A stretch of 64,000 nucleotides of DNA. Origin: a virus. The stretch spans positions 62,001-126,000 of the IMG/VR virus record IMGVR_UViG_3300021962_000021; one strand, given 5' to 3'. The position numbers were made by a program, and so were the translations under genes. Every line of letters starts with the position of its first letter. Position 1 is the first letter of the stretch. The notes below the pieces were generated by a model. The model did not search any database. It was not told where the DNA came from and worked only from the letters and a program-made list of their open reading frames with translations. Positions 1 through 64,000 of the stretch are shown here, piece by piece.

Positions 1-335
1 TGAAAACATTTAAAGATTTGGAATTTAATGCACATCCAACTCATATGTTGGGTGGAGTTCAAGCTCGTATGGATTTTGATAATGGGTATGGAGTGAGTGT
101 AGTGAAAAGTCCATATACATATGGTGGTGATAAAGGATTATACGAATTAGCAGTATTCAAAGATGGTCATATTCATTATGATAATCCAATTGCTAAAGGT
201 GATGTTGTTGGTTATTTAAGACCAGAAGATGTAACCGATGCAATGTTAATAATTCAGAAATTTGAAAAAGAAAATGAAATAAAAAATGATCCTGATTTTA
301 TGTATAATTGGATTAGGAATAAAAGTGGAAAATAA
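1..335 (+). CDS. hypothetical protein, 5' end just cut by the window
   Basis: The reading frame is open from the first base. The window begins TGAAAACATTT, so the natural ATG most likely lies one base upstream and adds M-K-T-F-K-D before the visible L-E-F-N. About 111 residues, no membrane segment, and a Gly/Tyr-rich middle (GYGVSV, TYGGDKGLYEL). It resembles small soluble proteins common in large phages but I cannot name a family. The next gene starts 3 nt after the stop. Using the internal TTG at 18 as a start is less likely. Confidence 0.7.
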   Translation, partial: KTFKDLEFNAHPTHMLGGVQARMDFDNGYGVSVVKSPYTYGGDKGLYELAVFKDGHIHYDNPIAKGDVVGYLRPEDVTDAMLIIQKFEKENEIKNDPDFMYNWIRNKSGK

Positions 336-338
336 GAT

Positions 339-602
339 ATGGCACATTTAATACCAAATAATTCCACTCCATCGGTAACACAAATTAAACCCAAACCAAT
401 ATTCGTAATGAGGTTTAGTAATTCAATGAGTGATGAAGATGCGAGACAAACTTGTGAAACGATATACAAATCCGATATGAATAATGAGTATCATATAATT
501 GTAATTCGTAATGACAAAGATAGAGATGAGTTTGAATTATATAACGCAGATAAGATTGAAAGACAAGAGTGGAATGAAATAGTTAAAAAATTAAAGTTAT
601 GA
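339..602 (+). CDS. hypothetical protein, 87 aa
   Basis: Small soluble protein starting ATG at 339 and overlapping the next gene by 4 nt (ATGA arrangement), which suggests translational coupling. The C-terminal half is rich in Asp, Glu and Arg. No family recognised. An antisense frame here is a shadow. Confidence 0.65.
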   Translation: MAHLIPNNSTPSVTQIKPKPIFVMRFSNSMSDEDARQTCETIYKSDMNNEYHIIVIRNDKDRDEFELYNADKIERQEWNEIVKKLKL

Positions 603-1123
603 GACGTAAGATAATATTCATAGATGTAGATGGCCCGTTGGCGTGGGGAACGTGGGGTGATGGTAGAGTTGAAATGAGTTTAGGTTCATCATCAACATTT
701 AAAATACCATACGCTTGGGTTGAAGAAGATTGTCAGGCTCTTAAAAAGATTTTGGATGAGAGTAATGCAAAGATGGTATTAAGTTCAGATTGGAGAAAAC
801 ATTTTAGTTTCTTACAAATGAAAAGAATATTTGAATACTACGGAATTGCAGGACACAATTTGATTGATATAACTACACATCAGGACCTATGGATGAAGTT
901 GAGTAGACCTGCAATTGAGTGGGAGAGAGCAGCTGAAATCAAAAAGTGGGTAAAGGATAATAAAATTAGTAATTGGATTTCAATTGATGATATGCAGTTG
1001 AATAAACAATTCAAATGGATGAAAGTTCCACAATGGAGACATGTTCAGGTTGATGGTGATTTTGGAGTAGGTGGTAGATTAAGAGATAAGATTGATGAAT
1101 GTATCATCAAACTAAATAGATAA
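599..1123 (+). CDS. HAD-superfamily phosphatase, RNA-repair associated type
   Basis: 174 aa. Motif I is DVDGP (residues 9-13) with the nucleophile Asp and the Asp+2 of HAD hydrolases. Motif II is SSDWR (62-66), and a late acidic motif ISIDD lies at 127-131. The S-S-D-W-R motif and the compact size match the HAD domain described in 'Swiss Army Knife' RNA repair proteins. In that setting it removes 3' phosphates or 2',3' cyclic phosphates from RNA; this substrate is inferred from family and context. It is followed directly by the tRNA array and, 2.3 kb on, by phosphoesterase, kinase and RNA ligase genes, which supports a tRNA-repair role. The start overlaps the preceding stop. Confidence 0.75.
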   Translation: MRRKIIFIDVDGPLAWGTWGDGRVEMSLGSSSTFKIPYAWVEEDCQALKKILDESNAKMVLSSDWRKHFSFLQMKRIFEYYGIAGHNLIDITTHQDLWMKLSRPAIEWERAAEIKKWVKDNKISNWISIDDMQLNKQFKWMKVPQWRHVQVDGDFGVGGRLRDKIDECIIKLNR

Positions 1124-1130
1124 AATAGTT

Positions 1131-1207
1131 GAGGCGGATTGGCCGAGGGAAGTGAGGTGAAGCTCTGCAAAAGCTTTTAGGTAGGTTTGAATCCTACATC
1201 CGCCTCA
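1131..1207 (+). tRNA. tRNA-Cys (GCA)
   Basis: Acceptor GAGGCGG pairs with CCGCCTC. The anticodon stem AAGCT/AGCTT closes loop CTGCAAA with anticodon GCA. T-loop TTTGAAT. First tRNA of the array, 8 nt after the HAD gene stop. Confidence 0.9.
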
Positions 1208-1214
1208 ACTATAT

Positions 1215-1283
1215 TGTGGGAAGGTTAGGTAACCCGTTTGGTCTCATAAGCCAGATATTCAGGTTCGATTCCTGGTCCCGCAA
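1215..1283 (+). tRNA. tRNA-Met (CAT), short D arm
   Basis: Acceptor TGTGGGA/TCCCGCA (one G-T pair). Anticodon loop CTCATAA gives CAT. T arm CAGG-TTCGATT-CCTG. Only 69 nt because the D loop is very small (GGTT-AGGT-AACC). It could serve as initiator, elongator or, after modification, Ile; the sequence alone does not decide. Confidence 0.85.
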
Positions 1284-1290
1284 CAACATG

Positions 1291-1361
1291 GTGGCCGTAG
1301 CCTAATGGTAGGGCGAAAGTTTGTGGCACTTTATGTAAGAGTTCGATTCTCTTCGGTCACA
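1291..1361 (+). tRNA. tRNA-His (GTG)
   Basis: Acceptor GTGGCCG/CGGTCAC. Anticodon stem AAAGT/ACTTT with loop TTGTGGC gives GTG. A G precedes position 1, as needed for G-1 of tRNA-His. CCA follows the discriminator A in the DNA. Confidence 0.9.
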
Positions 1362-1423
1362 CCACCCCGGGTTTTGGAGCTGGTATCTCTTTTTCCCGAT
1401 ATAAATGAAAAAACTACCAAAAA

Positions 1424-1507
1424 GGAAAGATGGGTGAGTGGTTTAAACCAGCAGTTTACTAAACTGCCGATTCAAAAGGTCCGTGAGTTCGAATCTCACT
1501 CTTTCCG
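1424..1507 (+). tRNA. tRNA-Ser with unusual anticodon ACT
   Basis: Acceptor GGAAAGA/TCTTTCC. T arm GTGAG-TTCGAAT-CTCAC. A 15-nt variable arm can form a short stem (GATT/GGTC), as in class II tRNAs. The anticodon stem GCAGT/ACTGC closes loop TTACTAA, so the anticodon reads ACT where GCT is the usual form for AGY serine codons. Identity as Ser rests on the long variable arm and the anticodon. Confidence 0.8.
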
Positions 1508-1508
1508 C

Positions 1509-1649
1509 ATGAAAAATGATAAATTTGAAACTAACAAAAGAGTAAATCGTATTGTTAGAATAAGAAAAATTATTAGAGAAAATGGAGCTTGTTTAATATG
1601 TGTGAGAAGATGGAATGGTGGAGTGAAAAAATATAGAACAAACTGTTAA
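1509..1649 (+). CDS. small basic protein, 46 aa, inside the tRNA array
   Basis: ATG at 1509 lies 1 nt after tRNA-Ser and the stop is just before tRNA-Leu. The peptide is strongly basic (many Arg and Lys) and ends with C-x-x-C (residues 33-36) and a final Cys. The frame continues upstream through tRNA sequence, but that part is not coding. There is no clear ribosome binding site, so translation is plausible but unproven. Confidence 0.4.
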   Translation: MKNDKFETNKRVNRIVRIRKIIRENGACLICVRRWNGGVKKYRTNC

Positions 1650-1652
1650 AAT

Positions 1653-1726
1653 GCCCGTATGGCGTAATTGGCAACCGCACTGGTCTTAGAAACCAGTTTG
1701 TGAAAGTTCGAGTCTTTCTACGGGTA
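1653..1726 (+). tRNA. tRNA-Leu (TAG), short variable loop
   Basis: Acceptor GCCCGTA/TACGGGT. Anticodon stem CTGGT/ACCAG with loop CTTAGAA gives TAG. T arm GAAAG-TTCGAGT-CTTTC. The variable loop is only about 5 nt, unlike the long arm usual for bacterial tRNA-Leu. Confidence 0.85.
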
Positions 1727-1755
1727 CAAAAAATAAATTATCAATATGTAATATT

Positions 1756-2211
1756 ATGGAATACAAACGGCTATATGATGGAGTAAAAATTGACATGATT
1801 GAATATGTCAGAGAGTATTTAAGTGGAAAAGAAAATGTAGAAATACTAATTGGTTGTGATTCACAAAACTTTTCCGATAAAACTATTTACGCAATCGTTG
1901 TAGCTTTGTATCATAAAGGTAAAGGAGCACATGTTCTTTATAGTAAATGGAAAACCCAAAGAGAACCAACACGTTCAGTAAGATTGTTGAGTGAAGTATG
2001 GTATGCGGTTGAAGTTGCTGAAAAAATGAGAGAAGCTGGTTTACCAAAAGTGAAATGGATTGATATTGATATTAACCCTGACCCAAAATACAAATCAAAT
2101 GAAGTGTTCAGACAAGCAGTTGGTTTAGTAGAAGGAATGGGATATGAAGTTAGATATAAAACACTTGGTCCAATCGCAACTTATGCGGCTGACCATTTAG
2201 TTAAATTATAA
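1756..2211 (+). CDS. YkuK/DUF458-type RNase H-fold protein
   Basis: 151 aa. The G-C-D-S-Q motif (residues 33-37), the following Y-A-I-V-V-A-L strand and the late Asp-rich W-I-D-I-D-I-N (about 111-117) match the RNase H-like family typified by Bacillus YkuK (DUF458). The family keeps acidic residues like those of RNase H, but its substrate is not established. The gene sits between tRNA genes and is followed by its own promoter for the downstream tRNAs. A role in RNA metabolism is inference. Confidence 0.7.
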   Translation: MEYKRLYDGVKIDMIEYVREYLSGKENVEILIGCDSQNFSDKTIYAIVVALYHKGKGAHVLYSKWKTQREPTRSVRLLSEVWYAVEVAEKMREAGLPKVKWIDIDINPDPKYKSNEVFRQAVGLVEGMGYEVRYKTLGPIATYAADHLVKL

Positions 2212-2216
2212 AATGT

Positions 2217-2248
2217 TTTGGTAGATTAGATATATTTTCGTATATTTA
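2217..2248 (+). promoter_or_regulatory. Bacteroidota-type promoter for the second tRNA block
   Basis: TTTG at 2217-2220 and TATATTTA at 2241-2248, separated by 20 nt. The expected transcription start is near 2255, about 9 nt before tRNA-Glu, so it probably drives the array from tRNA-Glu onward. Confidence 0.7.
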
Positions 2249-2263
2249 ATTTATCAAACAAAC

Positions 2264-2335
2264 GCTCGGTTGGACTAGGGGTTAGGTCACATCCCTTTCA
2301 CGGATGTAGCACGGGTTCGAATCCCGTACCGAGTA
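2264..2335 (+). tRNA. tRNA-Glu (TTC)
   Basis: Acceptor GCTCGGT/ACCGAGT. Anticodon stem CATCC/GGATG, loop CTTTCAC, anticodon TTC. T arm ACGGG-TTCGAAT-CCCGT. Confidence 0.92.
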
Positions 2336-2339
2336 CAAG

Positions 2340-2423
2340 ACATACATCACACTCAGTCAAGCCGTATTTCGCTGTTAGTGTATGTTAGATAAGAGAATGA
2401 GGCGGCTGGGACGTTCTCTTATC
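2340..2423 (+). ncRNA. pseudoknotted structured RNA between tRNA-Glu and tRNA-Thr
   Basis: A perfect 10-bp hairpin (2388-2397 with 2414-2423) has a 16-nt loop containing CGGCT (2403-2407), which is complementary to AGCCG at 2360-2364. The 5' end ACATACA and the stretch AGTGTATGT (2377-2385) can form an outer helix. No tRNA fold fits. It lies in a transcribed tRNA array, like the stable RNAs C and D in the phage T4 tRNA cluster. Function unknown. Confidence 0.6.
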
Positions 2424-2430
2424 GCAAATT

Positions 2431-2503
2431 GCCTGGTTAGCTCAGCTGGTAGAGCAACTGATTTGTAATCAGTAGGTCGGAGGTTCGATTCCATCACTAG
2501 GCT
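2431..2503 (+). tRNA. tRNA-Thr (TGT)
   Basis: Acceptor GCCTGGT/ACTAGGC with one G-T pair. Anticodon stem ACTGA/TCAGT, loop TTTGTAA, anticodon TGT. The T stem GGAGG/CCATC has one A-A mismatch. Confidence 0.9.
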
Positions 2504-2509
2504 CAAAAA

Positions 2510-2583
2510 GGATTGGTAGTTCAGTTGGTTAGAATGCTGCCCTGTCACGGCAGAGGTCGCGGGTTCGAATCCCGTCCAATCCG
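2510..2583 (+). tRNA. tRNA-Asp (GTC)
   Basis: Acceptor GGATTGG/CCAATCC. Anticodon stem CTGCC/GGCAG, loop CTGTCAC, anticodon GTC. T arm GCGGG-TTCGAAT-CCCGT. Confidence 0.93.
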
Positions 2584-2587
2584 CAAT

Positions 2588-2661
2588 GGTTCGGTAGCTC
2601 AGTTGGATAGAGCAACAGCCTTCTAAGCTGTGGGTCAAAGGTTCGAATCCTTTCCGAATCA
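2588..2661 (+). tRNA. tRNA-Arg (TCT)
   Basis: Acceptor GGTTCGG/CCGAATC. Anticodon stem ACAGC/GCTGT, loop CTTCTAA, anticodon TCT. It reads AGA, the dominant Arg codon in the genes of this window. Confidence 0.93.
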
Positions 2662-2667
2662 CAAACT

Positions 2668-2754
2668 GCCCTGGTGGCGAAATTGGTAGACGCGCAAGAC
2701 TTAAAATCTTGTTCACCGTAAATGTGAGTGCCGGTTCGATTCCGGCCTGGGGCA
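2668..2754 (+). tRNA. tRNA-Leu (TAA)
   Basis: Acceptor GCCCTGG/CTGGGGC. Anticodon stem CAAGA/TCTTG, loop CTTAAAA, anticodon TAA. Normal long variable arm and T arm GCCGG-TTCGATT-CCGGC. It reads TTA, very frequent in this AT-rich window. Confidence 0.93.
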
Positions 2755-2757
2755 CAA

Positions 2758-2859
2758 TGTAACGATTCGTAAGAATGGCTGGACGGACGCTATGTATGAA
2801 GAAAACGTAACACTACGATAAAGGTAGTGAAAAGACAGTTTAACAGCACAGCCGTTACA
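2758..2859 (+). ncRNA. structured RNA between tRNA-Leu and tRNA-Ala
   Basis: TGTAAC (2758-2763) pairs with GTTACA (2854-2859) and GGCTG (2777-2781) pairs with CAGCC (2849-2853), so one continuous 11-nt 3' strand closes two helices. Inside is a perfect CACTAC/GTAGTG hairpin (2811-2816 with 2824-2829, loop GATAAAG). There is no anticodon or T arm, so it is not a tRNA. Length about 100 nt; function unknown. Confidence 0.55.
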
Positions 2860-2863
2860 TAAT

Positions 2864-2937
2864 GGGGGGTTAGCTCAGTTGGCTAGAGCACCTGCTTTGC
2901 ACGCAGGGGGTCATCGGTTCGACTCCGATATCCTCCA
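2864..2937 (+). tRNA. tRNA-Ala (TGC)
   Basis: Acceptor GGGGGGT/ATCCTCC with G-T pairs. Anticodon stem CCTGC/GCAGG, loop TTTGCAC, anticodon TGC. T arm ATCGG-TTCGACT-CCGAT. Confidence 0.92.
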
Positions 2938-2942
2938 CATAT

Positions 2943-3052
2943 GCCGGAGTGGCGGAAAGAATGTGGCCACATTTGAGACGTCCCGTAATTCTAGAAAGGT
3001 GCAGTATTAGCCGAAATGGCCTGCGTGTGAGTAACCAATCTCTCCTCCGGCA
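2943..3052 (+). ncRNA. aberrant tRNA-Leu-like RNA
   Basis: Acceptor GCCGGAG (2943-2949) pairs fully with CTCCGGC (3045-3051) and the next bases TGGCGG are those of a tRNA-Leu D arm. Inside, a palindrome AATGTGGCCACATT sits where the D loop should be. No proper anticodon stem can be drawn, a GCAG/CTGC hairpin occupies the variable region, and the T loop is TAACCAAT instead of TTCGANT. It is either a decayed tRNA-Leu or a tRNA-derived RNA with another job. Confidence 0.5.
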
Positions 3053-3061
3053 CCTTTATTT

Positions 3062-3135
3062 GGACCTATAGCTCAGTTGGTTAGAGCAGGGCACTCATAA
3101 TGCCAAGGTCACAGGTTCGAGTCCTGTTTGGTCCA
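3062..3135 (+). tRNA. tRNA-Met (CAT)
   Basis: Acceptor GGACCTA/TTGGTCC with one T-T mismatch. Anticodon stem GGCA/TGCC, loop CTCATAA, anticodon CAT. T arm ACAGG-TTCGAGT-CCTGT. The anticodon arm looks like an elongator tRNA-Met. It is the second CAT tRNA of the array. Confidence 0.9.
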
Positions 3136-3140
3136 CACTT

Positions 3141-3213
3141 GCGGAAGTAGCTCATTCGGTAGAGCACAACCTTGCCAAGGTTGGGGTGGCCAGTTCGAGC
3201 CTGGTCTTCCGCT
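3141..3213 (+). tRNA. tRNA-Gly (GCC)
   Basis: Acceptor GCGGAAG/CTTCCGC. Anticodon stem CAACC/GGTTG, loop TTGCCAA, anticodon GCC. T arm CCAG-TTCGAGC-CTGG. Confidence 0.92.
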
Positions 3214-3218
3214 CAAAA

Positions 3219-3267
3219 GGACTTAAATGGTTGATGTACACAACTGAAGTAGGTTAGTCCCACCTAC
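3219..3267 (+). ncRNA. compact H-type pseudoknot RNA between two tRNA-Gly genes
   Basis: GTAGG (3249-3253) and CCTAC (3263-3267) form a hairpin whose loop holds AGTCC (3256-3260). That loop is complementary to GGACT at 3219-3223, giving a pseudoknot. A second small hairpin GTTG/CAAC (3230-3233 with 3241-3244) lies between. About 49 nt, with no tRNA features. Confidence 0.5.
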
Positions 3268-3272
3268 AAATT

Positions 3273-3344
3273 GCGGGAATAGTATAACGGTTATTATGCC
3301 ATCCTTCCAAGTTGGATATGCCGGTTCGATTCCGGCTTCCCGCT
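3273..3344 (+). tRNA. tRNA-Gly (TCC)
   Basis: Acceptor GCGGGAA/TTCCCGC. Anticodon stem CCATC/GTTGG (one T-T mismatch), loop CTTCCAA, anticodon TCC. T arm GCCGG-TTCGATT-CCGGC. Confidence 0.88.
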
Positions 3345-3352
3345 CCACAAAT

Positions 3353-3423
3353 TGCCCTTTGGTGTAACGGTAGCACAATTGGTTTTGGTCCAATTAGTTT
3401 AGGTTCGAATCCTAAAGGGGCAT
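3353..3423 (+). tRNA. tRNA-Gln (TTG)
   Basis: Acceptor TGCCCTT/AGGGGCA. Anticodon stem ATTGG/CCAAT, loop TTTTGGT, anticodon TTG. T arm TTAGG-TTCGAAT-CCTAA. Last tRNA before the RNA repair genes. Confidence 0.9.
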
Positions 3424-3441
3424 CATACTAAAATTGGAAAA

Positions 3442-4095
3442 ATGAAATTAACATTAAATAAAGGACAGCGGTTGTGGTTTACAAGTGACACGCATTACAA
3501 CCATGCTAACATTTGTTCCGCTACAACTAGATGGATAGAACCGGTGACTTGTAGAGAGTTTAAATCATTAGAACATATGAACGCAACATTAGTAGGTAAT
3601 ATCAATGAGTTTGTAGGACAAGATGATATTCTATTCCATTTGGGAGATTGGTCATTTGGTGGATTTGAACAAATTGAGATATTCAGAAATCAAATCGTAT
3701 GTAAGAATGTTCACATCATCACAGGTAATCACGATCATCACATTGAAAACGATAGAGAAGGTTGTCAATCACTTTTTAGTTCAGTAAACAAATACCTAAA
3801 CTTAAATGTGAAATGGTCAAATGGACACGCTGGAAATGATGAACAACGATTTGCTCTAATGCACTTTCCAATCGCAAGTTGGGATAATATGGCAAGAGGT
3901 GCGATTCATTTACACGGACATGTTCATTTTCCGCCGGCAACTAGAATTGGTTTGGGTAAGATGATGGATGTAGGATGTGATGGTAACGCATTGTATCCAA
4001 TTGAAATGAGGACTGTATTAAGTTTGATGAGAAACCAACCAATTAAAAGTATGTTCAGTTTTGACCATCACGAAATTGTAGAAAATTATAAGTAA
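3442..4095 (+). CDS. calcineurin-like metallophosphoesterase (RNA repair module)
   Basis: 217 aa binuclear-metal phosphoesterase. The metal-ligand motifs are in family order: SDTHYNH (15-21), HLGDW (66-70), GNHDHH (95-100), a mid His (about residue 141, LMHFP) and LHGHVH (157-162). The stop overlaps the start of the kinase gene by one base and the RNA ligase follows, so phosphoesterase, kinase and ligase form one operon immediately after the tRNA array. Bacterial Pnkp joins the same three activities in one protein, where the phosphoesterase heals 3' or 2',3'-cyclic phosphate ends. That role here is inferred from gene order. Confidence 0.8.
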   Translation: MKLTLNKGQRLWFTSDTHYNHANICSATTRWIEPVTCREFKSLEHMNATLVGNINEFVGQDDILFHLGDWSFGGFEQIEIFRNQIVCKNVHIITGNHDHHIENDREGCQSLFSSVNKYLNLNVKWSNGHAGNDEQRFALMHFPIASWDNMARGAIHLHGHVHFPPATRIGLGKMMDVGCDGNALYPIEMRTVLSLMRNQPIKSMFSFDHHEIVENYK

Positions 4096-4478
4096 TGAAA
4101 GAGTTAATATTATTGAGAGGGTTACCAGGTAGTGGTAAAAGTTCATTGGCAAAATCATTTGGTGGAATGCATATTGAGGCTGATATGTTCTTTATGAAAG
4201 ATGGAGAATATAAGTTTGATGCTACTAAATTAAGATACGCACATGAATGGTGCCAAAATGTAGTTGAAGCTTGGATGGATGAGGGTGAAGAACTAATTGT
4301 AGTATCAAACACATTTACTCAAGAATGGGAAATGGATTATTACTATACATTGGCTAAGGAAGCGGGTTATATAGTTCATTCAGTTATTGTAGAGAATAGG
4401 CATGGTTCTAAAAATATACACAATGTACCTGAAGAGAAATTAGAACAAATGAAAAATAGATTTGAAGTAAAGTTATAA
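4095..4478 (+). CDS. P-loop kinase, polynucleotide kinase-like
   Basis: 127 aa. Walker A GLPGSGKS (9-16), then E-A-D at the start of the second strand (about 28-30), V-V-S-N-T-F in the middle and a C-terminal I-H-N-V-P-E-E-K segment. This pattern is typical of small phage and N4BP2-like P-loop kinases that phosphorylate 5'-OH ends of RNA or DNA. It overlaps the phosphoesterase stop by one base and ends 1 nt before the RNA ligase start. RNA 5'-kinase activity fits the context but is not proven. Confidence 0.75.
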   Translation: MKELILLRGLPGSGKSSLAKSFGGMHIEADMFFMKDGEYKFDATKLRYAHEWCQNVVEAWMDEGEELIVVSNTFTQEWEMDYYYTLAKEAGYIVHSVIVENRHGSKNIHNVPEEKLEQMKNRFEVKL

Positions 4479-4479
4479 T

Positions 4480-5607
4480 ATGGAAAACTTAAATTCAGTT
4501 TGCTACATAGCAACAATAAATGAGATTAAACCAATCGAAGGTGCTGATAATATTGAATTAGCAGTTGTTGGTGGGTGGAATTGTATTACCAAAAAAGGAG
4601 AACAAAAGGTTGGTGATTTAGTAATGATTGCTACAACCGATGCTATTATTCCTTTAGAACTTTCAGAAAAGATGAGTGTTACTAATTACTTACGAAAAGG
4701 TGGTAGAGTTAGGACGGTGAAATTAAGAGGTGTATACTCGGAATGTTTGATTATTCCAATTACTTATATTCCTTTTATGGAAAATTACTATGAGGGTAAG
4801 GATATGATGTATGTAATGAATATTTACAAATATGAACCACCTGTTAAGACCGTTCAATTAGCAAGTGGTAGAAAGATTCGTTATCAAGACAATCCGAATT
4901 TCCACATTTACTATAAGTTCCCTAACTTAAAGAATGTACCTGGAATGTTTACCGAAGAGGACACAGTCGAAATCACTCGTAAGATTCACGGAACTAATGC
5001 TCGTTATGGTATTGTTAAGAAAAACAAATTATCATTGTGGGATAAAGTGAAGAAATTCTTTGGAGTGGCAGATAGATGGATTGATTACGAATTTGTGGTT
5101 GGCTCTCACAATGTGGAAAAAGGAAGTGAATCACAAGGTTTCTACGATACTAATGTTTGGTATGATATTGAAAAGAAATATGATATTAAAAAGAAGTTGT
5201 GGGAGTATGTGAAATTGTTCAGCCCTACTAACATAGGCGATGGTATTACCTTATATGGTGAGATTTACGGAGCTGGAATTCAAAAGGGATATGATTATGG
5301 ATTGAAAGAGATTGAGTTCGTAGGATTCGATGTAAAAGAGAATGGTGAGTATTTAGATACAATCAATTCAAAGTTACTTATCAAAGAACTTCTAAAGTTA
5401 CCATATGTTGAACAATTGTATTTTGGTGAATGGTCGCAAGATGTGCAAGACAAATACACATTCAATAATTTTATCAAAGGAACGAAAATACCTGAAGAAG
5501 GAATTGTGATTAAAATTCATACGGGGGAAAGACAAAAGGTAGCTAAAGTTATCAACCCAGATTATCTAATTTATAGTGAAAAGCATAATGTAGGTGATAG
5601 TCACTAA
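4480..5607 (+). CDS. ATP-dependent RNA ligase, DRB0094 (Rnl5) type
   Basis: 375 aa. The N-terminal 100 residues have the OB-like segment (CYIATINEIKPIEGADNIE) typical of the Deinococcus DRB0094 RNA ligase family. The nucleotidyltransferase domain has motif I K-I-H-G-T-N (168-173, Lys168 adenylated), motif III LYGEIYG (258-264), motif IV EEGIVIK (339-345) and motif V around K-V-A-K (353-356). It would seal 5'-phosphate to 3'-OH RNA ends after healing by the two preceding gene products. Position after a phage tRNA array suggests repair of tRNAs cut by host anticodon nucleases. Confidence 0.88.
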   Translation: MENLNSVCYIATINEIKPIEGADNIELAVVGGWNCITKKGEQKVGDLVMIATTDAIIPLELSEKMSVTNYLRKGGRVRTVKLRGVYSECLIIPITYIPFMENYYEGKDMMYVMNIYKYEPPVKTVQLASGRKIRYQDNPNFHIYYKFPNLKNVPGMFTEEDTVEITRKIHGTNARYGIVKKNKLSLWDKVKKFFGVADRWIDYEFVVGSHNVEKGSESQGFYDTNVWYDIEKKYDIKKKLWEYVKLFSPTNIGDGITLYGEIYGAGIQKGYDYGLKEIEFVGFDVKENGEYLDTINSKLLIKELLKLPYVEQLYFGEWSQDVQDKYTFNNFIKGTKIPEEGIVIKIHTGERQKVAKVINPDYLIYSEKHNVGDSH

Positions 5608-5614
5608 AAATAAA

Positions 5615-5646
5615 TTTGGAAGTTTGAAAAAACTTTCTTATATTTA
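5615..5646 (+). promoter_or_regulatory. Bacteroidota-type promoter
   Basis: TTTG at 5615-5618, 20-nt spacer, TATATTTA at 5639-5646. It lies between the RNA ligase stop and the coiled-coil gene at 5673. Confidence 0.7.
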
Positions 5647-5672
5647 CATAGTTAAAATTTAAAACATAAACA

Positions 5673-6101
5673 ATGAATGTAAAACAAGCGTTAAAACAAA
5701 AAAACAAATTGGTTACCGATTTGAAAGCTCAATATGAGATTTTGAAAAAGTATAACTCAATTGAAGAAGGAAACCCACGTAGATATTCAATGTCCGTTAC
5801 ATTGACGGTAATTGAAACAATTCAATTTGAGTTAGTTGAATTGAAAGCAAAAATCCATAAAGCAAACCAACCGGTATATGCTAAAATATTTGAATTAGCA
5901 GAGTTGAAAGGATTGGTAAAGGAATTAAAAAAAGTTCCAACCGAAGAAGGTAAAATAGCTGAAAGATACGGAAGCGTTATTTCAGTAAAAGAAGTGGAAT
6001 TGAATGTGGTGGATATTCAAAACAAAGTGGATGCGTTAAGTGAAAGAATTGAAGAGTTGCAAAACGAATTAGATATTCACAACGCAAACACACAAATCTA
6101 A
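5673..6101 (+). CDS. coiled-coil protein, 142 aa
   Basis: Almost entirely helical with long stretches of Lys, Glu and Leu. Two coiled-coil regions are separated by a short NPRRYS segment near residue 36. The overall pattern faintly recalls the DIP1984/septicolysin-like family of small helical proteins, but I would not assign it. It has its own promoter 27 nt upstream. Confidence 0.6.
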   Translation: MNVKQALKQKNKLVTDLKAQYEILKKYNSIEEGNPRRYSMSVTLTVIETIQFELVELKAKIHKANQPVYAKIFELAELKGLVKELKKVPTEEGKIAERYGSVISVKEVELNVVDIQNKVDALSERIEELQNELDIHNANTQI

Positions 6102-6337
6102 AAATATTGAGTGAGTGGGGTTTGAAACTGATTGATTAGTTTATTCTTACAATTCTACTATGATACCAAATAGCGGATGAACGAATAAGATAATGAATAA
6201 TTAACAAACTTCAACAATATTAGGGTCACTTGTCGCGTAATTTCAAAACACTCAAACCTCTTTGAAACTCGGATAACCTTTTTAATTGGATTCATTCCTC
6301 ACAAACTCAAATTATTAAAAAATTAAAAACAAATGTT
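6102..6337. other. 236-nt gap without a recognisable gene
   Basis: No ORF with plausible start and composition. GGTTTGA near 6119 and TCAAACC near 6252 could pair over a long distance. ACTGATTGATTA near 6127 is a half-match to the dyad repeats described elsewhere. No promoter or terminator is clear. Confidence 0.4.
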
Positions 6338-6607
6338 ATGGGTTTTGGAACTTATTATTTACTTTGCTTTGTTTATTGCATTTATCAATTGATAAAAAAA
6401 TGGAATAAAAATGTAATGGCCGGTGGTTTAGGTATAACACCTGGATTGGACTCTATAATGATTATTATTATGGCTCCAATATTAGCACCAATTGATATAT
6501 TTTTAACATGGATGCGATTGTATAAAGAAGCAGAAGAAGCAAGAAGAAAACACGCTGATACTGATAATAGTTTAGACGGTAAAAGCAGAGATGAAAAAGT
6601 ATTCTAA
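6338..6607 (+). CDS. small membrane protein, 89 aa
   Basis: Two hydrophobic segments, about residues 4-18 and 37-58 (rich in Ile and Met, with Pro), followed by a charged cytoplasmic-type tail with E-E-A-R-R-K-H. No family recognised. tRNA-Ser begins 8 nt after the stop, so they may share a transcript. Confidence 0.6.
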   Translation: MGFGTYYLLCFVYCIYQLIKKWNKNVMAGGLGITPGLDSIMIIIMAPILAPIDIFLTWMRLYKEAEEARRKHADTDNSLDGKSRDEKVF

Positions 6608-6614
6608 TTATTAA

Positions 6615-6699
6615 GGAGAGATGGCAGAGTGGTTGAATGCACCGGTCTTGAAAACCGGCAACTGTAACAGGTTCTGGGGTTCGAATCCCTGTCTCTCCG
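6615..6699 (+). tRNA. tRNA-Ser (TGA)
   Basis: Acceptor GGAGAGA/TCTCTCC. Anticodon stem CCGGT/ACCGG, loop CTTGAAA, anticodon TGA. Long variable arm and T arm CTGGGG-TTCGAAT-CCCTG. It is detached from the main array by about 3.2 kb. Confidence 0.92.
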
Positions 6700-6704
6700 C
6701 ACAT

Positions 6705-6861
6705 TGTAAGGTGGTGAAATTGTGCACACATCGGCAGACACACCCACTCGTCTCGTGGGCGCTGAATATGAAATAGGTAAATGAATATGGGTTGACCACA
6801 AAGCCGGCTATTTTGTTCTTTACTGAATCACAGCATGAAGGTTCGATTCCTTCCCTTACAG
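6705..6861 (+). ncRNA. 157-nt tRNA-like RNA with a non-standard anticodon loop
   Basis: The ends are a perfect tRNA: acceptor TGTAAGG/CCTTACA and T arm GAAGG-TTCGATT-CCTTC. The D region resembles tRNA-Leu but carries a palindromic insert (TGTGCACA). The only anticodon-like hairpin, CCCAC/GTGGG, has loop TCGTCTC with C instead of the invariant T at position 33. The variable region is expanded to about 75 nt and can fold (GCTG/CAGC enclosing AAATAG/CTATTT). A terminator follows directly. Decoding function is doubtful. Confidence 0.6.
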
Positions 6862-6862
6862 C

Positions 6863-6900
6863 AAAACCTCAATTACTTTTGGTAATTTGAGGTTTTTTTA
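6863..6900 (+). terminator. intrinsic terminator ending the tRNA-Ser transcript
   Basis: Stem of about 13 bp (AACCTCAATTAC with GTAATTTGAGGTT, one bulged T), loop TTTTG, then seven T. It follows the tRNA-like RNA directly. Confidence 0.85.
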
Positions 6901-6909
6901 TTATATTTA
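6878..6909 (+). promoter_or_regulatory. Bacteroidota-type promoter overlapping the terminator
   Basis: TTTG at 6878-6881 lies in the loop of the preceding terminator hairpin. TATATTTA at 6902-6909 follows after 20 nt. The expected transcription start (about 6915) coincides with the ATG of the next gene, so its mRNA may be leaderless. Confidence 0.65.
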
Positions 6910-6914
6910 AAATT

Positions 6915-7208
6915 ATGAAAAAGATACCTTACAAAACACATGATATTTTAATTTGTGATTGCCATTCAACTGAACATCAAATGGTTATTTGTTATAGTGA
7001 AGATGAAATGCCATCTGGACAAAAATGTCCAATTGTATATGCTCATGTTCATTTAAATAAAAGACCTTTTTGGCAAAGATTAAAGTATGGTATTAAATAC
7101 ATATTTGGATATAAATGTATGTATGGTGCATTTGATGAATTTTTAGTAAGTCCAAAAGATGCAGACAAGATAAAAGATATTGTAAAATATTTAAAAAAAA
7201 TAAAATGA
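6915..7208 (+). CDS. hypothetical protein, 97 aa
   Basis: Soluble protein with C-D-C-H near residues 14-17 and a later HVH, possibly metal binding, and a basic helical C-terminus. No known family recognised. It overlaps the phosphoesterase gene by 4 nt (ATGA), so the two are probably coupled. Confidence 0.65.
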   Translation: MKKIPYKTHDILICDCHSTEHQMVICYSEDEMPSGQKCPIVYAHVHLNKRPFWQRLKYGIKYIFGYKCMYGAFDEFLVSPKDADKIKDIVKYLKKIK

Positions 7209-7969
7209 AATTTAGAATAACACACATTAGCGATACACATAATAAACACAAACAACTAAATGGTAAATTGCCAGGAGGAGATTTGTTAATCCATAGTGGA
7301 GATATTACATCTATTGGTAGAAAGCACGAAATTGAAGAATTTATCAAATGGTTCAATGGAATAGAAGGATATACTACTAAAGTTTTTATTGCAGGTAATC
7401 ACGATATGACCTTTGATAAAGAAGTTCTAATGAGAAGAAAATTAGATTATTTTGATGGTGGTAGAAACAATTGGGATACTCCTTGTGCAGAAGGTAAGCC
7501 TGAATGGTTGATTACTTTATTAGAAACAGGACTTAATTCTAATGTATTTTATTTGGAAAATTCTTTTATAGAAATAGACCAAATAAAAATATGGGGTTCA
7601 CCATACTCAGCAACTTTTGGTTATGGTTGGGGATTCAATGTGGATAGAGGACATGATTCTGCACAATTGTGGAATACTATACCCGAAGATACTGATATTG
7701 TAATTACTCACGGACCTGTTTATGGATATGGTGATAGAACAGCAAATACAAATGAAAATGTAGGTTGTGCGGATTTATATCATAGATTGAATGAATTAAA
7801 AACTCCTTTACATTTTACAGGACACATTCATGAGGGATATGGATATAAGCAAACTACTTGGGGTGGTTACTCCTTTAACGGATGTACTTGTAATTTAAGG
7901 TATGAAGCTTTAAATTCACCTATTACTTTTGATTATGATTTTATTAGTAAAGAATTAAATTTTCTTTAA
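7205..7969 (+). CDS. metallophosphoesterase, MPPED-like
   Basis: 254 aa with all calcineurin-like motifs: ISDTH (8-12), HSGD (30-33), GNHD (64-67), THG (168-170) and TGHIH (205-209). The compact form and the central GSPYSATFG segment recall the MPPED2-type phosphoesterases, which act on small phosphodiesters; the substrate here is unknown. This is the second phosphoesterase in the window and is distinct from the one at 3442. It is coupled to the SGNH-like gene by an overlapping stop/start. Confidence 0.8.
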   Translation: MKFRITHISDTHNKHKQLNGKLPGGDLLIHSGDITSIGRKHEIEEFIKWFNGIEGYTTKVFIAGNHDMTFDKEVLMRRKLDYFDGGRNNWDTPCAEGKPEWLITLLETGLNSNVFYLENSFIEIDQIKIWGSPYSATFGYGWGFNVDRGHDSAQLWNTIPEDTDIVITHGPVYGYGDRTANTNENVGCADLYHRLNELKTPLHFTGHIHEGYGYKQTTWGGYSFNGCTCNLRYEALNSPITFDYDFISKELNFL

Positions 7970-8814
7970 TGAGAGATACTATAATTTTTGCAGGTCAATC
8001 TAACACTTTTGGTTTGGGATTAGAGTGGGAACTCGATCCCGAACTGAATAGTGATGAATACCTTAATAAAGGTGTTCACTTACCTTTACCTGTAGAAACA
8101 AGACGTCCATATGAAAAATTATATTGGAAAAAATATAGATGGGCTAGTTTGGTTTGTAAGGATTTAGGATATACTGAATTTAATGTACATGATTTTGAAA
8201 ACAAACCTGTTTTAGGTAGTGGTGCAGCCGAAACTTTATGGCATTTATTCGAAAGAAGAAATGAAACCGATATCAAACAATTGATTGATAAAACAAAATA
8301 TGTAGTTTTAGAAATTGGATACATTCGTTGGTGGGATGATAATTTACATGGAAAATTAAATGGTGAATATCTACCGAACACACCAATAGAAATTGAAAAT
8401 TATTTAAAATTAAAAGATGCAAATCAGTTGGTAGTAGAGGCTGCAATTAGATGGATTTCCAATTATGATGAAAAATCATTTTGGGAACAAACATTTACAA
8501 AAATAGTTAAATTTCAGGAGTTGTTTCCCGAAATAAAAGTAATATTAGTTCCTTGGACCGGAAATCAACACGACTTTTTAAAAAGAACCGAATTATATGA
8601 ACAAGTTAAAGATTGGTTTATAGATGTTCCTACTCCCGGTGCAATAAATGGGTTTTTACAAACAAAACAATTACAAATTTGGAATAAAGCAAAGGCGTGG
8701 AATGGTAATTACAAATATAATTACAAAGAAGAGCATGCATGTATTGAAGGGCATAGATTAGTTGCGGATATGTTGATTAAACACATTAAAAATTTAGAAA
8801 ATGAAAAAGAATAA
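7969..8814 (+). CDS. SGNH/GDSL-hydrolase-like protein
   Basis: 281 aa. Block I is F-A-G-Q-S-N (7-12) with the putative nucleophile Ser11. A V-V-L-E-I-G-Y-I segment follows in the middle, and a late E-x-H-A-C-I-E-G-H (around 262-269) is placed where the catalytic Asp/His block normally lies. SGNH hydrolases act as esterases or acyl-modification enzymes; here the substrate is unknown. Two other SGNH-like genes (38429 and 58496) lie in the modification clusters. It overlaps the next gene by 14 nt. Confidence 0.6.
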   Translation: MRDTIIFAGQSNTFGLGLEWELDPELNSDEYLNKGVHLPLPVETRRPYEKLYWKKYRWASLVCKDLGYTEFNVHDFENKPVLGSGAAETLWHLFERRNETDIKQLIDKTKYVVLEIGYIRWWDDNLHGKLNGEYLPNTPIEIENYLKLKDANQLVVEAAIRWISNYDEKSFWEQTFTKIVKFQELFPEIKVILVPWTGNQHDFLKRTELYEQVKDWFIDVPTPGAINGFLQTKQLQIWNKAKAWNGNYKYNYKEEHACIEGHRLVADMLIKHIKNLENEKE

Positions 8815-9283
8815 GATATGGTTGTATTTGGATGATGTGAGGATACCAACCGAAGGTGAGTGGCAAGTGGTTAGAAATTATGATGAATTCATTGCTCATA
8901 TCAAAATGAATGGTTTGGAAAATTACGAAGTTATTTCTTTAGACCACGATTTGGGTGAAGGTGCAATGGTTGAATATTATACTAATGTTAAACCAAACTA
9001 CGAATTAGATTATAATCGTATACCTGAAAAAACAGGTATGGATTGTGCAAGATACTTAGTTGCGGAAGCAATGAATAAGAAAATTCCATTGCCAACCGTA
9101 TATGTTCACTCAGCTAATCCAATAGGAGCAGCTAACATTATCGGTTATGTAAACAACTATTTTAGAAATAATAAATTACCAGAAGTATGTGTTAAAGTAA
9201 ACATAGCACATACCTACGCACCTGAACAAATACTTTCTGAAGAAGAAAGACATCGTAGATATAATATAATGAAAAATAAATAA
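8801..9283 (+). CDS. cyclic-phosphate processing receiver-domain protein (cREC_REC)
   Basis: 160 aa, single-domain receiver-like fold. LYLDDVR (8-14) gives the acidic pair, ISLDHDLGEG (45-54) the phosphoacceptor-like Asp, and YVHSANP (101-107) the late motif with conserved His and Ser. This is the signature of the receiver-derived domain proposed to process cyclic phosphate ends of RNA, found widely in phages and RNA repair operons. It follows an MPPED-like phosphoesterase, so this small operon may form a second RNA-end processing unit. Confidence 0.75.
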   Translation: MKKNKIWLYLDDVRIPTEGEWQVVRNYDEFIAHIKMNGLENYEVISLDHDLGEGAMVEYYTNVKPNYELDYNRIPEKTGMDCARYLVAEAMNKKIPLPTVYVHSANPIGAANIIGYVNNYFRNNKLPEVCVKVNIAHTYAPEQILSEEERHRRYNIMKNK

Positions 9284-9284
9284 T

Positions 9285-9422
9285 ATGGAATATATTGCAA
9301 TCGGGTTAATAGGCACAGGAATTTGGTTAGCATATGAGATATATACTGCACCAATGATGGATGAAAACGGAAATATAATAAAAAAAGGAAAAAGTTTAAA
9401 AGATTTATTTAAAAGAAAATAA
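9285..9422 (+). CDS. small single-span membrane protein, 45 aa
   Basis: ATG at 9285 directly after the preceding stop (TAATATG), stop at 9420-9422. Residues 4-20 form one hydrophobic helix and the C-terminal 20 residues are strongly basic (KKGKSLKDLFKRK). No family recognised. Confidence 0.6.
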   Translation: MEYIAIGLIGTGIWLAYEIYTAPMMDENGNIIKKGKSLKDLFKRK

Positions 9423-9423
9423 T

Positions 9424-9681
9424 ATGAGAACGATTTACAAATACGAATTAGCGAGAACAGTTTCATTACCAATTGACTCGCAAGTTTTAAAAGTTGGAAT
9501 TCAAAATGGTATTATGCAAATGTGGGTATTAGTAGACCCAAATCAAAAGCAAACATCCTATCGTAATTTTGAAATAATTGGTACGGGTCATAATTTTGAA
9601 TTCGATTATTTAACGCATACCTACATTGATTCATTATTCGATGGCCCATTTGTTTGGCACGTTTGGGAAGTTAATCAATAA
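9424..9681 (+). CDS. phage protein of the DUF7352 type
   Basis: 85 aa. The start MRTIYKYEL, the central M-W-V-L-V-D-P and G-T-G-H, and the end F-V-W-H-V-W-E match the small phage family that begins with K-T-I-Y-K-Y and ends with W-H-V. Function unknown. Start ATG lies 1 nt after the previous stop. Confidence 0.6.
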   Translation: MRTIYKYELARTVSLPIDSQVLKVGIQNGIMQMWVLVDPNQKQTSYRNFEIIGTGHNFEFDYLTHTYIDSLFDGPFVWHVWEVNQ

Positions 9682-9723
9682 ATAATTAAAAAACTTATTT
9701 AAAAAAACAAAAAACAAATAGTT

Positions 9724-10302
9724 ATGGATGTTCATATCACAGATACTTTCACAAAATCTATAAAAAGGTTAATGTGGCATCAAAGTAAGGTATATAGATT
9801 TTACGCTTTATTCCGTTACGATATTCCACAATTTATTGGAAATATTTGGAAGTTCAGAAAAGAATTATGGTCGCATCGTTGGTGGGATTATAGATTCACA
9901 CTTGAAATGCTTTATCGCTCGATCCAGATTATGGAAAAAGAACTGAGTCTTAAAGGTATTGAAGTATCGGAAACCAGAGAACCAAAAATTCAAAGTATGC
10001 GTAGGGCATTGGAACTACTAAAGCATAAATTGGATGATGATTATATAGATAGAGCTGAATCCGAATTGGGTGAATTGATTATGCATGATTGGGAGTTTGA
10101 ACCAGTAGAGAATGGTAATATGCGATTGGTGGATAAGGAAACGGAAGAAGAAAAAGCACATAATAGATTGGTCTTTGAAACGGCTAGAGAGTTGGAAGAA
10201 AAAGAATGGAAAGAACTTTGGGAAATATTCAAAGGAACTAAACGTTCAAAGAAGTATGGATGGGCATATGATGGAACGGATATGAGAGCTTGGTGGGATT
10301 AA
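9724..10302 (+). CDS. conserved large-phage protein, 192 aa
   Basis: Helical, Trp-rich soluble protein. The segment FRKELWSHRWWDYRFTLEM (about 45-63) recalls a protein I associate with many large phages whose function is unknown. The C-terminal half is acidic then basic. A 42-nt A-rich leader precedes the ATG. Confidence 0.6.
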   Translation: MDVHITDTFTKSIKRLMWHQSKVYRFYALFRYDIPQFIGNIWKFRKELWSHRWWDYRFTLEMLYRSIQIMEKELSLKGIEVSETREPKIQSMRRALELLKHKLDDDYIDRAESELGELIMHDWEFEPVENGNMRLVDKETEEEKAHNRLVFETARELEEKEWKELWEIFKGTKRSKKYGWAYDGTDMRAWWD

Positions 10303-10333
10303 AAGAGTTTATTAACCCTTTATTATATATTTT

Positions 10334-10528
10334 ATGTTGTTTGTTATTTTGTTTATGGTTTTAGGAACCGCACTTTTATCTTGGTCATGGGTAAAAGGAA
10401 TTGATTATATGAAAGAAAATCATCCCGATTACAAAGGTGAAGATTTTTTGAACTGGGATGATGTCCCAAATACTGCCGGAAGAGATGGGTGGGATGATAA
10501 CCTTATCAACTCTGAAGGTGATTTTTAA
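10334..10528 (+). CDS. small membrane-anchored protein, 64 aa
   Basis: One N-terminal hydrophobic segment (about residues 2-19) followed by an acidic, Asp/Asn-rich tail. Topology with the acidic part outside is possible. No family recognised. Confidence 0.6.
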   Translation: MLFVILFMVLGTALLSWSWVKGIDYMKENHPDYKGEDFLNWDDVPNTAGRDGWDDNLINSEGDF

Positions 10529-10546
10529 ATTTTAAAATAAAAAGTT

Positions 10547-10885
10547 ATGAAAGAATTCATTCAAAAGTATCAGAAAGCAATCGTAGGAACTGGCGCTGTG
10601 GCAGTATTGTTGATTTGTTATTTACAACAAAAAGAATTAGCAAAATTGCGAAGTGAACCAAAAATAGAAGTTTATACAGGCGGAGATATTCAACGTGGTA
10701 TGATTATTGATTCACTAAGAAATAGAATAGACTCGTTGGAAAAAGCAAATGATTCTTTGTATACTGAAAACTATCCATGTCAAATAGAATTGGGTAGATA
10801 TCAAATGGCATATCAAATATTCTTAGAAAGGAATAAAAAAGCAGCGGAACAATACGGAACGATTATTTCACAAGAAACAGAATAA
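10547..10885 (+). CDS. membrane-anchored coiled-coil protein, 112 aa
   Basis: A membrane helix at about residues 12-25 is followed by a coiled coil (repeats of S-L-R-N-R-I-D-S-L-E). This layout is seen in phage holin-associated or envelope proteins, but there is no specific evidence. The stop TAA overlaps the start of the next gene (TAATG). Confidence 0.6.
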   Translation: MKEFIQKYQKAIVGTGAVAVLLICYLQQKELAKLRSEPKIEVYTGGDIQRGMIIDSLRNRIDSLEKANDSLYTENYPCQIELGRYQMAYQIFLERNKKAAEQYGTIISQETE

Positions 10886-11967
10886 TGAATCTTTGTATAT
10901 TTGTAGGGTATTCAAATCAAATACCAATATTTTTAGGATTATTTGGAAAAGAAAATTTGATATATGAATCAAAGTTTGATGCATCTGATTTTGATTCAAA
11001 TTCAAAGCAATTTTATTTTCACAAAAATTTAAATACAAAGTTTGTATTTTATAGAACGGAATCGGATTACTTAAATGAATCTGATTCCTTTTTTAGTGCG
11101 TTTGAAAAGATAATTGTTATCATTGAAAATATAAAAGCATTTCATACAATCAAAAGAACAAATGAATTAATTAATTGTAAAAAAATGTTTATTTGGCATT
11201 ATGCCGAAGTTTTTGAAAAAGGATTTATAAAGGATATTGAAAATATAAATTATGATTTAATATATTCTGGATCAAAAAGACCTGAATTGGAAATAAATGA
11301 TAATTTTATTTTAGATTTGGAATTGCCATTTAGATATTTTAGGTATTACATTGGTTATGTTTGGTTGGAAGGGTTATTAAAAAATATGGAAATACCAAAA
11401 TATAATAAAAATGTATCAAAACTATTTTCATATGTTAGAGCACATGCAAATAGTTCTTGGAGAACGGACTTTATAAAAGGAATAAATGGATTAGAATTAT
11501 TATTATCAAAAAAGGATTCAGCAAATGATGCATATGATTTGTTATATCCAAAGTATAAACATTTTGAAGCAATAAATGATTATTTGTATTGTAATTTTAA
11601 TTTGATATTTGAAACACTAAATCCTGCTAATACTACCGAATGTTTTATAACAGAAAAAACATTTAAAGGTTTATTTTTTGGAAAACCATTTTTATTGGTA
11701 ACATCCGAAGTTATATTAAACTATTTGAAAAATAGAGGATATTATTTATTGAATTTTGAATTTAAAGATACAATTACATCATATCAAGATGTAAAACAAT
11801 CCATTAAAAATTTTACGGATTGGATTCAATCTGCAAGTGAAGATGAAATTGAAAACAAATATAATGAATTTTTAAATAAATCTATAAACAATAGAAAAAT
11901 ACTTTTTGAATATTTGAATGATTATTCTCAAAGTGAAAAAATATTTACAAAACTATTAAATGAATAA
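10885..11967 (+). CDS. glycosyltransferase-like protein
   Basis: 360 aa. The C-terminal part has the order F-E-T-L-N, F-I-T-E-K-T-F-K, F-G-K-P-F and a later Y-L-L-N-F, the acceptor/donor site pattern seen in fucosyltransferase-like (GT10 or exostosin-like) and many phage GT-B enzymes. The same C-terminal pattern recurs in the protein at 33531. It probably modifies a glycan or protein; donor and acceptor are unknown. Base composition is lower in GC than its neighbours. It ends in L-L-N-E, not the Leu/Ile-Ile tail of the later clusters. Confidence 0.5.
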   Translation: MNLCIFVGYSNQIPIFLGLFGKENLIYESKFDASDFDSNSKQFYFHKNLNTKFVFYRTESDYLNESDSFFSAFEKIIVIIENIKAFHTIKRTNELINCKKMFIWHYAEVFEKGFIKDIENINYDLIYSGSKRPELEINDNFILDLELPFRYFRYYIGYVWLEGLLKNMEIPKYNKNVSKLFSYVRAHANSSWRTDFIKGINGLELLLSKKDSANDAYDLLYPKYKHFEAINDYLYCNFNLIFETLNPANTTECFITEKTFKGLFFGKPFLLVTSEVILNYLKNRGYYLLNFEFKDTITSYQDVKQSIKNFTDWIQSASEDEIENKYNEFLNKSINNRKILFEYLNDYSQSEKIFTKLLNE

Positions 11968-12145
11968 TATGGCACATGAATTTGATATGTTGGTTGTTTT
12001 ACAGGAAATTAGAGACCTTCTAAAAAAGCAAAATGAAATATTAGAAAAACAGCAAACAATTCAACCGCAAACAAAAATAACAGTCGTTGGAAATAAAACA
12101 CAAAATGCGAAAGGTTTAAAAAATAATGAAGATTTTACCCTATAA
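11960..12145 (+). CDS. small coiled-coil protein, 58-61 aa
   Basis: Two starts are possible. ATG 11960 overlaps the preceding gene. ATG 11969 (M-A-H-E-F) matches the TAATATG start arrangement common in this genome and is preferred. The helix L-Q-E-I-R-D-L-L-K-K-Q is followed by a polar tail. It ends just before a terminator. Confidence 0.55.
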   Translation: MNNMAHEFDMLVVLQEIRDLLKKQNEILEKQQTIQPQTKITVVGNKTQNAKGLKNNEDFTL

Positions 12146-12157
12146 AATGGGCATTTT

Positions 12158-12228
12158 ATAACTAATTGATAATCAAAGGCTTATATATTAAGCCTTTTTT
12201 TATTGCATAACTGATTGATTTTCAACAT
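12158..12228 (+). repeat. two copies of the TTGATnnTCAA dyad
   Basis: Cores at 12166-12176 (TTGATAATCAA) and 12215-12225 (TTGATTTTCAA), each preceded by ATAACT. They flank a terminator and lie upstream of the promoter at 12252. Likely binding sites for a phage regulator. Confidence 0.6.
12174..12202 (+). terminator. intrinsic terminator
   Basis: AAAGGCTT and AAGCCTTT form an 8-bp stem with loop ATATATT, followed by a T-tract. It lies between two copies of the dyad repeat. Confidence 0.8.
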
Positions 12229-12251
12229 ATTAAAAAAAACTTTCATAAATA

Positions 12252-12283
12252 TTTGGTAAATTCAAAAATTTTTCGTATATTTA
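12252..12283 (+). promoter_or_regulatory. Bacteroidota-type promoter for the vWA gene
   Basis: TTTG at 12252-12255, 20-nt spacer, TATATTTA at 12276-12283. The segment GGTAAATTCAAAAATT before TTCGTATATTT is almost identical to the promoter at 53849, which suggests recent duplication or strong constraint. Confidence 0.75.
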
Positions 12284-12309
12284 ATGAAATCACACAAAAA
12301 TTTATTACT

Positions 12310-14565
12310 ATGAGTTGGTACAAATCCACAATTGGAAAGGTGAAAAATTATGCTTCATCCTTTTGGTATGATGATTATGATACGTCTTTTGACTATCTTG
12401 AGACGTATGGAAATTATCAAAAGAAAGATTTAGATGCATATAAGAAAACGCACAACCTTTACAAATTAGCATCAGTGCGTAGAGCGATTTCAAATTTCGT
12501 TCAAATTGTAACTAACAAATCAATTCCTGTTTCTTTCGCTACTAAAAGTGAGAGTATGACGGATGGTAAAAAAGTTATTCTTTCTGCAGATGTAGAAGAT
12601 AACTTTGACGTTTCGGTAGGTTTGGCATTGCACGAAGGTTCTCATATCATTTTATCCGATTTTGAAATGTTAGAAACGCTTTCAAATATGCGTGATACAT
12701 TGGTAAGAAATATAAACCACGCTGCATATCAAAATAAATTATCTACGGATAATGGGCAACCTATTTTGTTTGATGAAGCGGCTATTGAGAAGAATAATAA
12801 CTCACTCATTGAAAGTAATGGTAAAAACTATGTAGAACAACTTAAACAAATATACCTTAATACAGGTAAAATTGGTAAGTTTGGTTTTCCAAATGATATG
12901 GTATTAGACACTCTACAAGGTTTGACAAATTGGATTGAAGATAGACGTATTGACCATTACATATACAATTCAGCACCTGGCTATCGTGATTATTATGTAA
13001 CTATGTATGACCATTATTTCAATGATAAAGCGGTAACGAAAGGTGTGAAGTCCGATGAATTTACGGATGAAACAATTGAGAGTTATATGTTTCGTATCAT
13101 TAACATTATGAATGAGAATACTGACTTGAGTAAACTCAAAGGATTGCGTGGTATTTATCGTAAATTGGATTTGAAAAATATCAGTAGATTGAAATCATCC
13201 AAAGACTCACTGCAATTATCCATTGATATTATGACAGATATATTGGGTTATGTAGATGCTTCACAGCAACAACAAAGTGGTGGTAAGGGTAATGGTAACT
13301 CACAATCCGGTCAACCAAATAATGACCCAACCGCTGATGTGAATGAAACCGGCGATGGTGAGAACAACGATATGGGTGGTGCAAGTGGTTCAGCAGATGT
13401 AAATCCTACAAACGCTAAAGAAAGTAGTGACCAAAGTGGTAATGCTAATGCAAGTTCATTATCCAAATCTGCATTGGACCAGCTTAAGAAGAAATTCCAA
13501 AAGCAGAAAGATTTCTTGAATGGTGATATTAAGAAGAAAAAAATATCTAAGCAAGAAGTTGATAAGTTGGAAAACATACAGGATTCTGGCACCGAATTGG
13601 TTCGTGTTGGTAACGATTATCAAAACCAACATGGTGATAGAATTGGTAAAGGTGTGGATTGTATTGTTGTAAAGAAACTTACTACATCATTATTGGAAAG
13701 TGATGATTTTCCATTCACACGCAAAAGTTGGAGAAGTGAAGGATTATCTACTCCTTACTTAGATGAAGTTAAAAGAGGTGTTATGTTAGGAACTTTGTTA
13801 GGTAAGAAGCTACAAATTCGTAGTGAAAGTAGAGATACTATCTTTAACCGATTGAAGAAAGGTAAAATTGATGGTAGATTGGTTGCATCTTTGGGATATG
13901 ATAATGAAAATGTATTCTATTCAAAAGAAGTAGACCAATACAAAAAAGCAAACTTACATATCTCAATCGACTACTCTGGCTCTATGAGTGGTGAAAAGAT
14001 TAAGAAAGCGGTTACATCAACCGTTGCAATTGTTAAAGCATGTATAATGGCTAGAAACATTAACATACAGGTATCAATTCGTTCTACCGAAAGTGGTGGA
14101 CGTTCTCTACCATATGTTGCAATGGTATATGATAGTCGTAGAGATAGTTTCAAACAATTCTGCGATTATATGAGTAAACTAGATGTAACCAATACAACAC
14201 CTGAAGGTTTGTGTTTTGAAGCAATATTGAAACAACTTATCCCATCAACAAATGATACGGATAGTTATTTCTTAAATTTCTCCGATGGTCAACCAACATA
14301 TAGTATCAATAGTGGTGGTGATGAAATACATTACGGCGGAGAAAATGCGGCAGAACATACTCGTAGACAAGTGAAAAAAATGCAACAAACTGGCATAAAT
14401 GTTTTATCTTACTTTATTACTGAATATAGTAAAGATAGATTTGAACATTCATCCGATTGGAGTATATTCAAAAAATGTTATGGTAATGATGCCAAATATG
14501 TAAATGTTGAAAATATGTTTGAAGTTGCGAAAACAATGAATGAATTGTTTTTGAAAAAATCGTAA
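12310..14565 (+). CDS. vWA-domain protein with HExxH motif, CobT/NorD-like
   Basis: The start is ATG 12310 (MSWYKS), because the promoter occupies 12252-12283; the frame is open further upstream but that part is not coding. 751 aa. HEGSH (108-112) is an HExxH-type metal motif. A low-complexity Gln/Gly/Asn/Ser linker lies at about 315-385. The C-terminal von Willebrand A domain has a MIDAS motif D-Y-S-G-S (554-558). Together with the MoxR-type ATPase downstream this is the classic AAA+/vWA pair (CobS-CobT, NorQ-NorD), which remodels or loads metal into target proteins. The HExxH motif suggests a metallopeptidase part as well; its activity is inference. Confidence 0.8.
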   Translation: MSWYKSTIGKVKNYASSFWYDDYDTSFDYLETYGNYQKKDLDAYKKTHNLYKLASVRRAISNFVQIVTNKSIPVSFATKSESMTDGKKVILSADVEDNFDVSVGLALHEGSHIILSDFEMLETLSNMRDTLVRNINHAAYQNKLSTDNGQPILFDEAAIEKNNNSLIESNGKNYVEQLKQIYLNTGKIGKFGFPNDMVLDTLQGLTNWIEDRRIDHYIYNSAPGYRDYYVTMYDHYFNDKAVTKGVKSDEFTDETIESYMFRIINIMNENTDLSKLKGLRGIYRKLDLKNISRLKSSKDSLQLSIDIMTDILGYVDASQQQQSGGKGNGNSQSGQPNNDPTADVNETGDGENNDMGGASGSADVNPTNAKESSDQSGNANASSLSKSALDQLKKKFQKQKDFLNGDIKKKKISKQEVDKLENIQDSGTELVRVGNDYQNQHGDRIGKGVDCIVVKKLTTSLLESDDFPFTRKSWRSEGLSTPYLDEVKRGVMLGTLLGKKLQIRSESRDTIFNRLKKGKIDGRLVASLGYDNENVFYSKEVDQYKKANLHISIDYSGSMSGEKIKKAVTSTVAIVKACIMARNINIQVSIRSTESGGRSLPYVAMVYDSRRDSFKQFCDYMSKLDVTNTTPEGLCFEAILKQLIPSTNDTDSYFLNFSDGQPTYSINSGGDEIHYGGENAAEHTRRQVKKMQQTGINVLSYFITEYSKDRFEHSSDWSIFKKCYGNDAKYVNVENMFEVAKTMNELFLKKS

Positions 14566-14589
14566 AGCAGTAAAATAAAGGGTTATTTC

Positions 14590-14660
14590 ATAACTCATTG
14601 ATAATCAAAGGGGTATATATTACCCCTTTTTTTATTACATAAATCATTGATAATCAATTA
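14590..14660 (+). repeat. two copies of the TTGATnnTCAA dyad
   Basis: Cores TTGATAATCAA at 14598-14608 and 14647-14657, again on both sides of a terminator and upstream of a promoter, the same arrangement as at 12158. Confidence 0.6.
14606..14635 (+). terminator. intrinsic terminator after the vWA gene
   Basis: AAAGGGGTA and TACCCCTTT form a 9-bp stem with loop TATAT, followed by T residues. Confidence 0.85.
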
Positions 14661-14672
14661 ATTAAAAATAAA

Positions 14673-14704
14673 TTTGGTGAAACGGGAAATTTTTCGTATA
14701 TTTG
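14673..14704 (+). promoter_or_regulatory. Bacteroidota-type promoter for the MoxR-like gene
   Basis: TTTG at 14673-14676, 20-nt spacer, TATATTTG at 14697-14704, a perfect match to TAnnTTTG. About 20 nt from the -7 element to the ATG. Confidence 0.8.
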
Positions 14705-14724
14705 ATAAATCAATCACCAATTAA

Positions 14725-16041
14725 ATGGATATTTCTATGCGTAAGAAAAATGTTACAAAAACTACTAAATCGAAAACTATGGCTCGTAAAACGGCAAAGC
14801 GTGTGAGTGGACGCAAAACAACTCAAAAGACAGTGGATACCAATGTAGGTTTCACAAATGAATGTTACAAAATTGTGCAAGTGGGTAGAAGTTTCGCACT
14901 TATGACCACAAAGAGTGATATCATTGATACAAAAGTCGATGGTATTTCGAAACAAAAAATGAAACAAGCACATACGGAGAATAAAGCAATCCGTGGTTTT
15001 GTAAACAAAAGTGGTAATCTTTCTTACAAACTTGTTGAGATGGATGAATTTAAAAAATTAGCAAATGTTATTGAAGATGCTGCATGTGATAGTGTAAGTG
15101 AAGCATTTGAAACACACGAACATTTGAAACAATTTATCCACGAGAAAGGTGGTGAATTGAAACCTGAAGGATTATTCATTGAACCGCTTAAGTGGAAGTA
15201 TCTTCTTCGTTCAGCAGTTCGTGGTAAGAATATTATGATGACTGGTCCTACTGGTTGTGGTAAAACTTTGGCATCTCAATCGTTAGTTCGTTCATTGAAG
15301 CGTCCTGACTTTTATTTCAACTTAGGTGCAACGCAAGACCCACGTGCTACTCTTATCGGTAACACACACTTTAATAAAGAAAACGGAACATTCTTTGCTG
15401 AATCCGCTTTCGTAAAAGCAATCAGCACTCCAAACGCAATCATCCTATTGGACGAGATTAGCCGTGCTCACCCAGAAGCTTGGAATATCTTAATGACTGT
15501 GTTGGATGCCGGACAGCGTTATTTACGATTGGACGAGGCTGAAGGTTCACCAATTGTTAAAGTAGCAAATGGTGTTACATTCATCGCAACGGCAAACATT
15601 GGTAACGAATATACGTCTACACGTATTATGGACCGTGCGATTATGGACCGTTTCGTAACTATTGAAATGGATTTGTTGGATAAGGATAGTGAATTGGCAT
15701 TGTTGAAATTCAAATTCCCTGAAGCTGATGAATATGCATTACAAGCTTTATCCGAGATTGCTGATACAACTCGTCAGTTAATCAAAACTGATATGAGTAA
15801 AATCTCAACAATCATTTCGACACGTGTGAATGTGGAAGCTGCCGGTCTTATCTATGATGGGTTTACCTTAATGGAAGCGGCTGAAATCGCTATCTTACCA
15901 TATTTCAGTAATGATGGTGGGTTGGATAGTGAAAGAGTATTTATTAAACAACTTGTTCAAAAATATGTTAAATCAACAGATGAAGCACTTTTCAATGAAG
16001 TGAAAGATGAACAAGGTGATGAAGAAACTATCGTTTGGTAG
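14725..16041 (+). CDS. MoxR/CobS-type AAA+ ATPase
   Basis: 438 aa. The basic N-terminal 40 residues are Lys/Thr/Arg rich. The AAA+ core has Walker A GPTGCGKT (174-181), Walker B I-I-L-L-D-E-I-S (239-246, acidic pair D243/E244) and a sensor-like F-I-A-T-A-N segment near 290. The fold and order match CobS and other MoxR ATPases. Its partner is the vWA protein just upstream, each from its own promoter. Such pairs act as chaperone-like remodelling machines; in a phage the target is unknown. An alternative start at 14737 (MRKKNV) is possible. Confidence 0.85.
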   Translation: MDISMRKKNVTKTTKSKTMARKTAKRVSGRKTTQKTVDTNVGFTNECYKIVQVGRSFALMTTKSDIIDTKVDGISKQKMKQAHTENKAIRGFVNKSGNLSYKLVEMDEFKKLANVIEDAACDSVSEAFETHEHLKQFIHEKGGELKPEGLFIEPLKWKYLLRSAVRGKNIMMTGPTGCGKTLASQSLVRSLKRPDFYFNLGATQDPRATLIGNTHFNKENGTFFAESAFVKAISTPNAIILLDEISRAHPEAWNILMTVLDAGQRYLRLDEAEGSPIVKVANGVTFIATANIGNEYTSTRIMDRAIMDRFVTIEMDLLDKDSELALLKFKFPEADEYALQALSEIADTTRQLIKTDMSKISTIISTRVNVEAAGLIYDGFTLMEAAEIAILPYFSNDGGLDSERVFIKQLVQKYVKSTDEALFNEVKDEQGDEETIVW

Positions 16042-16061
16042 TAGTTTTAATGGTGATTGAG

Positions 16062-16097
16062 AAAATAGGGTGGCATTTGTCACCCTATTTCTTTTTA
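16062..16097 (+). terminator. intrinsic terminator after the AAA+ gene
   Basis: AAATAGGGTG and CACCCTATTT form a 10-bp stem with loop GCATTTGT, followed by CTTTTT. Confidence 0.9.
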
Positions 16098-16124
16098 TAC
16101 TAATGGTAATTTAAATTTTAAAAA

Positions 16125-16298
16125 ATGTCTACAAAATTGACAATCGAAGAAAAACAGGAAATTGAACTTGTATTAGAAGAAGCTTCAGCTTGGAATGTTC
16201 GTAAAGAAGTTATTCAAAAAGCTGAAAAATATATAAAGGATGGGCACGCACCTGTTGATGCTTATCATTTTGCTTATGAAGATTGCACACAACAATAA
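16125..16298 (+). CDS. hypothetical protein, 57 aa
   Basis: ATG at 16125 after an A-rich leader, stop 16296-16298. Small acidic helical protein (E-E-K-Q-E-I-E-L-V-L-E-E-A) with a C-terminal F-A-Y-E-D-C. The next gene starts 1 nt later (TAATATG). No family recognised. Confidence 0.6.
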   Translation: MSTKLTIEEKQEIELVLEEASAWNVRKEVIQKAEKYIKDGHAPVDAYHFAYEDCTQQ

Positions 16299-16299
16299 T

Positions 16300-16950
16300 A
16301 TGGAAATAGAATATAAAATAACCGAAGTGAAACCAAACATATTCGCAGTGATAATTCCGAATGGGTTTGATAGAGCTATGACTTTTTGTAGAGTTCAGGA
16401 ATTCTACGAGTCACCTAATCCACAATTTAGAGGTAAACACTTTAGCATGTGGGATTATATGAAGTGGTATAGTAAAGAATATGATCGTGGATTTAGTTAT
16501 CCAAACGATTGGAGTGGGTTTAACATTCCGTTTGAAGTTATGGATAAGTGTTTCCGAAATATGAAAGAATTTGAAACGCCGTATGATGCGGTGATGTATA
16601 AAATTTATTGGCATATCCGAACAATGAAAGCAAATGGTAGAGCCTATGTTATAGGTGCAGCTGATACCAAAGGTGATACATTTAAACATGAAGTTTGTCA
16701 TGGTTTGTATTATACCGATAAAACTTACAATCAATTAGTGAATGAAATTACCGATACTATTTCGGTAGAACACAAATTGAATTTCAGAAATAATTTAATC
16801 CGAATGGGTTATACCGATGGTGTAGTAGATGATGAAATTCAGGCGTATTTAACATTTGGACATAATTACAAAAACTTTTCGGATAAAGTTCCTGATGAAT
16901 TATGTAAACAATGGAACAAACAATATAAAAAAGTATTTCAAACTTTCTAA
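16300..16950 (+). CDS. HExxH-containing protein, possible metallopeptidase
   Basis: The start is placed at ATG 16300 (MEIEYK), directly after the previous stop; the frame extends further upstream but overlaps the preceding gene. 216 aa. F-K-H-E-V-C-H-G-L-Y has an HExxH core at 130-134, preceded by a strand G-R-A-Y-V-I-G-A. A conserved late E-I-Q-A-Y-L (about 186-191) could supply the third ligand. No signal peptide, so it would act in the cytoplasm. The peptidase call rests on the motif only. Confidence 0.5.
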   Translation: MEIEYKITEVKPNIFAVIIPNGFDRAMTFCRVQEFYESPNPQFRGKHFSMWDYMKWYSKEYDRGFSYPNDWSGFNIPFEVMDKCFRNMKEFETPYDAVMYKIYWHIRTMKANGRAYVIGAADTKGDTFKHEVCHGLYYTDKTYNQLVNEITDTISVEHKLNFRNNLIRMGYTDGVVDDEIQAYLTFGHNYKNFSDKVPDELCKQWNKQYKKVFQTF

Positions 16951-16961
16951 AAATAAAAATT

Positions 16962-17207
16962 ATGGCAAGTATAGACATTGATATTGATGATATCATATAT
17001 GGTTTAATGGGATATGAAAAGCAAGAATTAGCGGATGAACTTTATGAAGCGGGTTATGTTCCTAAACAAATTCAAGGAACTTTAGCTGATCCTGATAATA
17101 AGAGTTCGGAATTTGATGAACAAGTCAAAAAGTTAATTGGCAATAGTTGGAAACTATCCAAAGAAGATGAAGAAACAATTTTACGAATAACAAATAAATT
17201 AATTTAA
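16962..17207 (+). CDS. hypothetical protein, 81 aa
   Basis: Begins with alternating Ile and Asp (S-I-D-I-D-I-D-D-I-I) and is acidic and helical after that. Ends in N-K-L-I and abuts the next start without a gap. Confidence 0.6.
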   Translation: MASIDIDIDDIIYGLMGYEKQELADELYEAGYVPKQIQGTLADPDNKSSEFDEQVKKLIGNSWKLSKEDEETILRITNKLI

Positions 17208-17588
17208 ATGAAAAACTTATTAAAGTATAAAACTCAAATCATTAATTTGATAACAATATTTTTGATTTTAGAATTTGTAATTTTCCCAGGTCTCAGTGCC
17301 GCTAATACATTTGCCAATATAATGGCTGGTATTGGTTTGTTGTTATTGATTGTTTGGGGTGGATTGGCTCTTTACAATTATGTAACATCCGATAAAGGTG
17401 GCTTCATTGATAAAAAAGAATTATCCGAAGCGGAAAGACAATGGAAAGAGCATGTTCAGAAACAAATGGATAATATGCAGAAACAAAATGAAACTCCAAC
17501 AAAGAAAAAAAATCCAAAACAATTTGATGGTGTTGAAAGTGATAACCCATTTGTAAAAACAAGAAAGAAAACAAATAAAACAAAATAA
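17208..17588 (+). CDS. membrane protein, 126 aa
   Basis: Two hydrophobic segments (about 10-30 and 35-55) are followed by a charged coiled-coil-like C-terminus rich in Lys and Gln. The gene lies directly before the SPFH gene with a 1-nt gap, so the two products may act together at the inner membrane. Confidence 0.6.
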   Translation: MKNLLKYKTQIINLITIFLILEFVIFPGLSAANTFANIMAGIGLLLLIVWGGLALYNYVTSDKGGFIDKKELSEAERQWKEHVQKQMDNMQKQNETPTKKKNPKQFDGVESDNPFVKTRKKTNKTK

Positions 17589-17589
17589 T

Positions 17590-18534
17590 ATGGCAACATT
17601 TCAAAGGTATAATTATCGTTATGATGATTATGGTAATCGTAGAACGGATGAACAAATAGATGAACTAGAAACGCAATTTAATTTAGAACAAAAACAAAAA
17701 CAAAGTAAAATGTTTAAAACAATCGGAGCATCCATTATTGGATTTATTACATTAATGGTATTATTTGCAGCATGTGAAAGAATTGATGCAGGACACGTAG
17801 GTGTTAAAGTGAACCTTTATGGTGATAACAAAGGTGTAGCTGATGTAACGGAAGTAACGGGTATTGTATTCTTTAACCCAATTACGCATCGTATTTATGA
17901 GTTTCCTACCTTTATTCAACACAAAGAATATACAGGTGATAATTCATTTGTAGTAAACTCAAAAGATGGTAGTGAGTTCCATGTATCACCTATCGTAAAC
18001 TATTCAGTAAAGAGAGAAAAAGTTCCTTACATCTTTGCTAAGTATCGTAGAAGTTTAGAACAAATTGAAGAAGGTTTCTTAAAGACCGCAGTATATGATG
18101 CGTTTCGTTTAGCAACTAACAAATATACGGCTGATGAATTGATTAGTAATCGTGCTCAATTTGAGATTGAAGTTCGTAAGTTATTGGAAGGACAATTGTT
18201 AAACGAAGGATTTATGGTTAATCAGTTTACATCTAATTTGATTTATCCAGATTCATTCAAAGAAGCAATCAACGCTAAGAACAACGCAGTTCAAGCTGCA
18301 TTAAGAGCAGAGAACGAAGTTAAAACGGCAGAAGCACAAGCGAAGATTAAAGTAGCAACCGCAGAGGGTAACGCACAAGCATTACTTACATCTGCTAAAG
18401 CAGAAGCTGAAGCAAATAGAATGAAACAACAAACATTGACACCATTACTTATTCAAATGGAATATGTTAATAAGTGGGATGGTAAGTTGCCAGTTTATGG
18501 TCAAATACCTACATTGTTTAAGAATATTCAATAA
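17590..18534 (+). CDS. SPFH/Band 7 (prohibitin-like) membrane protein
   Basis: 314 aa. A cytoplasmic N-terminus of about 38 residues, a membrane segment near 41-60, then the SPFH domain starting R-I-D-A-G-H-V-G-V-K-V and ending near 230. A coiled-coil Ala/Glu-rich region follows (A-E-A-Q-A-K, A-K-A-E-A-E-A). This is the layout of prohibitins/HflK-like proteins that oligomerise and organise membranes or restrain FtsH. A second, shorter SPFH gene lies at 40356. The stop codon overlaps a tRNA-like minihelix. Confidence 0.85.
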   Translation: MATFQRYNYRYDDYGNRRTDEQIDELETQFNLEQKQKQSKMFKTIGASIIGFITLMVLFAACERIDAGHVGVKVNLYGDNKGVADVTEVTGIVFFNPITHRIYEFPTFIQHKEYTGDNSFVVNSKDGSEFHVSPIVNYSVKREKVPYIFAKYRRSLEQIEEGFLKTAVYDAFRLATNKYTADELISNRAQFEIEVRKLLEGQLLNEGFMVNQFTSNLIYPDSFKEAINAKNNAVQAALRAENEVKTAEAQAKIKVATAEGNAQALLTSAKAEAEANRMKQQTLTPLLIQMEYVNKWDGKLPVYGQIPTLFKNIQ

Positions 18535-18577
18535 GATAGTTTGGAACTTGGTAGGGGTTCGATTCCCCTACTATCTT
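18533..18577 (+). ncRNA. tRNA minihelix (acceptor plus T arm only)
   Basis: AAGATA (from 18533) pairs with TATCTT (18572-18577). The T arm GTAGGGG-TTCGATT-CCCCTAC (18551-18571) is perfect. Only 12 nt lie between them, so there are no D or anticodon arms. The 5' strand overlaps the SPFH stop codon. This is the minimal shape bound by RNase P and CCA enzymes; it may be an mRNA processing site or a deleted tRNA remnant. Confidence 0.65.
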
Positions 18578-18591
18578 CAAAATAGAATAAT

Positions 18592-18858
18592 ATGAAATTG
18601 CTAACAATAGAAAATTATCAAAAATTAAATGGAATATTTTACAATAATAGATGGAAAATTTCAGAAGTGAAAGAAGAAATTGACCGTTATATTTTTTTAT
18701 TTGAAAGTGAACAAAAAGATGAAACAATTATTGAAATAGTTAGGAGACGGAATGATGGTGGTAAGTGGTTAGCAAGATATAGAAATGAGTGGTTCTTTTT
18801 AACCAAAGAAGATTTTAAATCACCAGATAATTTAGTAAAAGCATTTAGAAATTTTTAA
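18592..18858 (+). CDS. member of a small paralogous family, 88 aa
   Basis: Begins K-L-L-T-I-E-N-Y-Q-K-L and ends with a short helix S-P-D-N-L-V-K-A-F-R. This is the same frame as other proteins in the window that start L-x-I-x-N-x-x-K-I and end D-x-x-I-x-x-h-R. The centre is beta-rich with W-L-A-R-Y. Function unknown. Confidence 0.6.
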   Translation: MKLLTIENYQKLNGIFYNNRWKISEVKEEIDRYIFLFESEQKDETIIEIVRRRNDGGKWLARYRNEWFFLTKEDFKSPDNLVKAFRNF

Positions 18859-18861
18859 GAT

Positions 18862-19071
18862 ATGAAAGGATACTATACAATCTACAATCATAGAAACAAT
18901 TGTTGGTTGAATTGGAGTAATATGTGGATAGAGGATAATGATACTACAAAAAATTACCAAAACATAAAATGTTATCAAACACTAAGTGAAGCTGAAAGTG
19001 ATTTGGTGCAAAATTACATTTGGAAAAATAACCCCAACGATTTCTTTACAATACGAAAAATATACTTTTAA
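18862..19071 (+). CDS. hypothetical protein, 69 aa
   Basis: Aromatic-rich small protein (YYTIYNHRNNCWLNW). Ends 1 nt before the next ATG. No family recognised. Confidence 0.55.
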   Translation: MKGYYTIYNHRNNCWLNWSNMWIEDNDTTKNYQNIKCYQTLSEAESDLVQNYIWKNNPNDFFTIRKIYF

Positions 19072-19072
19072 T

Positions 19073-19393
19073 ATGAGATTAACAATTAAAAACATCAGTT
19101 CAATAAAGAAAATTGATAACCACGAACGGATTAGTATAAATGATGTTGAAGTAGAACAAAATCGTTATGTTATATTTTTTTGGCATAAAGATTATGGTTC
19201 TTTTGAAGCTACTTTAAAAAGAGATAAATTACAACCATTTCAAATGGGTTGGTCTTTACATTTAAGACCGGATGATTCGCATAGCAAAAGTTATGATTAT
19301 CCAATTTATAGAGATGATGTATTGGGTCCATTTAATTTTTTAGATTTTCTTAACAATACATGTCACGATTGGGATATATTAAACAATAAATAA
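19073..19393 (+). CDS. member of the small paralogous family, 106 aa
   Basis: The start is set at ATG 19073 (M-R-L-T-I-K-N-I), which matches the paralogue starts; a longer open frame overlaps the preceding gene. Starts M-R-L-T-I-K-N-I-S-S-I-K-K-I, has a beta-rich centre and ends with F-L-D-F-L-N. Function unknown. Confidence 0.6.
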   Translation: MRLTIKNISSIKKIDNHERISINDVEVEQNRYVIFFWHKDYGSFEATLKRDKLQPFQMGWSLHLRPDDSHSKSYDYPIYRDDVLGPFNFLDFLNNTCHDWDILNNK

Positions 19394-19408
19394 ATTAATA
19401 AGTAAATT

Positions 19409-19819
19409 ATGGCAAGATTTAATGGAACAAAACGAAATGAATATTCTTCCGAAAGAGTAAGAAAAATGCGTAGTGAAAGAAAAATGAAAAAAGCTAAAGT
19501 TGATGGTGTAACTAATGACCTATATCAATATTGTTTGGGTGATTTAATTGGTGCCGGTCATTTATCAATAATGGGATTTAATCATTTGGATATTAAAACG
19601 GTAGTTGATACTAGTCCATTGGGGCAAGCTTTGAATATGAATAAAAACACCCTTATACAACATAATTTACAATTTAATGCATACCAACATAGTGATAGAG
19701 ATGGAGTAAGACCGCATATGGAAGGGTATTTATCGAGCGGACATCCTAATGACCCCCGTTTTAAATTAAAGGGTTGGTTTAATGAAGATGGTAGTATAAG
19801 AATTGAATTAGTTAAATAA
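19409..19819 (+). CDS. hypothetical protein, 136 aa
   Basis: A basic N-terminus (about 35 residues, Arg/Lys rich) is followed by a soluble domain with G-D-L-I-G-A-G-H and a C-terminal D-P-R-F-K-L-K-G-W-F. Nucleic acid binding is possible from the charge, not shown. Confidence 0.55.
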   Translation: MARFNGTKRNEYSSERVRKMRSERKMKKAKVDGVTNDLYQYCLGDLIGAGHLSIMGFNHLDIKTVVDTSPLGQALNMNKNTLIQHNLQFNAYQHSDRDGVRPHMEGYLSSGHPNDPRFKLKGWFNEDGSIRIELVK

Positions 19820-19826
19820 ATTAATT

Positions 19827-20165
19827 ATGATAAAAAATTTTAATAAAATAGATGGGTATTTAATAATGATACCAATATACAGGTCGCAAGCAACTTATAA
19901 TGTTCGTAATGTTTGGACAGAGGAAGGTGATAACGGGCATTGGGTTGGTAACATTAATTTTGAATTTGACCAGAAATCGGCATTTGCAGTTCCTAAACAT
20001 TTAACATTGAAACTGATTAAAAATTCAGATACAGATGGATACATTTTAAATATCAAATCGGATGAAGAATTAAAACCTTTCAAAGATGCATATTTAAAAG
20101 GTTCGGAAATTGGAGATATGCATAAATTTATTTCAAAAATACAAACATACATTCAAAACATTTAA
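19827..20165 (+). CDS. hypothetical protein, 112 aa, distant paralogue candidate
   Basis: I-K-N-F-N-K-I at the start, K-H-L-T-L-K-L-I in the middle and M-H-K-F-I-S-K-I at the end resemble the small paralogous family of this window, but similarity is weak. No other family recognised. Confidence 0.5.
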   Translation: MIKNFNKIDGYLIMIPIYRSQATYNVRNVWTEEGDNGHWVGNINFEFDQKSAFAVPKHLTLKLIKNSDTDGYILNIKSDEELKPFKDAYLKGSEIGDMHKFISKIQTYIQNI

Positions 20166-20175
20166 AACAAAGTAT

Positions 20176-20829
20176 ATGCCAAATTGGTGCAGTAACACAT
20201 TAATCGTTGAAGGAGACTTGAACGAATTAGTAGATTTCAAAAAGAAAGTATTAGTTCCAAGTGAAACCATAAAAGGTGATTTGGATTTCACAATGGAAGG
20301 GTTATATCCTACTCCGCCTGAATTGTTAGAACAAACATCGCCAGTAATGTGGAGAGGTGAGTTGCATGATGAAGAAGGGCAAAAGGCGTTTGAAGAACAT
20401 ATCAAATCTTTAAAAGAAAAATTCGGACACGAAGATTGGTATAATTGGAGAATTGCAAATTGGGGAACGAAGTGGGATGTTAGTGATAGTTATGTAGATG
20501 AAAGAGATGGCGAGTCGCTTTCTATTAATTACACAACTGCTTGGGGACCTAATTCTATGTTTATTCATTACGCATCTAAACAATTTCCTAATCTACATTT
20601 CAAATTAAGTTATGAAGAACCGGGTATGGGATTTTGTGGTTGTTACGAAGTGATAAATGGTGGTGAAGATTTTGAAGATTTAATGGAAGGTGATTTAGAA
20701 TGGAAAGATGAAGATACGGATAGATTGGTTACATACGATAGTGAATTAGAAAGGTATCGTTATGTTGATACAAATGAAGTGATAGATGATGAAGATTTTT
20801 ATCCGCAAGAACATAATCCGTTTATATAA
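20176..20829 (+). CDS. Api92-like / DUF1281 ferredoxin-fold protein
   Basis: Start placed at ATG 20176 (M-P-N-W-C-S-N-T-L), the usual opening of this family; an upstream in-frame ATG overlaps the previous gene. 217 aa. N-W-G-T-K-W-D (near 95-101), T-A-W-G-P (near 120-124) and a late G-F-C-G-C-Y-E match the conserved core of Api92-like proteins found on plasmids and phages. Function unknown in the family. The C-terminus is very acidic. Confidence 0.75.
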   Translation: MPNWCSNTLIVEGDLNELVDFKKKVLVPSETIKGDLDFTMEGLYPTPPELLEQTSPVMWRGELHDEEGQKAFEEHIKSLKEKFGHEDWYNWRIANWGTKWDVSDSYVDERDGESLSINYTTAWGPNSMFIHYASKQFPNLHFKLSYEEPGMGFCGCYEVINGGEDFEDLMEGDLEWKDEDTDRLVTYDSELERYRYVDTNEVIDDEDFYPQEHNPFI

Positions 20830-21102
20830 GTGAATATATTATAAATTTTGTTAATATAAGGTAAAAATACCCTATTTCATAACTAATTGACCCTCAATGG
20901 GTTACGCATAAGTCGTTGATTATCAATGAGAAAATTCTTTATTGACAATCAATGACTTATGCTTTTGGTTTTATAGGGTATTTCATAACTCGTTGATTGT
21001 CAATGAACAATTTTTTCAAATTATTTGGCCAGTTCGGGAAAATTTCGTATCTTTACAGGGTAAAGTTTCCAATATTGGAGATATATATAAAATTTTATTA
21101 AT
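20830..21102. promoter_or_regulatory. regulatory region with four dyads and a large hairpin
   Basis: Dyad cores lie at 20887-20897, 20916-20926, 20942-20952 and 20993-21003. The middle two are inverted and form a 22-bp near-perfect stem (GCATAAGTC ... GACTTATGC) with a 13-nt loop. AATACCCTAT and ATAGGGTATT form an outer inverted repeat. The promoter at 21024 follows. The 3' part is duplicated at 46428-46560. Confidence 0.65.
21024..21055 (+). promoter_or_regulatory. Bacteroidota-type promoter for the GP88-like gene
   Basis: TTTG at 21024-21027, 20-nt spacer, TATCTTTA at 21048-21055. The leader contains a 12-nt palindrome TCCAATATTGGA (21068-21079). Confidence 0.75.
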
Positions 21103-21924
21103 ATGAGTAAGTTACAATTCACAACAATTTCTAGTGCTAAAAAACAAACCGGCCTATCGTATTTAGGTAGTGTGGCGAGTAGTTCAAAAATTGCTAAAGG
21201 TTTAAAATATAACGAAATGACTTATATATTATATCTTGCACCTGCTGAACAAAGTGGTTACAATGTGTGTCCAATGTCAACGGAAGAATGTAGAACGGCG
21301 TGTTTAACAGAGTCGGGTCACAATCGTATTGATGTTAAAAAGAACGCAATCAATAAAGCTCGTATCAAAAAAACAAAGTTATTCTTTGAACAACGTGATT
21401 TCTTTATGGCTTGGTTGATTACCGAAATACAAAAAGCTAAGATTGATGCAGATACCAAAGGTTATCAATTTTCAGTTCGTATCAACGGAACATCCGATAT
21501 TAGTTTAGAAAGTTTCAAAGTGAAAGGTATGAATATATTAGAGTTCTTCCCACTTATTCCTTTCTATGATTATACGAAAGTTGCTAATCGTTTCAAAATG
21601 TTAGATAAGTATGATAACTACGATTTAACATATTCATTCAGCGGACATAATATGTTTCAATGTTTAGAATTATTAAACGAAAGAAAAGGTCGTGTGGCTA
21701 TGGTGTTTGAAGGTAAAGTATTACCAAAAACATTTATGGGATATGATGTAATTGATGGTGATGCGTATGATATGAGATACTATGATGCGCAAGGTGTAAT
21801 TGTAGGATTAAAGTTTAAGAAAGTTCGTAACAAAATTGATACGGCTAATAACAAATTCATTATTCCAATGGATAGTAAATTTAGTGTTTATGAAAAACAA
21901 AGTGAAAAGGTTAAGTCCAAATAG
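21103..21924 (+). CDS. phage GP88-like protein
   Basis: 273 aa. The N-terminal half has the spaced cysteines C-P-M-S-T-E-E-C-R-T-A-C with a following G-H-N-R, then V-R-I-N-G-T-S-D and F-Y-D-Y-T-K. This is the pattern I associate with the 'gene product 88' phage family. The family has no settled biochemical role; the cysteines suggest a metal or Fe-S site. Its own promoter and dedicated terminator imply a strongly expressed single gene. Confidence 0.6.
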   Translation: MSKLQFTTISSAKKQTGLSYLGSVASSSKIAKGLKYNEMTYILYLAPAEQSGYNVCPMSTEECRTACLTESGHNRIDVKKNAINKARIKKTKLFFEQRDFFMAWLITEIQKAKIDADTKGYQFSVRINGTSDISLESFKVKGMNILEFFPLIPFYDYTKVANRFKMLDKYDNYDLTYSFSGHNMFQCLELLNERKGRVAMVFEGKVLPKTFMGYDVIDGDAYDMRYYDAQGVIVGLKFKKVRNKIDTANNKFIIPMDSKFSVYEKQSEKVKSK

Positions 21925-22039
21925 TTCTAAAAGAAAAGACCAGCTAGATGCTGGTCTTTTTGATGGTAGATACCGTCAAAGAGTAGTAGTAGATAAAAAG
22001 AAAAAGAACGCTCGTAATTGGGCTCGTAAAAATAAATAA
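21890..22039 (+). CDS. small basic protein, 49 aa, spanning a terminator
   Basis: ATG 21890 overlaps the GP88-like gene by 35 nt. The C-terminal half (R-Y-R-Q-R-V-V-V-D-K-K-K-K) resembles tiny Arg/Lys-rich proteins found in many phages. The terminator hairpin of the upstream gene is inside its coding sequence, so full-length mRNA needs read-through. The next gene starts 1 nt after the stop. Confidence 0.5.
   Translation: MKNKVKRLSPNSSKRKDQLDAGLFDGRYRQRVVVDKKKKNARNWARKNK
21934..21961 (+). terminator. intrinsic terminator after the GP88-like gene
   Basis: AAAGACCAGC and GCTGGTCTTT form a perfect 10-bp stem with loop TAGAT, followed by T residues. It lies within the short gene at 21890-22039. 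Confidence 0.8.
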
Positions 22040-22040
22040 T

Positions 22041-22622
22041 ATGGCAGAAAGACAATCGCATGGTTTTAAGTTTGAAACCAAATGGTGTAAGGAAAATAAC
22101 ATTACTACTTGGAAACAATACGAAAAAAAGTATGGTAAACAAAAAGGTTCTAATTACACGTCTAAGTGGGATGCTATAAATGAAAATGTGAAAGGAGTAA
22201 ATTACAAAGGTAAACCAGTTCAGTTAAAATGTATTGGTTTAAATAATGCAATTGAGTTGGGTGATATATTTCGTAATTCAAACAAAGAAGAAGATTTTAC
22301 CTTAGTGGTTGGATTTTGGGAAGGTAAGAAAACGAATATAGTGGATGTTGTTGTATTAGATATCAACCATAAGAAATGGAATAAATTGTTTCAATGGGAT
22401 AAGTTTGATGAAGTGAAAGATTGGATTAAAAACAAAGTATCAAATTCATATAGTTACGATAATCAATGGAAAGAAGAAATGAATTATTACAAAGAATTGT
22501 GGGGTGATAGATTGGTAACACCAACCTTTAAAAGAGACCACAAAAAACAAAGAAGAATACAGTGTCAAATATCTTACATTAACTTTATGCAAGAGTTTGT
22601 TAATAATAAAATTTGTAAATAA
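22041..22622 (+). CDS. PD-(D/E)XK-like nuclease candidate
   Basis: 193 aa. H-G-F-K-F-E (8-13), W-D-A (about 43-45), then P-V-Q-L-K-C (about 60-65) and I-E-L-G-D are placed like the Glu, Asp and (E/Q)xK elements of a PD-(D/E)XK endonuclease. A later strand F-T-L-V-V-G-F-W-E-G supports the fold. Similar proteins in phages are annotated as restriction-like nucleases. The catalytic acid before xK is Gln here, which is tolerated in some members. Activity is inferred from motif order. Confidence 0.5.
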   Translation: MAERQSHGFKFETKWCKENNITTWKQYEKKYGKQKGSNYTSKWDAINENVKGVNYKGKPVQLKCIGLNNAIELGDIFRNSNKEEDFTLVVGFWEGKKTNIVDVVVLDINHKKWNKLFQWDKFDEVKDWIKNKVSNSYSYDNQWKEEMNYYKELWGDRLVTPTFKRDHKKQRRIQCQISYINFMQEFVNNKICK

Positions 22623-22623
22623 T

Positions 22624-22881
22624 ATGAGTAAAGTAAAAGTTAAATTGGAAATGATGCCATGTATCAAATGTGGTAATGATATGCCTGTTTTACGCAAAGT
22701 GAAATATGGTTACAATTTTTGTGTAAATTGTTCTACTACGGAAAAGATGGGTGGTGTAGCTATCGCTAATCACAAAACAGGTAACGAAATACAAATCGTT
22801 CCAATGGAAGTAGCTAACAATATTAACCGATTGGCCGCAAGAAGTGGTTATGGTGTATGTAAAGGGATGAAACACAATTAA
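22624..22881 (+). CDS. zinc-ribbon protein, 85 aa
   Basis: Start set at ATG 22624, directly after the preceding stop. C-I-K-C (13-16) and C-V-N-C (33-36) form a four-cysteine zinc ribbon like those of TraR/DksA-type or small transcription-associated proteins. The C-terminal half is a short helix. Regulatory role is possible, not shown. Confidence 0.6.
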   Translation: MSKVKVKLEMMPCIKCGNDMPVLRKVKYGYNFCVNCSTTEKMGGVAIANHKTGNEIQIVPMEVANNINRLAARSGYGVCKGMKHN

Positions 22882-22892
22882 AATAAAAGTAT

Positions 22893-23258
22893 ATGTTTAA
22901 CAAAGAATTTTATCAAAAGTATTTTATGAATGACCCGAATAATGATACGGATGTTTACAATGAAAATAGTATGATTAACGAATTAATGGATAGTGTAGTT
23001 AGACACGATTATTCGTATATGTATTCGGATGATAATCGTTGGTATCTATCAGGCGATAGTAGTGAAAAACGTATTCAAGAATTGATACATGCGTTGGTAA
23101 GTGTAGCAAGAGTAGATGCAGAACGTCTATTGGAAGATTGTTTGTATGAAAGAGAAGAACAATATACCAACGGATTAACACATAAAACTATCCGCAATTG
23201 GTTTAAACCTTATGTAGAAAATGTGGATAACATTTTTGTAAAACCTAATTTTGAATAA
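22893..23258 (+). CDS. hypothetical protein, 121 aa
   Basis: Acidic helical protein; Tyr- and Asp-rich first half (DDNRWYLSGD). No family recognised. Ends 1 nt before the next gene. Confidence 0.6.
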   Translation: MFNKEFYQKYFMNDPNNDTDVYNENSMINELMDSVVRHDYSYMYSDDNRWYLSGDSSEKRIQELIHALVSVARVDAERLLEDCLYEREEQYTNGLTHKTIRNWFKPYVENVDNIFVKPNFE

Positions 23259-23259
23259 T

Positions 23260-23553
23260 ATGAATATAGAATTAACATTGTTGGAATTAAATAACCTTTA
23301 TTATGTGGTTAGTAAAGGAGTAGAAAAACATAGAGAAATAGTTGAAACGGCTAAAGAAGATACGCCTGAATTAAGAGGGTATTTTGATGAAGAATTAGAT
23401 AAGTCAATTCAGTTGTTGAATAAAATACAAACTGCTTTATATAATGAAGCAAATCGTATAGATGATGTAATTGACGATTACTTTGCATTCAAAGAGTGCG
23501 TAGATAGTATGAATGACGCGCAAAGTGAAGATAGAAGATTAGGTAACATTTAA
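23260..23553 (+). CDS. hypothetical helical protein, 97 aa
   Basis: Start chosen at ATG 23260 (MNIELT) because a TTG start at 23251 would overlap the previous gene. All-helical, acidic, with L-L-E-L-N-N-L and I-D-D-V-I-D-D-Y. No family recognised. Confidence 0.55.
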   Translation: MNIELTLLELNNLYYVVSKGVEKHREIVETAKEDTPELRGYFDEELDKSIQLLNKIQTALYNEANRIDDVIDDYFAFKECVDSMNDAQSEDRRLGNI

Positions 23554-23563
23554 TATAAACAAT

Positions 23564-23911
23564 ATGAGAGTAACTGATAAAAAAGCAATAGAGTATCTTA
23601 AAGGCAATCCTATTGTTGCCAACTTTATACATGAAGTTAATCTAAAACGATTGGCATATTATATAAAAGCAGATATGCGAAATCAATATCAAGACATAGT
23701 TGTTGAGGTTGGACAAAAGTATATTCGTTTATGGGTAGGAACCGGTTGTTGGGGTTTTATTAGTAGAGTGGATGGTGACTTAAAAGGTTCACCAATTAAG
23801 AAAGGTGATTTATTAAAATGTGCAACGTGGAAAGCACCAGCAAAACACGCAAGAGGAAATATAATTGATGGGACGGCTCGTTATGGAGTATATGGTCCCG
23901 AATATCTTTAA
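23564..23911 (+). CDS. hypothetical protein, 115 aa
   Basis: Mixed alpha/beta protein with a Trp/Gly-rich strand W-V-G-T-G-C-W-G-F and a C-terminal segment with W-K-A-P-A-K-H-A-R. The H-A-R-G-N and Y-G-V-Y-G-P ending recalls small conserved proteins of T4-like phages, without a clear match. Confidence 0.55.
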   Translation: MRVTDKKAIEYLKGNPIVANFIHEVNLKRLAYYIKADMRNQYQDIVVEVGQKYIRLWVGTGCWGFISRVDGDLKGSPIKKGDLLKCATWKAPAKHARGNIIDGTARYGVYGPEYL

Positions 23912-23921
23912 TACAAACAAT

Positions 23922-24608
23922 ATGAATATAATGAAACGAACATCAACTTACATTGCAACTATTCCAATGAAAAATATTGAGCAAGTCATCGAAGTGAAAA
24001 AAACTTTGGAACAAATCTTTGGATGGGTTGTATTGAGAGGTCGCCATAGTGATAGGAAAAAAGCGTTAGGTGATAGTTGGTATGTCGGTAAACAAAACGA
24101 TATACCGTGGCGTAAAGCTGAATATATTGACATTTATCTTCACCCTGAAAATCCGAATTACAAATCGGTAGGTAAAGGTAAAGGTATTCACCGTCAGAAC
24201 TTACAAACTTTTAGTGTAGGTGTTATTGCGTTGGGTAAAGCTGGTTTGGGATTTTATGATTCCCATATCAATAAACTAACGATAAAGGCACAACATAATG
24301 AAAAGAAACAACGAAAGTTGAGATTAGAAAAATATATGAACAAAGCTCGTAAATTACAGCCGGGTGATTGGGGATATATAACACAATCTCTTTTGGATTA
24401 TACTGAAAGGCATGGTAAACTGACGTTTAGTGAATTGAAAGAATACTATGATGTGATATTGAGAGGTAAACCTAAAATGGAAAATGGTGGGTCATTTATT
24501 CATCATTTACAGGCATTGAGAAAGGTTACTAATGCAAAGAATAGAAGATGTAACCGATTGTTAGTTAAGGATATGAATGATAAAAAGTATTTTGTAAGTA
24601 AATTTTAA
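23922..24608 (+). CDS. hypothetical protein, 228 aa
   Basis: Start at ATG 23922 or 23931; the upstream extension overlaps the preceding gene. The N-terminal domain starts with T-Y-I-A-T-I-P and has H-S-D-R-K-K-A and Y-I-D-I-Y-L-H-P-E-N. The C-terminal half is a basic helical domain with L-T-F-S-E-L-K-E-Y-Y. Possibly a nucleic-acid-binding protein; no family recognised. Confidence 0.55.
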   Translation: MNIMKRTSTYIATIPMKNIEQVIEVKKTLEQIFGWVVLRGRHSDRKKALGDSWYVGKQNDIPWRKAEYIDIYLHPENPNYKSVGKGKGIHRQNLQTFSVGVIALGKAGLGFYDSHINKLTIKAQHNEKKQRKLRLEKYMNKARKLQPGDWGYITQSLLDYTERHGKLTFSELKEYYDVILRGKPKMENGGSFIHHLQALRKVTNAKNRRCNRLLVKDMNDKKYFVSKF

Positions 24609-24610
24609 TT

Positions 24611-24817
24611 ATGATTTGGACAATAATATTAATATGGATGTTGGCAACCTTTCCTATGGTTAGAGCAACATTGAAACATATGGAAGAACAGGGTAGACCG
24701 GAAAGGAATGAATTTCTTTTTCAGATTATCCTAATAGGGCAATCAATGATTTATGTTCCTTATTATTACTTTTTAGTAACAATGGAATTTATTACAAAAA
24801 TATTTAAAAAACGATAA
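24611..24817 (+). CDS. small membrane protein, 68 aa
   Basis: Two hydrophobic helices (about 2-18 and 37-60) separated by a charged loop and ending K-K-R. Two-span topology; could be a holin-sized protein but there is no lysis context. Confidence 0.6.
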   Translation: MIWTIILIWMLATFPMVRATLKHMEEQGRPERNEFLFQIILIGQSMIYVPYYYFLVTMEFITKIFKKR

Positions 24818-24818
24818 T

Positions 24819-25181
24819 ATGTTAAGTGAAATTTTTAAGAGAATTGAAAAGACAAATGCACAAAGAGCTACAATGGCTATGGTGTTAGTTACTATTATGA
24901 AACAAAGTGAATCAGCTTCATTGAGTTTAAGAACATCTATCGCAGCATCCTTTATGGATATGTTGGATAAGAATATGATTGAAGAAGATGAAGGATTGGT
25001 TAGATTGATTAATGAGGGAATTGATTATGTAGTTGATGAGGCTAAAGAGCATGGTGTTGATGATTTGAGAACTACATTAAAGGGTATCATTCAAAACGCA
25101 AACAAAGTGATTGAAGAAAGAGAAAGTAGAGTGAAAGAGGGGGATGATATATTAAACAACATTAACTTTAACTTAAATTAA
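24819..25181 (+). CDS. hypothetical helical protein, 120 aa
   Basis: Helical, Met- and Glu-rich; starts 1 nt after the previous stop. No motif recognised. Confidence 0.55.
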   Translation: MLSEIFKRIEKTNAQRATMAMVLVTIMKQSESASLSLRTSIAASFMDMLDKNMIEEDEGLVRLINEGIDYVVDEAKEHGVDDLRTTLKGIIQNANKVIEERESRVKEGDDILNNINFNLN

Positions 25182-25187
25182 TAAACT

Positions 25188-25562
25188 ATGGGATTAGATA
25201 TGTATGCCGTTAAAACGAAGGCAGATTTGCAAGAAATGGAAGTTGATTTTTCAACAAAGAATGTAGACACAGAAGAAGTAGCTTATTGGCGTAAACACCC
25301 AAACCTACACGGATGGATGGAAGGTCTTTATTATGAGAAAGGTGGCAAGGATGATTCGTTCAATGGTTCGTGTGTGGTATTAGATAATGAAGATTTAGAT
25401 GTGTTAGAAGAAGATATTAAGAATGGTAATCTACCACAAACATCGGGTTTCTTTTTTGGACAATCCGATGGTGATGAAGTGGATGGTGATTTGGAATTTA
25501 TTAAAAATGCTAGGCAAGCAATAAGTGAAGGTTACAAAGTTTATTACACAAGTTGGTGGTAA
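25188..25562 (+). CDS. conserved phage/prophage protein (MGLDMY type)
   Basis: 124 aa. The opening M-G-L-D-M-Y, the V-A-Y-W-R-K-H-P-N-L-H-G-W-M segment (about 32-45) and the Y-Y-T-S-W-W end match a widespread phage and prophage family of unknown function. No catalytic motif is obvious. Confidence 0.65.
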   Translation: MGLDMYAVKTKADLQEMEVDFSTKNVDTEEVAYWRKHPNLHGWMEGLYYEKGGKDDSFNGSCVVLDNEDLDVLEEDIKNGNLPQTSGFFFGQSDGDEVDGDLEFIKNARQAISEGYKVYYTSWW

Positions 25563-25574
25563 AATTAAAACACT

Positions 25575-25964
25575 ATGATAGGAGTATTATTGGGAGCAGG
25601 GTTGATACAACAACAAATATTAAGAAGTTCAAACTCATACAGCTCCGAAGAAAGTAAAACAAAAAAACAATATTACAAATTATTAAAATTAAAACCTATG
25701 TTTATAAAATTAAATGTATCATCGCATGGTGGTAAATTTCTACCACAACTTATCAATGTGTCAATGATTAAAGAAATTAGAGGTGGTTATATAGAACTTC
25801 ATGGATTAACACCTGATAAATGGTGTGTTGCTAAATTCATTGATGGTGAGGAGTTGTATGTTGAGGGTGAGTTAGATGACTTACAATCTAAAATTTGGAG
25901 TGAAGCTGATAAAGATATTCATGTAAGAGTTAGAGGTAGAGCATCGGGTTTAGGCCCATTTTAA
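25575..25964 (+). CDS. hypothetical protein, 129 aa, FlbD-like strand pattern
   Basis: The second half (from M-F-I-K-L-N-V) has the order strand, N-V-S-M-I-K-E-I, strand, E-E-L-Y-V-E-G-E-L-D-D-L, like the small beta-rich FlbD fold common in phages. An internal start at 25698 would give that domain alone. Assignment is tentative. Confidence 0.5.
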   Translation: MIGVLLGAGLIQQQILRSSNSYSSEESKTKKQYYKLLKLKPMFIKLNVSSHGGKFLPQLINVSMIKEIRGGYIELHGLTPDKWCVAKFIDGEELYVEGELDDLQSKIWSEADKDIHVRVRGRASGLGPF

Positions 25965-25981
25965 TAATTAAAAAATAAGTT

Positions 25982-27076
25982 ATGAAATTAGAAACGATAT
26001 ACAAATCAACAAAGGGTGGTAAGGTGCAAGAGTGGACAATTGAAGTAATGGGTAATAAATACCGAACTATATCGGGTCAAACGGATGGTAAAAAAGTGAC
26101 TAACGAATGGACGGTAGTGTATGGTAAAAATATCGGTAAAGTGAATGAAACTACCGATAAGGAGCAAGCAATGTTAGAAGCAATTGCTAAACGAAAGTTA
26201 AAGTTAGAGCGTGGTTACTTTGAGAATATCAAACACATCAACAAAACTCAATACTTTGAACCTATGTTGGCGGCAAAGTGGGAAGATTACAAAGATAAAG
26301 TTGAATATCCTATTTTCTGTCAACCTAAATTGGATGGTATTCGTTGTATCGTAAACAAAGATGGTATGTGGAGTAGAAATGGTAAACCAATAATTTCAGC
26401 ACCACATATTTACGATTCACTTAAACCACTATTTGATGAGAATCCTGATTTGATATTGGATGGTGAGTTGTACGCTGATAAGTTCGCTAATGATTTCAAT
26501 AAGATTGTATCATTGGTTAAGAAAACAAAACCAACGGATACGGACTTAGTAGAAAGTAAAAAGAATATTGATTATCACATTTACGATTTACCAAGTGTTG
26601 ATGATACATTTAGAGTTAGATATTCAACATTATGTTCATTAAGATTGCCAAAACAATGTATCGTTGTAAAAACACATATAGTTAAAAGTGAAGATATACT
26701 GATGGAACGATATGGTGAGTATGTAGAAGCAGGTTACGAAGGACAGATGTTACGATTGGATAGCAAGTATGAGAATAAGAGAAGCAAATCTTTATTGAAA
26801 CATAAATCATTTGTGGACGAAGAATATATCATTAAAGATATTTGTGAGGGTGAAGGTAATAGAACTGGAACTGCCGGTTATATGGTATTTGAAACCGCAG
26901 ATGGAAAACCTTTCAAATCAAATGTAAAGGGAACATGGGAAGAAACAGCTGAGATGTTAAAGAATAAAAAGAAACTAATCGGTAAGGAAGCAACGGTTAA
27001 GTATTTCAATTTAACGCCGGATGGTATTCCTCGCTTTCCTTTTGTAACAAATATAGATAGAAATAGTTACGAATAA
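25982..27076 (+). CDS. ATP-dependent DNA ligase with N-terminal WGR-like domain
   Basis: 364 aa. Residues 1-85 have the WGR-like pattern W-T-I-E-V-M-G-N-K-Y-R ... G-K-N-I-G-K, seen fused to some phage ligases. The nucleotidyltransferase domain has motif I K-L-D-G-I-R (Lys116 adenylated), motif III L-D-G-E-L-Y, motif IV E-G-Q-M-L-R and motif V L-L-K-H-K, followed by an OB domain with E-A-T-V-K-Y. It would join nicks during phage DNA replication and repair. Distinct from the RNA ligase at 4480. Confidence 0.88.
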   Translation: MKLETIYKSTKGGKVQEWTIEVMGNKYRTISGQTDGKKVTNEWTVVYGKNIGKVNETTDKEQAMLEAIAKRKLKLERGYFENIKHINKTQYFEPMLAAKWEDYKDKVEYPIFCQPKLDGIRCIVNKDGMWSRNGKPIISAPHIYDSLKPLFDENPDLILDGELYADKFANDFNKIVSLVKKTKPTDTDLVESKKNIDYHIYDLPSVDDTFRVRYSTLCSLRLPKQCIVVKTHIVKSEDILMERYGEYVEAGYEGQMLRLDSKYENKRSKSLLKHKSFVDEEYIIKDICEGEGNRTGTAGYMVFETADGKPFKSNVKGTWEETAEMLKNKKKLIGKEATVKYFNLTPDGIPRFPFVTNIDRNSYE

Positions 27077-27089
27077 AAAATTATAAGTT

Positions 27090-27401
27090 ATGAAATTAAA
27101 ATTTAATCTTTCACCGGAAGTAAAAAATAAATTTCAGGATACAATGACCAATGCATTGGGTGAAAAGGTTTGGGCGGCATCTATAAGAGAAGAGGATTCA
27201 CAATATAGATTTGGATTTAGAATGTATGGTAGTGATTGGCATATGGAATTAGATAAAAATCCCCACGATCGAAATTGGTATACATTACATTGTTCAAAAG
27301 TAGAATTGAATTTACCAATTGATTATATTAAAGATTTGCAAATGTTTTGTAAACAATTAGTAAGAATAAGACAGATGCAAATGGAGGCCTGTAAATATTA
27401 A
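27090..27401 (+). CDS. hypothetical protein, 103 aa, distant paralogue candidate
   Basis: Starts M-K-L-K-F-N-L and ends with L-N-L-P-I-D-Y-I-K-D-L followed by a basic helix. This resembles the tail of the paralogous family member at 30839 (F-N-L-P-T-D-F). Otherwise unrecognised. Confidence 0.5.
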   Translation: MKLKFNLSPEVKNKFQDTMTNALGEKVWAASIREEDSQYRFGFRMYGSDWHMELDKNPHDRNWYTLHCSKVELNLPIDYIKDLQMFCKQLVRIRQMQMEACKY

Positions 27402-27419
27402 TAATGTAAAATATAAGTT

Positions 27420-27767
27420 ATGAGAATTAAATCAACACATCCACCAATTTGTTTTGAATCACCACTTTCCGGCAAAACTTATATCGTATGTACTGGTGGT
27501 AAGGAAAGTAGTGGGTGGATTGAAGTAAATAGATGGTATAGTTGGAATGAATTGGAAAGTATGTGGGATAAAATAACATACAACAAACCAAAAGAGTTTC
27601 AAAAAGTCAAAGTGAAAAAAGAATGGAAAGTTAAGGGAAGTAAAGACAATGTGTATAAAGTAGTAAATGATGAAGGATTTTGGAGTTGTAGTTGTCCAGC
27701 ACATGGTTTTGGTAGAGGTAAAGATTGTAAACACATAAAACAAATTAAGGATGGGAAACACATTTAA
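27420..27767 (+). CDS. SWIM zinc-finger protein, 115 aa
   Basis: The C-terminal W-S-C-S-C-P-A-H-G-F-G-R-G-K-D-C-K-H-I gives the CxCx(n)CxH pattern of a SWIM zinc finger, preceded by the usual K-V-V-N-D-E-G-F strand. SWIM fingers bind DNA or proteins. The same finger ends the protein at 30031. It overlaps the next gene by 17 nt. Confidence 0.7.
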   Translation: MRIKSTHPPICFESPLSGKTYIVCTGGKESSGWIEVNRWYSWNELESMWDKITYNKPKEFQKVKVKKEWKVKGSKDNVYKVVNDEGFWSCSCPAHGFGRGKDCKHIKQIKDGKHI

Positions 27768-27945
27768 ACAAAGAACTTATCAATGTGAGTGTGGTGTATT
27801 AACAAAAGAGTTCGTTTGGGATAGTGATTTAGATAAAAAGAAAATCAAATGTTCAGAATGTAACAAAATGTTAAGTAATAAACATCTATTCAAAGATGCA
27901 CCAAAGAGTTTGGTAGGAATTAGAACACCGACAAAAAATAGATAA
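27751..27945 (+). CDS. zinc-ribbon protein, 64 aa
   Basis: C-E-C-G near the start and C-S-E-C-N in the middle form a likely four-Cys zinc ribbon. The start overlaps the SWIM gene, so the two are probably translated together. Confidence 0.6.
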   Translation: MGNTFKQRTYQCECGVLTKEFVWDSDLDKKKIKCSECNKMLSNKHLFKDAPKSLVGIRTPTKNR

Positions 27946-27958
27946 TAAAATATAAGTT

Positions 27959-28210
27959 ATGGATATAAGAGAACAATATAGAGAACGAGCTATTCAATTC
28001 GTTAAAGAGTGGAATGAAAATGTAAGTGAACACATCATTGATATTATGGTTTCTATTATGGCAACCAGAGATAAAAGTTCATACGCAGGTGGTGGATTTG
28101 TTCAAGCGGTTGTTGATAACAATTTGTATTTGGCTTTGAGTAGAGCAGATAGTGATTGCCGTAAAAACATTTTCATATTAACAATGTGTAACGCAAATTG
28201 TCATTTATAA
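27959..28210 (+). CDS. hypothetical protein, 83 aa
   Basis: Helical first half, then a Gly-rich turn G-G-G-F-V-Q and a conserved-looking ending with C-R-K-N and C-N-A-N-C. No family recognised. Confidence 0.55.
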   Translation: MDIREQYRERAIQFVKEWNENVSEHIIDIMVSIMATRDKSSYAGGGFVQAVVDNNLYLALSRADSDCRKNIFILTMCNANCHL

Positions 28211-28226
28211 AATTAAAACAAAAGTT

Positions 28227-28637
28227 ATGGGATTTTTTAGTTGGAGAACGCAGGATACTGATAAGAGTATTGCTAACAAATGGTCAACAAGAGATACATT
28301 TAGAGTTCAAATGATGGATAATAAAGGTAATGTTTGGACTGAAGATAGTTACGATGGTTATGGTGATTTTGGTGGTAAGGATTACTATGAGTTACTTGCC
28401 GAAATGAATGGATTAACGGCAGACAATCCCGATGAATTAAGAGGTAAGGGAATTGATTTAGCATTTAGTAAAGGTAACGGGTCGGGTGTAGGAACGGAAG
28501 GTGTGTTATATCCTAATCTAGTCGAAATGGCCGATGGTTGGCGATATGAACCTATGGGACCTGATAGTTGTGAAGACCAGGGTTTCTTTTATGATAGTGA
28601 AGTGGATGATGATTTTTTTGATGAAGATGAAAATTAA
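28227..28637 (+). CDS. conserved phage protein (MGFFSW type)
   Basis: 136 aa. The opening M-G-F-F-S-W and the segments D-G-Y-G-D-F-G-G-K-D-Y-Y and L-R-G-K-G-I-D-L match a family found in many phages and prophages, function unknown. The C-terminus is a run of acidic residues. Confidence 0.65.
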   Translation: MGFFSWRTQDTDKSIANKWSTRDTFRVQMMDNKGNVWTEDSYDGYGDFGGKDYYELLAEMNGLTADNPDELRGKGIDLAFSKGNGSGVGTEGVLYPNLVEMADGWRYEPMGPDSCEDQGFFYDSEVDDDFFDEDEN

Positions 28638-28642
28638 TTGAT

Positions 28643-28990
28643 ATGAATAAACCTATAAACTTTGAAAAAATAGATAGAACTGATTTCGAAATGGAAGGGC
28701 ATTCTTTTTATTTTGATTTTGACAATATGCAAAACTATAAAGATAGAAATTGGATTTGGATATTTTGTAACGGACCTATTTTGGGTGATTATTGTGTTTT
28801 GTTTGAATTAAAATGGGAACACAATTGTTATAGTATGAAAAAATGTGTATTGGGTGCAGGTGATGCTGGTGATTGGATATTTCAAGACAAACATCTTAAT
28901 AAAGATTTTCTAAAAACAAAAGATGAGTTTTCGGATTATATCAAACAAATCATTGAAAAAGAAATTGAATACGGAACTTTTAAAAATTAA
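28643..28990 (+). CDS. hypothetical protein, 115 aa
   Basis: Soluble, Trp/Asp-rich. Ends with a helix D-E-F-S-D-Y-I-K-Q-I-I-E like members of the small paralogous family, but the start differs. No firm assignment. Confidence 0.55.
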   Translation: MNKPINFEKIDRTDFEMEGHSFYFDFDNMQNYKDRNWIWIFCNGPILGDYCVLFELKWEHNCYSMKKCVLGAGDAGDWIFQDKHLNKDFLKTKDEFSDYIKQIIEKEIEYGTFKN

Positions 28991-28994
28991 TTAT

Positions 28995-29303
28995 ATGGCA
29001 ATTTATGGAGATGGGAAACATAACGAAAATATGGAGCATGTTCCCAAAAAAACTTATCGGTTTTATATTGACCGTAAGATAACGGATTGGGTAAGAGAGT
29101 ATCACGAAGTAGAAGCAGACTCGTTAGAAGATGCAAAGAAAGAAATGATTGAATCTTTCCACGACAATATGTGTGGTGAAACATTTGATTATCAGGAAGG
29201 ATTGAATGTAGAAGAATATATAGAACCGGGTGAAAATGGTGGAGAAGCAACCGCAGAATTGTATTATGAAATAGGTGAATTATTAACAACAAATATAGAT
29301 TAA
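28995..29303 (+). CDS. hypothetical protein, 102 aa
   Basis: Start placed at ATG 28995 (MAIYGD) after the preceding stop rather than at an overlapping upstream ATG. The stretch Y-H-E-V-E-A-D-S-L-E-D-A-K is typical of small phage proteins with a DpnD/PcfM-like helical pattern. No firm family. Confidence 0.55.
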   Translation: MAIYGDGKHNENMEHVPKKTYRFYIDRKITDWVREYHEVEADSLEDAKKEMIESFHDNMCGETFDYQEGLNVEEYIEPGENGGEATAELYYEIGELLTTNID

Positions 29304-29305
29304 TT

Positions 29306-29524
29306 ATGGAACAAAACACAATGAAAAGATTAGATGAAAACCGAATTGCAGCTGATGGTTTGATTTGGGATAACCGAGCAGATAAAGCAATTAAAGTAAA
29401 AAACTTAGATAATGGATTTATGGTCCATTCAATTAAATTGGAAGATGTAAGTTATTATCCTATATCAATTGATAAGAGTAATAAAAATAAAAATTACATT
29501 CAAGTAATCGAAAAAGAAAAATAA
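29306..29524 (+). CDS. hypothetical protein, 72 aa
   Basis: Starts 2 nt after the previous stop; a second ATG in frame (M-K-R-L-D-E) is possible. Its stop overlaps the start of the next gene (TAATG). No family recognised. Confidence 0.55.
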   Translation: MEQNTMKRLDENRIAADGLIWDNRADKAIKVKNLDNGFMVHSIKLEDVSYYPISIDKSNKNKNYIQVIEKEK

Positions 29525-29667
29525 TGAAAACATTTACAATAGTTGAACTTATCGAACTATTGGAGAATGAAATTAAAAATGGTGCTTCAATCGTTCAGGT
29601 CGATGGCACCATTCTCATTCCCGATAATGGAAACAAAATTTTAGTAACTACACAAAAGCAAATGTAA
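29524..29667 (+). CDS. hypothetical protein, 47 aa
   Basis: ATG 29524 overlaps the preceding stop and the stop is at 29665-29667. The opening M-K-T-F resembles the restored start of the first gene in this window. A beta hairpin I-V-Q-V-D-G-T-I-L-I-P is likely. No family recognised. Confidence 0.55.
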   Translation: MKTFTIVELIELLENEIKNGASIVQVDGTILIPDNGNKILVTTQKQM

Positions 29668-29668
29668 T

Positions 29669-30028
29669 ATGAAAGCAATCTTAATTGACTCTATCAACAA
29701 AGAGGTAAAAGAAGTTGAAATCGGTAAAGGTATTGATGAAATGTATAAGTTTCTTCAATGCGAATGTTTTACGGTCGCATCTTACTTAGATAAAGAAGAT
29801 GCTATCTTTGTAGATGATGAAGGGTTAATGAATGGAACGGATGTATTCTTTACATTTGAAGGAGCACATCAACCATTCGCAGGTAACGGATTGATTATGG
29901 GTTGTGATGATGAAGGTGAAAGTGACGATTGTAAAATCAGTTTTGCCGAAGTGAAAGATAAAGTAAAATTTTATAGTAGATACGAATTAGCATTGGGTAT
30001 CGCTATGGGAACAATTAAAACATTTTAA
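29669..30028 (+). CDS. DUF3846-type protein
   Basis: 119 aa. Opening M-K-A-I-L-I-D ... K-E-V-E-I, a central I-F-V-D-D-E-G-L and G-N-G-L-I-M-G match the DUF3846 family found on plasmids and phages. Function unknown. Confidence 0.65.
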   Translation: MKAILIDSINKEVKEVEIGKGIDEMYKFLQCECFTVASYLDKEDAIFVDDEGLMNGTDVFFTFEGAHQPFAGNGLIMGCDDEGESDDCKISFAEVKDKVKFYSRYELALGIAMGTIKTF

Positions 30029-30030
30029 TT

Positions 30031-30621
30031 ATGGGTCAGTATTACAAAATAGTAAATGTAAAGAAAAAGCAGTATATCACCCCACATACATTTGGTGATG
30101 GTGCAAAGTTAATGGAATTTAGTATGTCAGCAAATGGTGTGTTGGCAGGTTTGGCAATTCTACTTGCTGACGGAAATGGTAGAGGTGGTGGTGACCTTAA
30201 TAGTGAAAACGAAATCGTTGGTAGTTGGGCAGGTGATAACATTGTTGTTGCCGGTGATTACGCCGATGACGGTAAATTTGTAAAGGATGCCGACCAAAAT
30301 CTTTATCATGTAGCCGTAAGTGAAGGTGAGGATATATCCATAAAAGTATTGGATGCATTATTTGATGACCAATATTTCTTTTCGGAGTTTAGAAAGAATA
30401 GAGCGGGTTGGATATCGGATAGTCAAGTTGACTCTTTGATTGAAAGAAAATTAAAAGAGAAAGGATTAACCAAAGTGAAAAAACATCAAGTGGTTTCATC
30501 AAAAGACCCAAATGTAAAGTATAATGTAATTGAAGATAATGGAACATGGGAGTGTGATTGTCCTTCGTTCACATATACAGGCGGTAAAGAGTGTAAACAT
30601 ATTAAATCATTAAAGGTATGA
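30031..30621 (+). CDS. MGQYYK-type conserved protein fused to a SWIM finger
   Basis: 196 aa. Residues 1-125 match a widespread protein family beginning M-G-Q-Y-Y-K-I-V-N and containing F-G-D-G-A-K-L-M-E-F and W-A-G-D-N-I-V-V-A-G-D-Y-A. The C-terminal 45 residues add a SWIM zinc finger (W-E-C-D-C-P-S ... C-K-H-I), close to the one at 27420. The fusion suggests the SWIM module was duplicated and joined here. Confidence 0.65.
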   Translation: MGQYYKIVNVKKKQYITPHTFGDGAKLMEFSMSANGVLAGLAILLADGNGRGGGDLNSENEIVGSWAGDNIVVAGDYADDGKFVKDADQNLYHVAVSEGEDISIKVLDALFDDQYFFSEFRKNRAGWISDSQVDSLIERKLKEKGLTKVKKHQVVSSKDPNVKYNVIEDNGTWECDCPSFTYTGGKECKHIKSLKV

Positions 30622-30836
30622 TAAAGTATAAGAAAATGAAAACAGGTCCCGTTGAAATAGATTTGACCGGACCGGATGGTAACGCATTTAATCTAATCGG
30701 AATTGCTGGTAATTTAGCAAAGCAATTGGATTTGGATAAAAAGAAAATCAGAGAGGAAATGATGAGTGGTGATTATGAAAACCTACTCAAAGTATTTGAT
30801 AAACATTTTGGAGAATTTGTAACTTTATATCGTTAG
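30618..30836 (+). CDS. conserved phage protein, 72 aa
   Basis: G-P-V-E-I-D-L-T-G-P-D-G-N-A-F-N-L and a C-terminal F-G-E-F-V-T-L match a small phage family I recognise by pattern but that has no known function. Overlaps the previous gene by 4 nt. Confidence 0.6.
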   Translation: MIKYKKMKTGPVEIDLTGPDGNAFNLIGIAGNLAKQLDLDKKKIREEMMSGDYENLLKVFDKHFGEFVTLYR

Positions 30837-30838
30837 TT

Positions 30839-31180
30839 ATGTTAAAAATAGAAAACATAGGAAAAATTGTTAATATGTATGCTAACGGTAGATTAATAGT
30901 AGAAGCCGGCGATTATAGTGATACATTACGAAAGCTTGGACATGTATATTATTTTTTCAAAATCGAAAAGCAAGGAAATGGTGTAGATTACAATAAAGAG
31001 CATGATATAGTTTTGACCAAAGAAAAAGGTCCAAATGGAAAATATCGTATGTTCAATATGGGATTACAAAGGGCAACCGAAATAGAAGTCGATATGAAAT
31101 CTTTTAATTTACCAACAGACTTTTGTGTAGCAATTAGAAATGTTTTAATAAAAACACAAACATATTATCAAACATCATAG
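30839..31180 (+). CDS. member of the small paralogous family, 113 aa
   Basis: Starts M-L-K-I-E-N-I-G-K-I, has a beta-rich centre (Y-Y-F-F-K-I) and ends F-N-L-P-T-D-F-C-V-A-I-R. Same design as the proteins at 18592, 19073, 43038, 43919, 44339 and 45065. Confidence 0.6.
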   Translation: MLKIENIGKIVNMYANGRLIVEAGDYSDTLRKLGHVYYFFKIEKQGNGVDYNKEHDIVLTKEKGPNGKYRMFNMGLQRATEIEVDMKSFNLPTDFCVAIRNVLIKTQTYYQTS

Positions 31181-31183
31181 TTT

Positions 31184-31723
31184 ATGAAAAAACAAATATC
31201 AGAAAAATCAATCTTAATGATGTTATACTTATTGGGATTGATAATAATGACATTCTTTTCAGCTTGTAGTAAAGATGTATTTAGTAAAAATATTGAATTG
31301 AATATTGATACTCGATTACCAAAGGATGTAAACGGATATTCAGTATTCAATTTGTATTCAACACAAACACAAAACATACATACAATATCTGGATCTATTA
31401 GAGTGAACGGACGAATACCAAATGAACCTCGTGAGAAAGTTGAATGGGAAAGTTCACATTATTGGACACTGAAAGTTGGTGATACAATCGGAACAATCTA
31501 TCGTAGGACATGGAGAGGATTAGGTTGGCAAATTGTAGATAGTATCAAAGTAGTAAACTTAAAACAATCACAGGTACCAACAATCAATTCGGCAACATAC
31601 AATTCCGCAGATGGTAGTATCAATACAGTCATAGCACCAATGTGGAATATGAGAGGTGATACAATGACAATAGTTGCTCGTTCAAATGGTGTAGTGAAAG
31701 TAGAAAAAATTATTTTGAAATAA
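31184..31723 (+). CDS. lipoprotein, 179 aa
   Basis: A signal peptide of about 28 residues with lipobox F-F-S-A-C, Cys as the likely lipidated residue, then S-K-D. The mature part is beta-rich. Probably displayed on a membrane of the infected cell; superinfection exclusion or envelope change is a guess only. The adjacent promoter for the next gene starts inside its 3' end. Confidence 0.65.
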   Translation: MKKQISEKSILMMLYLLGLIIMTFFSACSKDVFSKNIELNIDTRLPKDVNGYSVFNLYSTQTQNIHTISGSIRVNGRIPNEPREKVEWESSHYWTLKVGDTIGTIYRRTWRGLGWQIVDSIKVVNLKQSQVPTINSATYNSADGSINTVIAPMWNMRGDTMTIVARSNGVVKVEKIILK

Positions 31724-31744
31724 GGAATATTTTGTGTATATTTG
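31714..31744 (+). promoter_or_regulatory. Bacteroidota-type promoter
   Basis: TTTG at 31714-31717, 19-nt spacer, TATATTTG at 31737-31744 (perfect -7). Leads the operon starting at 31760, which contains the first radical SAM/glycosyltransferase cluster. Confidence 0.75.
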
Positions 31745-31759
31745 ACAAAACGAATAGTT

Positions 31760-32023
31760 ATGAGTAAAACAAAAGAATGGTATATGCAACAACAAAATAA
31801 CTTACCAAATGATATTCAACATGATGAAGATTACATCTATGAACAATATCTGAAAGAAGAAAAATTAAATGAGGAATATTGGAATGGAGTCAATAGTGGC
31901 TCAATCTTTCCTGATGGAATGGAATATGATGATGAATATTACAAATCAGCATATTTACCAACACCACAAGAGGAAGATGAAAACTTTAAACAAACACTAA
32001 GAGAAAATGGATATACTTCCTGA
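31760..32023 (+). CDS. hypothetical acidic protein, 87 aa
   Basis: Start set at ATG 31760 (MSKTKE), because an earlier in-frame ATG would lie inside the promoter. Tyr/Glu/Asp-rich. First gene of the operon; overlaps the next by 17 nt. Confidence 0.6.
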   Translation: MSKTKEWYMQQQNNLPNDIQHDEDYIYEQYLKEEKLNEEYWNGVNSGSIFPDGMEYDDEYYKSAYLPTPQEEDENFKQTLRENGYTS

Positions 32024-32333
32024 AATAATAACACTATCAAATGAGATGATTGATTTGTTAGATGAAGCTCAGTTCTTTGAAGGTAATCCCTTTATTGAAC
32101 GATTACCACTTAAAAGAAAATTGCAAATTGCAATGCAAAGAAAGTGGGAACAAGAATTTGAAATGCATTTGACCGATTTAGAAGTTGAAAAAATAATGCA
32201 AGAAACTCTATCGGATTCGGTTGGTGATACAATTGAAAGTTTAGTGCAAAAAGGTGCATTGAATATGAGTATAGGGTCGGATGGTGAGATAGTTTATTCG
32301 GCAAATAAAGATTTTAACTTTGATGATTTATGA
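32007..32333 (+). CDS. hypothetical protein, 108 aa
   Basis: Helical acidic protein with a repeated L-x-x-E pattern; overlaps both neighbours. No family recognised. Confidence 0.55.
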   Translation: MDILPEIITLSNEMIDLLDEAQFFEGNPFIERLPLKRKLQIAMQRKWEQEFEMHLTDLEVEKIMQETLSDSVGDTIESLVQKGALNMSIGSDGEIVYSANKDFNFDDL

Positions 32334-33529
32334 TAGATAATAAGGAAAACAATTTTGAAAAAGAAATACTTAATAAGTATGCCTGCAATTCTCCATTTAA
32401 ATATATAGATGTTCAACCGCTTGGTAATTTCGTTTGTTGTCCTTTTTGGAATAAAACTAATTTAAGAGTTAATAAAGAAGGTGAACCAAATCCTTGGTTT
32501 GCAGTTGATGAAGATGAAGATTTATTAAGAAATTGGACTTCACCACAAGCCAAAAAAGTTAGAAGGGATATTTTAGATGGTTCATATGAGTCTTGTGATA
32601 AAGTTGTTTGTCCGTGTTTATCTCAAATATTAAGTAAGAGTCAAATTGAAGGTAAAGAGGTTATTCCATATAACTTTCAATTGAAAGAAGAACTGATGAA
32701 AGAATTAAATATCAGCTCGATAGAAGATATTGAAAACTTTGATATTACACCTGAGGAAATACTTTTTGGATTTGATAGAAGTTGTAATTACAAATGCCCA
32801 TCTTGCAGAACACATTTAATACCAAATGATGATGTTGATTCGATAGAATATAAAAGAAAAAAAATCATTATTGATAAAATAGATGAACAATATTCTTGGA
32901 ATTTAAGAAAAATTATAATAACAGGTTCTGGTGACCCGTTTTATTCAAAAATATTTAGAGAATATTTACAAAATTTTGACCCTAAAAAATATCCAAAGTT
33001 AAGAGAAATACAATTGGTTACGAATGGCTCTTTATTAAATAAGCAGATGTGGGATACCATGCCAAATATACATCAATATGTTAAGTGTATCGAAATAAGT
33101 ATAGATGCTGCAACTAAATTAACATATGAAACCAAAGTTAGATTGGGTGGAGTTTGGGAAACGCTTATACAAAATTTACTATTTCTTTCAAAATTAGAAA
33201 GTGTAGAAAGAGTTGTATTTTCTATGACTGTTAGTAAAAATAACTACAAAGAAATGTATATGTTTTGGGAGTTATTAAAACCTTTGTTCGAACATAAAAA
33301 AGTATTGGTTATAAATTATAGAAGATTGGTGCAGTGGGGAACATTTACACCCGAAGAATTAAAAGATTTATGTGTATTTGAAAAAGACCATCCATTGTTT
33401 TCCGATTTTATGAAAGAGTTAAAAAGAATACATCAACTACCACATGTTGATAATAATTTTAATGATTTGATTATTGAGGATGAAAAAGAAAAAACAAAAC
33501 CATTTAAAATACAAAAAAGTTTAATTTAA
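32330..33529 (+). CDS. radical SAM protein with N-terminal cysteine-rich domain
   Basis: 399 aa. The radical SAM motif C-N-Y-K-C-P-S-C (Cys152, 156, 159) follows F-G-F-D-R-S. G-S-G-D-P (about 200-205) is placed as the GGE-like SAM site, then E-I-S-I-D-A on a later strand. The N-terminal 90 residues contain C-N-S-P-F, C-C-P-F-W and C-D-K-V-V-C-P-C, a SPASM-like second cluster site located before the core. Close in design to the protein at 60380. Such enzymes modify peptides or sugars; the target is unknown. It ends K-S-L-I. Confidence 0.8.
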   Translation: MIDNKENNFEKEILNKYACNSPFKYIDVQPLGNFVCCPFWNKTNLRVNKEGEPNPWFAVDEDEDLLRNWTSPQAKKVRRDILDGSYESCDKVVCPCLSQILSKSQIEGKEVIPYNFQLKEELMKELNISSIEDIENFDITPEEILFGFDRSCNYKCPSCRTHLIPNDDVDSIEYKRKKIIIDKIDEQYSWNLRKIIITGSGDPFYSKIFREYLQNFDPKKYPKLREIQLVTNGSLLNKQMWDTMPNIHQYVKCIEISIDAATKLTYETKVRLGGVWETLIQNLLFLSKLESVERVVFSMTVSKNNYKEMYMFWELLKPLFEHKKVLVINYRRLVQWGTFTPEELKDLCVFEKDHPLFSDFMKELKRIHQLPHVDNNFNDLIIEDEKEKTKPFKIQKSLI

Positions 33530-33530
33530 A

Positions 33531-34937
33531 ATGAAAGTATTATTTGGATATGATATTATGACTTACAATGGTGAAATGCCAAATTGTCTGCATCCAAAAT
33601 TTTTGAATACAATATATCAAGCTTCCGATTTTAATTATGCATTCTCAGGAGAGCATTTTCAAAATAGATGGAATATCGGTTGGCATTTATATAATTCCAA
33701 TTTTTGGAATAACTATGTTGATAAAAAATCAGTATATGAAATTATAAATAATCACAAAAACACAAAATGGTTTTATCCGGTAGAACCGTTTGGAAGTATT
33801 GAAAGTTTTTTTGGAAACCATCCTACCTTTAATGAATTATGTTTAAAACAAATTTCATCAGTAGCATTGAATGAAATCAAAAGTGGTAATGGTAATTTAT
33901 TAATTAACTATATCATTGATGGTGGATTAGGAATTACAAAATCGAATTTCAAAAAGTTAGTTGATTTTACAAGAGAAAACGAAATACCCGATGAAAAGGT
34001 TTACCTGATATTTCAGGATTTTAAACTACAATCAAATCTTAAAAAGATGGGTGTTAATTACAATGTATTTGATTTTAATTTAGCACAACTATCTAAATCA
34101 CAGGAGTTTAATAACATAATTAATAATCCTGATTTTAAATTTTGGGGTGATAATTCATTTGAACCACAATTTGGACAAACCGAACATACTGCAAATAGTG
34201 TTTTAACATTTGAAGAATTTGAAAATAGTATAGGAAATCAAAAAAAGGATTTTTTATTTTTATGTAGACATTGGAAGTTGCATAGATTACTTATACTTTC
34301 AAAATTACATAAACTTGGAAAACTATTTTACAATAATACATCTTGGGATAAAAAGTTTTATCACGAAGATGTAATTACTGAATTTTTAAAACATGATGAA
34401 AATTTAGAATTGGCAGAAATAGTTAAAACGGTTTCTAAAAATTTAGATGTATCGGATTTGACTAAAATAGCAGGATATGGTTTTGAAAATAAATCAATAT
34501 ATTTAAATTCTTATATCAGTTTAGTTTCGGAATCTATATTTTTTCAAGTTAGAGATGATGAAGATGTATATGTAGAATTTCCAACAGGATATCTAAGTGA
34601 AAAGATTTGGAAACCAATAGGACACGCACAACCATTCATATTAGCCGGTCCTGCTAAATCTTTACAATACTTACAAAGTTTAGGATATAAAACCTTTCAT
34701 CCATACATTGATGAAAGTTATGATATAGAAACCGATGATTTTAAAAGATTGGAAATGATTTTTGAACAAATAGAAAAGTTTACTAAAAAATCAAAAGAAG
34801 AAAAGGATGAATTTTTACTTAATGTAAAAGATATTGTTAAACACAATCAGCAATTATTTTTAGATTATTCCAAAGAAGCATATAAAGATGATTGTAAAAA
34901 TATAATAAATTCATTAGCAAAACAAACTTTAATATAA
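33531..34937 (+). CDS. glycosyltransferase-like protein, 468 aa
   Basis: The N-terminus has M-K-V-L-F-G-Y-D. The C-terminal third shows V-S-E-S, Y-L-S-E-K-I-W-K-P, Q-P-F-I-L-A-G, L-Q-S-L-G-Y-K-T-F and I-D-E-S-Y-D, the pattern of phage GT-B-like transferases related to the protein at 10885. It lies directly after a radical SAM gene (1-nt gap) and ends Q-T-L-I. Probably glycosylates a phage or host surface component; donor unknown. Confidence 0.55.
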   Translation: MKVLFGYDIMTYNGEMPNCLHPKFLNTIYQASDFNYAFSGEHFQNRWNIGWHLYNSNFWNNYVDKKSVYEIINNHKNTKWFYPVEPFGSIESFFGNHPTFNELCLKQISSVALNEIKSGNGNLLINYIIDGGLGITKSNFKKLVDFTRENEIPDEKVYLIFQDFKLQSNLKKMGVNYNVFDFNLAQLSKSQEFNNIINNPDFKFWGDNSFEPQFGQTEHTANSVLTFEEFENSIGNQKKDFLFLCRHWKLHRLLILSKLHKLGKLFYNNTSWDKKFYHEDVITEFLKHDENLELAEIVKTVSKNLDVSDLTKIAGYGFENKSIYLNSYISLVSESIFFQVRDDEDVYVEFPTGYLSEKIWKPIGHAQPFILAGPAKSLQYLQSLGYKTFHPYIDESYDIETDDFKRLEMIFEQIEKFTKKSKEEKDEFLLNVKDIVKHNQQLFLDYSKEAYKDDCKNIINSLAKQTLI

Positions 34938-35185
34938 TGGAGTTTAATAAAACGGATGAAGAATTAAAACAAATGACAGATGATGAATTGTTTGAATACT
35001 TGGATGCAAAAGCATTACACTTAAAACAACACACATCGCCACTAAGTAGTTATCACACCAAAAGATTTGCAAGTATAAGTTCTGCAATATCTAATACGGA
35101 ATTTGATTATGATAGTGTAAAAAAGATTGCAAAAGAAAACGAGCAATTAGGATTTGAAAAATTTATAAATGATAAAAACAAATAG
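34937..35185 (+). CDS. hypothetical protein, 82 aa
   Basis: Acidic helical protein starting M-E-F-N-K-T-D-E-E-L-K and overlapping the preceding stop (TAATG). No family recognised. Confidence 0.55.
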   Translation: MEFNKTDEELKQMTDDELFEYLDAKALHLKQHTSPLSSYHTKRFASISSAISNTEFDYDSVKKIAKENEQLGFEKFINDKNK

Positions 35186-35187
35186 TT

Positions 35188-35679
35188 ATGAACTACGAAA
35201 ATTTTAAAACAGGTTTTAATAAACCAACTATCATTACGGCACAACAATATGGCACAAAGGTATCAGTCGAATTAGACCATAGTGATACATCTTTGGATGA
35301 ATTAATGGATGCATTTGAAACATTGGTAATTGGGTTAGGTTATCATAACGATGCTTGGAAGGAGTGGATATTGGATAGAGCAAACGAATACCAAGAAGAG
35401 GAAAATGAAAAATGGGATGAAGATGGTGGTTTTGGAGTTAAACCATACACAATAGATGATTTCAAAAGAGATGAAGAAGAAGCAGTTAGAAGTTTTATTA
35501 AAAGTAAAATGGATGCAGAAATATTTTCAGATGCATTGGAAAATCCACCCGCACCAAATGAGGAATTAAAAAAAGCAGCTGACCAATATAATAAAACAAT
35601 GAAAGCTGCACCTAAAAAAAGAAAGAAGAAAACGGTGGAAGATTGGGAAAACGAAATTGATTTGGGAGGTCACGAATAA
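35188..35679 (+). CDS. hypothetical acidic protein, 163 aa
   Basis: V-S-V-E-L-D-H-S-D-T-S-L-D-E-L near the N-terminus is a pattern common in phage proteins, followed by an acidic helical part and a basic patch P-K-K-R-K-K-K near the end. Function unknown. Confidence 0.55.
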   Translation: MNYENFKTGFNKPTIITAQQYGTKVSVELDHSDTSLDELMDAFETLVIGLGYHNDAWKEWILDRANEYQEEENEKWDEDGGFGVKPYTIDDFKRDEEEAVRSFIKSKMDAEIFSDALENPPAPNEELKKAADQYNKTMKAAPKKRKKKTVEDWENEIDLGGHE

Positions 35680-35680
35680 T

Positions 35681-35896
35681 ATGGGATTTAATAACTGCTA
35701 CCTACCGGAATATGATGAACTGATTAAATATTACAATTCAGTAACATTAGAAGTATTTGTCAAACGATTTAGAAAATATGATTGTTGGACGGGTAGTAGT
35801 GAATCTATGAATTTTTTAGAAAACAAAGTAAAAGAATATTATGAGTTACAACAAATACAGGTGGTGGACAAAGGGGAGAACAAACAAACCACTTAA
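35681..35896 (+). CDS. hypothetical protein, 71 aa
   Basis: ATG 35681 directly after the previous stop. Conserved-looking W-T-G-S-S-E-S-M-N-F segment (about 44-53) seen in several phage proteins. Overlaps the next gene by 56 nt. Confidence 0.6.
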   Translation: MGFNNCYLPEYDELIKYYNSVTLEVFVKRFRKYDCWTGSSESMNFLENKVKEYYELQQIQVVDKGENKQTT

Positions 35897-36332
35897 AGCA
35901 GATGCACCTTTGTTATTAAAGATACGCAATGGTGATTTCGATTATTCATATATGTTTGGTGAAGCATTAGAGATGCGACAATCGGCTCAAACGGTTTATG
36001 AACAAACTTATACTAACTACGGCGGAACTGATGAAAAGAATAGAAAGGAAGCAGCATTGGAGGCTAGTAGGATGAAAAGAGTGAAAGCTCTCAAACTGGA
36101 ATTAGAAGCAGATAAAGATGAAAATCAAATTCTATGGAAACTTCGTAAAGAGTTAGAAAAAGAATTTGGTAAAGACCTTTGGGATAAAGCAATGGAAAGA
36201 CAAAGAGGTAAAGGAACGCTTGAGGATTTGTATGAGTGGTATCGTAAAAATTCTAAAGTGAAAAACCCACAATCAATTCAAGATATTCAATTAAAAAGAG
36301 CAAATACTAAAGGATTGGAATACTTATTCTAA
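35841..36332 (+). CDS. conserved phage protein, 163 aa
   Basis: The opening Y-N-K-Y-R-W-W-T-K-G-R-T-N-K, L-R/K-I-R-N-G-D-F-D-Y-S and a later basic coiled coil recall a phage family of unknown function. The large overlap with the preceding gene is unusual for this window; both frames look coding. Confidence 0.55.
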   Translation: MSYNKYRWWTKGRTNKPLKADAPLLLKIRNGDFDYSYMFGEALEMRQSAQTVYEQTYTNYGGTDEKNRKEAALEASRMKRVKALKLELEADKDENQILWKLRKELEKEFGKDLWDKAMERQRGKGTLEDLYEWYRKNSKVKNPQSIQDIQLKRANTKGLEYLF

Positions 36333-36374
36333 AGGTTACTGATTGTTCACTAAATAAACAACACATGGACGACG

Positions 36375-36614
36375 GTGATAAACAGAATAAAAGAAAAATA
36401 CTCGGAAAAAAGCCAGAGGTTAATGCTATACAAAGACATGAGTTTGTTCCTAGCACTATTTTTCAATCCCTTTGGATTCGATGCCGTTCAATATTCCCTA
36501 ATATTACTAACGGGAAGTTTATGGAGAGCGAACTTCGTTATGTATTGTATTGCGGTATCTTTTTTTGGATGCTACATTTACTTTGGCAAACGATTAAATA
36601 AAAAGAATGATTAA
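36375..36614 (+). CDS. small membrane protein, 79 aa, GTG start
   Basis: This frame has a basic N-terminus and two hydrophobic helices (about 24-50 and 52-72, F-L-A-L-F-F-N-P-F-G-F-D), like small two-span phage membrane proteins. The competing frame 36365-36601 has an ATG but poorer composition. The start is a GTG at 36375, which is uncertain. Confidence 0.5.
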   Translation: MINRIKEKYSEKSQRLMLYKDMSLFLALFFNPFGFDAVQYSLILLTGSLWRANFVMYCIAVSFFGCYIYFGKRLNKKND

Positions 36615-37401
36615 TTTAGAAAATGTTACATTAGTTTCAATAGATTCGGTTAAAGATAATCCAAATAAATCCAATATTAGATTGGCGGCGGTTAGTAGAT
36701 TGGTTCCTGAAATTTGTAAACACATTAATTTCGGTGATGTTTTAATGGTCAATCCTTTTAATAAAAATAAAGAATTAATCGAACAGAAGTTTGAAACACT
36801 TTGGCCATTCGATTGGGAAAATTCTGGCGGAATAGCTTGGTATAACAACTTTCTAATAAAACAATTACCACATTTAATAAAAACGGATTGGTATTTAATA
36901 ATTCAATGGGATGGGTTTCCTAGATTTCATAATTTTTATTTTGATAATGAATTTTTTAATTATCCGTATTTGGGTGGAGGTCATTCTTTGATAAATGGTG
37001 GATTTAGTTTACGCAATACGAAAGTAATGCAAGATATATCCAAAATAAATGAAACTTATAATAAAGGTTCGGAAGATGCATTTTATTCTACCTTTTTTGA
37101 TAACGAATTTACACAGGAATATGCAACACCTTTTAAGTTTAAATGGCCTGAAGAAAATGTTTTGAATAAATTTTGTTTTTTTGAAGATACAAAATATTAT
37201 GAAACTACATTTGGTTGGCATAGAAGTTATTGCCTTTCAAAGAAAAAAATATTTGAAATGTTTAAAGAAACCGGCATATTTAATAGTAACGAATTAGATT
37301 TGTTAGTTGATTATTCTTTGTTAAAAGAAATAAATGGAGTTCATTTTGATTTGAAAAATTATCAATTAGAATATAATCAAGAATTTTTTGATAAATATTA
37401 A
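36607..37401 (+). CDS. DUF5672-type glycosyltransferase
   Basis: 264 aa. N-V-T-L-V-S-I-D (6-13), Y-L-I-I-Q-W-D-G-F (about 96-104, with the DxD-like D-G), then Y-P-Y-L-G-G-G and I-N-G-G-F-S-L-R (about 127-134) and a later S-E-D-A-F match the DUF5672 GT-A-like family. Members transfer sugars in surface glycan loci. It does not carry the Leu/Ile-Ile tail. Confidence 0.7.
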   Translation: MINLENVTLVSIDSVKDNPNKSNIRLAAVSRLVPEICKHINFGDVLMVNPFNKNKELIEQKFETLWPFDWENSGGIAWYNNFLIKQLPHLIKTDWYLIIQWDGFPRFHNFYFDNEFFNYPYLGGGHSLINGGFSLRNTKVMQDISKINETYNKGSEDAFYSTFFDNEFTQEYATPFKFKWPEENVLNKFCFFEDTKYYETTFGWHRSYCLSKKKIFEMFKETGIFNSNELDLLVDYSLLKEINGVHFDLKNYQLEYNQEFFDKY

Positions 37402-37403
37402 TA

Positions 37404-37763
37404 ATGGAGCCTGTAATATTACATATTGATTTAGGTAGTTATCCAATATCAAATTGGTTAAGAAATAATAAGTATGTTATTTTTTCAGAGCTGTTACGAT
37501 TTTCAAAAATATTAATCGAACAAAATTTAGATACGATACAAGCAATAATGATATCAAATTATCAGGACAATATAGTATTCATATTAAAAAAAGAAAATTT
37601 AGAAAATGTTTTAGAAAAAGCATTCAATTTTTTTATGGGTATTGAGGAATACGAAAAATGTGCTGAAATTCGTGATTTGAATATACTTATTGAAAACTTA
37701 AAAAATGAGTCAAAAGATATTAAAAATAGTAAATCAAATAAAAGACAATCTAAAATCAATTGA
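37404..37763 (+). CDS. protein with UvrB/UvrC-like motif, 119 aa
   Basis: The C-terminal E-E-Y-E-K-C-A-E-I-R-D-L segment (about 83-94) is the UVR-motif pattern E-Y-E-x-A-A-x-x-R-D. The N-terminal domain is unrecognised. The next gene starts within its 3' end. Confidence 0.55.
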   Translation: MEPVILHIDLGSYPISNWLRNNKYVIFSELLRFSKILIEQNLDTIQAIMISNYQDNIVFILKKENLENVLEKAFNFFMGIEEYEKCAEIRDLNILIENLKNESKDIKNSKSNKRQSKIN

Positions 37764-37884
37764 TGATGATGGTGTTTATCACCCACTCCACGATGATATT
37801 TATGACCAACTAGCTTTAATCGAAGATGAAATATACAGCGATGAAGATTTAGAAGGATTTGATTTTACGGATGAAGATTATTAA
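37705..37884 (+). CDS. hypothetical acidic protein, 59 aa
   Basis: ATG 37705 overlaps the previous gene by 59 nt, stop at 37882-37884. Starts M-S-Q-K-I-L-K-I-V and becomes very acidic (E-D-L-E-G-F-D-F-T-D-E-D-Y). Coding in this frame is likely because the acidic bias is consistent to the stop. Confidence 0.5.
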   Translation: MSQKILKIVNQIKDNLKSIDDDGVYHPLHDDIYDQLALIEDEIYSDEDLEGFDFTDEDY

Positions 37885-37894
37885 ATAAATTTAT

Positions 37895-38236
37895 ATGAAT
37901 AGGTTATTGATGGGTATTTTGTTTGGAATATTCGGACAAGTTATGTCCTTTATGCAATTGCAAGGCAGTGTAAAATATGGTTGGTTTCAAAAATATCCAA
38001 TTATAGTTTTATTAAGTTCAATACCAGCTGCATGGTTTTACATTAAATCGGTAGAAAATTTAGTAAGTTGGGGAAACGGACAATTGTGGCCATCTCGTCT
38101 TATTGGATTTGGTATTGGTATTGTTGTATTCGTATTATTGAGTTGGTTATTATTTAAAGAACCATTTAGTTTAAAGACTATAATTTGTTTATTACTTGCT
38201 GCAAGTATATTATTAATTCAAATATTTTGGAAATGA
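37895..38236 (+). CDS. four-span membrane protein, 113 aa
   Basis: Four hydrophobic segments over the whole length, ending F-K-E-P-F-S-L-K-T-I-I-C followed by a final helix, which is the layout of small multidrug-resistance/EamA half-transporters. Similar proteins occur in large phages. The start of the next gene overlaps the stop (ATGA). Confidence 0.6.
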   Translation: MNRLLMGILFGIFGQVMSFMQLQGSVKYGWFQKYPIIVLLSSIPAAWFYIKSVENLVSWGNGQLWPSRLIGFGIGIVVFVLLSWLLFKEPFSLKTIICLLLAASILLIQIFWK

Positions 38237-38436
38237 GAAAGCCGGAATTAGTTAGAGCGGGTGAAGATTTATATGAGGTCATATATAAAGTTTCAGCATT
38301 TAAATTTTCAACGGATATAACAGGCGATAAAGCCGATATACTTAAACAATGGTTTGGTGCAGAAAAAATATTAAGAAATTCTCAAACGAATGAATATCTT
38401 TTTGTAAATTTAATACCTGAATTGGATTATGAGTAA
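38233..38436 (+). CDS. hypothetical protein, 67 aa
   Basis: ATG 38233 overlaps the preceding stop. Soluble, W-F-G-A-E-K and Y-L-F-V-N-L. Overlaps the SGNH-like gene by 8 nt. Confidence 0.6.
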   Translation: MRKPELVRAGEDLYEVIYKVSAFKFSTDITGDKADILKQWFGAEKILRNSQTNEYLFVNLIPELDYE

Positions 38437-39109
38437 TATACATATACATTATTTTGGATGTTCTTTTACAAATTCCGAACATAGTAAAACGGGATATGAA
38501 TTTATAAATTTTAGAAAGTTAATTGAAGAAAAAATAAATTGTAATTCAACAAATCATTCGGAAAATGGAATGGCTAATCAGCACATATTCGATAAAGTTT
38601 ATAAATTATCAAAAACAGAAAATGTAAGTGATTCGATATTCGTTATTCAAACTACATTTTTAGATAGATTAGGAATGTATTGTGATTTGGAAAATGAATT
38701 TATTTCAATGTGTAAAATAGAGAGTCCGGATTCACAAGTTGATGGTGTAAAGATAAATTTTTACAATGATTGGATAAAATATTTTTATTCAAACAATAAT
38801 CAGTATTTAGAATTTGAAAAAGAAATAGATTTACTGGCCAATTGGTTAAAATCAAATAATATTCAATTTATTTTTATTGGAATGGATGGGATGTTATCTA
38901 AATTGGATAAAAGTTTTTTTGAAAGAAACAATTTTGCTATTTTTGATAATAAAGAATTTGCATTTTATCCATACGCAGCATCTAATAAATTAAGAATTGC
39001 GGATACAATTTCAAAAAAAGAAAGTAATGGAGTTTTGGATTTTCATTTTAATCAGTTAGGACATAATAGATTAGCAGAAGGTATTTTGAGAAAAATTAAA
39101 TTTGTTTAA
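38429..39109 (+). CDS. SGNH-hydrolase-like protein, 226 aa
   Basis: Block I H-Y-F-G-C-S-F-T (7-14, Ser in GCSFT), then N-H-S-E-N-G-M (about 42-48) and a C-terminal D-F-H-F-N-Q-L-G-H-N-R-L (D-x-x-H-like catalytic pair). This is the layout of SGNH esterases or acyltransferases that modify glycans. It is placed downstream of glycosyltransferase genes. Ends I-K-F-V. Confidence 0.65.
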   Translation: MSNIHIHYFGCSFTNSEHSKTGYEFINFRKLIEEKINCNSTNHSENGMANQHIFDKVYKLSKTENVSDSIFVIQTTFLDRLGMYCDLENEFISMCKIESPDSQVDGVKINFYNDWIKYFYSNNNQYLEFEKEIDLLANWLKSNNIQFIFIGMDGMLSKLDKSFFERNNFAIFDNKEFAFYPYAASNKLRIADTISKKESNGVLDFHFNQLGHNRLAEGILRKIKFV

Positions 39110-39141
39110 TAGATGTATATTTATATTTTAAAATAACATTT

Positions 39142-39240
39142 ATGACCAACAGAGAAAGAGCATCCAAAAACCGAAAGAAAATGCAAAAACAAAGTAGAAA
39201 GATTAATATCAAAAAAGGTATTCATCAAAAGCACACATAA
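39142..39240 (+). CDS. tiny basic protein, 32 aa
   Basis: ATG 39142, stop 39238-39240. Almost half Lys/Arg (S-K-N-R-K-K-M-Q-K-Q-S-R-K). Similar tiny basic proteins occur in many phages. Followed by a terminator 24 nt on. Confidence 0.5.
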   Translation: MTNRERASKNRKKMQKQSRKINIKKGIHQKHT

Positions 39241-39263
39241 AAATCTTGCATGCCATGTAACCC

Positions 39264-39299
39264 AAAAGGGACACCCTAAAAAGTGTCCCTTTTATTTTG
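39264..39299 (+). terminator. intrinsic terminator
   Basis: AAAAGGGACAC and GTGTCCCTTTT form an 11-bp stem with loop CCTAAAAA, then TATTTTG. The last bases TTTG also serve as the -33 element of the next promoter. Confidence 0.85.
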
Positions 39300-39326
39300 T
39301 AATATCGAATATTTTTTGTATATTTA
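39296..39326 (+). promoter_or_regulatory. Bacteroidota-type promoter directly before an ATG
   Basis: TTTG at 39296-39299, 19-nt spacer, TATATTTA at 39319-39326. The ATG at 39331 lies where transcription would begin, so the mRNA may be leaderless. Confidence 0.7.
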
Positions 39327-39330
39327 ATGA

Positions 39331-39870
39331 ATGAAAAAAATATGCGCATATTGTGGACAAGATACTTATCATGTCGATATTGAATACCTTGTAGGATATA
39401 ATCATTTGAGTTGTGCATTGGCAGCAGAACAGAAAGCAGAACAAATGCAAATAATAAATTGGAAAAAAATACAAGGTGAACGATTTGAATTGATGGGTGC
39501 ATCGTTTTGTTTTGGTAGAGTTTATGAAAATAGTCAGGCCTACTTCACTGAAATAATCGAAACCGCTGATAACGATATTGTATTTCGTGTCAAACTAACT
39601 AAAATGGTTGGTGAATTTAATTTGGAAATAGAAGATACAAAGAATATTTTAAGTTCAAAAATTAGAAGAATAATAAGACCAAACGAAATAAAATCTTTAC
39701 AAAACTTTATTCATATCGCTTGTGATTCGATTAACAAAAATCAAGTTATTAAAACATATTGTTCTTTGCTCGGTATGATGCAAGATGAAATTAGAAGTAA
39801 AAGAAAAGCAAAAACAATATCAGGAAACACAAACTTTAATATGCCTGTTTCACAATCAATAAAATGGTAA
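39331..39870 (+). CDS. zinc-site protein, 179 aa
   Basis: The N-terminus C-A-Y-C-G-Q (5-10) and a later H-L-S-C (about 29-32) suggest one zinc knuckle, so the ATG at 39331 is well supported. The rest is mixed alpha/beta with a helix E-I-R-S-K-R-K near the end. No family recognised. Confidence 0.55.
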   Translation: MKKICAYCGQDTYHVDIEYLVGYNHLSCALAAEQKAEQMQIINWKKIQGERFELMGASFCFGRVYENSQAYFTEIIETADNDIVFRVKLTKMVGEFNLEIEDTKNILSSKIRRIIRPNEIKSLQNFIHIACDSINKNQVIKTYCSLLGMMQDEIRSKRKAKTISGNTNFNMPVSQSIKW

Positions 39871-39873
39871 ATA

Positions 39874-40350
39874 ATGAAAAAACTAATAACAATAATTTTA
39901 TTATTTGTGAGTGTTAATTTATACTCACAAACAAAAAAACCTTTAGGTGCAGTGGATAGTATTCCTGTTTTGACACCTGATACTACATTCAATAATTTCG
40001 TTTATCATTGGTTGGGTAAACCATATAAGTTAGGTGGCAAAACCGAACGAGGTATTGATTGTTCACAATTCAATAAGAGGTTGGCAATGGACGTGTACAA
40101 AATACAATTAGAAAATGTTTGTTATAGACAGTGGGACCAGACTGAAAGGATAAAGCAAGATAGTTTACAAATAGGGGATTTGGTATTTTTCAGGAGCAAA
40201 CAATCGCCTTCGGGTTGGCATTGTGGAACATACATTGGCGAAACAATGTTTATACATGCAGCAAACCGATATGAAGGTGTAAAGATTAGTTCACTATTAG
40301 AGCCAAATTACAAAAGAGCATATAAAGGAGCAGGACGAATTAAAAAATAA
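39874..40350 (+). CDS. NlpC/P60 cysteine peptidase with signal peptide
   Basis: 158 aa. The signal peptide M-K-K-L-I-T-I-I-L-L-F-V-S-V-N-L-Y-S-Q is of typical Bacteroidota type, cleaved near residue 19. The catalytic core has D-C-S-Q-F (Cys63), G-W-H-C-G-T-Y-I-G (first His) and F-I-H-A-A (last His). NlpC/P60 enzymes cut peptidoglycan stem peptides. Export suggests action in the host periplasm, as a lysis or cell-wall remodelling factor. Confidence 0.85.
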   Translation: MKKLITIILLFVSVNLYSQTKKPLGAVDSIPVLTPDTTFNNFVYHWLGKPYKLGGKTERGIDCSQFNKRLAMDVYKIQLENVCYRQWDQTERIKQDSLQIGDLVFFRSKQSPSGWHCGTYIGETMFIHAANRYEGVKISSLLEPNYKRAYKGAGRIKK

Positions 40351-40355
40351 AAATT

Positions 40356-40898
40356 ATGTTTGATAAACTAATTGAAATAATAACTAGATTTTGGAATGAT
40401 ATTTTACCTTTCATTATAGTTGAACAATGGAATGAAGCTATACATTTAAGATTGGGTAAATATCATAGAACATTGAAGGCAGGTATTTGGATTAAAATAC
40501 CATTCTTTGATTCGATTATTGAAACAGCGGTAATTACACAAACTGTAAATTTGCCGGCGCAAACACTAACTACATTAGACGAGCAGGGAATTGTATTGAA
40601 AGCTTTGATTAGATATAGGGTGGTGAATGTAAAAAATTATCTTTTGAATGTGATGCACGCAAATGATGTATTGGTAGATACTACTATGGGAATGATTAGA
40701 GACATTGTTGAATTAACAACTTGGGCCGATTTGATTGATGTAAATGAACAAATAACTGCCGAAGTGAAAGAATTTGTAGAAAAATGGGGAATTGAAATTG
40801 AAAAAATAACAATAACCGATTTGGCAATTGTAAAAACTTTTCGTATATTAGGTGATGACATAAAACCTTTACCATTAAACGAATTTAACAATGGATAA
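40356..40898 (+). CDS. second SPFH/Band 7 protein, 180 aa
   Basis: A membrane-proximal N-terminus followed by the SPFH core: W-N-E-A-I-H-L-R-L-G-K-Y, then L-K-A-G-I-W-I-K-I-P-F-F and A-L-I-R-Y-R-V-V-N-V. It lacks the long coiled coil of the protein at 17590. Follows the exported NlpC/P60 gene with a 5-nt gap, so both may work at the inner membrane. Confidence 0.75.
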   Translation: MFDKLIEIITRFWNDILPFIIVEQWNEAIHLRLGKYHRTLKAGIWIKIPFFDSIIETAVITQTVNLPAQTLTTLDEQGIVLKALIRYRVVNVKNYLLNVMHANDVLVDTTMGMIRDIVELTTWADLIDVNEQITAEVKEFVEKWGIEIEKITITDLAIVKTFRILGDDIKPLPLNEFNNG

Positions 40899-41082
40899 AC
40901 AATATTCAAAACAAATGATAGCATGGGCTGAGGAAGCAAAACAATATTTAAAAATATCAGCATCAGTAATTAACGAAACGCCAAACGATTTGGAATTGGG
41001 GAATAAAATAAGACAAATGTATTGGAAGCATGAAAAAGAAAATGATGAGTTAATTGAAAGGTGTAAAAAAGAAACAAAATGA
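40891..41082 (+). CDS. hypothetical helical protein, 63 aa
   Basis: Acidic/basic mixed helix, overlaps both neighbours by 4-8 nt. No family recognised. Confidence 0.55.
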   Translation: MDKQYSKQMIAWAEEAKQYLKISASVINETPNDLELGNKIRQMYWKHEKENDELIERCKKETK

Positions 41083-41273
41083 AAAAAACAAAATGGTTTA
41101 TAGCAAATAACCGAACACAAAAAAACAAAGACATTGTAAACATTTTACCATTTATTAAATTATGGTATAGTGAAAATTACTTTTTAGAAACAGGAGTATT
41201 AACACCCGCATTTGGAATAGCAATTAGTTGGTTAAAATGGAATTACTATTTTACTATGCAAAAAGGATATTAG
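41079..41273 (+). CDS. hypothetical basic protein, 64 aa
   Basis: Starts K-K-T-K-W-F-I-A-N-N and has an aromatic-rich second half (W-L-K-W-N-Y-Y-F). Overlaps the previous gene by 4 nt. No family recognised. Confidence 0.5.
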   Translation: MKKTKWFIANNRTQKNKDIVNILPFIKLWYSENYFLETGVLTPAFGIAISWLKWNYYFTMQKGY

Positions 41274-41274
41274 T

Positions 41275-41829
41275 ATGAAAATCAAAGGTTGGGAAAAAAT
41301 AAGTGGATATACATACAAAGGTTATTCAATAGTTAATCCAATACATAATGCGGACGAAACTAGATATGAAGCAACTATATTAAACTTAAACTTACCGCAA
41401 AAACCAAAATGGGAATTGACTGTATTGACACCCGCACATAAATTTAAACATGATACCAATTTTAGTATTATTGTGAGGGATGACGAAAATCGTTCTACAA
41501 TAAATTCAGTAGATAAAAAAAGGATGGCATCAATTTCAATTTTCAGAAACACATTTGAGGAAATGATTGATAAATTATTGAGTATGAGGTTGACATCTGC
41601 CGGTGTAACTGCAAGTAGTCATTCAATAAATATGAATGCATATGCCACCAAAACAATCAATCCTAAATTATATGGACCTGTTAAAGTTACAAATACCGGT
41701 GGATTATTTAGCACGATACAATCAAATGGAAACAATGTTGTATGGGACCCGAATACTAATTTACCAAGTTCAATGTTAATTGCAATAAAAGATTTACAAA
41801 AACAAATTGATGAGTTAAAAAACAAATAA
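41275..41829 (+). CDS. hypothetical protein, 184 aa, paralogous-family N-terminus
   Basis: Residues 1-105 resemble the small paralogous family (M-K-I-K-G-W-E-K-I-S-G-Y ... F-E-E-M-I-D-K-L-L). Residues 106-184 form an extra segment with K-L-Y-G-P-V-K-V-T-N-T-G-G and a C-terminal coiled coil, as in tail-fibre-like trimer ends. Function unknown. Confidence 0.5.
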   Translation: MKIKGWEKISGYTYKGYSIVNPIHNADETRYEATILNLNLPQKPKWELTVLTPAHKFKHDTNFSIIVRDDENRSTINSVDKKRMASISIFRNTFEEMIDKLLSMRLTSAGVTASSHSINMNAYATKTINPKLYGPVKVTNTGGLFSTIQSNGNNVVWDPNTNLPSSMLIAIKDLQKQIDELKNK

Positions 41830-42026
41830 TGAAAAATAAAAATAAAGTGGCATTATTTAAAGAACTAAAAGAAATCAGAGAACAAATACTTTACTGGGAA
41901 AAATATCAGGGAGTAAACTGGTTGGGTAAGTGGGCTCGTAGTGTTAGATTAGAAAGGTTGCACAAAAGGTATTCAATTATAGAAAGGAAAATTCAAAAAC
42001 TAAAAAATAAAAATAATGGTGAATGA
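41829..42026 (+). CDS. hypothetical basic helical protein, 65 aa
   Basis: Helical, rich in Lys, Arg and Trp (I-L-Y-W-E-K, W-L-G-K-W-A-R). Overlaps a tiny membrane protein gene at its 3' end. Confidence 0.5.
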   Translation: MKNKNKVALFKELKEIREQILYWEKYQGVNWLGKWARSVRLERLHKRYSIIERKIQKLKNKNNGE

Positions 42027-42126
42027 TATTTTAATTATTGGCTTGATTACTATTCTAAGTTTTGTAGCAATATTTGGAACGATTGATATGTTAAGGCAAA
42101 TAAACAAATTGGAAGATAAAAATTAA
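42016..42126 (+). CDS. tiny membrane protein, 36 aa
   Basis: ATG 42016, stop 42124-42126. One strongly hydrophobic helix (I-L-I-I-G-L-I-T-I-L) followed by a charged tail. No family can be named at this size. Confidence 0.5.
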   Translation: MVNDILIIGLITILSFVAIFGTIDMLRQINKLEDKN

Positions 42127-42129
42127 TTT

Positions 42130-42336
42130 ATGACTTACGATTGTCACGGTAAATCACATTCTTTTGTAAAAGAGGATTTTGAAAATTGGTTATTGGTTAA
42201 TCAATCCAAATTACCACTTGAAGTAGTTACAGGAAATTCAGAACATATGCAAAGAATAATTAAAGGTGTTTTGGAATTTTACGATTTTGATTATTACATA
42301 CCGCCAACAAATAATGGAGTTATTAAAATTATATAA
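42130..42336 (+). CDS. Smr-domain protein, 68 aa
   Basis: D-C-H-G-K-S-H (4-10), E-V-V-T-G-N-S-E-H-M-Q-R-I-I-K (about 31-45) and N-N-G-V-I-K-I (about 61-67) follow the Smr (small MutS-related) domain order D-x-H-G / T-G-x-G / G-x-x. Smr domains are nucleases, several acting on mRNA or branched DNA. A stand-alone minimal Smr in a phage could process RNA or recombination intermediates; activity is inferred. Confidence 0.6.
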   Translation: MTYDCHGKSHSFVKEDFENWLLVNQSKLPLEVVTGNSEHMQRIIKGVLEFYDFDYYIPPTNNGVIKII

Positions 42337-42358
42337 ATAAAATAAAACAAAATAAGTT

Positions 42359-43072
42359 ATGGAATTAGTATTAGCAATTGTAGCAGTAGTAGTAGTATTC
42401 TTTATTGGATACATTGTGGGTGCAAAACAAATGAGTAAAGAACAATATGAAGGGTCGCTTGGTTCATACACACCTGGTGAAGTTAATTGGTCACCACCAA
42501 CAAGTTCATTTAATAGTGAAGTACCAGTAGAATGGTTGGCAAGTGGTGATAAAGAAAGAGCACTACATATAGCCGGAATTAAAGAAGCAAGTTGGGAAAA
42601 ACAAAAAGAGTGGGAAGCTGAAAGAAAAGTAAAGGTTGAAGAAAAATCTGCACTTAGTGATAAACAATTAATGGAATACATTGAAGCAAAGAATGAGGAA
42701 ATATTAGTTAAAGCAGGTATCAAACAATATGATAGAAATAAAGGAGTGGATGATTTAACTAAAAAAATACAATCAATTGTAACGACAGATGATATTGATG
42801 AGGTTCAAAGAGTTAAATTGAAAGCAGCAGCTGCAAGAAAAGAATATGAAAGGGAAAGGCAAGAACGAATTAAAATTGACTTTGATGCATTGAACTTTAG
42901 TAGAATATCCAATGAAGCTAGAAAACAAATAACCGAAATAGTAAAGCAGGATTTGGAAAACAAAATAAAAGAAATCGAAAAAAATACTCCTGAAATTGAA
43001 GAAGTCATTGAAACGCCAAAACAAAAAAATAAACGAAGTGAAAATAAAAATAGAAAATCCACATCACATTAA
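42359..43072 (+). CDS. membrane-anchored coiled-coil protein, 237 aa
   Basis: An N-terminal membrane helix (A-I-V-A-V-V-V-V-F-F-I-G-Y) is followed by a Gly/Pro/Ser stretch and then a long Lys/Glu-rich helix (about 75-215) with a basic tail. Topology inside-out with a cytoplasmic coiled coil. The next gene starts within its 3' end. Confidence 0.6.
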   Translation: MELVLAIVAVVVVFFIGYIVGAKQMSKEQYEGSLGSYTPGEVNWSPPTSSFNSEVPVEWLASGDKERALHIAGIKEASWEKQKEWEAERKVKVEEKSALSDKQLMEYIEAKNEEILVKAGIKQYDRNKGVDDLTKKIQSIVTTDDIDEVQRVKLKAAAARKEYERERQERIKIDFDALNFSRISNEARKQITEIVKQDLENKIKEIEKNTPEIEEVIETPKQKNKRSENKNRKSTSH

Positions 43073-43367
43073 TACAAAGAATATGTGTCTTGATGGGTCC
43101 ATTGTTGAAATATCTTATATTGGATTAGAAGAACGAATAAATGCATCGGATAAAATACCATATACTATTTACAAATTTGAAGGATATCAAAATAGAACTT
43201 TCAGTAAAATGGTAAAATTTGAATTACATACTGATATAATCGATAACAAAGTTCAAATGAATATACATCAAAACGGCGGAATGACATTTGGTAGTGTATA
43301 TGTCGACACGGTAAAAGATAGGGATGCATTGATAAACTATTTTATTGAGGAAATAAAAAGATACTAA
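43038..43367 (+). CDS. member of the small paralogous family, 109 aa, GTG start
   Basis: Start set at GTG 43038 so that the protein begins M-K-I-K-I-E-N-P-H-H-I, lining up with the paralogue at 45065 (M-R-L-K-I-K-N-P-H-K-I). An upstream ATG at 42996 would add residues without counterpart. Ends R-D-A-L-I-N-Y-F-I-E-E-I. Confidence 0.55.
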   Translation: MKIKIENPHHINTKNMCLDGSIVEISYIGLEERINASDKIPYTIYKFEGYQNRTFSKMVKFELHTDIIDNKVQMNIHQNGGMTFGSVYVDTVKDRDALINYFIEEIKRY

Positions 43368-43368
43368 T

Positions 43369-43575
43369 ATGAAAAATGAAATCTTAGGAAGTTACAAAGA
43401 ATATATAATCATTGAACGGACGGATTTGCATGAATTAAAAGATATGGCAAGAGAATTATTTGAAAAAGCAGATAATGATATTTCAAATTATCACAAAGCA
43501 GCCGCAATAATGGATGTAGTAAAGTTTTTAAAGGAACGAAATATTTACAATAGGGAATTTAAAATTAAACCATAA
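43369..43575 (+). CDS. hypothetical protein, 68 aa
   Basis: Helical, acidic-basic mixed; starts 1 nt after the preceding stop. No family recognised. Confidence 0.55.
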   Translation: MKNEILGSYKEYIIIERTDLHELKDMARELFEKADNDISNYHKAAAIMDVVKFLKERNIYNREFKIKP

Positions 43576-43588
43576 TAAATAAAACAAT

Positions 43589-43726
43589 ATGAAACAAAAA
43601 TTAGAAAAAGCATTAGAATATATCGGTTATGTATTTATCACCGCAGTATCTTTATTGGTATTGACTTGGGGATTTCGTTTTTTGTGGGAGTCCGCAAAAT
43701 CTATTTGGAAAGTATTAAGTAAATAA
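43589..43726 (+). CDS. small single-span membrane protein, 45 aa
   Basis: ATG 43589, stop 43724-43726. Amphipathic N-terminus then a hydrophobic helix (V-F-I-T-A-V-S-L-L-V-L) and a basic end. Followed at once by two G-runs. Confidence 0.55.
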   Translation: MKQKLEKALEYIGYVFITAVSLLVLTWGFRFLWESAKSIWKVLSK

Positions 43727-43729
43727 CGA

Positions 43730-43743
43730 GGGGGGCCGGGGGG
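43730..43743 (+). other. G-run element, possible G-quadruplex former
   Basis: Two runs of six G separated by CC in an otherwise AT-rich window, followed by CCC-containing spacer and a T7 stretch. It could form an intermolecular or two-layer quadruplex, or pair with the downstream CCC to act as a weak terminator. Confidence 0.35.
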
Positions 43744-43782
43744 AACAAACCCGTCGTTTCGCCCAATTTTTTTGATAGTATT

Positions 43783-43944
43783 ATGAATGATATTATTTTA
43801 TTTTTTATCTTATACATAGTAGTTTTGGTATTACAGCTCGGAATATATAAATTCGACAAATCAAATAACAAAGGTAAAATAAAAAACATAAACCATAAAC
43901 GAAATAAAAAGATACATAATGTTAGTAATAGAAAATTTTTATAA
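43783..43944 (+). CDS. small membrane protein, 53 aa
   Basis: ATG 43783, stop 43942-43944. A strongly hydrophobic first 22 residues, then a basic, Asn/Lys-rich tail. The 3' end overlaps the next gene by 26 nt. Confidence 0.5.
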   Translation: MNDIILFFILYIVVLVLQLGIYKFDKSNNKGKIKNINHKRNKKIHNVSNRKFL

Positions 43945-44248
43945 GTTAAGGAATAGACCTTTGAACAAACGAAACTTTTATGTAGAAAGTATAAATGAAA
44001 GGTTTGATTTGGATGGCAAATTATTAACACAATCAAATCATAGATACGTGATTGGTATAACGAATAGAGTATACGCAATACAAATTACATTACATAGAGA
44101 AGCAATTGGACGAGAAGGCAATTGGGATTATACATTACAAAGTAGCACAGGACATAAAATTTATATAAACAAAGAGGACATAAGTAATATTGATAAGTTT
44201 ATAAATAAATTAAGATTAGTAGCATTAAATAAATTCGTAAACTATTAA
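43919..44248 (+). CDS. member of the small paralogous family, 109 aa
   Basis: Starts M-L-V-I-E-N-F-Y-K-L, beta-rich centre, ends I-S-N-I-D-K-F-I-N-K-L-R. Similar in design to 44339 and 45065 nearby, so this block is probably a tandem expansion. Function unknown. Confidence 0.55.
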   Translation: MLVIENFYKLRNRPLNKRNFYVESINERFDLDGKLLTQSNHRYVIGITNRVYAIQITLHREAIGREGNWDYTLQSSTGHKIYINKEDISNIDKFINKLRLVALNKFVNY

Positions 44249-44253
44249 TAACA

Positions 44254-44346
44254 ATGGGGACATTTAAAGAAAGGAAAAAAGAAATAATAACAGGAGCAAT
44301 CATTGGTATTTGGGTATGGTTAATTTTAAAATGGTTAAATGGATAG
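44254..44346 (+). CDS. tiny membrane protein, 30 aa
   Basis: ATG 44254, stop 44344-44346. Basic start, one hydrophobic helix (I-I-T-G-A-I-I-G-I-W-V-W-L). Overlaps the next gene by 8 nt. Confidence 0.45.
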   Translation: MGTFKERKKEIITGAIIGIWVWLILKWLNG

Positions 44347-44788
44347 CAAACAATTAAGAGCAATGAGTGTAAAGAATGCGCACGCTGCAATCAAACAAGC
44401 ACAAACCCTTTGGAACCCGAATGCGATGTATCAAAAAGTTATCCAAGCTTTAAATGAATTAGAAACTACCGAAACTAAACCTGTTATGCTCACAATACAA
44501 AATATAGAAAAATTATTTCGTAAAGATATATGCGGTTGGCGAATTAGTGGAGTTGAAACCTTACCTAGTACATACATTATTCATTTACGCAAACCAAACG
44601 GGGAAAGGCATCAAGTAAATTTAGAAAGGATGCCGATAGGTGTTAAATATGAATTGTGGTGTTGGAAGGGAGTGGATTTTAAAACGGGTAATATGAATAA
44701 TGCAAAACCCGAAAGGTTAATGATAGAACGAAAACATTTAGAAACAATGGATGAAGCATTGAGAGTTATAAATTTAGTATTGATGTAA
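44339..44788 (+). CDS. member of the small paralogous family, 149 aa
   Basis: The paralogous core begins at about residue 45 (M-L-T-I-Q-N-I-E-K-L) and ends T-M-D-E-A-L-R-V-I. It is preceded by a 44-residue helical extension (R-A-M-S-V-K-N-A-H-A-A-I-K-Q-A) not present in the others. Function unknown. Confidence 0.55.
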   Translation: MDSKQLRAMSVKNAHAAIKQAQTLWNPNAMYQKVIQALNELETTETKPVMLTIQNIEKLFRKDICGWRISGVETLPSTYIIHLRKPNGERHQVNLERMPIGVKYELWCWKGVDFKTGNMNNAKPERLMIERKHLETMDEALRVINLVLM

Positions 44789-44804
44789 AATAAAAAGATA
44801 ATAC

Positions 44805-44841
44805 GCCGGAAAACCTTAATAAAATAAATTCAGCAAGGATA
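44805..44841 (+). repeat. 37-nt leader repeat, copy 1
   Basis: Starts GCCGGA and ends with ATAAAATAAATTCAGCAAGG ATA (written with a break). The second copy is at 50097-50133. Both lie just upstream of a small gene start. Confidence 0.6.
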
Positions 44842-44842
44842 T

Positions 44843-45058
44843 ATGAATAAGAGTATAACAAAAGAAAATGTAACTATACAAGATATACAGAGTATAAGTA
44901 AGGATATGAATATAATACTGAATAAAGAACAGGAACAAAATATACTAAGTGAATACAATAAGGAAGTAATGGATAAAGGGGAAAGCTGGAATGAATTAGT
45001 CCGAATACTAATAACTAAACACGAAACAATAAGAGTATTAAAAGAATTAAATAAATAA
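44843..45058 (+). CDS. hypothetical helical protein, 71 aa
   Basis: Lys/Glu/Ile-rich helical protein; preceded by the 37-nt leader repeat. No family recognised. Confidence 0.55.
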   Translation: MNKSITKENVTIQDIQSISKDMNIILNKEQEQNILSEYNKEVMDKGESWNELVRILITKHETIRVLKELNK

Positions 45059-45064
45059 TACTAT

Positions 45065-45337
45065 ATGCGATTAAAAATAAAAAATCCCCATAAGATAATA
45101 GGCAAGGAATACGATAGTAGATTAGATGTAGTAGGGGTAAAAGAATATGAAAATGTTTATGAGTTTACATTGGGAGCAAAGAATACAATGAGTAGACAAA
45201 ACGAAACTATATTGCTACATAGAAAACAAACCCAAAACGGAATGTGGATAATGGAATATAAGAATAAAACACTTTGGTTAAATAAAAACGAATTTGATAC
45301 AATGGATAAAATTATAATTTGTATGCGAACAATATAA
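45065..45337 (+). CDS. member of the small paralogous family, 90 aa
   Basis: The shortest and clearest member: M-R-L-K-I-K-N-P-H-K-I at the start, F-D-T-M-D-K-I-I-I-C-M-R at the end. It defines the start choice for 43038. Confidence 0.6.
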   Translation: MRLKIKNPHKIIGKEYDSRLDVVGVKEYENVYEFTLGAKNTMSRQNETILLHRKQTQNGMWIMEYKNKTLWLNKNEFDTMDKIIICMRTI

Positions 45338-45348
45338 AAAGAAATAGT

Positions 45349-45513
45349 ATGTTAAAGTATTTAAATGGATGGGCAACCAATATAGCATCGGCAGTAGGTG
45401 GAATGGCAATAGTGTTTGGTGAAATAGATGATGCGCCTGGTTTGGGTGGTATTGGTATTATCCTAATTGGATTTAGTATGTATTTGAATTATAAAGTAAT
45501 AAAAAATAAATAA
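45349..45513 (+). CDS. two-span membrane protein, 54 aa
   Basis: Start at ATG 45349 (MLKYLN); an earlier in-frame ATG overlaps the preceding gene. Two hydrophobic segments separated by G-E-I-D-D-A-P-G. No family recognised. Confidence 0.55.
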   Translation: MLKYLNGWATNIASAVGGMAIVFGEIDDAPGLGGIGIILIGFSMYLNYKVIKNK

Positions 45514-45516
45514 GGT

Positions 45517-45753
45517 ATGAATATAAGAAAATATAACGAATGGAATGATAAAGAAGGTATAATGAAAACTATGCCAATGTGGATAACAAAAGGTTGGAGA
45601 AGGATAACAGGATATAAAACAAGAGGATATAAAAATAGAGTTAGTTTAGTTGGTTGGAGTAGAACATATATTGCTGAACCTGAATTAACAAAACATATAA
45701 AACGAAATAGAGTCCATAAGTTGTGTATATTAAACAATACAGTGTCAAAATAA
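45517..45753 (+). CDS. hypothetical basic protein, 78 aa
   Basis: W-I-T-K-G-W-R-R-I-T-G-Y-K-T-R-G-Y resembles the start of the protein at 41275 (G-W-E-K-I-S-G-Y-T-Y-K-G-Y). Strongly basic. Last gene before the long non-coding region. Confidence 0.5.
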   Translation: MNIRKYNEWNDKEGIMKTMPMWITKGWRRITGYKTRGYKNRVSLVGWSRTYIAEPELTKHIKRNRVHKLCILNNTVSK

Positions 45754-46033
45754 ATAATGTAGTGTTAATTTGTGGGTAAAAGTGGTAAATTGTGTTAAAG
45801 AGTGGTAAAAATTTAATGTGTCAAAATAATTTACTTACATACTTACACACTACAAAGAAAACAAATTACTATAAAAGTGTATCACTATAAACTGAAATAT
45901 CCCACCTGCGTTCACACTGCGCAATGTTTTTCCCGGCAATACAAAAATGGTGAAAGGGGATGCGCAGAGTTAGTCCCGATTAGTTAGGTGAGTTGCGCAA
46001 AGTGAAATTAATTTAGCTATTGTGGTCCGTGCG

Positions 46034-46116
46034 ATGAAACGCAGACCTGTAACGGGTTTCCTGAAGATACGAAAAATATTCCACATTGCCAAATATAAGC
46101 CTGGTCTGCGTTTCAT
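46034..46116. repeat. long 14-bp inverted repeat with 55-nt loop
   Basis: ATGAAACGCAGACC at 46034-46047 and its exact complement at 46103-46116. GTGCG before (46029-46033) and CGCAC after (about 46134) can extend the pairing. Either an RNA structure or a DNA cruciform. Confidence 0.6.
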
Positions 46117-46182
46117 TAGATAATTTTTATTTCGCACCGTGTCTCTTTTAAATAATATCTAACAAAACCTTTATATAATTGA

Positions 46183-46447
46183 TTGATTTTCAATGAGTTG
46201 CATAACTTGTTGATTATCAGTTAGTTGCCAGTGTCCTATATAATATATTATGTTAAATAGGGAAGTAATTGATTGTCAGTGCTTTACGCAAGAAAAACCC
46301 GAAAAAAACTAATAATTGATATTATGTTAAATAGAAATTTCGTAACTAATTGATTGTCAACGAGTTATGTTTTCAAAAATTCTTTATTGACAATCAATCA
46401 GTTATGCCGGCGGAAATATATCGGTTTTATAACTCGTTGATTGTCAA
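46183..46447. repeat. six dyads of the TTGATnnTCAA family
   Basis: Cores at 46183-46193, 46210-46220, 46269-46279, 46350-46360, 46387-46397 and 46437-46447. The 46350 and 46387 copies are inverted and form a hairpin of about 18 bp, the same arrangement as 20916/20942. Confidence 0.65.
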
Positions 46448-46467
46448 TAAACTTTTTTTTCAAATTA

Positions 46468-46499
46468 TTTGGTGGTCCCTAAAATTTGCCGTATCTTTA
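46468..46499 (+). promoter_or_regulatory. Bacteroidota-type promoter, duplicate of the one at 21024
   Basis: TTTG at 46468-46471, 20-nt spacer, TATCTTTA at 46492-46499. Flanks are shared with 21024: CAAATTATTTGG before and CAGGGTAAAGTT after. TCCAATATCGGA follows in the leader. Confidence 0.75.
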
Positions 46500-46548
46500 C
46501 AGGGTAAAGTTCCAATATCGGACAAGGTATATAAAAAATTTGTAATAT

Positions 46549-46923
46549 ATGAGTAAGTTTAACATTGAATTTAAAGAAAGTATCAAAACCGGCGGTAATC
46601 GTTTGGGTCAATTGATTGAAAACCCTTTTAAGAATTTTGCCGCGAGTAAAATGAGTTTAGGTAAAAAAACTATGTGTATCGTTGAATATACCGATTTGTT
46701 GGGTAATGTTCACCGCATTAAATGTAATAACCGAAAACAAATGACTGAAGCTCAGTTATTCCTTTCTATGTTTAAAAAGGAAGCCGCTACTATTAAAAAT
46801 ATTATTGCGGAATATCCAATTTCTTATGGTCGTATCCCTAAAAAGTTTATGAGTGAATTGCGTAGTGAATTGGTTGAATTTGGTTTAACTTACAAATTCA
46901 TTAACAAATTGGCTGGTTATTAA
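46549..46923 (+). CDS. hypothetical basic protein, 124 aa
   Basis: Starts M-S-K-F-N-I-E-F-K-E, basic with L-I-E-N-P-F-K-N-F-A. Controlled by the large regulatory region, so probably expressed strongly or early. No family recognised. Confidence 0.6.
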   Translation: MSKFNIEFKESIKTGGNRLGQLIENPFKNFAASKMSLGKKTMCIVEYTDLLGNVHRIKCNNRKQMTEAQLFLSMFKKEAATIKNIIAEYPISYGRIPKKFMSELRSELVEFGLTYKFINKLAGY

Positions 46924-46971
46924 TATCAGCCTTTTGTATTTCAAAATTGTTTCACCTTTAAATTATAGTAT

Positions 46972-47217
46972 ATGAGTAAGAGTAAAGTAAATATTAAAAA
47001 GAATTACGAAATTAAGAAAGTTCGTAAAGTTATGAGAATGAAAGATAATAACTTTGAGTCCGCTACCTATGAAGTGTTTAAGGTAACTGGTCCTAATAAG
47101 TTTAAAAAGTATTTTTGTAGTAGAAAGGATGCGAAAGCGTATATTGATAAAATGACGGATACAAAAATGACTATGAGTATAGTAAAAAACATTATGAACG
47201 AAATTAAATATAAATAA
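46972..47217 (+). CDS. hypothetical protein, 81 aa, paralogue of 48026
   Basis: Starts M-S-K-S-K and has Y-E-V-F-K-V-T-G-P-N-K, matching Y-E-V-F-E-L-T-G-P-K in the protein at 48026. Basic; function unknown. Confidence 0.6.
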   Translation: MSKSKVNIKKNYEIKKVRKVMRMKDNNFESATYEVFKVTGPNKFKKYFCSRKDAKAYIDKMTDTKMTMSIVKNIMNEIKYK

Positions 47218-47218
47218 T

Positions 47219-47329
47219 ATGGGTACACACATTACCATTTTTGAATTGATTGTTATTTCAGTTGTTAGTATTATTGGATATGCCGCAGGTAAGGCGTTTT
47301 ATGAAACCTACATTAAAAAAAGTAAATAG
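47219..47329 (+). CDS. tiny membrane protein, 36 aa
   Basis: ATG 47219 after TAAT, stop 47327-47329. One hydrophobic helix (I-F-E-L-I-V-I-S-V-V-S-I-I-G-Y) and a basic end. Confidence 0.5.
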   Translation: MGTHITIFELIVISVVSIIGYAAGKAFYETYIKKSK

Positions 47330-47335
47330 TATATT

Positions 47336-47695
47336 ATGAGTAAGATTAGACAAGATTTAGTTTGGGAAAAAATTGGTTATGATTGGGCTAACAAAAAAAT
47401 GTTAGTAAAGGTATACGACTCCCTAAAGTATATCGTTGAATATTCGGTTGGCAAACCAACATGGACTAGTGTTATTAAGCATATGTTTATTATGCATAAT
47501 GATAACATCAATCGTATCAATGTAAACGGATACTATTCAACTATCCGCCGTATCTTAAAGGATATCAAAGTAATTGAATACTACAAAGGTGCTATTATCA
47601 AAGGTTCTAATTGGGACCGTTTTTATAGTGATGAAGATTGGTCGTGGTTTAAAACAAATACCAACTGCGGCGGTTATGGTGAAATTATTAAGTAA
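47336..47695 (+). CDS. hypothetical protein, 119 aa
   Basis: Winged-helix-like length and pattern (helix W-T-S-V-I-K-H-M, strand G-Y-Y-S-T-I-R-R-I-L), Trp-rich C-terminus. Possible DNA-binding protein, not established. Confidence 0.5.
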   Translation: MSKIRQDLVWEKIGYDWANKKMLVKVYDSLKYIVEYSVGKPTWTSVIKHMFIMHNDNINRINVNGYYSTIRRILKDIKVIEYYKGAIIKGSNWDRFYSDEDWSWFKTNTNCGGYGEIIK

Positions 47696-47706
47696 AAATA
47701 TTTTAT

Positions 47707-48024
47707 ATGAGTAGAAAGAAAAGGTCAGATAGAAACCACGTTATATACGAAATTGTGAATACATCAAACGGCAAATCGTATATCGGTATAACTGCCGCAA
47801 TTGGACGTAGGTTTCATTATTCTGCTCACTTGCGTTTCTTAAAACACCAGAGCAGAGCCCGTAAAGAGAAAAAGCAATGGGCATTGTATATTGATATGCG
47901 TGAGAATGATCCTGAAGTTTACGAATTGTTTATCGTTGACGTAGTAAGGGGTAAAGCATTAGCTCACCAAATCGAAACGGAATTGTTAAAAGAATTTAAT
48001 TACGAACTAAATAGTACACATTAA
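47707..48024 (+). CDS. GIY-YIG nuclease-domain protein, 105 aa
   Basis: V-I-Y-E-I (12-16) and S-Y-I-G-I-T (about 24-29) are the GIY and YIG elements, followed by the helical R-R-F-H-Y-S-A-H and a late E-T-E-L-L-K with the catalytic-type Glu. A single-domain form, as in free-standing phage homing-type endonucleases or host-DNA nucleases. No DNA-binding module is visible. Confidence 0.7.
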   Translation: MSRKKRSDRNHVIYEIVNTSNGKSYIGITAAIGRRFHYSAHLRFLKHQSRARKEKKQWALYIDMRENDPEVYELFIVDVVRGKALAHQIETELLKEFNYELNSTH

Positions 48025-48025
48025 T

Positions 48026-48397
48026 ATGAGTAAGAGTAAAACAAAAACATTGAAAGGGTTGAAACGTGGTTATGTTGCAACTATTAAAACAAAGATATTC
48101 AACTTTGGTGAAGGTAGGCACAAATACGAAGTGTTTGAATTAACTGGTCCTAAAATGGACAAACCTCGTTTCTTTGTTGATGAAGATTCAGTGCGTATGT
48201 TTGTGAATGCAAATGAAACTGAAACTGCATTGACTAAATCATTTGAGTCAGCAGTTAAGCGTGCTACATCAAAGAGTGAAAGAAAGGAAATGCAGGCTGC
48301 AAAGGAGTTAGGTGAATTGATGCCGGATTTGGAAGCAATTGTGCCGGCGGCAATCCGCGACTCACAAGCAACTAGACCTGAAGATACCGATAAGTAA
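48026..48397 (+). CDS. hypothetical protein, 123 aa, paralogue of 46972
   Basis: M-S-K-S-K-T-K start, Y-E-V-F-E-L-T-G-P-K core shared with 46972. The C-terminal half is a Glu/Ala/Arg helix. Starts 1 nt after the GIY-YIG stop. Confidence 0.6.
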   Translation: MSKSKTKTLKGLKRGYVATIKTKIFNFGEGRHKYEVFELTGPKMDKPRFFVDEDSVRMFVNANETETALTKSFESAVKRATSKSERKEMQAAKELGELMPDLEAIVPAAIRDSQATRPEDTDK

Positions 48398-48415
48398 TTA
48401 ATTAAAACAAATAAT

Positions 48416-48769
48416 ATGAGTAAACAAACAGTAGCAGCGCCCATCACGCTGAGTCAAGCAATTGATGGCGTTAGTAATTCAATTAGTAATATCTTTAGCA
48501 AAGAAGATGTCTTGCGTTTATTGATGCGCATTGAAGTGAATGTTACAGAGCCAGAGTTCACCGAAGATGAAATGCAAGAGTTAATCGACCATGTTCGTGG
48601 TGGACTAGCATATGTAGACTCATCCGAAGTAGTGGATTATGATTCAGCAAGATTTGAAATCGGCGATGGCAATGTAGTTGAATTAAAGGACATTGATATC
48701 GACACTGACCACATTGAAGATGAAATTGAAGAGTCAATCCGTCAATGGTTCGACCACAATGTATTCTAA
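48416..48769 (+). CDS. hypothetical acidic protein, 117 aa
   Basis: Acidic throughout, helix-rich (E-D-E-M-Q-E-L-I-D-H-V), ending Q-W-F-D-H-N-V-F. No family recognised. Higher GC than the flanking genes. Confidence 0.55.
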   Translation: MSKQTVAAPITLSQAIDGVSNSISNIFSKEDVLRLLMRIEVNVTEPEFTEDEMQELIDHVRGGLAYVDSSEVVDYDSARFEIGDGNVVELKDIDIDTDHIEDEIEESIRQWFDHNVF

Positions 48770-48775
48770 AATAAA

Positions 48776-48806
48776 TTTGGCAATATCGAAAATGTTTCGT
48801 ATATTG
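48776..48806 (+). promoter_or_regulatory. probable Bacteroidota-type promoter, weaker -7
   Basis: TTTG at 48776-48779, 20-nt spacer, TATATTG at 48800-48806, one T short of consensus. The 90-nt leader can fold (GGTC ... GGACC, with CCGC-TGGT-GCGG inside). Confidence 0.55.
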
Positions 48807-48896
48807 TAAAACAATAGTGAATGAAACGCCAGTAAAGGTCCCGCTGGTGCGGAGTTCAAATTAGTAATAATTTAGAGGACCAAAAAACAGTTTTTT

Positions 48897-49217
48897 ATGG
48901 CTAAGACAATTAAGTCAAAAGTTGAGTATCAGGTAACAGAGTTAGTAAGCAATTTAAATGAAGCAGCTACTGCTACATCTGAACAAAAGAGAGATTTCTT
49001 CACAACAAGAGCATTGTATAATGCTAAGCGTTTGAGCACTATTGTGAACAAAGCTAAGATTGGTGCAATGGCGTTAGTGTTGACTATGGGTATGGTTGCG
49101 TGTGGTTCAAATAACACAGCAGCTATCAATGTAGCTGACTCTACAGCAGTTAGCGTTGATTCAACTGCAGCAGCAGTAGATACAACAGCTAAGGCTGACA
49201 CTTCTATCGTGAAGTAA
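48897..49217 (+). CDS. membrane/lipoprotein-like protein, 106 aa
   Basis: 50 helical residues precede a hydrophobic segment with a lipobox-like M-V-A-C-G-S (about 68-73). After that come 32 residues of Ala/Thr/Ser/Val/Asp only (repeats like D-S-T-A). The long N-terminal region is unusual for a lipoprotein; it may instead be a membrane protein with an Ala/Thr-rich tail. Confidence 0.55.
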   Translation: MAKTIKSKVEYQVTELVSNLNEAATATSEQKRDFFTTRALYNAKRLSTIVNKAKIGAMALVLTMGMVACGSNNTAAINVADSTAVSVDSTAAAVDTTAKADTSIVK

Positions 49218-49222
49218 TTTAT

Positions 49223-49286
49223 TGGCGGCTAGCCGTTTCATAAGTGGTTATTCTCAAAAACTTCACAGAGTTACTGACTACCGCCA
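49223..49286 (+). ncRNA. small structured RNA, copy 1 of a pair
   Basis: TGGCGG (49223-49228) pairs with CCGCCA (49281-49286). Inside, AAGT (49242-49245) and ACTT (49260-49263) enclose the loop motif GGTTATTCTC. The same loop and a compensated stem occur in the second RNA at 49332. Function unknown. Confidence 0.55.
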
Positions 49287-49295
49287 TGTTATTAT

Positions 49296-49328
49296 AGCGT
49301 AGGATGGGTTCGACTCCCTACCTACGCT
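49296..49328 (+). ncRNA. tRNA minihelix with T loop
   Basis: AGCGTAGG (49296-49303) pairs with CCTACGCT (49321-49328). GGG-TTCGACT-CCC forms the T-loop end with a two-base internal mismatch. No D or anticodon arm. Second example of the minihelix at 18533. Confidence 0.6.
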
Positions 49329-49331
49329 CTA

Positions 49332-49405
49332 TGTTAGGATTGCATCTCGATTCTTACTCAAATGGTTATTCTCCGATTTTACTTTACAAACAAAGCATTC
49401 TAACA
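49332..49405 (+). ncRNA. small structured RNA, copy 2 of a pair
   Basis: TGTTAG (49332-49337) pairs with CTAACA (49400-49405). AAAT (49360-49363) and ATTT (49376-49379) enclose the same GGTTATTCTC loop as at 49246. The change from G-C to A-T within that stem is compensatory. Confidence 0.55.
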
Positions 49406-49407
49406 AT

Positions 49408-49439
49408 AAGACCAGTGCACGAGAGCGCTGGTCTTTTTT
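49408..49439 (+). terminator. intrinsic terminator after the small RNAs
   Basis: AAGACCAG and CTGGTCTT form an 8-bp stem with loop TGCACGAGAGCG followed by TTTT. The stem is close to the terminator at 21934. Confidence 0.8.
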
Positions 49440-49459
49440 ATTAACTAATGTATTAAATT

Positions 49460-49876
49460 ATGATTGAATTAGATACACCAATACAGCGGTTGGGTAGAGA
49501 GCCAACTGTGCGTATTGCAAATATGGCATTGAGGTGGTGCAAACGAAAGTTTGGAGTAAACAATCGTAAAAAATATGCACCAATCTGGACCATACAAAAA
49601 GCACCGGTGCCTGACCTGTGTGGTGAGTATGACGATAGTGAAAACGAAGTGATTATTTATTGGGATGGTTGCGACGATGTGCGAGAGCTCATAGCAACCT
49701 GTATACATGAATGGACACATCAATTACAACCTATAACAACAAAATATTATAAATACCCTGGCTCATATAGCAGGAACCCGTACGAGAGGCAAGCTCGATA
49801 TAGAGAAAAGAAATACACCCCGATATTTTGGGATGAATACAAACATAAAATAAACAAACAATGCAAGAAGCAATAA
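49460..49876 (+). CDS. HExxH metallopeptidase-like protein, 138 aa
   Basis: I-A-T-C-I-H-E-W-T-H-Q has HExxH at 83-87, with a following N-P-Y-E-R-Q-A where the Glu is well placed as third zinc ligand, the pattern of SprT-like or minigluzincin proteins. The C-terminus is basic. No signal peptide. It overlaps the next gene by 16 nt. Confidence 0.6.
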   Translation: MIELDTPIQRLGREPTVRIANMALRWCKRKFGVNNRKKYAPIWTIQKAPVPDLCGEYDDSENEVIIYWDGCDDVRELIATCIHEWTHQLQPITTKYYKYPGSYSRNPYERQARYREKKYTPIFWDEYKHKINKQCKKQ

Positions 49877-50091
49877 AGATATTAGAACATAGTGAAGTGG
49901 TCCTTATGAAAAAGATTAAAGCAATGAAGGACGGTAAACCTAAGTATGCAGCAAGTGAAAGGTTGAGTGAATTACGCATGGCAATTCATATACTTAAAAC
50001 ACACGACGCATTGGATGAAATGATGGCAGAGAATGAAGATGCTATTCTTGCAGAACAATTTACACAACATCCCCCGCAGGCAAAAGCATAA
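49861..50091 (+). CDS. hypothetical helical protein, 76 aa
   Basis: Two helices (E-A-I-K-I-L-E-H and S-E-R-L-S-E-L-R-M) with an acidic end; the second half has A-E-N-E-D-A. No family recognised. Confidence 0.55.
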   Translation: MQEAIKILEHSEVVLMKKIKAMKDGKPKYAASERLSELRMAIHILKTHDALDEMMAENEDAILAEQFTQHPPQAKA

Positions 50092-50096
50092 ACCCT

Positions 50097-50133
50097 GCCG
50101 GACACCCGAGATAAAATAAATTCAGCAAAGATA
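50097..50133 (+). repeat. 37-nt leader repeat, copy 2
   Basis: GCCGGA followed by ATAAAATAAATTCAGCAAAG ATA (written with a break). Same element as at 44805-44841, again placed just upstream of a small gene. Confidence 0.6.
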
Positions 50134-50142
50134 ACATATAGT

Positions 50143-50364
50143 ATGAATACAATAGAGAACATAACAATAGATAGACTTACTACCATAGAGAAAGAAAGAG
50201 AAACTACAATGGCAGACACTAACTTTCAACAATGGTGTAAGGATATGAAGATAGGTTATATGGTCCAAAAGAGAGAAGGCATAGATAATGCTAACGCACT
50301 AATGCAACAATGGAACAACGAAGTTCAATCTGGACTACCTGAATTTATACGAAGGTGGTTTTAA
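50143..50364 (+). CDS. hypothetical protein, 73 aa
   Basis: Start ATG 50143; a later ATG (M-A-D-T-N-F) is possible. Ends L-P-E-F-I-R-R-W-F. No family recognised. Confidence 0.5.
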   Translation: MNTIENITIDRLTTIEKERETTMADTNFQQWCKDMKIGYMVQKREGIDNANALMQQWNNEVQSGLPEFIRRWF

Positions 50365-50804
50365 GATAAAAGGCTTACTCATATACAAAGTGAATAACAA
50401 AATGTATTCACGCCCCCGCTAGCAGTAACTTGCTAGCGGGTTCTTTGTGCCCTCCCGTTTCTACCCCACTGCGCACTGAATTTCGTGTAGCTCAAAAAGA
50501 GAGCGCATTGTAAAAGCGGGTCGGATACGTGCGAATACCGGGGGCAATTTTTTCGCTATAGAGCGCAATTTTGATATATGAGTTGACACTCATGTGGAAA
50601 AATATATTTACCTAAATACGAAGGAAAAAGAAAAAAACCTCGATAGTTATAAAAGACAGCAGCAGCAAAACAGCAAAGATAGCAAATAAAGCAAGACAGT
50701 AGACAGTATAACGCTTTAATCTATTTTCCTTTATACTTATTAATACGAATTCGAATATCAGTTGACTGATGGTTATTTATTTTTTAACCCTAAACTGAAA
50801 CAAA
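50365..50804. other. 440-nt gap with GC-rich islands
   Basis: Contains a GC-rich hairpin (50415-50440), a TGCGCA site (50470) like those near 45.9 kb, several AGCGCA/GCGC motifs, TTGACA (50583) with TATATTTA (50603), and a purine-rich AGCAAA repeat (50670-50700). No gene supported. Confidence 0.45.
50415..50446 (+). terminator. probable intrinsic terminator
   Basis: CCCGCTAGC (50415-50423) and GCTAGCGGG (50432-50440) form a perfect 9-bp stem with an 8-nt loop, followed by TTCTTT. The T-tract is short. Confidence 0.6.
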
Positions 50805-50915
50805 ATGGCAGTATTAGATTTCGTATTAAACCTTCAATTCGTTGTTGGTTTAGTAGTAGGTTGGAAAGTTCTTCCTTACCTAATTGATTTCGGAAAGAAG
50901 TTTTTAAAGAAATAA
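50805..50915 (+). CDS. tiny membrane protein, 36 aa
   Basis: ATG 50805, stop 50913-50915. Hydrophobic (F-V-V-G-L-V-V-G-W-K-V) with a basic end (K-K-F-L-K-K). A strong terminator follows at once, so it is a single-gene transcript, which supports its being real. Confidence 0.6.
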   Translation: MAVLDFVLNLQFVVGLVVGWKVLPYLIDFGKKFLKK

Positions 50916-50922
50916 AAAAGAG

Positions 50923-50951
50923 ACCCCACCAAAAGTGGGGTTTTTCTTTTT
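50923..50951 (+). terminator. intrinsic terminator
   Basis: ACCCCAC and GTGGGGT form a 7-bp stem with loop CAAAA, followed by TTTTCTTTTT. Confidence 0.9.
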
Positions 50952-50966
50952 CAGATATTTATTATT

Positions 50967-51335
50967 ATGAAATTAAAATCAATATTAGAAGCAACGACTG
51001 TATTTAAAGCAGGAACTGTACCTGTTATGGTTAAGTTAGTATTTTGGGATGAAAAGAACGGATTGAAAGACCCAAAGAAAGTAAATGAGATACTAAGAGT
51101 ATTGGAAAGAAATCTAATGGTTAAGAAATCAGGATTCAAAGGATTAAACATAAATGATGTAATGAATGGATTTAAATACTATGAAGCAACCGATAAGTTA
51201 ATTGGTAATTATCCAAAGCATGTATTCTTACCTACAAACAAACCAATGGGGGCAATTAGTATGAAGAATTGTAATTTCGACCATGAATTACTAAAAGTAT
51301 CAAAGACATTAGAAGTAAAACAGAAAACCGTATAA
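50967..51335 (+). CDS. hypothetical protein, 122 aa
   Basis: Basic alpha/beta protein (F-K-A-G-T-V-P-V-M-V-K-L-V-F-W). Overlaps nothing and is followed by a GTG-started gene 1 nt on. No family recognised. Confidence 0.55.
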   Translation: MKLKSILEATTVFKAGTVPVMVKLVFWDEKNGLKDPKKVNEILRVLERNLMVKKSGFKGLNINDVMNGFKYYEATDKLIGNYPKHVFLPTNKPMGAISMKNCNFDHELLKVSKTLEVKQKTV

Positions 51336-51336
51336 T

Positions 51337-51678
51337 GTGTTAAGTGAAAGAGTATATCAGAAAGCATCAGATGATTTTGGAACGCCAGTTGGTGTAGCAA
51401 AGATATTAGGTTATAAAAAGAAATCAGAACATATTGAAGAAATTTCACAAGAGAACTATAAAGACCTATCAAAACAATTAGATATTAATTGGATTATAGC
51501 AGAAACCGTTTTGGATGGTAATTACAAAGAATTACAAAGAGAGATATATAGATTAAGGAAAACAAACAAAAGATTAAAATCGGAATTAAGTATATATAAA
51601 AGAGCATTCGATATAATAAATGGCAAAGATAATACCAATAACGCAAAATCCACAAAGATACACACAACAAACGAATAG
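51337..51678 (+). CDS. hypothetical coiled-coil protein, 113 aa, GTG start
   Basis: GTG at 51337 gives M-L-S-E-R-V-Y-Q-K-A-S. N-terminal Y-Q-K-A-S-D-D-F-G-T-P looks like a helix-turn-helix style start, and the C-terminal half is a coiled coil (L-R-K-T-N-K-R-L-K-S). Overlaps the next gene by 59 nt. Confidence 0.55.
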   Translation: MLSERVYQKASDDFGTPVGVAKILGYKKKSEHIEEISQENYKDLSKQLDINWIIAETVLDGNYKELQREIYRLRKTNKRLKSELSIYKRAFDIINGKDNTNNAKSTKIHTTNE

Positions 51679-52783
51679 TTGGGTAATATCGGCTTCTCCC
51701 AATATCTCGCCAATCACTATTGAAAAAGGAATTTCTATCGGAAACCTTAAACCCGTATTAGAAGTGGATGGTATTATAGTGAAAGCAGATGATTGGTATT
51801 TGTGTTCGCAAAAGACAATAGATGCTTTACAAACTTCTAACAATCCACACTACGCAATAGAATCTAACGGTCCTATCAAAGTGAAAGATAAAGAGGTTTT
51901 GATGGGTAAGAGTATTAAGATAATAGAGATAGATGTAGATAAGTTAAAGAAAGAAGCAGAAGGGTTAGATTTCCAAAACCGTAAAGCTGCCGTTTCTTAT
52001 GTAGATTATATATTTGAAGGTGATACGCAGGACGGTGTTCCGGTAAACCTCATTCGACAAATCAATTATACACTTAACCCTACTATTGATAGACCCGTAG
52101 ATAAGTATGGATTACATTCCTTTCAGTTAGGGGATGATGATACTATATACTCTATTGATAAATTAAATACAGAAACAAAACAGTCCGATGGGACATTAGA
52201 TAAGAGTAAATTAGAAAACTTTCTTCAAAACTTACAAAATAGGCTTATCATACTCCGTAGTGATTTTAATATGATTAAGGATGTATTCTATAATGGAACA
52301 TTCCCTGATTCTCAAGTTACTATTGATTTCGAAAAGGTCGCAACTACTGGTCTAAGTGATACTGCTAAAGAAGAACCACCGGTAGTATTCAAGTATACTC
52401 AACTTGCTCAAGTGGTAGAAACACCACTTACTTCTACTTCCTCCGGGTCTGCGGATAATACAACCAATAATACCACTACTACCGAGCCTACACCATTACA
52501 ACCTGGTCAACCGGCTACAAACCCAACTCCACCAATCATCCAATTAAAGATGAGAAAGAAAAGAGATTTGCGTTCTAATACTATACCGGTGTGGAGAAAT
52601 GACCCGACCGTTGGTGATAAGGGTGGGAGAAAAAGGTTAATCAAAGAAGGTGATACATTTTGGGGATACTTCTTTAAAGATTGGGAACATGGGCAAAAGG
52701 TATGGGTTGTATATGAATCGGATAAAACTACCATTGTTGGATGGGGTGTTGCTGATAGAAACGATTTTGTCGATCCTGTATAA
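51620..52783 (+). CDS. hypothetical protein, 387 aa, possible structural protein
   Basis: The N-terminal part has I-K-V-K-D-K-E-V and Y-V-D-Y-I-F-E-G-D repeats. A Thr/Asn/Pro-rich linker (about 270-300) separates a C-terminal domain with W-G-Y-F-F-K-D-W and W-V-V-Y-E-S-D-K (SH3-like strand pattern). Domain plus linker suggests a virion or host-binding protein, not proven. Confidence 0.5.
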   Translation: MAKIIPITQNPQRYTQQTNSWVISASPNISPITIEKGISIGNLKPVLEVDGIIVKADDWYLCSQKTIDALQTSNNPHYAIESNGPIKVKDKEVLMGKSIKIIEIDVDKLKKEAEGLDFQNRKAAVSYVDYIFEGDTQDGVPVNLIRQINYTLNPTIDRPVDKYGLHSFQLGDDDTIYSIDKLNTETKQSDGTLDKSKLENFLQNLQNRLIILRSDFNMIKDVFYNGTFPDSQVTIDFEKVATTGLSDTAKEEPPVVFKYTQLAQVVETPLTSTSSGSADNTTNNTTTTEPTPLQPGQPATNPTPPIIQLKMRKKRDLRSNTIPVWRNDPTVGDKGGRKRLIKEGDTFWGYFFKDWEHGQKVWVVYESDKTTIVGWGVADRNDFVDPV

Positions 52784-52803
52784 TTATTTTAAACTGTTAT
52801 ATT

Positions 52804-53079
52804 ATGAATAAATTAAAGTTATTAAACGAAAGTGTAATAAAGTGGATGGAACATATCGGAGTGGTCATGCGAATAATAGCATTTGGCACTCTTTCTATTA
52901 TGGGACCTGATACACCCTTTCTCGCTATGTGGATATGGAATACTATTGATGCAATCATTCTTACATATGCCGCATGGGAAAGAGATAATAAAGCATACGT
53001 TATCTTAAACACTTTTTGGTGTATTGTTGGATTGGTAGGTATTTACACATCAATTTACGGAAATGGTATCAATCATTAA
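52804..53079 (+). CDS. membrane protein, 91 aa
   Basis: Two or three hydrophobic segments (about 16-35, 38-55 and 65-86). The pattern W-I-W-N-T-I-D-A-I-I-L-T-Y-A-A-W-E recalls small phage-encoded membrane proteins with PnuC-like helices. Overlaps the next gene by 17 nt. Confidence 0.55.
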   Translation: MNKLKLLNESVIKWMEHIGVVMRIIAFGTLSIMGPDTPFLAMWIWNTIDAIILTYAAWERDNKAYVILNTFWCIVGLVGIYTSIYGNGINH

Positions 53080-53206
53080 TAAACTTTCCGATTGGTTTAC
53101 GGTTATAATCCTCCTACCCGTTGTTTTAATTAGCCTGGCTTGCGCCATTTTGTATTGGGGTATAAAGTTACCTTTTTGGTATGTTGCACGAAAAATGAAG
53201 AGATAA
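53063..53206 (+). CDS. small membrane protein, 47 aa
   Basis: ATG 53063, stop 53204-53206. Hydrophobic centre (V-I-I-L-L-P-V-V-L-I-S-L-A-C-A) with a basic end (A-R-K-M-K-R). The next gene starts directly after the stop. Confidence 0.55.
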   Translation: MVSIINKLSDWFTVIILLPVVLISLACAILYWGIKLPFWYVARKMKR

Positions 53207-53785
53207 ATGGTTATAGATGTATATAACGGAAAATGGGGAGTTCCCGCGAAATGTGGTTCTCGATATTTTTCTAAAACCGTATTATTACTTAATTCACACA
53301 TTAATATAAATTATAGAGTTCCGTTTGAAAAATTAAACAAACTGGGATTAGAAGTGATTATAATACGAAATCCACTTTCACATTTAGAATCTGCTTTACA
53401 AACGGAAGTGATGGAGTGTTGGGATGATTCGGATAAAATTCTAAAGATATTATTAAAATTTTCCGATATACAATTTGGTGGAACACACTATCATCCACAT
53501 TTTTGTGAAAAAATATATTATATTTGGTATAATAGTGAATTGAGAATAGTGGATTTATCCAATCTTTCCGGATTTATGGAAGAAATATTGAAAACCATAC
53601 CATACAATCAAAATGAATACGATTTTCATACTGAACCAAATTATAAATCAAAAAAAGAAGTTTGGGATAAGTGCGTTGATTTATATCCTGAATTGATGGA
53701 TAAATTGATTAGATATACCCAAAGTGATATGAAGTATTATAATGCTTTATTGAATAAGGATAAGAGTTTAATTAAAATAATATAG
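53207..53785 (+). CDS. sulfotransferase-like protein, 192 aa
   Basis: V-P-A-K-C-G-S-R-Y-F (12-21) is placed as the 5' phosphosulfate-binding loop, and I-I-I-R-N-P-L-S-H-L-E-S-A-L (about 51-64) as the 3' phosphate motif with R and S. This is the sulfotransferase layout, using PAPS as donor. First of three such genes in the modification cluster. Ends L-I-K-I-I. Confidence 0.6.
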   Translation: MVIDVYNGKWGVPAKCGSRYFSKTVLLLNSHININYRVPFEKLNKLGLEVIIIRNPLSHLESALQTEVMECWDDSDKILKILLKFSDIQFGGTHYHPHFCEKIYYIWYNSELRIVDLSNLSGFMEEILKTIPYNQNEYDFHTEPNYKSKKEVWDKCVDLYPELMDKLIRYTQSDMKYYNALLNKDKSLIKII

Positions 53786-53827
53786 GGTCTATCAATAGAG
53801 ATACCAAAAATTTTCTTTTAAAAAACG

Positions 53828-53847
53828 ACCTCCCCCAACCCCCACCC
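53828..53847. other. C-run element, possible G-quadruplex on the - strand
   Basis: CC-T-CCCCC-AA-CCCCC-A-CCCC directly upstream of the promoter at 53849. This is exceptional base composition for this AT-rich window. Possibly a quadruplex or protein-binding element. Confidence 0.4.
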
Positions 53848-53848
53848 C

Positions 53849-53880
53849 TTTTGGTAAATTCAAAAATTATTCGTATATTT
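53849..53880 (+). promoter_or_regulatory. Bacteroidota-type promoter for the modification cluster
   Basis: TTTG at 53849-53852, 20-nt spacer, TATATTTG at 53873-53880 (perfect -7). The spacer is almost identical to that of the promoter at 12252. Confidence 0.8.
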
Positions 53881-53897
53881 GTTCATAAAACTAAACT

Positions 53898-54461
53898 ATG
53901 ATATTAGAAGATAAAGGTATATCGGTAATTCCAAAGTTTCTATCAAATGAAGAATGTGAATGGATTATAGATAAATGTCTTTCTGATTTGGATTTAAAAG
54001 ATGCGGAAGTATACAATACATATAAAAAAGAAAGTCAGAAAAAGACAAGAAAATCAAAAGTTGCATTTGTGGGTGATTTAAATAACATCAATACAAAAAT
54101 TACAAATGAAATATTAAAAAGAACACCGAAACAAAGAGGTTATGAATTATATGTTGAAAGTTTTCAATTTACAGAATATAATGTAGGCGATTACTTTGAT
54201 TGGCATTCTGATTCAAATGATAATATCTTTAAAGATAGAATATATACAGTTGTGATACAATTAAATGATGAGTATACTTCTGGTGATTTTCAATTAATGT
54301 TAGAAAATTCTATAACATTAAAACCAGGAAAAGGTAATATGTTTATATTTCCATCGGCAATATTACATAGAGTAAAACCCGTAGAATCAGGAAAAAGATA
54401 TTCATTAGTTAGTTGGTTGAAATTAAAAAAAATAGAAAATAATAAAACAGAATTGATATAA
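53898..54461 (+). CDS. 2OG-Fe(II) oxygenase, PKHD-like
   Basis: 187 aa. Iron ligands His103-x-Asp105 (W-H-S-D) and His157 (I-L-H-R-V-K-P-V). Arg167 (K-R-Y-S-L-V-S-W) is placed to bind 2-oxoglutarate. This is a complete jelly-roll dioxygenase of the prolyl-4-hydroxylase/PKHD type. Likely hydroxylates a protein, sugar or lipid; target unknown. First gene after the promoter; overlaps the next by one base. Ends T-E-L-I. Confidence 0.85.
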   Translation: MILEDKGISVIPKFLSNEECEWIIDKCLSDLDLKDAEVYNTYKKESQKKTRKSKVAFVGDLNNINTKITNEILKRTPKQRGYELYVESFQFTEYNVGDYFDWHSDSNDNIFKDRIYTVVIQLNDEYTSGDFQLMLENSITLKPGKGNMFIFPSAILHRVKPVESGKRYSLVSWLKLKKIENNKTELI

Positions 54462-55114
54462 TGGAATTTACAAAATATAATTTCGGGCCCGAATTAATGA
54501 AAACCAATATTGATTTGGATTTATGTAAAGAACTTCTATCCGTTGGGAGAAATGAAATTTTAATAGATAATAAGCTCGATTCCATAACATTTGATACATC
54601 TTACAAATATAGTTTTGAAAATGTAAGTTATTTTAAAAATAAAATTTCCGTTTATATAGAAAATTATATAAAAGAAATTGCCAAAATTAGAAATTTAAAG
54701 CCATTTCGATTTGGAATTAATATTGAAGATTTATGGATTAATTTTCAAAAAAGTAGAGATTTTAATTCTCCACATTTTCATGCATATGATATATCCTTTG
54801 TAATATATGTGGATATGCCGGATGAAATTAAAAATGAAAAAACTATTAAAAGAGGATTTCAAAATGGAAGTATATCATTTTTATATGGACAAAATGTAAA
54901 AAAATTTGATTCAAATGCACAAGAATTTTCAAATACGGTAAATAGTTATATGTCACCGATAACACAGATAAATCATTCACCGATTACAGGGGAAATGTTT
55001 ATATTTCCAGCGTATTTAATGCATTATGTTAGTCCATTTTTTACAAAAGATGTAGAACGGATATCAGTTGCGGGTAATGTCAGTTTAATAGATAATAAAA
55101 AAAGTATAATATAA
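54461..55114 (+). CDS. 2OG-Fe(II) oxygenase-like protein (2OG-FeII_Oxy_5 type)
   Basis: 217 aa. W-I-N-F-Q-K followed by S-P-H-F-H-A (His105 and His107) and I-Y-V-D-M-P, then E-M-F-I-F-P-A-Y-L-M-H-Y-V (His188) and a late R-I-S-V-A-G-N. This is the motif order of the second phage 2OG oxygenase type, in which the first site is H-x-H rather than H-x-D. Ends K-K-S-I-I. Overlaps both neighbours by one base. Confidence 0.75.
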   Translation: MEFTKYNFGPELMKTNIDLDLCKELLSVGRNEILIDNKLDSITFDTSYKYSFENVSYFKNKISVYIENYIKEIAKIRNLKPFRFGINIEDLWINFQKSRDFNSPHFHAYDISFVIYVDMPDEIKNEKTIKRGFQNGSISFLYGQNVKKFDSNAQEFSNTVNSYMSPITQINHSPITGEMFIFPAYLMHYVSPFFTKDVERISVAGNVSLIDNKKSII

Positions 55115-55401
55115 TGAGTTTTAATCCTAAAGAAATTATTAATGCTTGGATTACATCATTCAACCCTAATTCAACACAAAAGAGTTTAGCAGAAGAACGT
55201 ATGAGCATTTGTATGAAGTGTGAGTTTAGAAAAGAAATTATACACAATAAAAAATGGTCTGCAATATGTGGTGGATGTGGATGTCCTTTAGAAAAGAAAA
55301 TATTTACAGACCAGGCCGGAACATGTCCAAAATCAAAGTGGAATAGTGTTGAAGAAAAATATATAAAAACTCTAAAAGTTAAAACTAAAACAATTATTTA
55401 A
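55114..55401 (+). CDS. zinc-ribbon protein of the modification cluster, 95 aa
   Basis: C-M-K-C (about 33-36), then C-G-G-C-G-C (about 51-56) and a final C-P-K-S: at least six Cys for one or two zinc sites. Related small proteins sit beside 2OG oxygenases in other large phages, as far as I recall. Ends T-K-T-I-I. Confidence 0.6.
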   Translation: MSFNPKEIINAWITSFNPNSTQKSLAEERMSICMKCEFRKEIIHNKKWSAICGGCGCPLEKKIFTDQAGTCPKSKWNSVEEKYIKTLKVKTKTII

Positions 55402-55403
55402 TT

Positions 55404-56045
55404 ATGAAAAAAATTACGTTTGAAGATGGTGTAGATTTGTATATAGTAAAATTAGAAAATACAAAGTTACAATCTGATGTTTTAGGAAATTGTATATCAT
55501 TTTTATCTACCGCCAATTATGTTCCCCAAGATAATTATCCATATTTAAACGATTGGGGTAGTTTTGATTTTAAAAAAGAAATGATACCATCGAATTATAT
55601 TGAAGAAATTATTAAAATTTGTTTGAATGAATGTGTTGAGTTAGGTATAAAAGATGAACTGAATTTTAATAAAGTTAATATTAATGCTTGGATAAATGTT
55701 GTAAAAACTGGAAAACCAAAACAAAATAATTTTAAATATGGTGGTGATGTTAAATTACATAACCACATAGATTTGCAAAAAATTATAAATTCTTTTTATC
55801 CGGAATATACTTTTGTATATTATGCCCAAATGCCAAATAATCTATCAGATACGGAAGGCACTTTAATAGTAGAAGGTAAAAACAAAAAAAGATATTATTA
55901 TTTACCAGAAGAAGGTGAAGTGGTTATTATGAAATCTAATTTAGAACATTCACCAAATAATTCACCCAATTCAACAAAAAATAGAATTGTTATAGCGGGT
56001 AATGTAGGATTTGAATCTGCGAAAAAAATTAGTAGTTTAATTTAA
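55404..56045 (+). CDS. 2OG-Fe(II) oxygenase-like protein
   Basis: 213 aa. K-L-H-N-H-I-D (His119, His121, Asp123), Y-Y-A-Q-M-P, a late E-H-S-P and R-I-V-I-A-G-N-V-G-F give the same motif set as the protein at 54461. Ends I-S-S-L-I although the next gene is 37 nt away, so the ending is not forced by overlap. Confidence 0.7.
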   Translation: MKKITFEDGVDLYIVKLENTKLQSDVLGNCISFLSTANYVPQDNYPYLNDWGSFDFKKEMIPSNYIEEIIKICLNECVELGIKDELNFNKVNINAWINVVKTGKPKQNNFKYGGDVKLHNHIDLQKIINSFYPEYTFVYYAQMPNNLSDTEGTLIVEGKNKKRYYYLPEEGEVVIMKSNLEHSPNNSPNSTKNRIVIAGNVGFESAKKISSLI

Positions 56046-56082
56046 AAAACCAATATATTTATATAAATAAGACAATAAAAAA

Positions 56083-57618
56083 ATGAAAGCATTAATAATT
56101 GGAACGGATTTTTTAAAGGATGCATCCGGTAATTTAAGAATAATAGAAACAAACACAAATGTGGATGTTCATAACAAAATTGTTCCACAATTGGATTGGA
56201 ATACATTTAAGCAATTTTTAATAGATAATTCTATTACAAAATTGCATTTTATATATACGGATGGTAATTTTATAAATACGGAAAAAGAAAATGTATTTGA
56301 TACAACAACAGAAAATATATCTTTAAAAGATAAAATGAGTGAAATAATGGTTGAATTATCAGGCACATTCAACCACTATGAAGTTCCTAAAAATTCAATA
56401 ACAGTTCCATATATAGAAGATGCGGATGATGTATTAATACTGAGAACATCATATGATACTACTGCATTAGTAGATGAAAATTATGCAAAAGATAAGGTAA
56501 ATTTTCATAGAGTAATTTCAAATGAAACATTTGCACCAAACGTGTATTATCATTCAGAAACTGATACAAATCTTAATATAGACCAATTAGTAAATTTACA
56601 TACTACAGCCGGCGATGCACCGAATTATATTGTAAAAACAAGATATCCAAATACAAATTATTTAACTTATCCAAAGTTTTACAAAATACAATCATTGGAA
56701 TCTTTACAATCTTTAAAAGATTCATTAACAGAATTGGAATATATAGAAGAATACCACACACACCCGGATAATTTTATTGATAATAAAATAGGCGTAATAA
56801 GAAGTTTGGATATAATATATGGTGGAACATTAAGTATATTACATTTGGGTTCGTATATTATGACGGCCGGTGTTGAAAATGATGCGTGGGTAACCGAATA
56901 TGATACAAATGGTAAAATGGAACAAAATTCCAGAGTATTATGGATGAGTAAATCCCTAATAAGTAAATTTGGTACAACTTATATTTTGGATGATGATACA
57001 CCAATATTATATTCAGATGGAAGTTTTAAATATCCAAATCAAATTTTAGTTAATGATTCATTAAAAACGATAACTCTTCCTTGGGTTCCACTAAATGAAA
57101 CATCCGAAACAGGAGAAGTATTATATATGCCAGATTTGAATTCAGGAAGTTTCAGCTCTGACTTAGAATCATTTACTCAATCAAATACAACCGTAATTGA
57201 TTTAGGAACACAAACTAAAGAATCCCTAATGATTAGGGTAACATTGGAAAATGGTATAGTTTATGAAGATTTGCCGGCTAGTTCTATGTTGGTAGAGGAA
57301 TACGATACATTACAAACTACATTTGTATTTACAAATAGATTTAGAATAAATGATTCAATTGTATTTTTTGATTATGTGAATAATACTTTAGTAAAATCAA
57401 AAATAACAAATTTGGAAATCGTATATGTTAATAAAAAAATATATGATATAAATGTTGAAACAAATGATTTGTTTTTACCATTAGCAGATGAAACATTGGG
57501 ACTTACTTTTGTACAACACAACGGTACATGTTATGGTTGGTGTGGTGCTTGGATGTGTGCAGTTTGGTGTTGTAGTGCATGTGGTTTCTGTGGTGGCCAA
57601 CCTCCTTCAAAACTTTAA
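56083..57618 (+). CDS. ATP-grasp-like plus Hint-like protein with seven-Cys tail
   Basis: 511 aa in three parts. Residues 1-295 have L-R-I-I-E-T-N-T-N-V-D and Y-I-V-K-T-R, features of ATP-grasp/TTL-like proteins, but the match is weak. Residues about 300-480 read as a Hint (hedgehog/intein) domain: D-T-P-I-L-Y-S-D-G (305-313), R-I-N-D-S-I-V-F-F, K-K-I-Y-D-I-N-V-E, ending V-Q-H-N (477-480). Residues 481-511 hold seven Cys (483, 487, 492, 496, 497, 500, 503) with Trp and Gly. The residue where an intein starts with Cys or Ser is Ile here, so splicing is doubtful; cleavage after Asn480 is conceivable. It is the only large protein of the cluster without an Ile end (S-K-L). Confidence 0.55.
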   Translation: MKALIIGTDFLKDASGNLRIIETNTNVDVHNKIVPQLDWNTFKQFLIDNSITKLHFIYTDGNFINTEKENVFDTTTENISLKDKMSEIMVELSGTFNHYEVPKNSITVPYIEDADDVLILRTSYDTTALVDENYAKDKVNFHRVISNETFAPNVYYHSETDTNLNIDQLVNLHTTAGDAPNYIVKTRYPNTNYLTYPKFYKIQSLESLQSLKDSLTELEYIEEYHTHPDNFIDNKIGVIRSLDIIYGGTLSILHLGSYIMTAGVENDAWVTEYDTNGKMEQNSRVLWMSKSLISKFGTTYILDDDTPILYSDGSFKYPNQILVNDSLKTITLPWVPLNETSETGEVLYMPDLNSGSFSSDLESFTQSNTTVIDLGTQTKESLMIRVTLENGIVYEDLPASSMLVEEYDTLQTTFVFTNRFRINDSIVFFDYVNNTLVKSKITNLEIVYVNKKIYDINVETNDLFLPLADETLGLTFVQHNGTCYGWCGAWMCAVWCCSACGFCGGQPPSKL

Positions 57619-57630
57619 AAATAATTAAAA

Positions 57631-57750
57631 ATGAAAGATAAAATAATTTCTTCGGAAATAGTATTAACCAATAACACCACAAATCAGGCCATTGCAACTA
57701 TTATGCAGCAGGTCGCAAACTTAATTTATACGGATGTAACTGGTTCATAA
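57631..57750 (+). CDS. small protein, 39 aa
   Basis: ATG 57631, stop 57748-57750. Polar helix with T-N-N-T-T-N-Q-A-I-A. Sits between the Hint-like gene and a sulfotransferase gene. No family recognised. Confidence 0.45.
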   Translation: MKDKIISSEIVLTNNTTNQAIATIMQQVANLIYTDVTGS

Positions 57751-57761
57751 ATTTTATTAAA

Positions 57762-58496
57762 ATGGTTATAAATAATTGTATTGTTTTTATACCAATACCA
57801 AAAAATGCATCTTGGTCGGTAGAAGATACTTGTATTGAATACGGGTTGGATTTAACATATCCGAATATTTTATGGGAAAATTCTATTAAATTTGGAGTAA
57901 AAAATCCAGAAAAACATATTCATTCGGATATAAATTATTTAATTGATTCGCTTGGTATGGATTTTGAATTTGTATGTATAATAAGAAATTCTACGGATAG
58001 ATTTATATCAGCTTGGAAATTTTTTATACAAGAAATAATTCAAAGTATATCCGAAGAGGGTTCAAATATCCTTAAAAATTTAGATAATAATTTTATAATT
58101 TCTTTTTTTAAAGACAACATATACGAATTCAAAAATGCGTATATATCTTATGAAACTAGAGTAAATCTCCTAATAAAATTATTAGAAACGGCGGGTGTAA
58201 TTCAATATTATAATATATCCGATGAATTTAAAAAAAGATACGCAATACACATTATGTCATTCGTATCGCAATATCAATGGATATCATCATCAAAAGTAAA
58301 AGTAAAAGAATTTCATTTTGATAGATTATATGAATTTGAAGATTATATATCAAAAAAACTTAATATAGATTTTAAGTTAATTCATAAAAATAAAACGCAA
58401 TTAGATTATTCTGCAATATTGAAAACCGATGAATTAATAAAATTTGTCGATACATATATTGATGGTTCATACAAAAGAGTTAAATCTATTATTTAA
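57762..58496 (+). CDS. sulfotransferase-like protein, 244 aa
   Basis: I-P-I-P-K-N-A-S-W-S (about 10-19) as the 5' phosphosulfate loop and V-C-I-I-R-N-S-T-D-R-F-I-S-A (about 67-80) as the 3' phosphate motif. Sulfotransferase family with PAPS donor; acceptor unknown. Ends V-K-S-I-I and overlaps the next start (TAATG). Confidence 0.7.
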   Translation: MVINNCIVFIPIPKNASWSVEDTCIEYGLDLTYPNILWENSIKFGVKNPEKHIHSDINYLIDSLGMDFEFVCIIRNSTDRFISAWKFFIQEIIQSISEEGSNILKNLDNNFIISFFKDNIYEFKNAYISYETRVNLLIKLLETAGVIQYYNISDEFKKRYAIHIMSFVSQYQWISSSKVKVKEFHFDRLYEFEDYISKKLNIDFKLIHKNKTQLDYSAILKTDELIKFVDTYIDGSYKRVKSII

Positions 58497-59317
58497 TGAA
58501 ATTATTTACATTCGGTGATAGTTGGACCGAAGGAGTTGGTTCCGATTGGCAGGAAGAATTAAAAACCGAAGATTTAGAAGAAAGAACAAAAATACGTCAT
58601 AAATACGCATGGCCTACATTGTTATCAAAACATTTAAATATTCCTTTTGATAATTTTGGAATAGGTGGTTGTTCTAATAAAAGTATATTTGATGCAGTTT
58701 GTAATTCAGTAGATACCGATTTAATTAAAAAAGATGATTTGGTTGTTATAATGTGGAGTTCATCTTTAAGAGATTCTGTTCCATTTTTTCCTGATAATAA
58801 TTCCTGGCACTATTGGGGTGAGAGATATAAACGAAAAGAATATTTGTATAAAAAAGTATTTAAAAATACAAATATAACTACAAAATACGATAGAATAAAA
58901 AAAGAATATCAAGAATATTTTTTAGCAAATTTATTTACGGATGAATATTATCAAATCGTAAACCAAAATTATATTTTATATTTACAATGGATGTTTAAAA
59001 AAATTGGTATAAGATATATTTTTTGTGATGCATTTGATTTAATGATAAAAGATGATATTTCAAAAAACATAGATAAAACTAATCTAATTGATAAAAACCA
59101 TTATTGGGGTATTTCAAATAAAACTTTAAAAGATTTATTAATAAATACAAATAGAAAGGATGTGTGGGGAGATGGACAACATTGGAAAGATTTAACAGAG
59201 GGTAAACATCCTAACAAAAATGGATATAAATTAATTGCGAATGAACTATATGATTTTATATTAAATAAAAACATATTAACATATAAGACGAACAATATCG
59301 AAAATATTATTATATGA
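58496..59317 (+). CDS. SGNH hydrolase, 273 aa
   Basis: F-G-D-S-W-T (6-11, Ser9 as nucleophile), N-F-G-I-G-G-C-S-N (about 53-61, block II/III Gly-Asn), V-V-I-M-W-S-S-S and a C-terminal K-H-P-N-K-N-G-Y with the catalytic His. A clear SGNH esterase/acyltransferase. In surface glycan loci these add or remove acyl groups. Ends E-N-I-I-I. Confidence 0.75.
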   Translation: MKLFTFGDSWTEGVGSDWQEELKTEDLEERTKIRHKYAWPTLLSKHLNIPFDNFGIGGCSNKSIFDAVCNSVDTDLIKKDDLVVIMWSSSLRDSVPFFPDNNSWHYWGERYKRKEYLYKKVFKNTNITTKYDRIKKEYQEYFLANLFTDEYYQIVNQNYILYLQWMFKKIGIRYIFCDAFDLMIKDDISKNIDKTNLIDKNHYWGISNKTLKDLLINTNRKDVWGDGQHWKDLTEGKHPNKNGYKLIANELYDFILNKNILTYKTNNIENIII

Positions 59318-59859
59318 ATTATTATATAAACAATTTGTTTGATAAAAAAGAATGCCAATCTATAATAGAATTTGCAGAAAATAATGGCATACAATTTTCA
59401 TATAATCCAAATGAAGTATGGGATTGTAAAAGAATTTATGATGATGAATTTAAATCAAATATAATTCAAAAAATCAAAGAAAAATATAATAAAAATGAAT
59501 TTAAATTATGGTTTGATTTGAATAAATTTAATATAAAGGATGTAAATATTAGTTTGACAAAGTATTATGATAATAGATGGTTGGATTTGCATTTAGATAC
59601 TACATCACAATTTACAACAGTTATAGTTTTATCGGCCGGATTTAGTGATGGTAGCTTCGTATTATCCGAAAAAATGGATGATATAAAAAATGGAAATAAA
59701 TACATACTAAATATTGGTGAATCTATTTCATTTGATGGTAGTAAAACATATCACGGTGTAATGCCAGTCTATTCAGGTATTAGATATGCATTAAATATAT
59801 GGATGACAAATACAGATTTTAAATATTATCAATTAGATAAATCAAAAAAATTGATATGA
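59314..59859 (+). CDS. 2OG-Fe(II) oxygenase, PKHD-like, 181 aa
   Basis: L-H-L-D (His93-x-Asp95), Y-H-G-V-M-P-V (His147) and G-I-R-Y-A-L-N-I-W give the complete H-x-D...H...R set. Similar in layout to 53898 but divergent in sequence. Overlaps both neighbours by 4 nt; ends S-K-K-L-I. Confidence 0.8.
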   Translation: MNYYINNLFDKKECQSIIEFAENNGIQFSYNPNEVWDCKRIYDDEFKSNIIQKIKEKYNKNEFKLWFDLNKFNIKDVNISLTKYYDNRWLDLHLDTTSQFTTVIVLSAGFSDGSFVLSEKMDDIKNGNKYILNIGESISFDGSKTYHGVMPVYSGIRYALNIWMTNTDFKYYQLDKSKKLI

Positions 59860-60380
59860 ATATTTTAATAATTTCCTTACCAAGAACAGGTTCCACCGAA
59901 TTAGGTAAAAAATTAGCAATTGATAATAAATTGGTTTATAATTTTGAACCATTTAATCCATTTAATAAAATAAATACTCAAAATAATATTCATAATGTAG
60001 TTATAAAAACAATTATATTTCATAAACCAAATTCTATAAAAGAATCCAATAGAGTAGACTGGTTAATAAGTTTGATATCAAAATTTGAAAAAACAATTTT
60101 ATTAAGTAGAAGAGATTTAAAGGCATGTGCGGAAAGTTGGTCTTATCTAAACTATAAAATGAAAACATCGAATTTTTCATCTATATCACAATATCTTTGG
60201 GAAAAAACACCAAACTATGATGAAGCATTTTATAACATAAAGTTGTGGAATGATGAATTAAACTATATATCGCAAAAAACAAATATACCAATAACTTATT
60301 ATGAAGATATCTATGATTTAAATGATAAAAATAGATTGAGAAAAGGAAATAAAGATGATTATAATTACAATTTAATATAA
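59856..60380 (+). CDS. sulfotransferase-like protein, 174 aa
   Basis: S-L-P-R-T-G-S-T-E-L-G-K-K-L (6-19) is a very clear 5' phosphosulfate P-loop, and L-L-S-R-R-D-L-K-A-C-A-E-S-W (about 80-93) the 3' phosphate motif. Third sulfotransferase-like gene of the cluster. Overlaps the radical SAM start (TAATG); ends Y-N-L-I. Confidence 0.75.
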   Translation: MNILIISLPRTGSTELGKKLAIDNKLVYNFEPFNPFNKINTQNNIHNVVIKTIIFHKPNSIKESNRVDWLISLISKFEKTILLSRRDLKACAESWSYLNYKMKTSNFSSISQYLWEKTPNYDEAFYNIKLWNDELNYISQKTNIPITYYEDIYDLNDKNRLRKGNKDDYNYNLI

Positions 60381-61444
60381 TGATTGATTTAAAAGATTAT
60401 ATATGCAAAGTTCCATTTGAAATATTGGAAATACATGATGAATCTTATTTTTTATGCTGTGCAAGTTGGTTAAAAAAACACTTACCAAAGAATCAACCTA
60501 TGAAAGATGTGTGGAATAGTGATGAGGCAAAGGATATTAGAAAATCGGTATTGAATGGTTCATATCTTTATTGTGATAAAAAACAATGTCCGTATCTATC
60601 TCAATTAATAAATTTAAAAACCAATAATTTAGGTCCTATAAAACATTATTCTCAAATAGACCCATCTTTTTTTAATAATTACAATTTTGAAACAGGAAAA
60701 ATGTATCAGGGACCAAAAACCATACATATGAGTTTTGATAGGACGTGTAATTATAAATGCCCATCTTGTAGAATAGAAATGATTGTTGCAAATAGTGATA
60801 AAATACAAAAAATAAATATAACAATAGAAGAAATGGAATCTCTATATGCAAACGATATAGAAATGATATATTGTTCAGGCACTGCAGACCCGTTTGCTTC
60901 CGTTTCATATAGAAATTTTTTAAGAAAATTTAATCCTAAAAAATATCCAAATTTAAAATCAATACACTTACATACAAATGCCAGTTTATGGAATAAGGAA
61001 ATGTGGGATAGTATGCCGGAAATACATGATTATGTAAAGAGTTGTGAAATAAGTATTGATGCTGGTTCAAAATTTACATACGAAAATGTAACAAGATTGG
61101 GTGGTAATTGGGATAATTTAATATCCAATCTTAATTTTATTTCAACCATAAAAAGTATACAAACTGTAAAATGTTCATTTGTAGTTCAACAATCTAATTA
61201 TACAGAAATGTCTGAATTTTTAAGATTAATTACTTTCATATTTGGTAATAAAACAAAAGTATTTTTTGGAAGAATAACTAATTGGGGAACATTTTCCGAT
61301 GAAACCTTTAAAATGATTGATGTGGGTAATGTGCTACATCCAGAACATTCTTTGTTTTTAGATGAGTTCAAAAAGGTAGCCACCAATCCATATGTATTTC
61401 ATAATATGTATGATTTAATAGAAATAAAAAAATCTATAATTTAA
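60380..61444 (+). CDS. radical SAM protein, second copy
   Basis: 354 aa. Radical SAM motif C-N-Y-K-C-P-S-C (Cys123, 127, 130). The N-terminal cluster site C-K-V-P-F ... C-C-A-S-W ... C-D-K-K-Q-C-P-Y matches the protein at 32330, so the two are paralogues. A G-T-A-D-P and an S-I-D-A strand follow as in that protein. Last gene of the operon; it still ends K-K-S-I-I although no gene follows closely. Confidence 0.8.
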   Translation: MIDLKDYICKVPFEILEIHDESYFLCCASWLKKHLPKNQPMKDVWNSDEAKDIRKSVLNGSYLYCDKKQCPYLSQLINLKTNNLGPIKHYSQIDPSFFNNYNFETGKMYQGPKTIHMSFDRTCNYKCPSCRIEMIVANSDKIQKINITIEEMESLYANDIEMIYCSGTADPFASVSYRNFLRKFNPKKYPNLKSIHLHTNASLWNKEMWDSMPEIHDYVKSCEISIDAGSKFTYENVTRLGGNWDNLISNLNFISTIKSIQTVKCSFVVQQSNYTEMSEFLRLITFIFGNKTKVFFGRITNWGTFSDETFKMIDVGNVLHPEHSLFLDEFKKVATNPYVFHNMYDLIEIKKSII

Positions 61445-61445
61445 A

Positions 61446-61477
61446 TTTGGTAATTTTAAATTTTTTTCATATATTAG
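61446..61477 (+). promoter_or_regulatory. probable Bacteroidota-type promoter
   Basis: TTTG at 61446-61449, 20-nt spacer, TATATTAG at 61470-61477 (one mismatch to TAnnTTTG). Directs the HD-domain gene 31 nt downstream. Confidence 0.65.
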
Positions 61478-61508
61478 ATGTATTAATAAATAATTAAACT
61501 CTAAAAGT

Positions 61509-62150
61509 ATGAAAACGCAACAAGAACTAGAAGCAAATTACGAAAAGTTCATTCAAATTCTAAAAAAATATTTCACAGGCGAAAGGTTAGAGAAATTACT
61601 CCACATGTATTCCGAAGATGAATTGGGAAGTAATCTAGCGGTATCACCGGCATCCGGCTCAACATTTTATCACAATGCATACATAGGTGGTTATATTGAC
61701 CATATATTTAATGTAACTAAGAATGCGCTTCGTATGAAGAAGTTATTTGAAGAAGCAGGTGGTAAAATTGATTTTACTGATGAAGAATTAGTATTCAGTT
61801 GTTTACATCACGATTTGGGTAAATTGGGTATTAAAGGTGAATTACACTATATTCCAAACGATAATGATTGGCAGATTAAAAATAACGGACATGTGTTTAA
61901 GAGAAACGATAAGATTTCTTATATGACACTTACCGATAGAACATTTTTTACTCTAAACCATTATGGTATTTCTTATAATGAGAATGAGTATTTTGCTATC
62001 AAACTTACAGATGGTATGTATGATGAAGATAACCAAAAGTATTTAGCCGGTCACGATATTAAAAAACAATTGAAAGGTAAATTACAATTTATTATGCATT
62101 GGGCAGACCACATGTCTACTGTGATTGAAAGACAAGATGTCAAAATTTAA
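61509..62150 (+). CDS. HD-domain phosphohydrolase, 213 aa
   Basis: L-H-H-D-L-G-K-L-G (99-107, HD pair H101/D102), with an earlier H-N-A-Y-I-G-G-Y-I-D-H and a later H-W-A-D-H giving the other metal ligands in family order. Similar HD proteins act as 3'-5' exoribonucleases (YhaM-like) or nucleotide phosphohydrolases; this one has no OB domain, so the exact substrate is open. Confidence 0.75.
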   Translation: MKTQQELEANYEKFIQILKKYFTGERLEKLLHMYSEDELGSNLAVSPASGSTFYHNAYIGGYIDHIFNVTKNALRMKKLFEEAGGKIDFTDEELVFSCLHHDLGKLGIKGELHYIPNDNDWQIKNNGHVFKRNDKISYMTLTDRTFFTLNHYGISYNENEYFAIKLTDGMYDEDNQKYLAGHDIKKQLKGKLQFIMHWADHMSTVIERQDVKI

Positions 62151-62172
62151 TGACATTATTTCCTAAAAAAAG

Positions 62173-62206
62173 TTTGGTATGATAGTTGAATAATAATAGT
62201 ATATTG
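62173..62206 (+). promoter_or_regulatory. possible promoter for the Hsp20 gene
   Basis: TTTG at 62173-62176 and TATATTG at 62200-62206, but the spacer is 23 nt, longer than in all other promoters here. Low confidence. Confidence 0.35.
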
Positions 62207-62227
62207 TTTAACAAAAAAATTAAAACT

Positions 62228-62623
62228 ATGTATTACACAAATTTTGACAAAGTATTAGAATCTATTTTTGAAAGTAACTCTCCAGTTTGGGAAAACAAAT
62301 CAACAACATTTGTTCCTTCTAAATTTGCAGTTGATGTAAAAGATGATAAAGCACACATTGCTTTAGCAGTGATAGGACATGACCCTAAAAACATTGAAAT
62401 CAATTGTTATGAAGATAAAATTGAAGTTACTGCAACAAAAGAGAAAAAAGATTCACAAAACGCAGTTGACCAGTTGATTGGAAACATTAAAGAAACAATC
62501 ACATTGGGTAAAGACTTAGATGGTAGAAATGCAAAAGCGGAAATTAAAAATGGTATCTTATCAATCTTAGTAGAAAGAAAAGAAGAATCCAAACCAAAAA
62601 AATTAACCTTAAAAGTTGGTTAA
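62228..62623 (+). CDS. small heat shock protein, Hsp20/alpha-crystallin family
   Basis: 131 aa. Start placed at ATG 62228 (MYYTNF), since an earlier in-frame ATG lies within the promoter leader. The alpha-crystallin domain shows F-A-V-D-V-K-D-D-K-A-H-I-A-L-A-V-I-G, K-I-E-V-T-A-T-K-E-K and the late G-I-L-S-I-L-V-E motif (G-x-L strand). T4-like phages and cyanophages also carry Hsp20 genes. Probably an ATP-independent holdase. Confidence 0.85.
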   Translation: MYYTNFDKVLESIFESNSPVWENKSTTFVPSKFAVDVKDDKAHIALAVIGHDPKNIEINCYEDKIEVTATKEKKDSQNAVDQLIGNIKETITLGKDLDGRNAKAEIKNGILSILVERKEESKPKKLTLKVG

Positions 62624-62647
62624 TTCAGTTATTTTTTGTATATTACG

Positions 62648-62680
62648 AAGGTAGGAGTTTTATAACTTCTACCTTTTTTT
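62648..62680 (+). terminator. intrinsic terminator after the Hsp20 gene
   Basis: AAGGTAGGAGTT and AACTTCTACCTT form a 12-bp stem (one G-T) with loop TTAT, followed by T residues. Confidence 0.85.
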
Positions 62681-62702
62681 ATTTAATAAAATATTTATTA
62701 GT

Positions 62703-62879
62703 ATGATATATAACGAAAAAATACAAAACTTATTAGAAGCGTTGAATGGTAAGTTGAGAATTATCCAGAATGTTGCAAATGGTGCACAACAACTTTCACC
62801 ATCAGAAATTAATACGGTAATTGAAGATGCTAGGAAAATAGTAGAGCGTGCTTCTGAATTAGTATCAATCAATAGATAA
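62703..62879 (+). CDS. hypothetical helical protein, 58 aa
   Basis: ATG 62703, stop 62877-62879, overlapping the start of the next gene (TAATG). Helical, with N-G-A-Q-Q-L-S-P-S-E in the middle. Not recognised, but its coupling to the large membrane gene suggests a joint role. Confidence 0.55.
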   Translation: MIYNEKIQNLLEALNGKLRIIQNVANGAQQLSPSEINTVIEDARKIVERASELVSINR

Positions 62880-64000
62880 TGAATTGGCTTAAATATTTAG
62901 TGGGATTTTCCGCACTAATTATTGCAGGATGTGCGGCTTATTTTTCTGTTACCGGATTAGGTGTTTTATTTGCAGGTGCTTCTTTATCGGTAATGATAAT
63001 GGCATCTTCGTTGGAACTTGCTAAATTGGTAGCGGCAACTTATTTAAAACAAAAATGGGATGAAATAAGTGGTTTTAACAAATGGTATCTAACTATTTCG
63101 GTTGGAGTTCTTATGTTAATTACTTCCGCCGGCATATTTGGATATCTTTCAAATGCATTTCAGGCACAATCACTTAAATTGCAAGTAGTTGATAGAGAAA
63201 TTTTAGTTTATCAAACAAAAATCGACCAAAATACCGCTCAAATTACTCAATTAAACGAACAATTGAACGGATTATCCCAAACGCAATCAACGATTTTAGA
63301 AAAAGGTAAAGTAAATTCTCGTTTACTGCGTAGTATTGACAGTAAAGACCGTCAGACTTCTCAAATTAACAAAAAAATTGAGGGTTTACAAACCGAAAAT
63401 GCAAAAAATACCGAAAAAATTAATGAAATTAAACTTGCTAACTTAGATTTAGAAAAAGAAGTTGGTGGATTTCGTTTTGTTGCAGAAGCATTTGGTATGG
63501 AATTGAAAAATGTTGTAAAATTCTTCATATTTTTGATTGTAATTGTGTTTGACCCTCTGGCAGTAGCACTTATCATCGCATTTAATGGATTAGTTGGTAA
63601 AAAAAATCGAAAAGAAGAAGAAAATTTAACAGAAAATGTAAAATTAAATCAATCAATTCTACAAAATTCCGAATTAGTGGAAAAAAATTACCAAATTTAC
63701 GGAGATAGTAGAAAAAATTCTACAAATGTAGAAGAAAATGAGGTTATAATGGAAAAAATTCCATCTGGACCAGTAAGAATACCAATTGATTTGGATGGTG
63801 ATGGAACGATTGATGGGTATGATACGGATGGAGATGGGATGATAGATGAGTGGGAAGAAAGTGGTGATGAAGAAAGACAAAGAGGTTTAAGAAACTCTAT
63901 ACCATACTACGCAAAAGAAGATTTTAATTGGGCAAATAAAGCCAGTTGGATAAATGACCAAAACGCAGTTAATTATTGGTTAGCATACAAAAAATCAAAG
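62879..64000 (+). CDS. large membrane protein with calcium-binding repeats (3' end outside)
   Basis: Open from ATG 62879 to the window end, at least 374 aa. N-terminal hydrophobic helices (residues 8-55 with A-S-S-L-E-L-A-K-L-V, then about 75-95) are followed by a coiled coil (about 105-195) and another membrane segment near 207-235. The region D-L-D-G-D-G-T-I-D-G (about 303-312) plus D-T-D-G-D-G-M-I-D-E (about 315-324) is a pair of DxDxDG calcium loops, as in thrombospondin-3-like or dockerin repeats. Similar membrane proteins occur in large marine phages, as far as I recall; function unknown. Confidence 0.7.
   Translation, partial: MNWLKYLVGFSALIIAGCAAYFSVTGLGVLFAGASLSVMIMASSLELAKLVAATYLKQKWDEISGFNKWYLTISVGVLMLITSAGIFGYLSNAFQAQSLKLQVVDREILVYQTKIDQNTAQITQLNEQLNGLSQTQSTILEKGKVNSRLLRSIDSKDRQTSQINKKIEGLQTENAKNTEKINEIKLANLDLEKEVGGFRFVAEAFGMELKNVVKFFIFLIVIVFDPLAVALIIAFNGLVGKKNRKEEENLTENVKLNQSILQNSELVEKNYQIYGDSRKNSTNVEENEVIMEKIPSGPVRIPIDLDGDGTIDGYDTDGDGMIDEWEESGDEERQRGLRNSIPYYAKEDFNWANKASWINDQNAVNYWLAYKKSK

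Follow-up and report, generated by a model that had tools for sequence, protein, structure and literature searches.

Gene content of the tagged clusters

The window analysed here is a 64,000-nt part of the viral record IMGVR_UViG_3300021962_000021, the genome of a 238-kb T4-like phage. It holds two gene clusters, both on the plus strand, in which proteins end in Leu or Ile followed by Ile (henceforth termed the tag, counted as [LI][IL]). The first comprises a radical SAM protein (32330..33529; C-terminus QKSLI) and a 468-aa protein (33531..34937; KQTLI) from a homology family of ten, seven of which are tagged. The second cluster, of twelve genes, opens with a 192-aa protein without a Pfam match (53207..53785; LIKII; family of 11, tagged in 6), followed by two 2OG-Fe(II) oxygenases, one of 187 aa (53898..54461; KTELI; PF13640, E = 2e-15) whose domain ends at residue 174 and one matching PF13759 at E = 2e-12 (54461..55114; KKSII). 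Next are a small Cys-rich protein (55114..55401; TKTII) and a 2OG-oxygenase-like protein whose PF13640 match (E = 3e-4) falls under the Pfam cut-off (55404..56045; ISSLI). In the Cys-rich protein, a member of a 95-aa family, PHROG 13558 spans residues 20-76 only and the tag sits on an extension past this domain.

At the centre of the cluster lies the gene for a 511-aa protein, termed HINT, and directly 3′ of it a gene for a 39-aa protein (57631..57750); both products are untagged. Nearly all relatives reaching that far have a counterpart of 37-52 aa after their HINT gene. Further downstream, tagged proteins resume with the product of 57762..58496 (VKSII), whose family is tagged in 68/68 members and whose relatives start with LSLPRCAST, which we infer from sequence alone to be a sulfotransferase-like P-loop. 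An SGNH/GDSL hydrolase (58496..59317; ENIII; PF00657, E = 4e-7), a 2OG oxygenase (59314..59859; SKKLI; PHROG 61, E = 1.5e-9), a sulfotransferase-like protein (59856..60380; NYNLI; family tagged in 67/67) and a radical SAM protein with an N-terminal twitch domain (60380..61444; KKSII; NF033640, E = 2e-15, under its cut-off) complete the cluster. The latter is 41% identical to the radical SAM protein of the first cluster.

The original prediction had listed twelve proteins with this ending, among them ten of the twelve second-cluster products but neither the Hint-like nor the 39-aa protein, and had noted its absence from similar enzymes in the same window (7969, 10885, 36607 and 38429). Translation confirmed all twelve C-termini, and each of these statements held. 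Its view that the families share no ancestry held in part: the two radical SAM proteins are paralogues and several tagged proteins are 2OG oxygenases, so that the twelve represent ten homology families. Pfam did not support the predicted glycosyltransferase (33531) or sulfotransferase (57762); the 59856 product matches Sulfotransfer_1 (PF00685) at a sub-threshold E of 0.0013. Elsewhere in the genome only 7/246 genes encode the ending, and drawing 10/12 from this background has a binomial probability of ~2e-14, which rules out chance. Two further short ORFs of the window, 16962 (TNKLI) and 42130 (IKII), end similarly, and so do a handful of genes in the rest of the genome.

The tag is conserved as protein sequence and associated with the HINT gene

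In related IMG/VR contigs the cluster recurs, but the genes that make it up differ greatly. Across them, the ending occurs on 89-90% of genes less than 1 kb from the HINT gene and on about 7-12% at a distance of 6-8 kb, demonstrating that the tag is associated with this gene. Its consensus is K-x-x-K-[S/T]-[L/I]-[I/L]-COOH, on a Lys-rich end. In homologous pairs of only 20-30% identity the tag is kept in 94%, while residues -5 to -15 match in 12%. It is written with both Ser codon families and all six Leu codons, and all three stops are in use. Among non-overlapping genes less than 3 kb from the HINT gene, 199/261 (76%) carry it. The ending is thus a real protein-level tag. Common ancestry of the enzymes was rejected as its source, since 26 homology families have at least two members bearing the ending, a few of them only weakly. 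A search for 2OG relatives with a lone query sequence returned one match.

The original prediction would have been refuted by related phages whose homologues lack the ending, or by an ending that tracks only with TAATG overlaps. Neither outcome was obtained: in related phages the ending persists on many enzyme families, the set of which changes, and it is common without overlap near the HINT gene, as the claim that translation coupling cannot be the only cause had implied. The observation is therefore confirmed, in a far stronger form than first claimed. The inference of a C-terminal tag is likewise supported, but the functions offered for it (docking, packaging, targeting or proteolysis) formed too open a menu.

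In one contig and its near-copies (L125, L265 and L266), three unrelated proteins end in -LF (PKGLF, KNQLF and TSTLF). In another (L267) the HINT gene lies on the other side, yet its three enzyme genes are still tagged. Agreement of the last residue within a phage also exceeds that in permutations (p=0.0065). Together, these observations point to a shared reader of the tag.

The HINT protein carries a Hint fold and a Cys/Trp-rich tail

HINT consists of an N-terminal domain (residues 1-290; 56083..56952), a Hint domain (approximately residues 300-480; 56980..57522) and a C-terminal peptide, GTCYGWCGAWMCAVWCCSACGFCGGQPPSKL (57523..57615), the proposed product, which is disordered in the structural model. 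The AlphaFold2 model of HINT (pLDDT 83), which replaced a poor earlier one built from 14 sequences (pLDDT 58), shows a Hint/intein fold: Foldseek matched it to BIL2 (E = 3.5e-7) and hedgehog (E = 3.9e-7) domains, and inteins also match. The Hint domain ends in [QM]HN in 87/87 full-length members, with H479 and N480 invariant, from which we infer release of the peptide that follows. Alignment inspection revealed no N-terminal Cys/Ser and TxxH in this domain (Hint1); with these apparently missing, C-terminal cleavage alone is plausible.

The Cys/Trp-rich tail is found in nearly all HINT members (Cys 21.5%, Trp 8.9%) with a conserved Cys pattern. Its non-Cys positions are 33% identical, against a mean pairwise identity of 53% for the N-terminal and 49% for the Hint domain. 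In four relatives (L044, L045, L046 and L048) the peptide sits exactly between the HN of Hint1 and a second Hint domain that has Cys1, TxxH and HN. Two other HINT proteins (L038 and L129) have at their C-terminus a domain resembling the endosialidase chaperone (S74), which in L038 matches a virion structural PHROG (E 1e-7), making it possible that some HINT proteins are virion-associated. In L129 tags are present, and only Lys-Trp followed by this domain stands in place of the Cys-rich peptide. No relative of HINT was detected in INPHARED or in GTDB contigs, and a bacterial origin was rejected on these grounds.

The N-terminal domain has invariant residues E22/N24, K138, K185, R240 and D243 and a weakly supported likeness to circularly permuted RimK-type ATP-grasp ligases. 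We pursued this by PDB profile search, Pfam scans of 29 members, circular permutation and hhalign. Pfam gave weak RimK matches in 3/29 members (E >= 0.05), and a profile permuted in silico runs along RimK with the motifs DK, QEYI, DIR, GVD and EVN aligned in order. Against 80 RimK sequences, however, the permuted profile scored E 0.095 (controls 0.24 and 0.47), which is not significant, and of five permuted sequences four had no RimK match and the fifth E 0.19. An ATP-grasp identity is possible, the evidence being no more than suggestive.

Tagging of tryptophan halogenases follows the HINT gene

Among 86 viral tryptophan-halogenase homologues, the tag is present in 20/21 with a HINT gene in the same stretch and in 10/65 without (p=3e-11). 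The ten tagged exceptions lie on short, cut-off contigs with tagged neighbours, and the sole untagged halogenase among the 21 carries the -LF variant common to its unrelated neighbours. The tagged enzymes match PF04820 (E 1.6e-89) and have the GxGxxG motif as invariant GGGTAGW, together with invariant K73 and E287/E290, i.e., the catalytic Lys and Glu are kept. At the four double-Hint loci the in-cluster halogenases lack the tag. The HINT peptide of the window phage contains Trp, yet its record yielded no halogenase; co-occurrence of peptide Trp and halogenases is confounded by clade.

A proposed docking tag for a viral peptide-maturation system

We propose that the ending is a docking tag of a viral RiPP-like peptide-maturation system, a reading that we favour by a modest margin (probability roughly 0.58). 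In this model, the ending would be the C-terminal recognition tag on enzymes of one pathway, whose substrate would be the small Cys/Trp/Tyr-rich peptide at the C-terminus of HINT. The tag would dock 2OG oxygenases, radical SAM proteins, tryptophan halogenases, sulfotransferase-like proteins, SGNH proteins and methyltransferases on the HINT precursor or on a complex around it, and the peptide would be modified while tethered. The Hint domain would then cut after the invariant His-Asn and free the peptide, and in some phages a second Hint domain may handle its other end. Binding of the tag to HINT, release of the peptide and its role as substrate are all inferred; there is no direct evidence of binding, release or modification. 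Also counting against the model are the untagged halogenases inside the four double-Hint clusters, the L129 HINT protein without a Cys-rich peptide, the apparent lack of an N-terminal Cys and TxxH in Hint1, the S74-like tails and the failure to find a halogenase in the record of the window phage, whose peptide has Trp.

In a bolder version, which is slightly more likely to be wrong than right, large tailed phages of one family would encode their own peptide natural product, made by swappable enzymes from more than 20 families that are recruited by a four-residue tag. The Hint precursor would excise the peptide, both of whose ends may be set by intein-type chemistry, and a captured enzyme would join the pathway by gaining the tag, rendering the enzyme set modular and rapidly exchanged. 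If true, recruitment by a four-residue tag that operates over more than 20 homology families would work in an unusual, plug-and-play manner, useful for engineering multi-enzyme pathways. The substrate of these phages' tryptophan halogenases, 2OG oxygenases and radical SAM proteins would then be the Cys/Trp-rich peptide of the neighbouring HINT, and this peptide would be a natural product of viral origin released by a Hint domain, a type of chemistry undescribed in the literature searched.

Alternative explanations

The tag is tied to one partner, the HINT protein in its cluster, from which we infer that docking in a maturation complex is favoured over virion packaging or degradation. As a packaging or assembly signal, the tag would carry enzymes inside the virion or to its tail, where a virion-borne HINT would anchor them or be decorated by them. 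The S74-like HINT ends, the match of one to a virion structural PHROG and the very large genes that adjoin the clusters of several relatives speak for this. However, the tag is missing from the known structural genes in the rest of the genome, the enzymes require cofactors found in the host cytosol (SAM, FADH2, 2OG and possibly PAPS), and the double-Hint arrangement around the peptide would remain unexplained, leaving packaging unlikely. We consider a covalent variant similarly improbable, in which the N-terminal domain of HINT, as a RimK-type ATP-grasp ligase, would use the tag carboxylate to link enzymes to the peptide or HINT, or to cap them. RimK and LysX-type ligases do act on protein C-termini, and the invariant ATP-grasp-like residues, weak RimK matches and ordered motifs fit such an activity, but the permuted comparisons fell short of statistical significance.

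A degradation tag is less credible still. Several proteases recognise hydrophobic C-termini, and the ending might be a C-degron that shortens enzyme lifetime through a host or phage protease; yet it is limited to one pathway and to HINT phages, and its Lys/Ser/Thr positions and lineage-specific change to -LF better suit a dedicated reader. All but excluded is a nucleotide artefact, by which coupled translation or an A/T-rich ribosome-binding stretch ahead of the next gene would yield Leu/Ile-Ile through codon bias. Far from the cluster, [LI][IL] endings are indeed somewhat commoner on overlapping genes (14-25%) than on others (6%), although most overlapping genes there lack them. Elsewhere in the window phage's own genome, however, overlapping genes rarely bear the ending (TAATG 1/34, ATGA 1/23), and the HINT-less relative Flavobacterium phage immuto (terminase 54% identical) has it on 4/121 genes. 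The overlap statistics, including the high share of tagged genes without overlap near HINT, and the codon variety rule this source out.

Relation to known systems

We found no comparable system in the RiPP, Hint and phage literature (full-text), phage records or bacterial genomes searched. The docking model resembles RiPP biosynthesis in that a variable Cys/Trp-rich peptide ends a larger conserved protein, and in that the HINT gene adjoins radical SAM, Trp-halogenase, 2OG oxygenase, methyltransferase and sulfotransferase-like genes, although the peptide has not been shown to be their substrate. It differs in that the HINT 'leader' is a protein of ~480 residues with a terminal Hint domain, and in that the enzymes, all encoded in phages, share a C-terminal tag and have no evident peptide-recognition domain. 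Pfam and NCBIfam scans of representatives detected no RRE-type precursor-recognition domain; we propose the shared tag as its equivalent. With BIL and other Hint proteins, HINT shares the fold match and the invariant C-terminal His-Asn expected for cleavage by Asn cyclisation. It differs from them in seemingly lacking the N-terminal nucleophile and TxxH in Hint1, in a proposed product that is a short Cys/Trp-rich peptide, and in having no relatives in the databases searched.

Encapsulin cargo peptides, too, are short C-terminal peptides common to unrelated enzymes that dock on one partner, as inferred for the HINT tag. The latter, however, comprises four to seven residues and is linked to a Hint precursor, and no encapsulin-type scaffold was noticed beside the clusters, albeit without a dedicated search. 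K-[S/T]-[L/I]-[I/L] also fits the [S/T]-x-hydrophobic-COOH pattern of class I PDZ ligands; PDZ_6 is absent from the phage record, and another fold or a host protein could be the reader. Among phage enzymes, VirX1 of cyanophage Syn10 is a flavin-dependent viral halogenase whose open active site accommodates bulky substrates (PMC8407142). HINT phages likewise encode flavin-dependent halogenases, and theirs bear the tag and have a candidate peptide substrate.

A shared C-terminal ending marks genes clustered around a Hint-domain protein

The original prediction, that twelve proteins of unrelated enzyme families share a C-terminal Leu/Ile-Ile ending, held for all twelve C-termini, which match as written, as did its count of 10 of the 12 genes in the second cluster (window 53207-61444; the other two tagged genes start at 32330 and 33531). 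The full IMG/VR virus record spans 238,219 bp, of which the window covers bases 62001-126000, and belongs to a T4-like myovirus, as identified by terminase, portal and sheath; its nearest isolate terminase is that of Flavobacterium phage immuto (54% identity). Elsewhere in this genome, the [LI][IL] ending (henceforth the tag) occurs in 7 of 246 genes of at least 80 aa. Isolated tag-like ends outside the clusters (window 16962-17207 and 42130-42336; G000:160790-162124 and 6970-7725, a handle used alongside our L-numbers for related IMG/VR loci) read TNKLI, IKII, KTNII and KQTIL and might reflect chance or members acting in trans.

About 100 loci were gathered from IMG/VR using the radical SAM protein and the 511-aa Hint-domain protein of the second cluster (56083 onward; HINT) as queries, and then an alignment of HINT as a further query. 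Gene calls took ATG-started ORFs and removed overlapping ones by a simple pruning step. The loci are incompletely independent, and many contigs are fragmentary, so that HINT missing from a stretch does not mean it is missing from the phage. The cluster was found again across relatives with highly variable gene content and gene ends such as KSLI, KTLI, NKLI, KSII, KKLI and NYLI. The association with HINT is shown by distance: within 1 kb of the HINT gene, 89% of upstream and 90% of downstream genes are tagged; at 1-2 kb the shares are 78% and 86%, respectively, and by 6-7 kb they have fallen to 7% and 12%. Among 520 deduplicated tagged genes, position -1 is Ile in 77% and Leu in 23%, and -2 is Leu in 76% and Ile in 24%, residue classes there being preset by the selection rule; outside this rule, -3 is Ser/Thr in 62%, -4 Lys in 55% and -7 Lys in 49%.

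The ending is conserved at the protein level, not the DNA level. In these 520 genes, Leu is encoded by all six of its codons, Ile by three and Ser by codons of both families, and each of the three stop codons occurs; 230 of the genes end clear of the one that follows. Among non-overlapping genes lying up to 3 kb from HINT, 76% carry the ending; far from HINT, only 14-25% of overlapping genes do. In the phage's own genome outside the clusters it occurs at 1 of 34 TAATG and 1 of 23 ATGA overlaps, and in the HINT-less relative immuto in 4 of 121 genes. Homologue pairs at 20-30% identity are both tagged in 94% of cases, with residues -5 to -15 matching at only 12%.

Tagged families and the halogenase test

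Single-linkage clustering yielded 26 families with at least two tagged members, including 2OG oxygenases, SGNH hydrolases, sulfotransferase-like proteins, tryptophan halogenases, methyltransferases, radical SAM proteins bearing a twitch domain at the N-terminus, and a Cys-rich protein of 95 aa; the sulfotransferase and glycosyltransferase names are partly under curated cut-offs. Tagging is exceptionless in two families (68/68 and 67/67). Paralogues off the cluster are often untagged, e.g., SGNH proteins of the same genome ending KIKKML and KEKFEF. Since the PHROG match of the Cys-rich protein spans residues 20-76 only, its tag sits on an added extension.

Halogenase homologues were drawn from IMG/VR irrespective of context. 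Where the stretch includes a HINT gene, 20 of 21 end in [LI][IL], compared with 10 of 65 where it does not (Fisher p = 3e-11). The latter ten come from short contigs on which the remaining genes carry the tag, and we read them as clusters truncated by the contig end. The one exception among the 21, in L125, ends KNQLF; its neighbours, a 2OG oxygenase and a Cys-rich protein, end PKGLF and TSTLF, and the near-identical contigs L265 and L266 have the same endings. That unrelated proteins have changed to -LF in concert suggests a single reader common to them. In L267, three enzyme genes have HINT on their other flank and are still all tagged (TLL, SLI, SLF). Across 38 HINT groups, last-residue agreement between different families of one phage was 0.651 vs 0.614 under within-family permutation (p = 0.0065), with an excess also at -3 (p = 0.01) and none at -2 or -4; this lends modest support to a shared reader and may be partly phylogenetic.

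Untagged 411-aa halogenases also occur in phage stretches without HINT (L126:9989-11224, adjoining large, possibly structural genes, and L127:1056-2291), so viral halogenases occur in other contexts too.

HINT carries a Cys/Trp-rich segment

In HINT, the first 290 or so residues form an N-terminal domain; a Hint domain and then a tail come after it. The N-terminal domain has a motif order like that of circularly permuted RimK-type ATP-grasp, with no test significant. An AlphaFold2 model built with 68 relatives (pLDDT 83) predicts a disordered tail, and Foldseek matched the model to BIL2, hedgehog and inteins, supporting the Hint fold. His479-Asn480 is invariant in all 87 full-length members. 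The segment after it, some 25-35 residues long, is 21.5% Cys and 8.9% Trp, and its Cys pattern does not vary (GTCYGWCGAWMCAVWCCSACGFCGGQPPSKL in the window's HINT; SCWCPWNYCGHWCNSWYCPGC.. in others).

In four HINT proteins (L044:10001-11920, L045:10001-11947, L046:2076-4001, L048:10001-11926), this segment runs directly into a second Hint domain, which has Cys1, TxxH and a terminal His-Asn and matches Pfam Intein_splicing and PT-HINT. In L038 (L038:10001-11746), an S74-like (endosialidase-chaperone) domain follows it at the protein end; in L129 (L129:7632-9269), the segment is absent and an S74-like domain sits directly in its place. The S74 assignment is based on sequence recognition and one PHROG match. 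Being bracketed by self-cleaving modules in varied architectures, the Cys-rich segment appears marked for excision, which remains an inference. The order His-Asn, peptide, Cys1 in the double-Hint proteins resembles designs for cyclic-peptide production, and by analogy their product could be cyclic.

A proposed maturation complex and its rival

We consider a maturation complex the most economical reading, at a probability of roughly 0.58. Tagged enzymes would dock on HINT or a partner, the binding partner being inferred, via the free carboxylate and Leu-Ile, and would modify the peptide while tethered; the Hint domain would then free it, a release that is likewise inferred. Peptide tailoring would suit the 2OG oxygenases, the radical SAM proteins and, the peptide being rich in Trp, the halogenase, although the substrate is itself inferred. 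The rival holds that the tag takes the enzymes into the virion; we regard such packaging as unlikely, although the S74-like tails lend it some weight.

Neither HINT nor the radical SAM protein had a relative in INPHARED, HINT had none in GTDB genome contigs, and a full-text literature search found no such system reported. Hint, halogenase, radical SAM and 2OG proteins are known kinds of parts; within the literature and databases searched, the tag and the arrangement appear new.

Other features of the loci

The double-Hint clusters hold untagged tryptophan halogenases of about 503-510 aa (L044:13250-14779, L045:13330-14841, L046:5332-6861, L048:13238-14770), those of other clusters being tagged and 402-420 aa long. 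Tags near the L129 HINT are degenerate (KTKFI, KKNCL, KTKLL). Directly after the window's HINT lies a 39-aa protein (57631-57750), always untagged, whose relatives are either of its type (MKPKIISSEIVLTS..) or of another, 37-52-aa type (ERPAQTIK..IKxKHL). Downstream of the cluster in L023, a conserved block contains a Nol-like carbamoyltransferase (PHROG 1601, E 5e-120; L023:4099-5793, equal to G000:129099-130793), after which comes an SGNH protein with the ending KNKVI.
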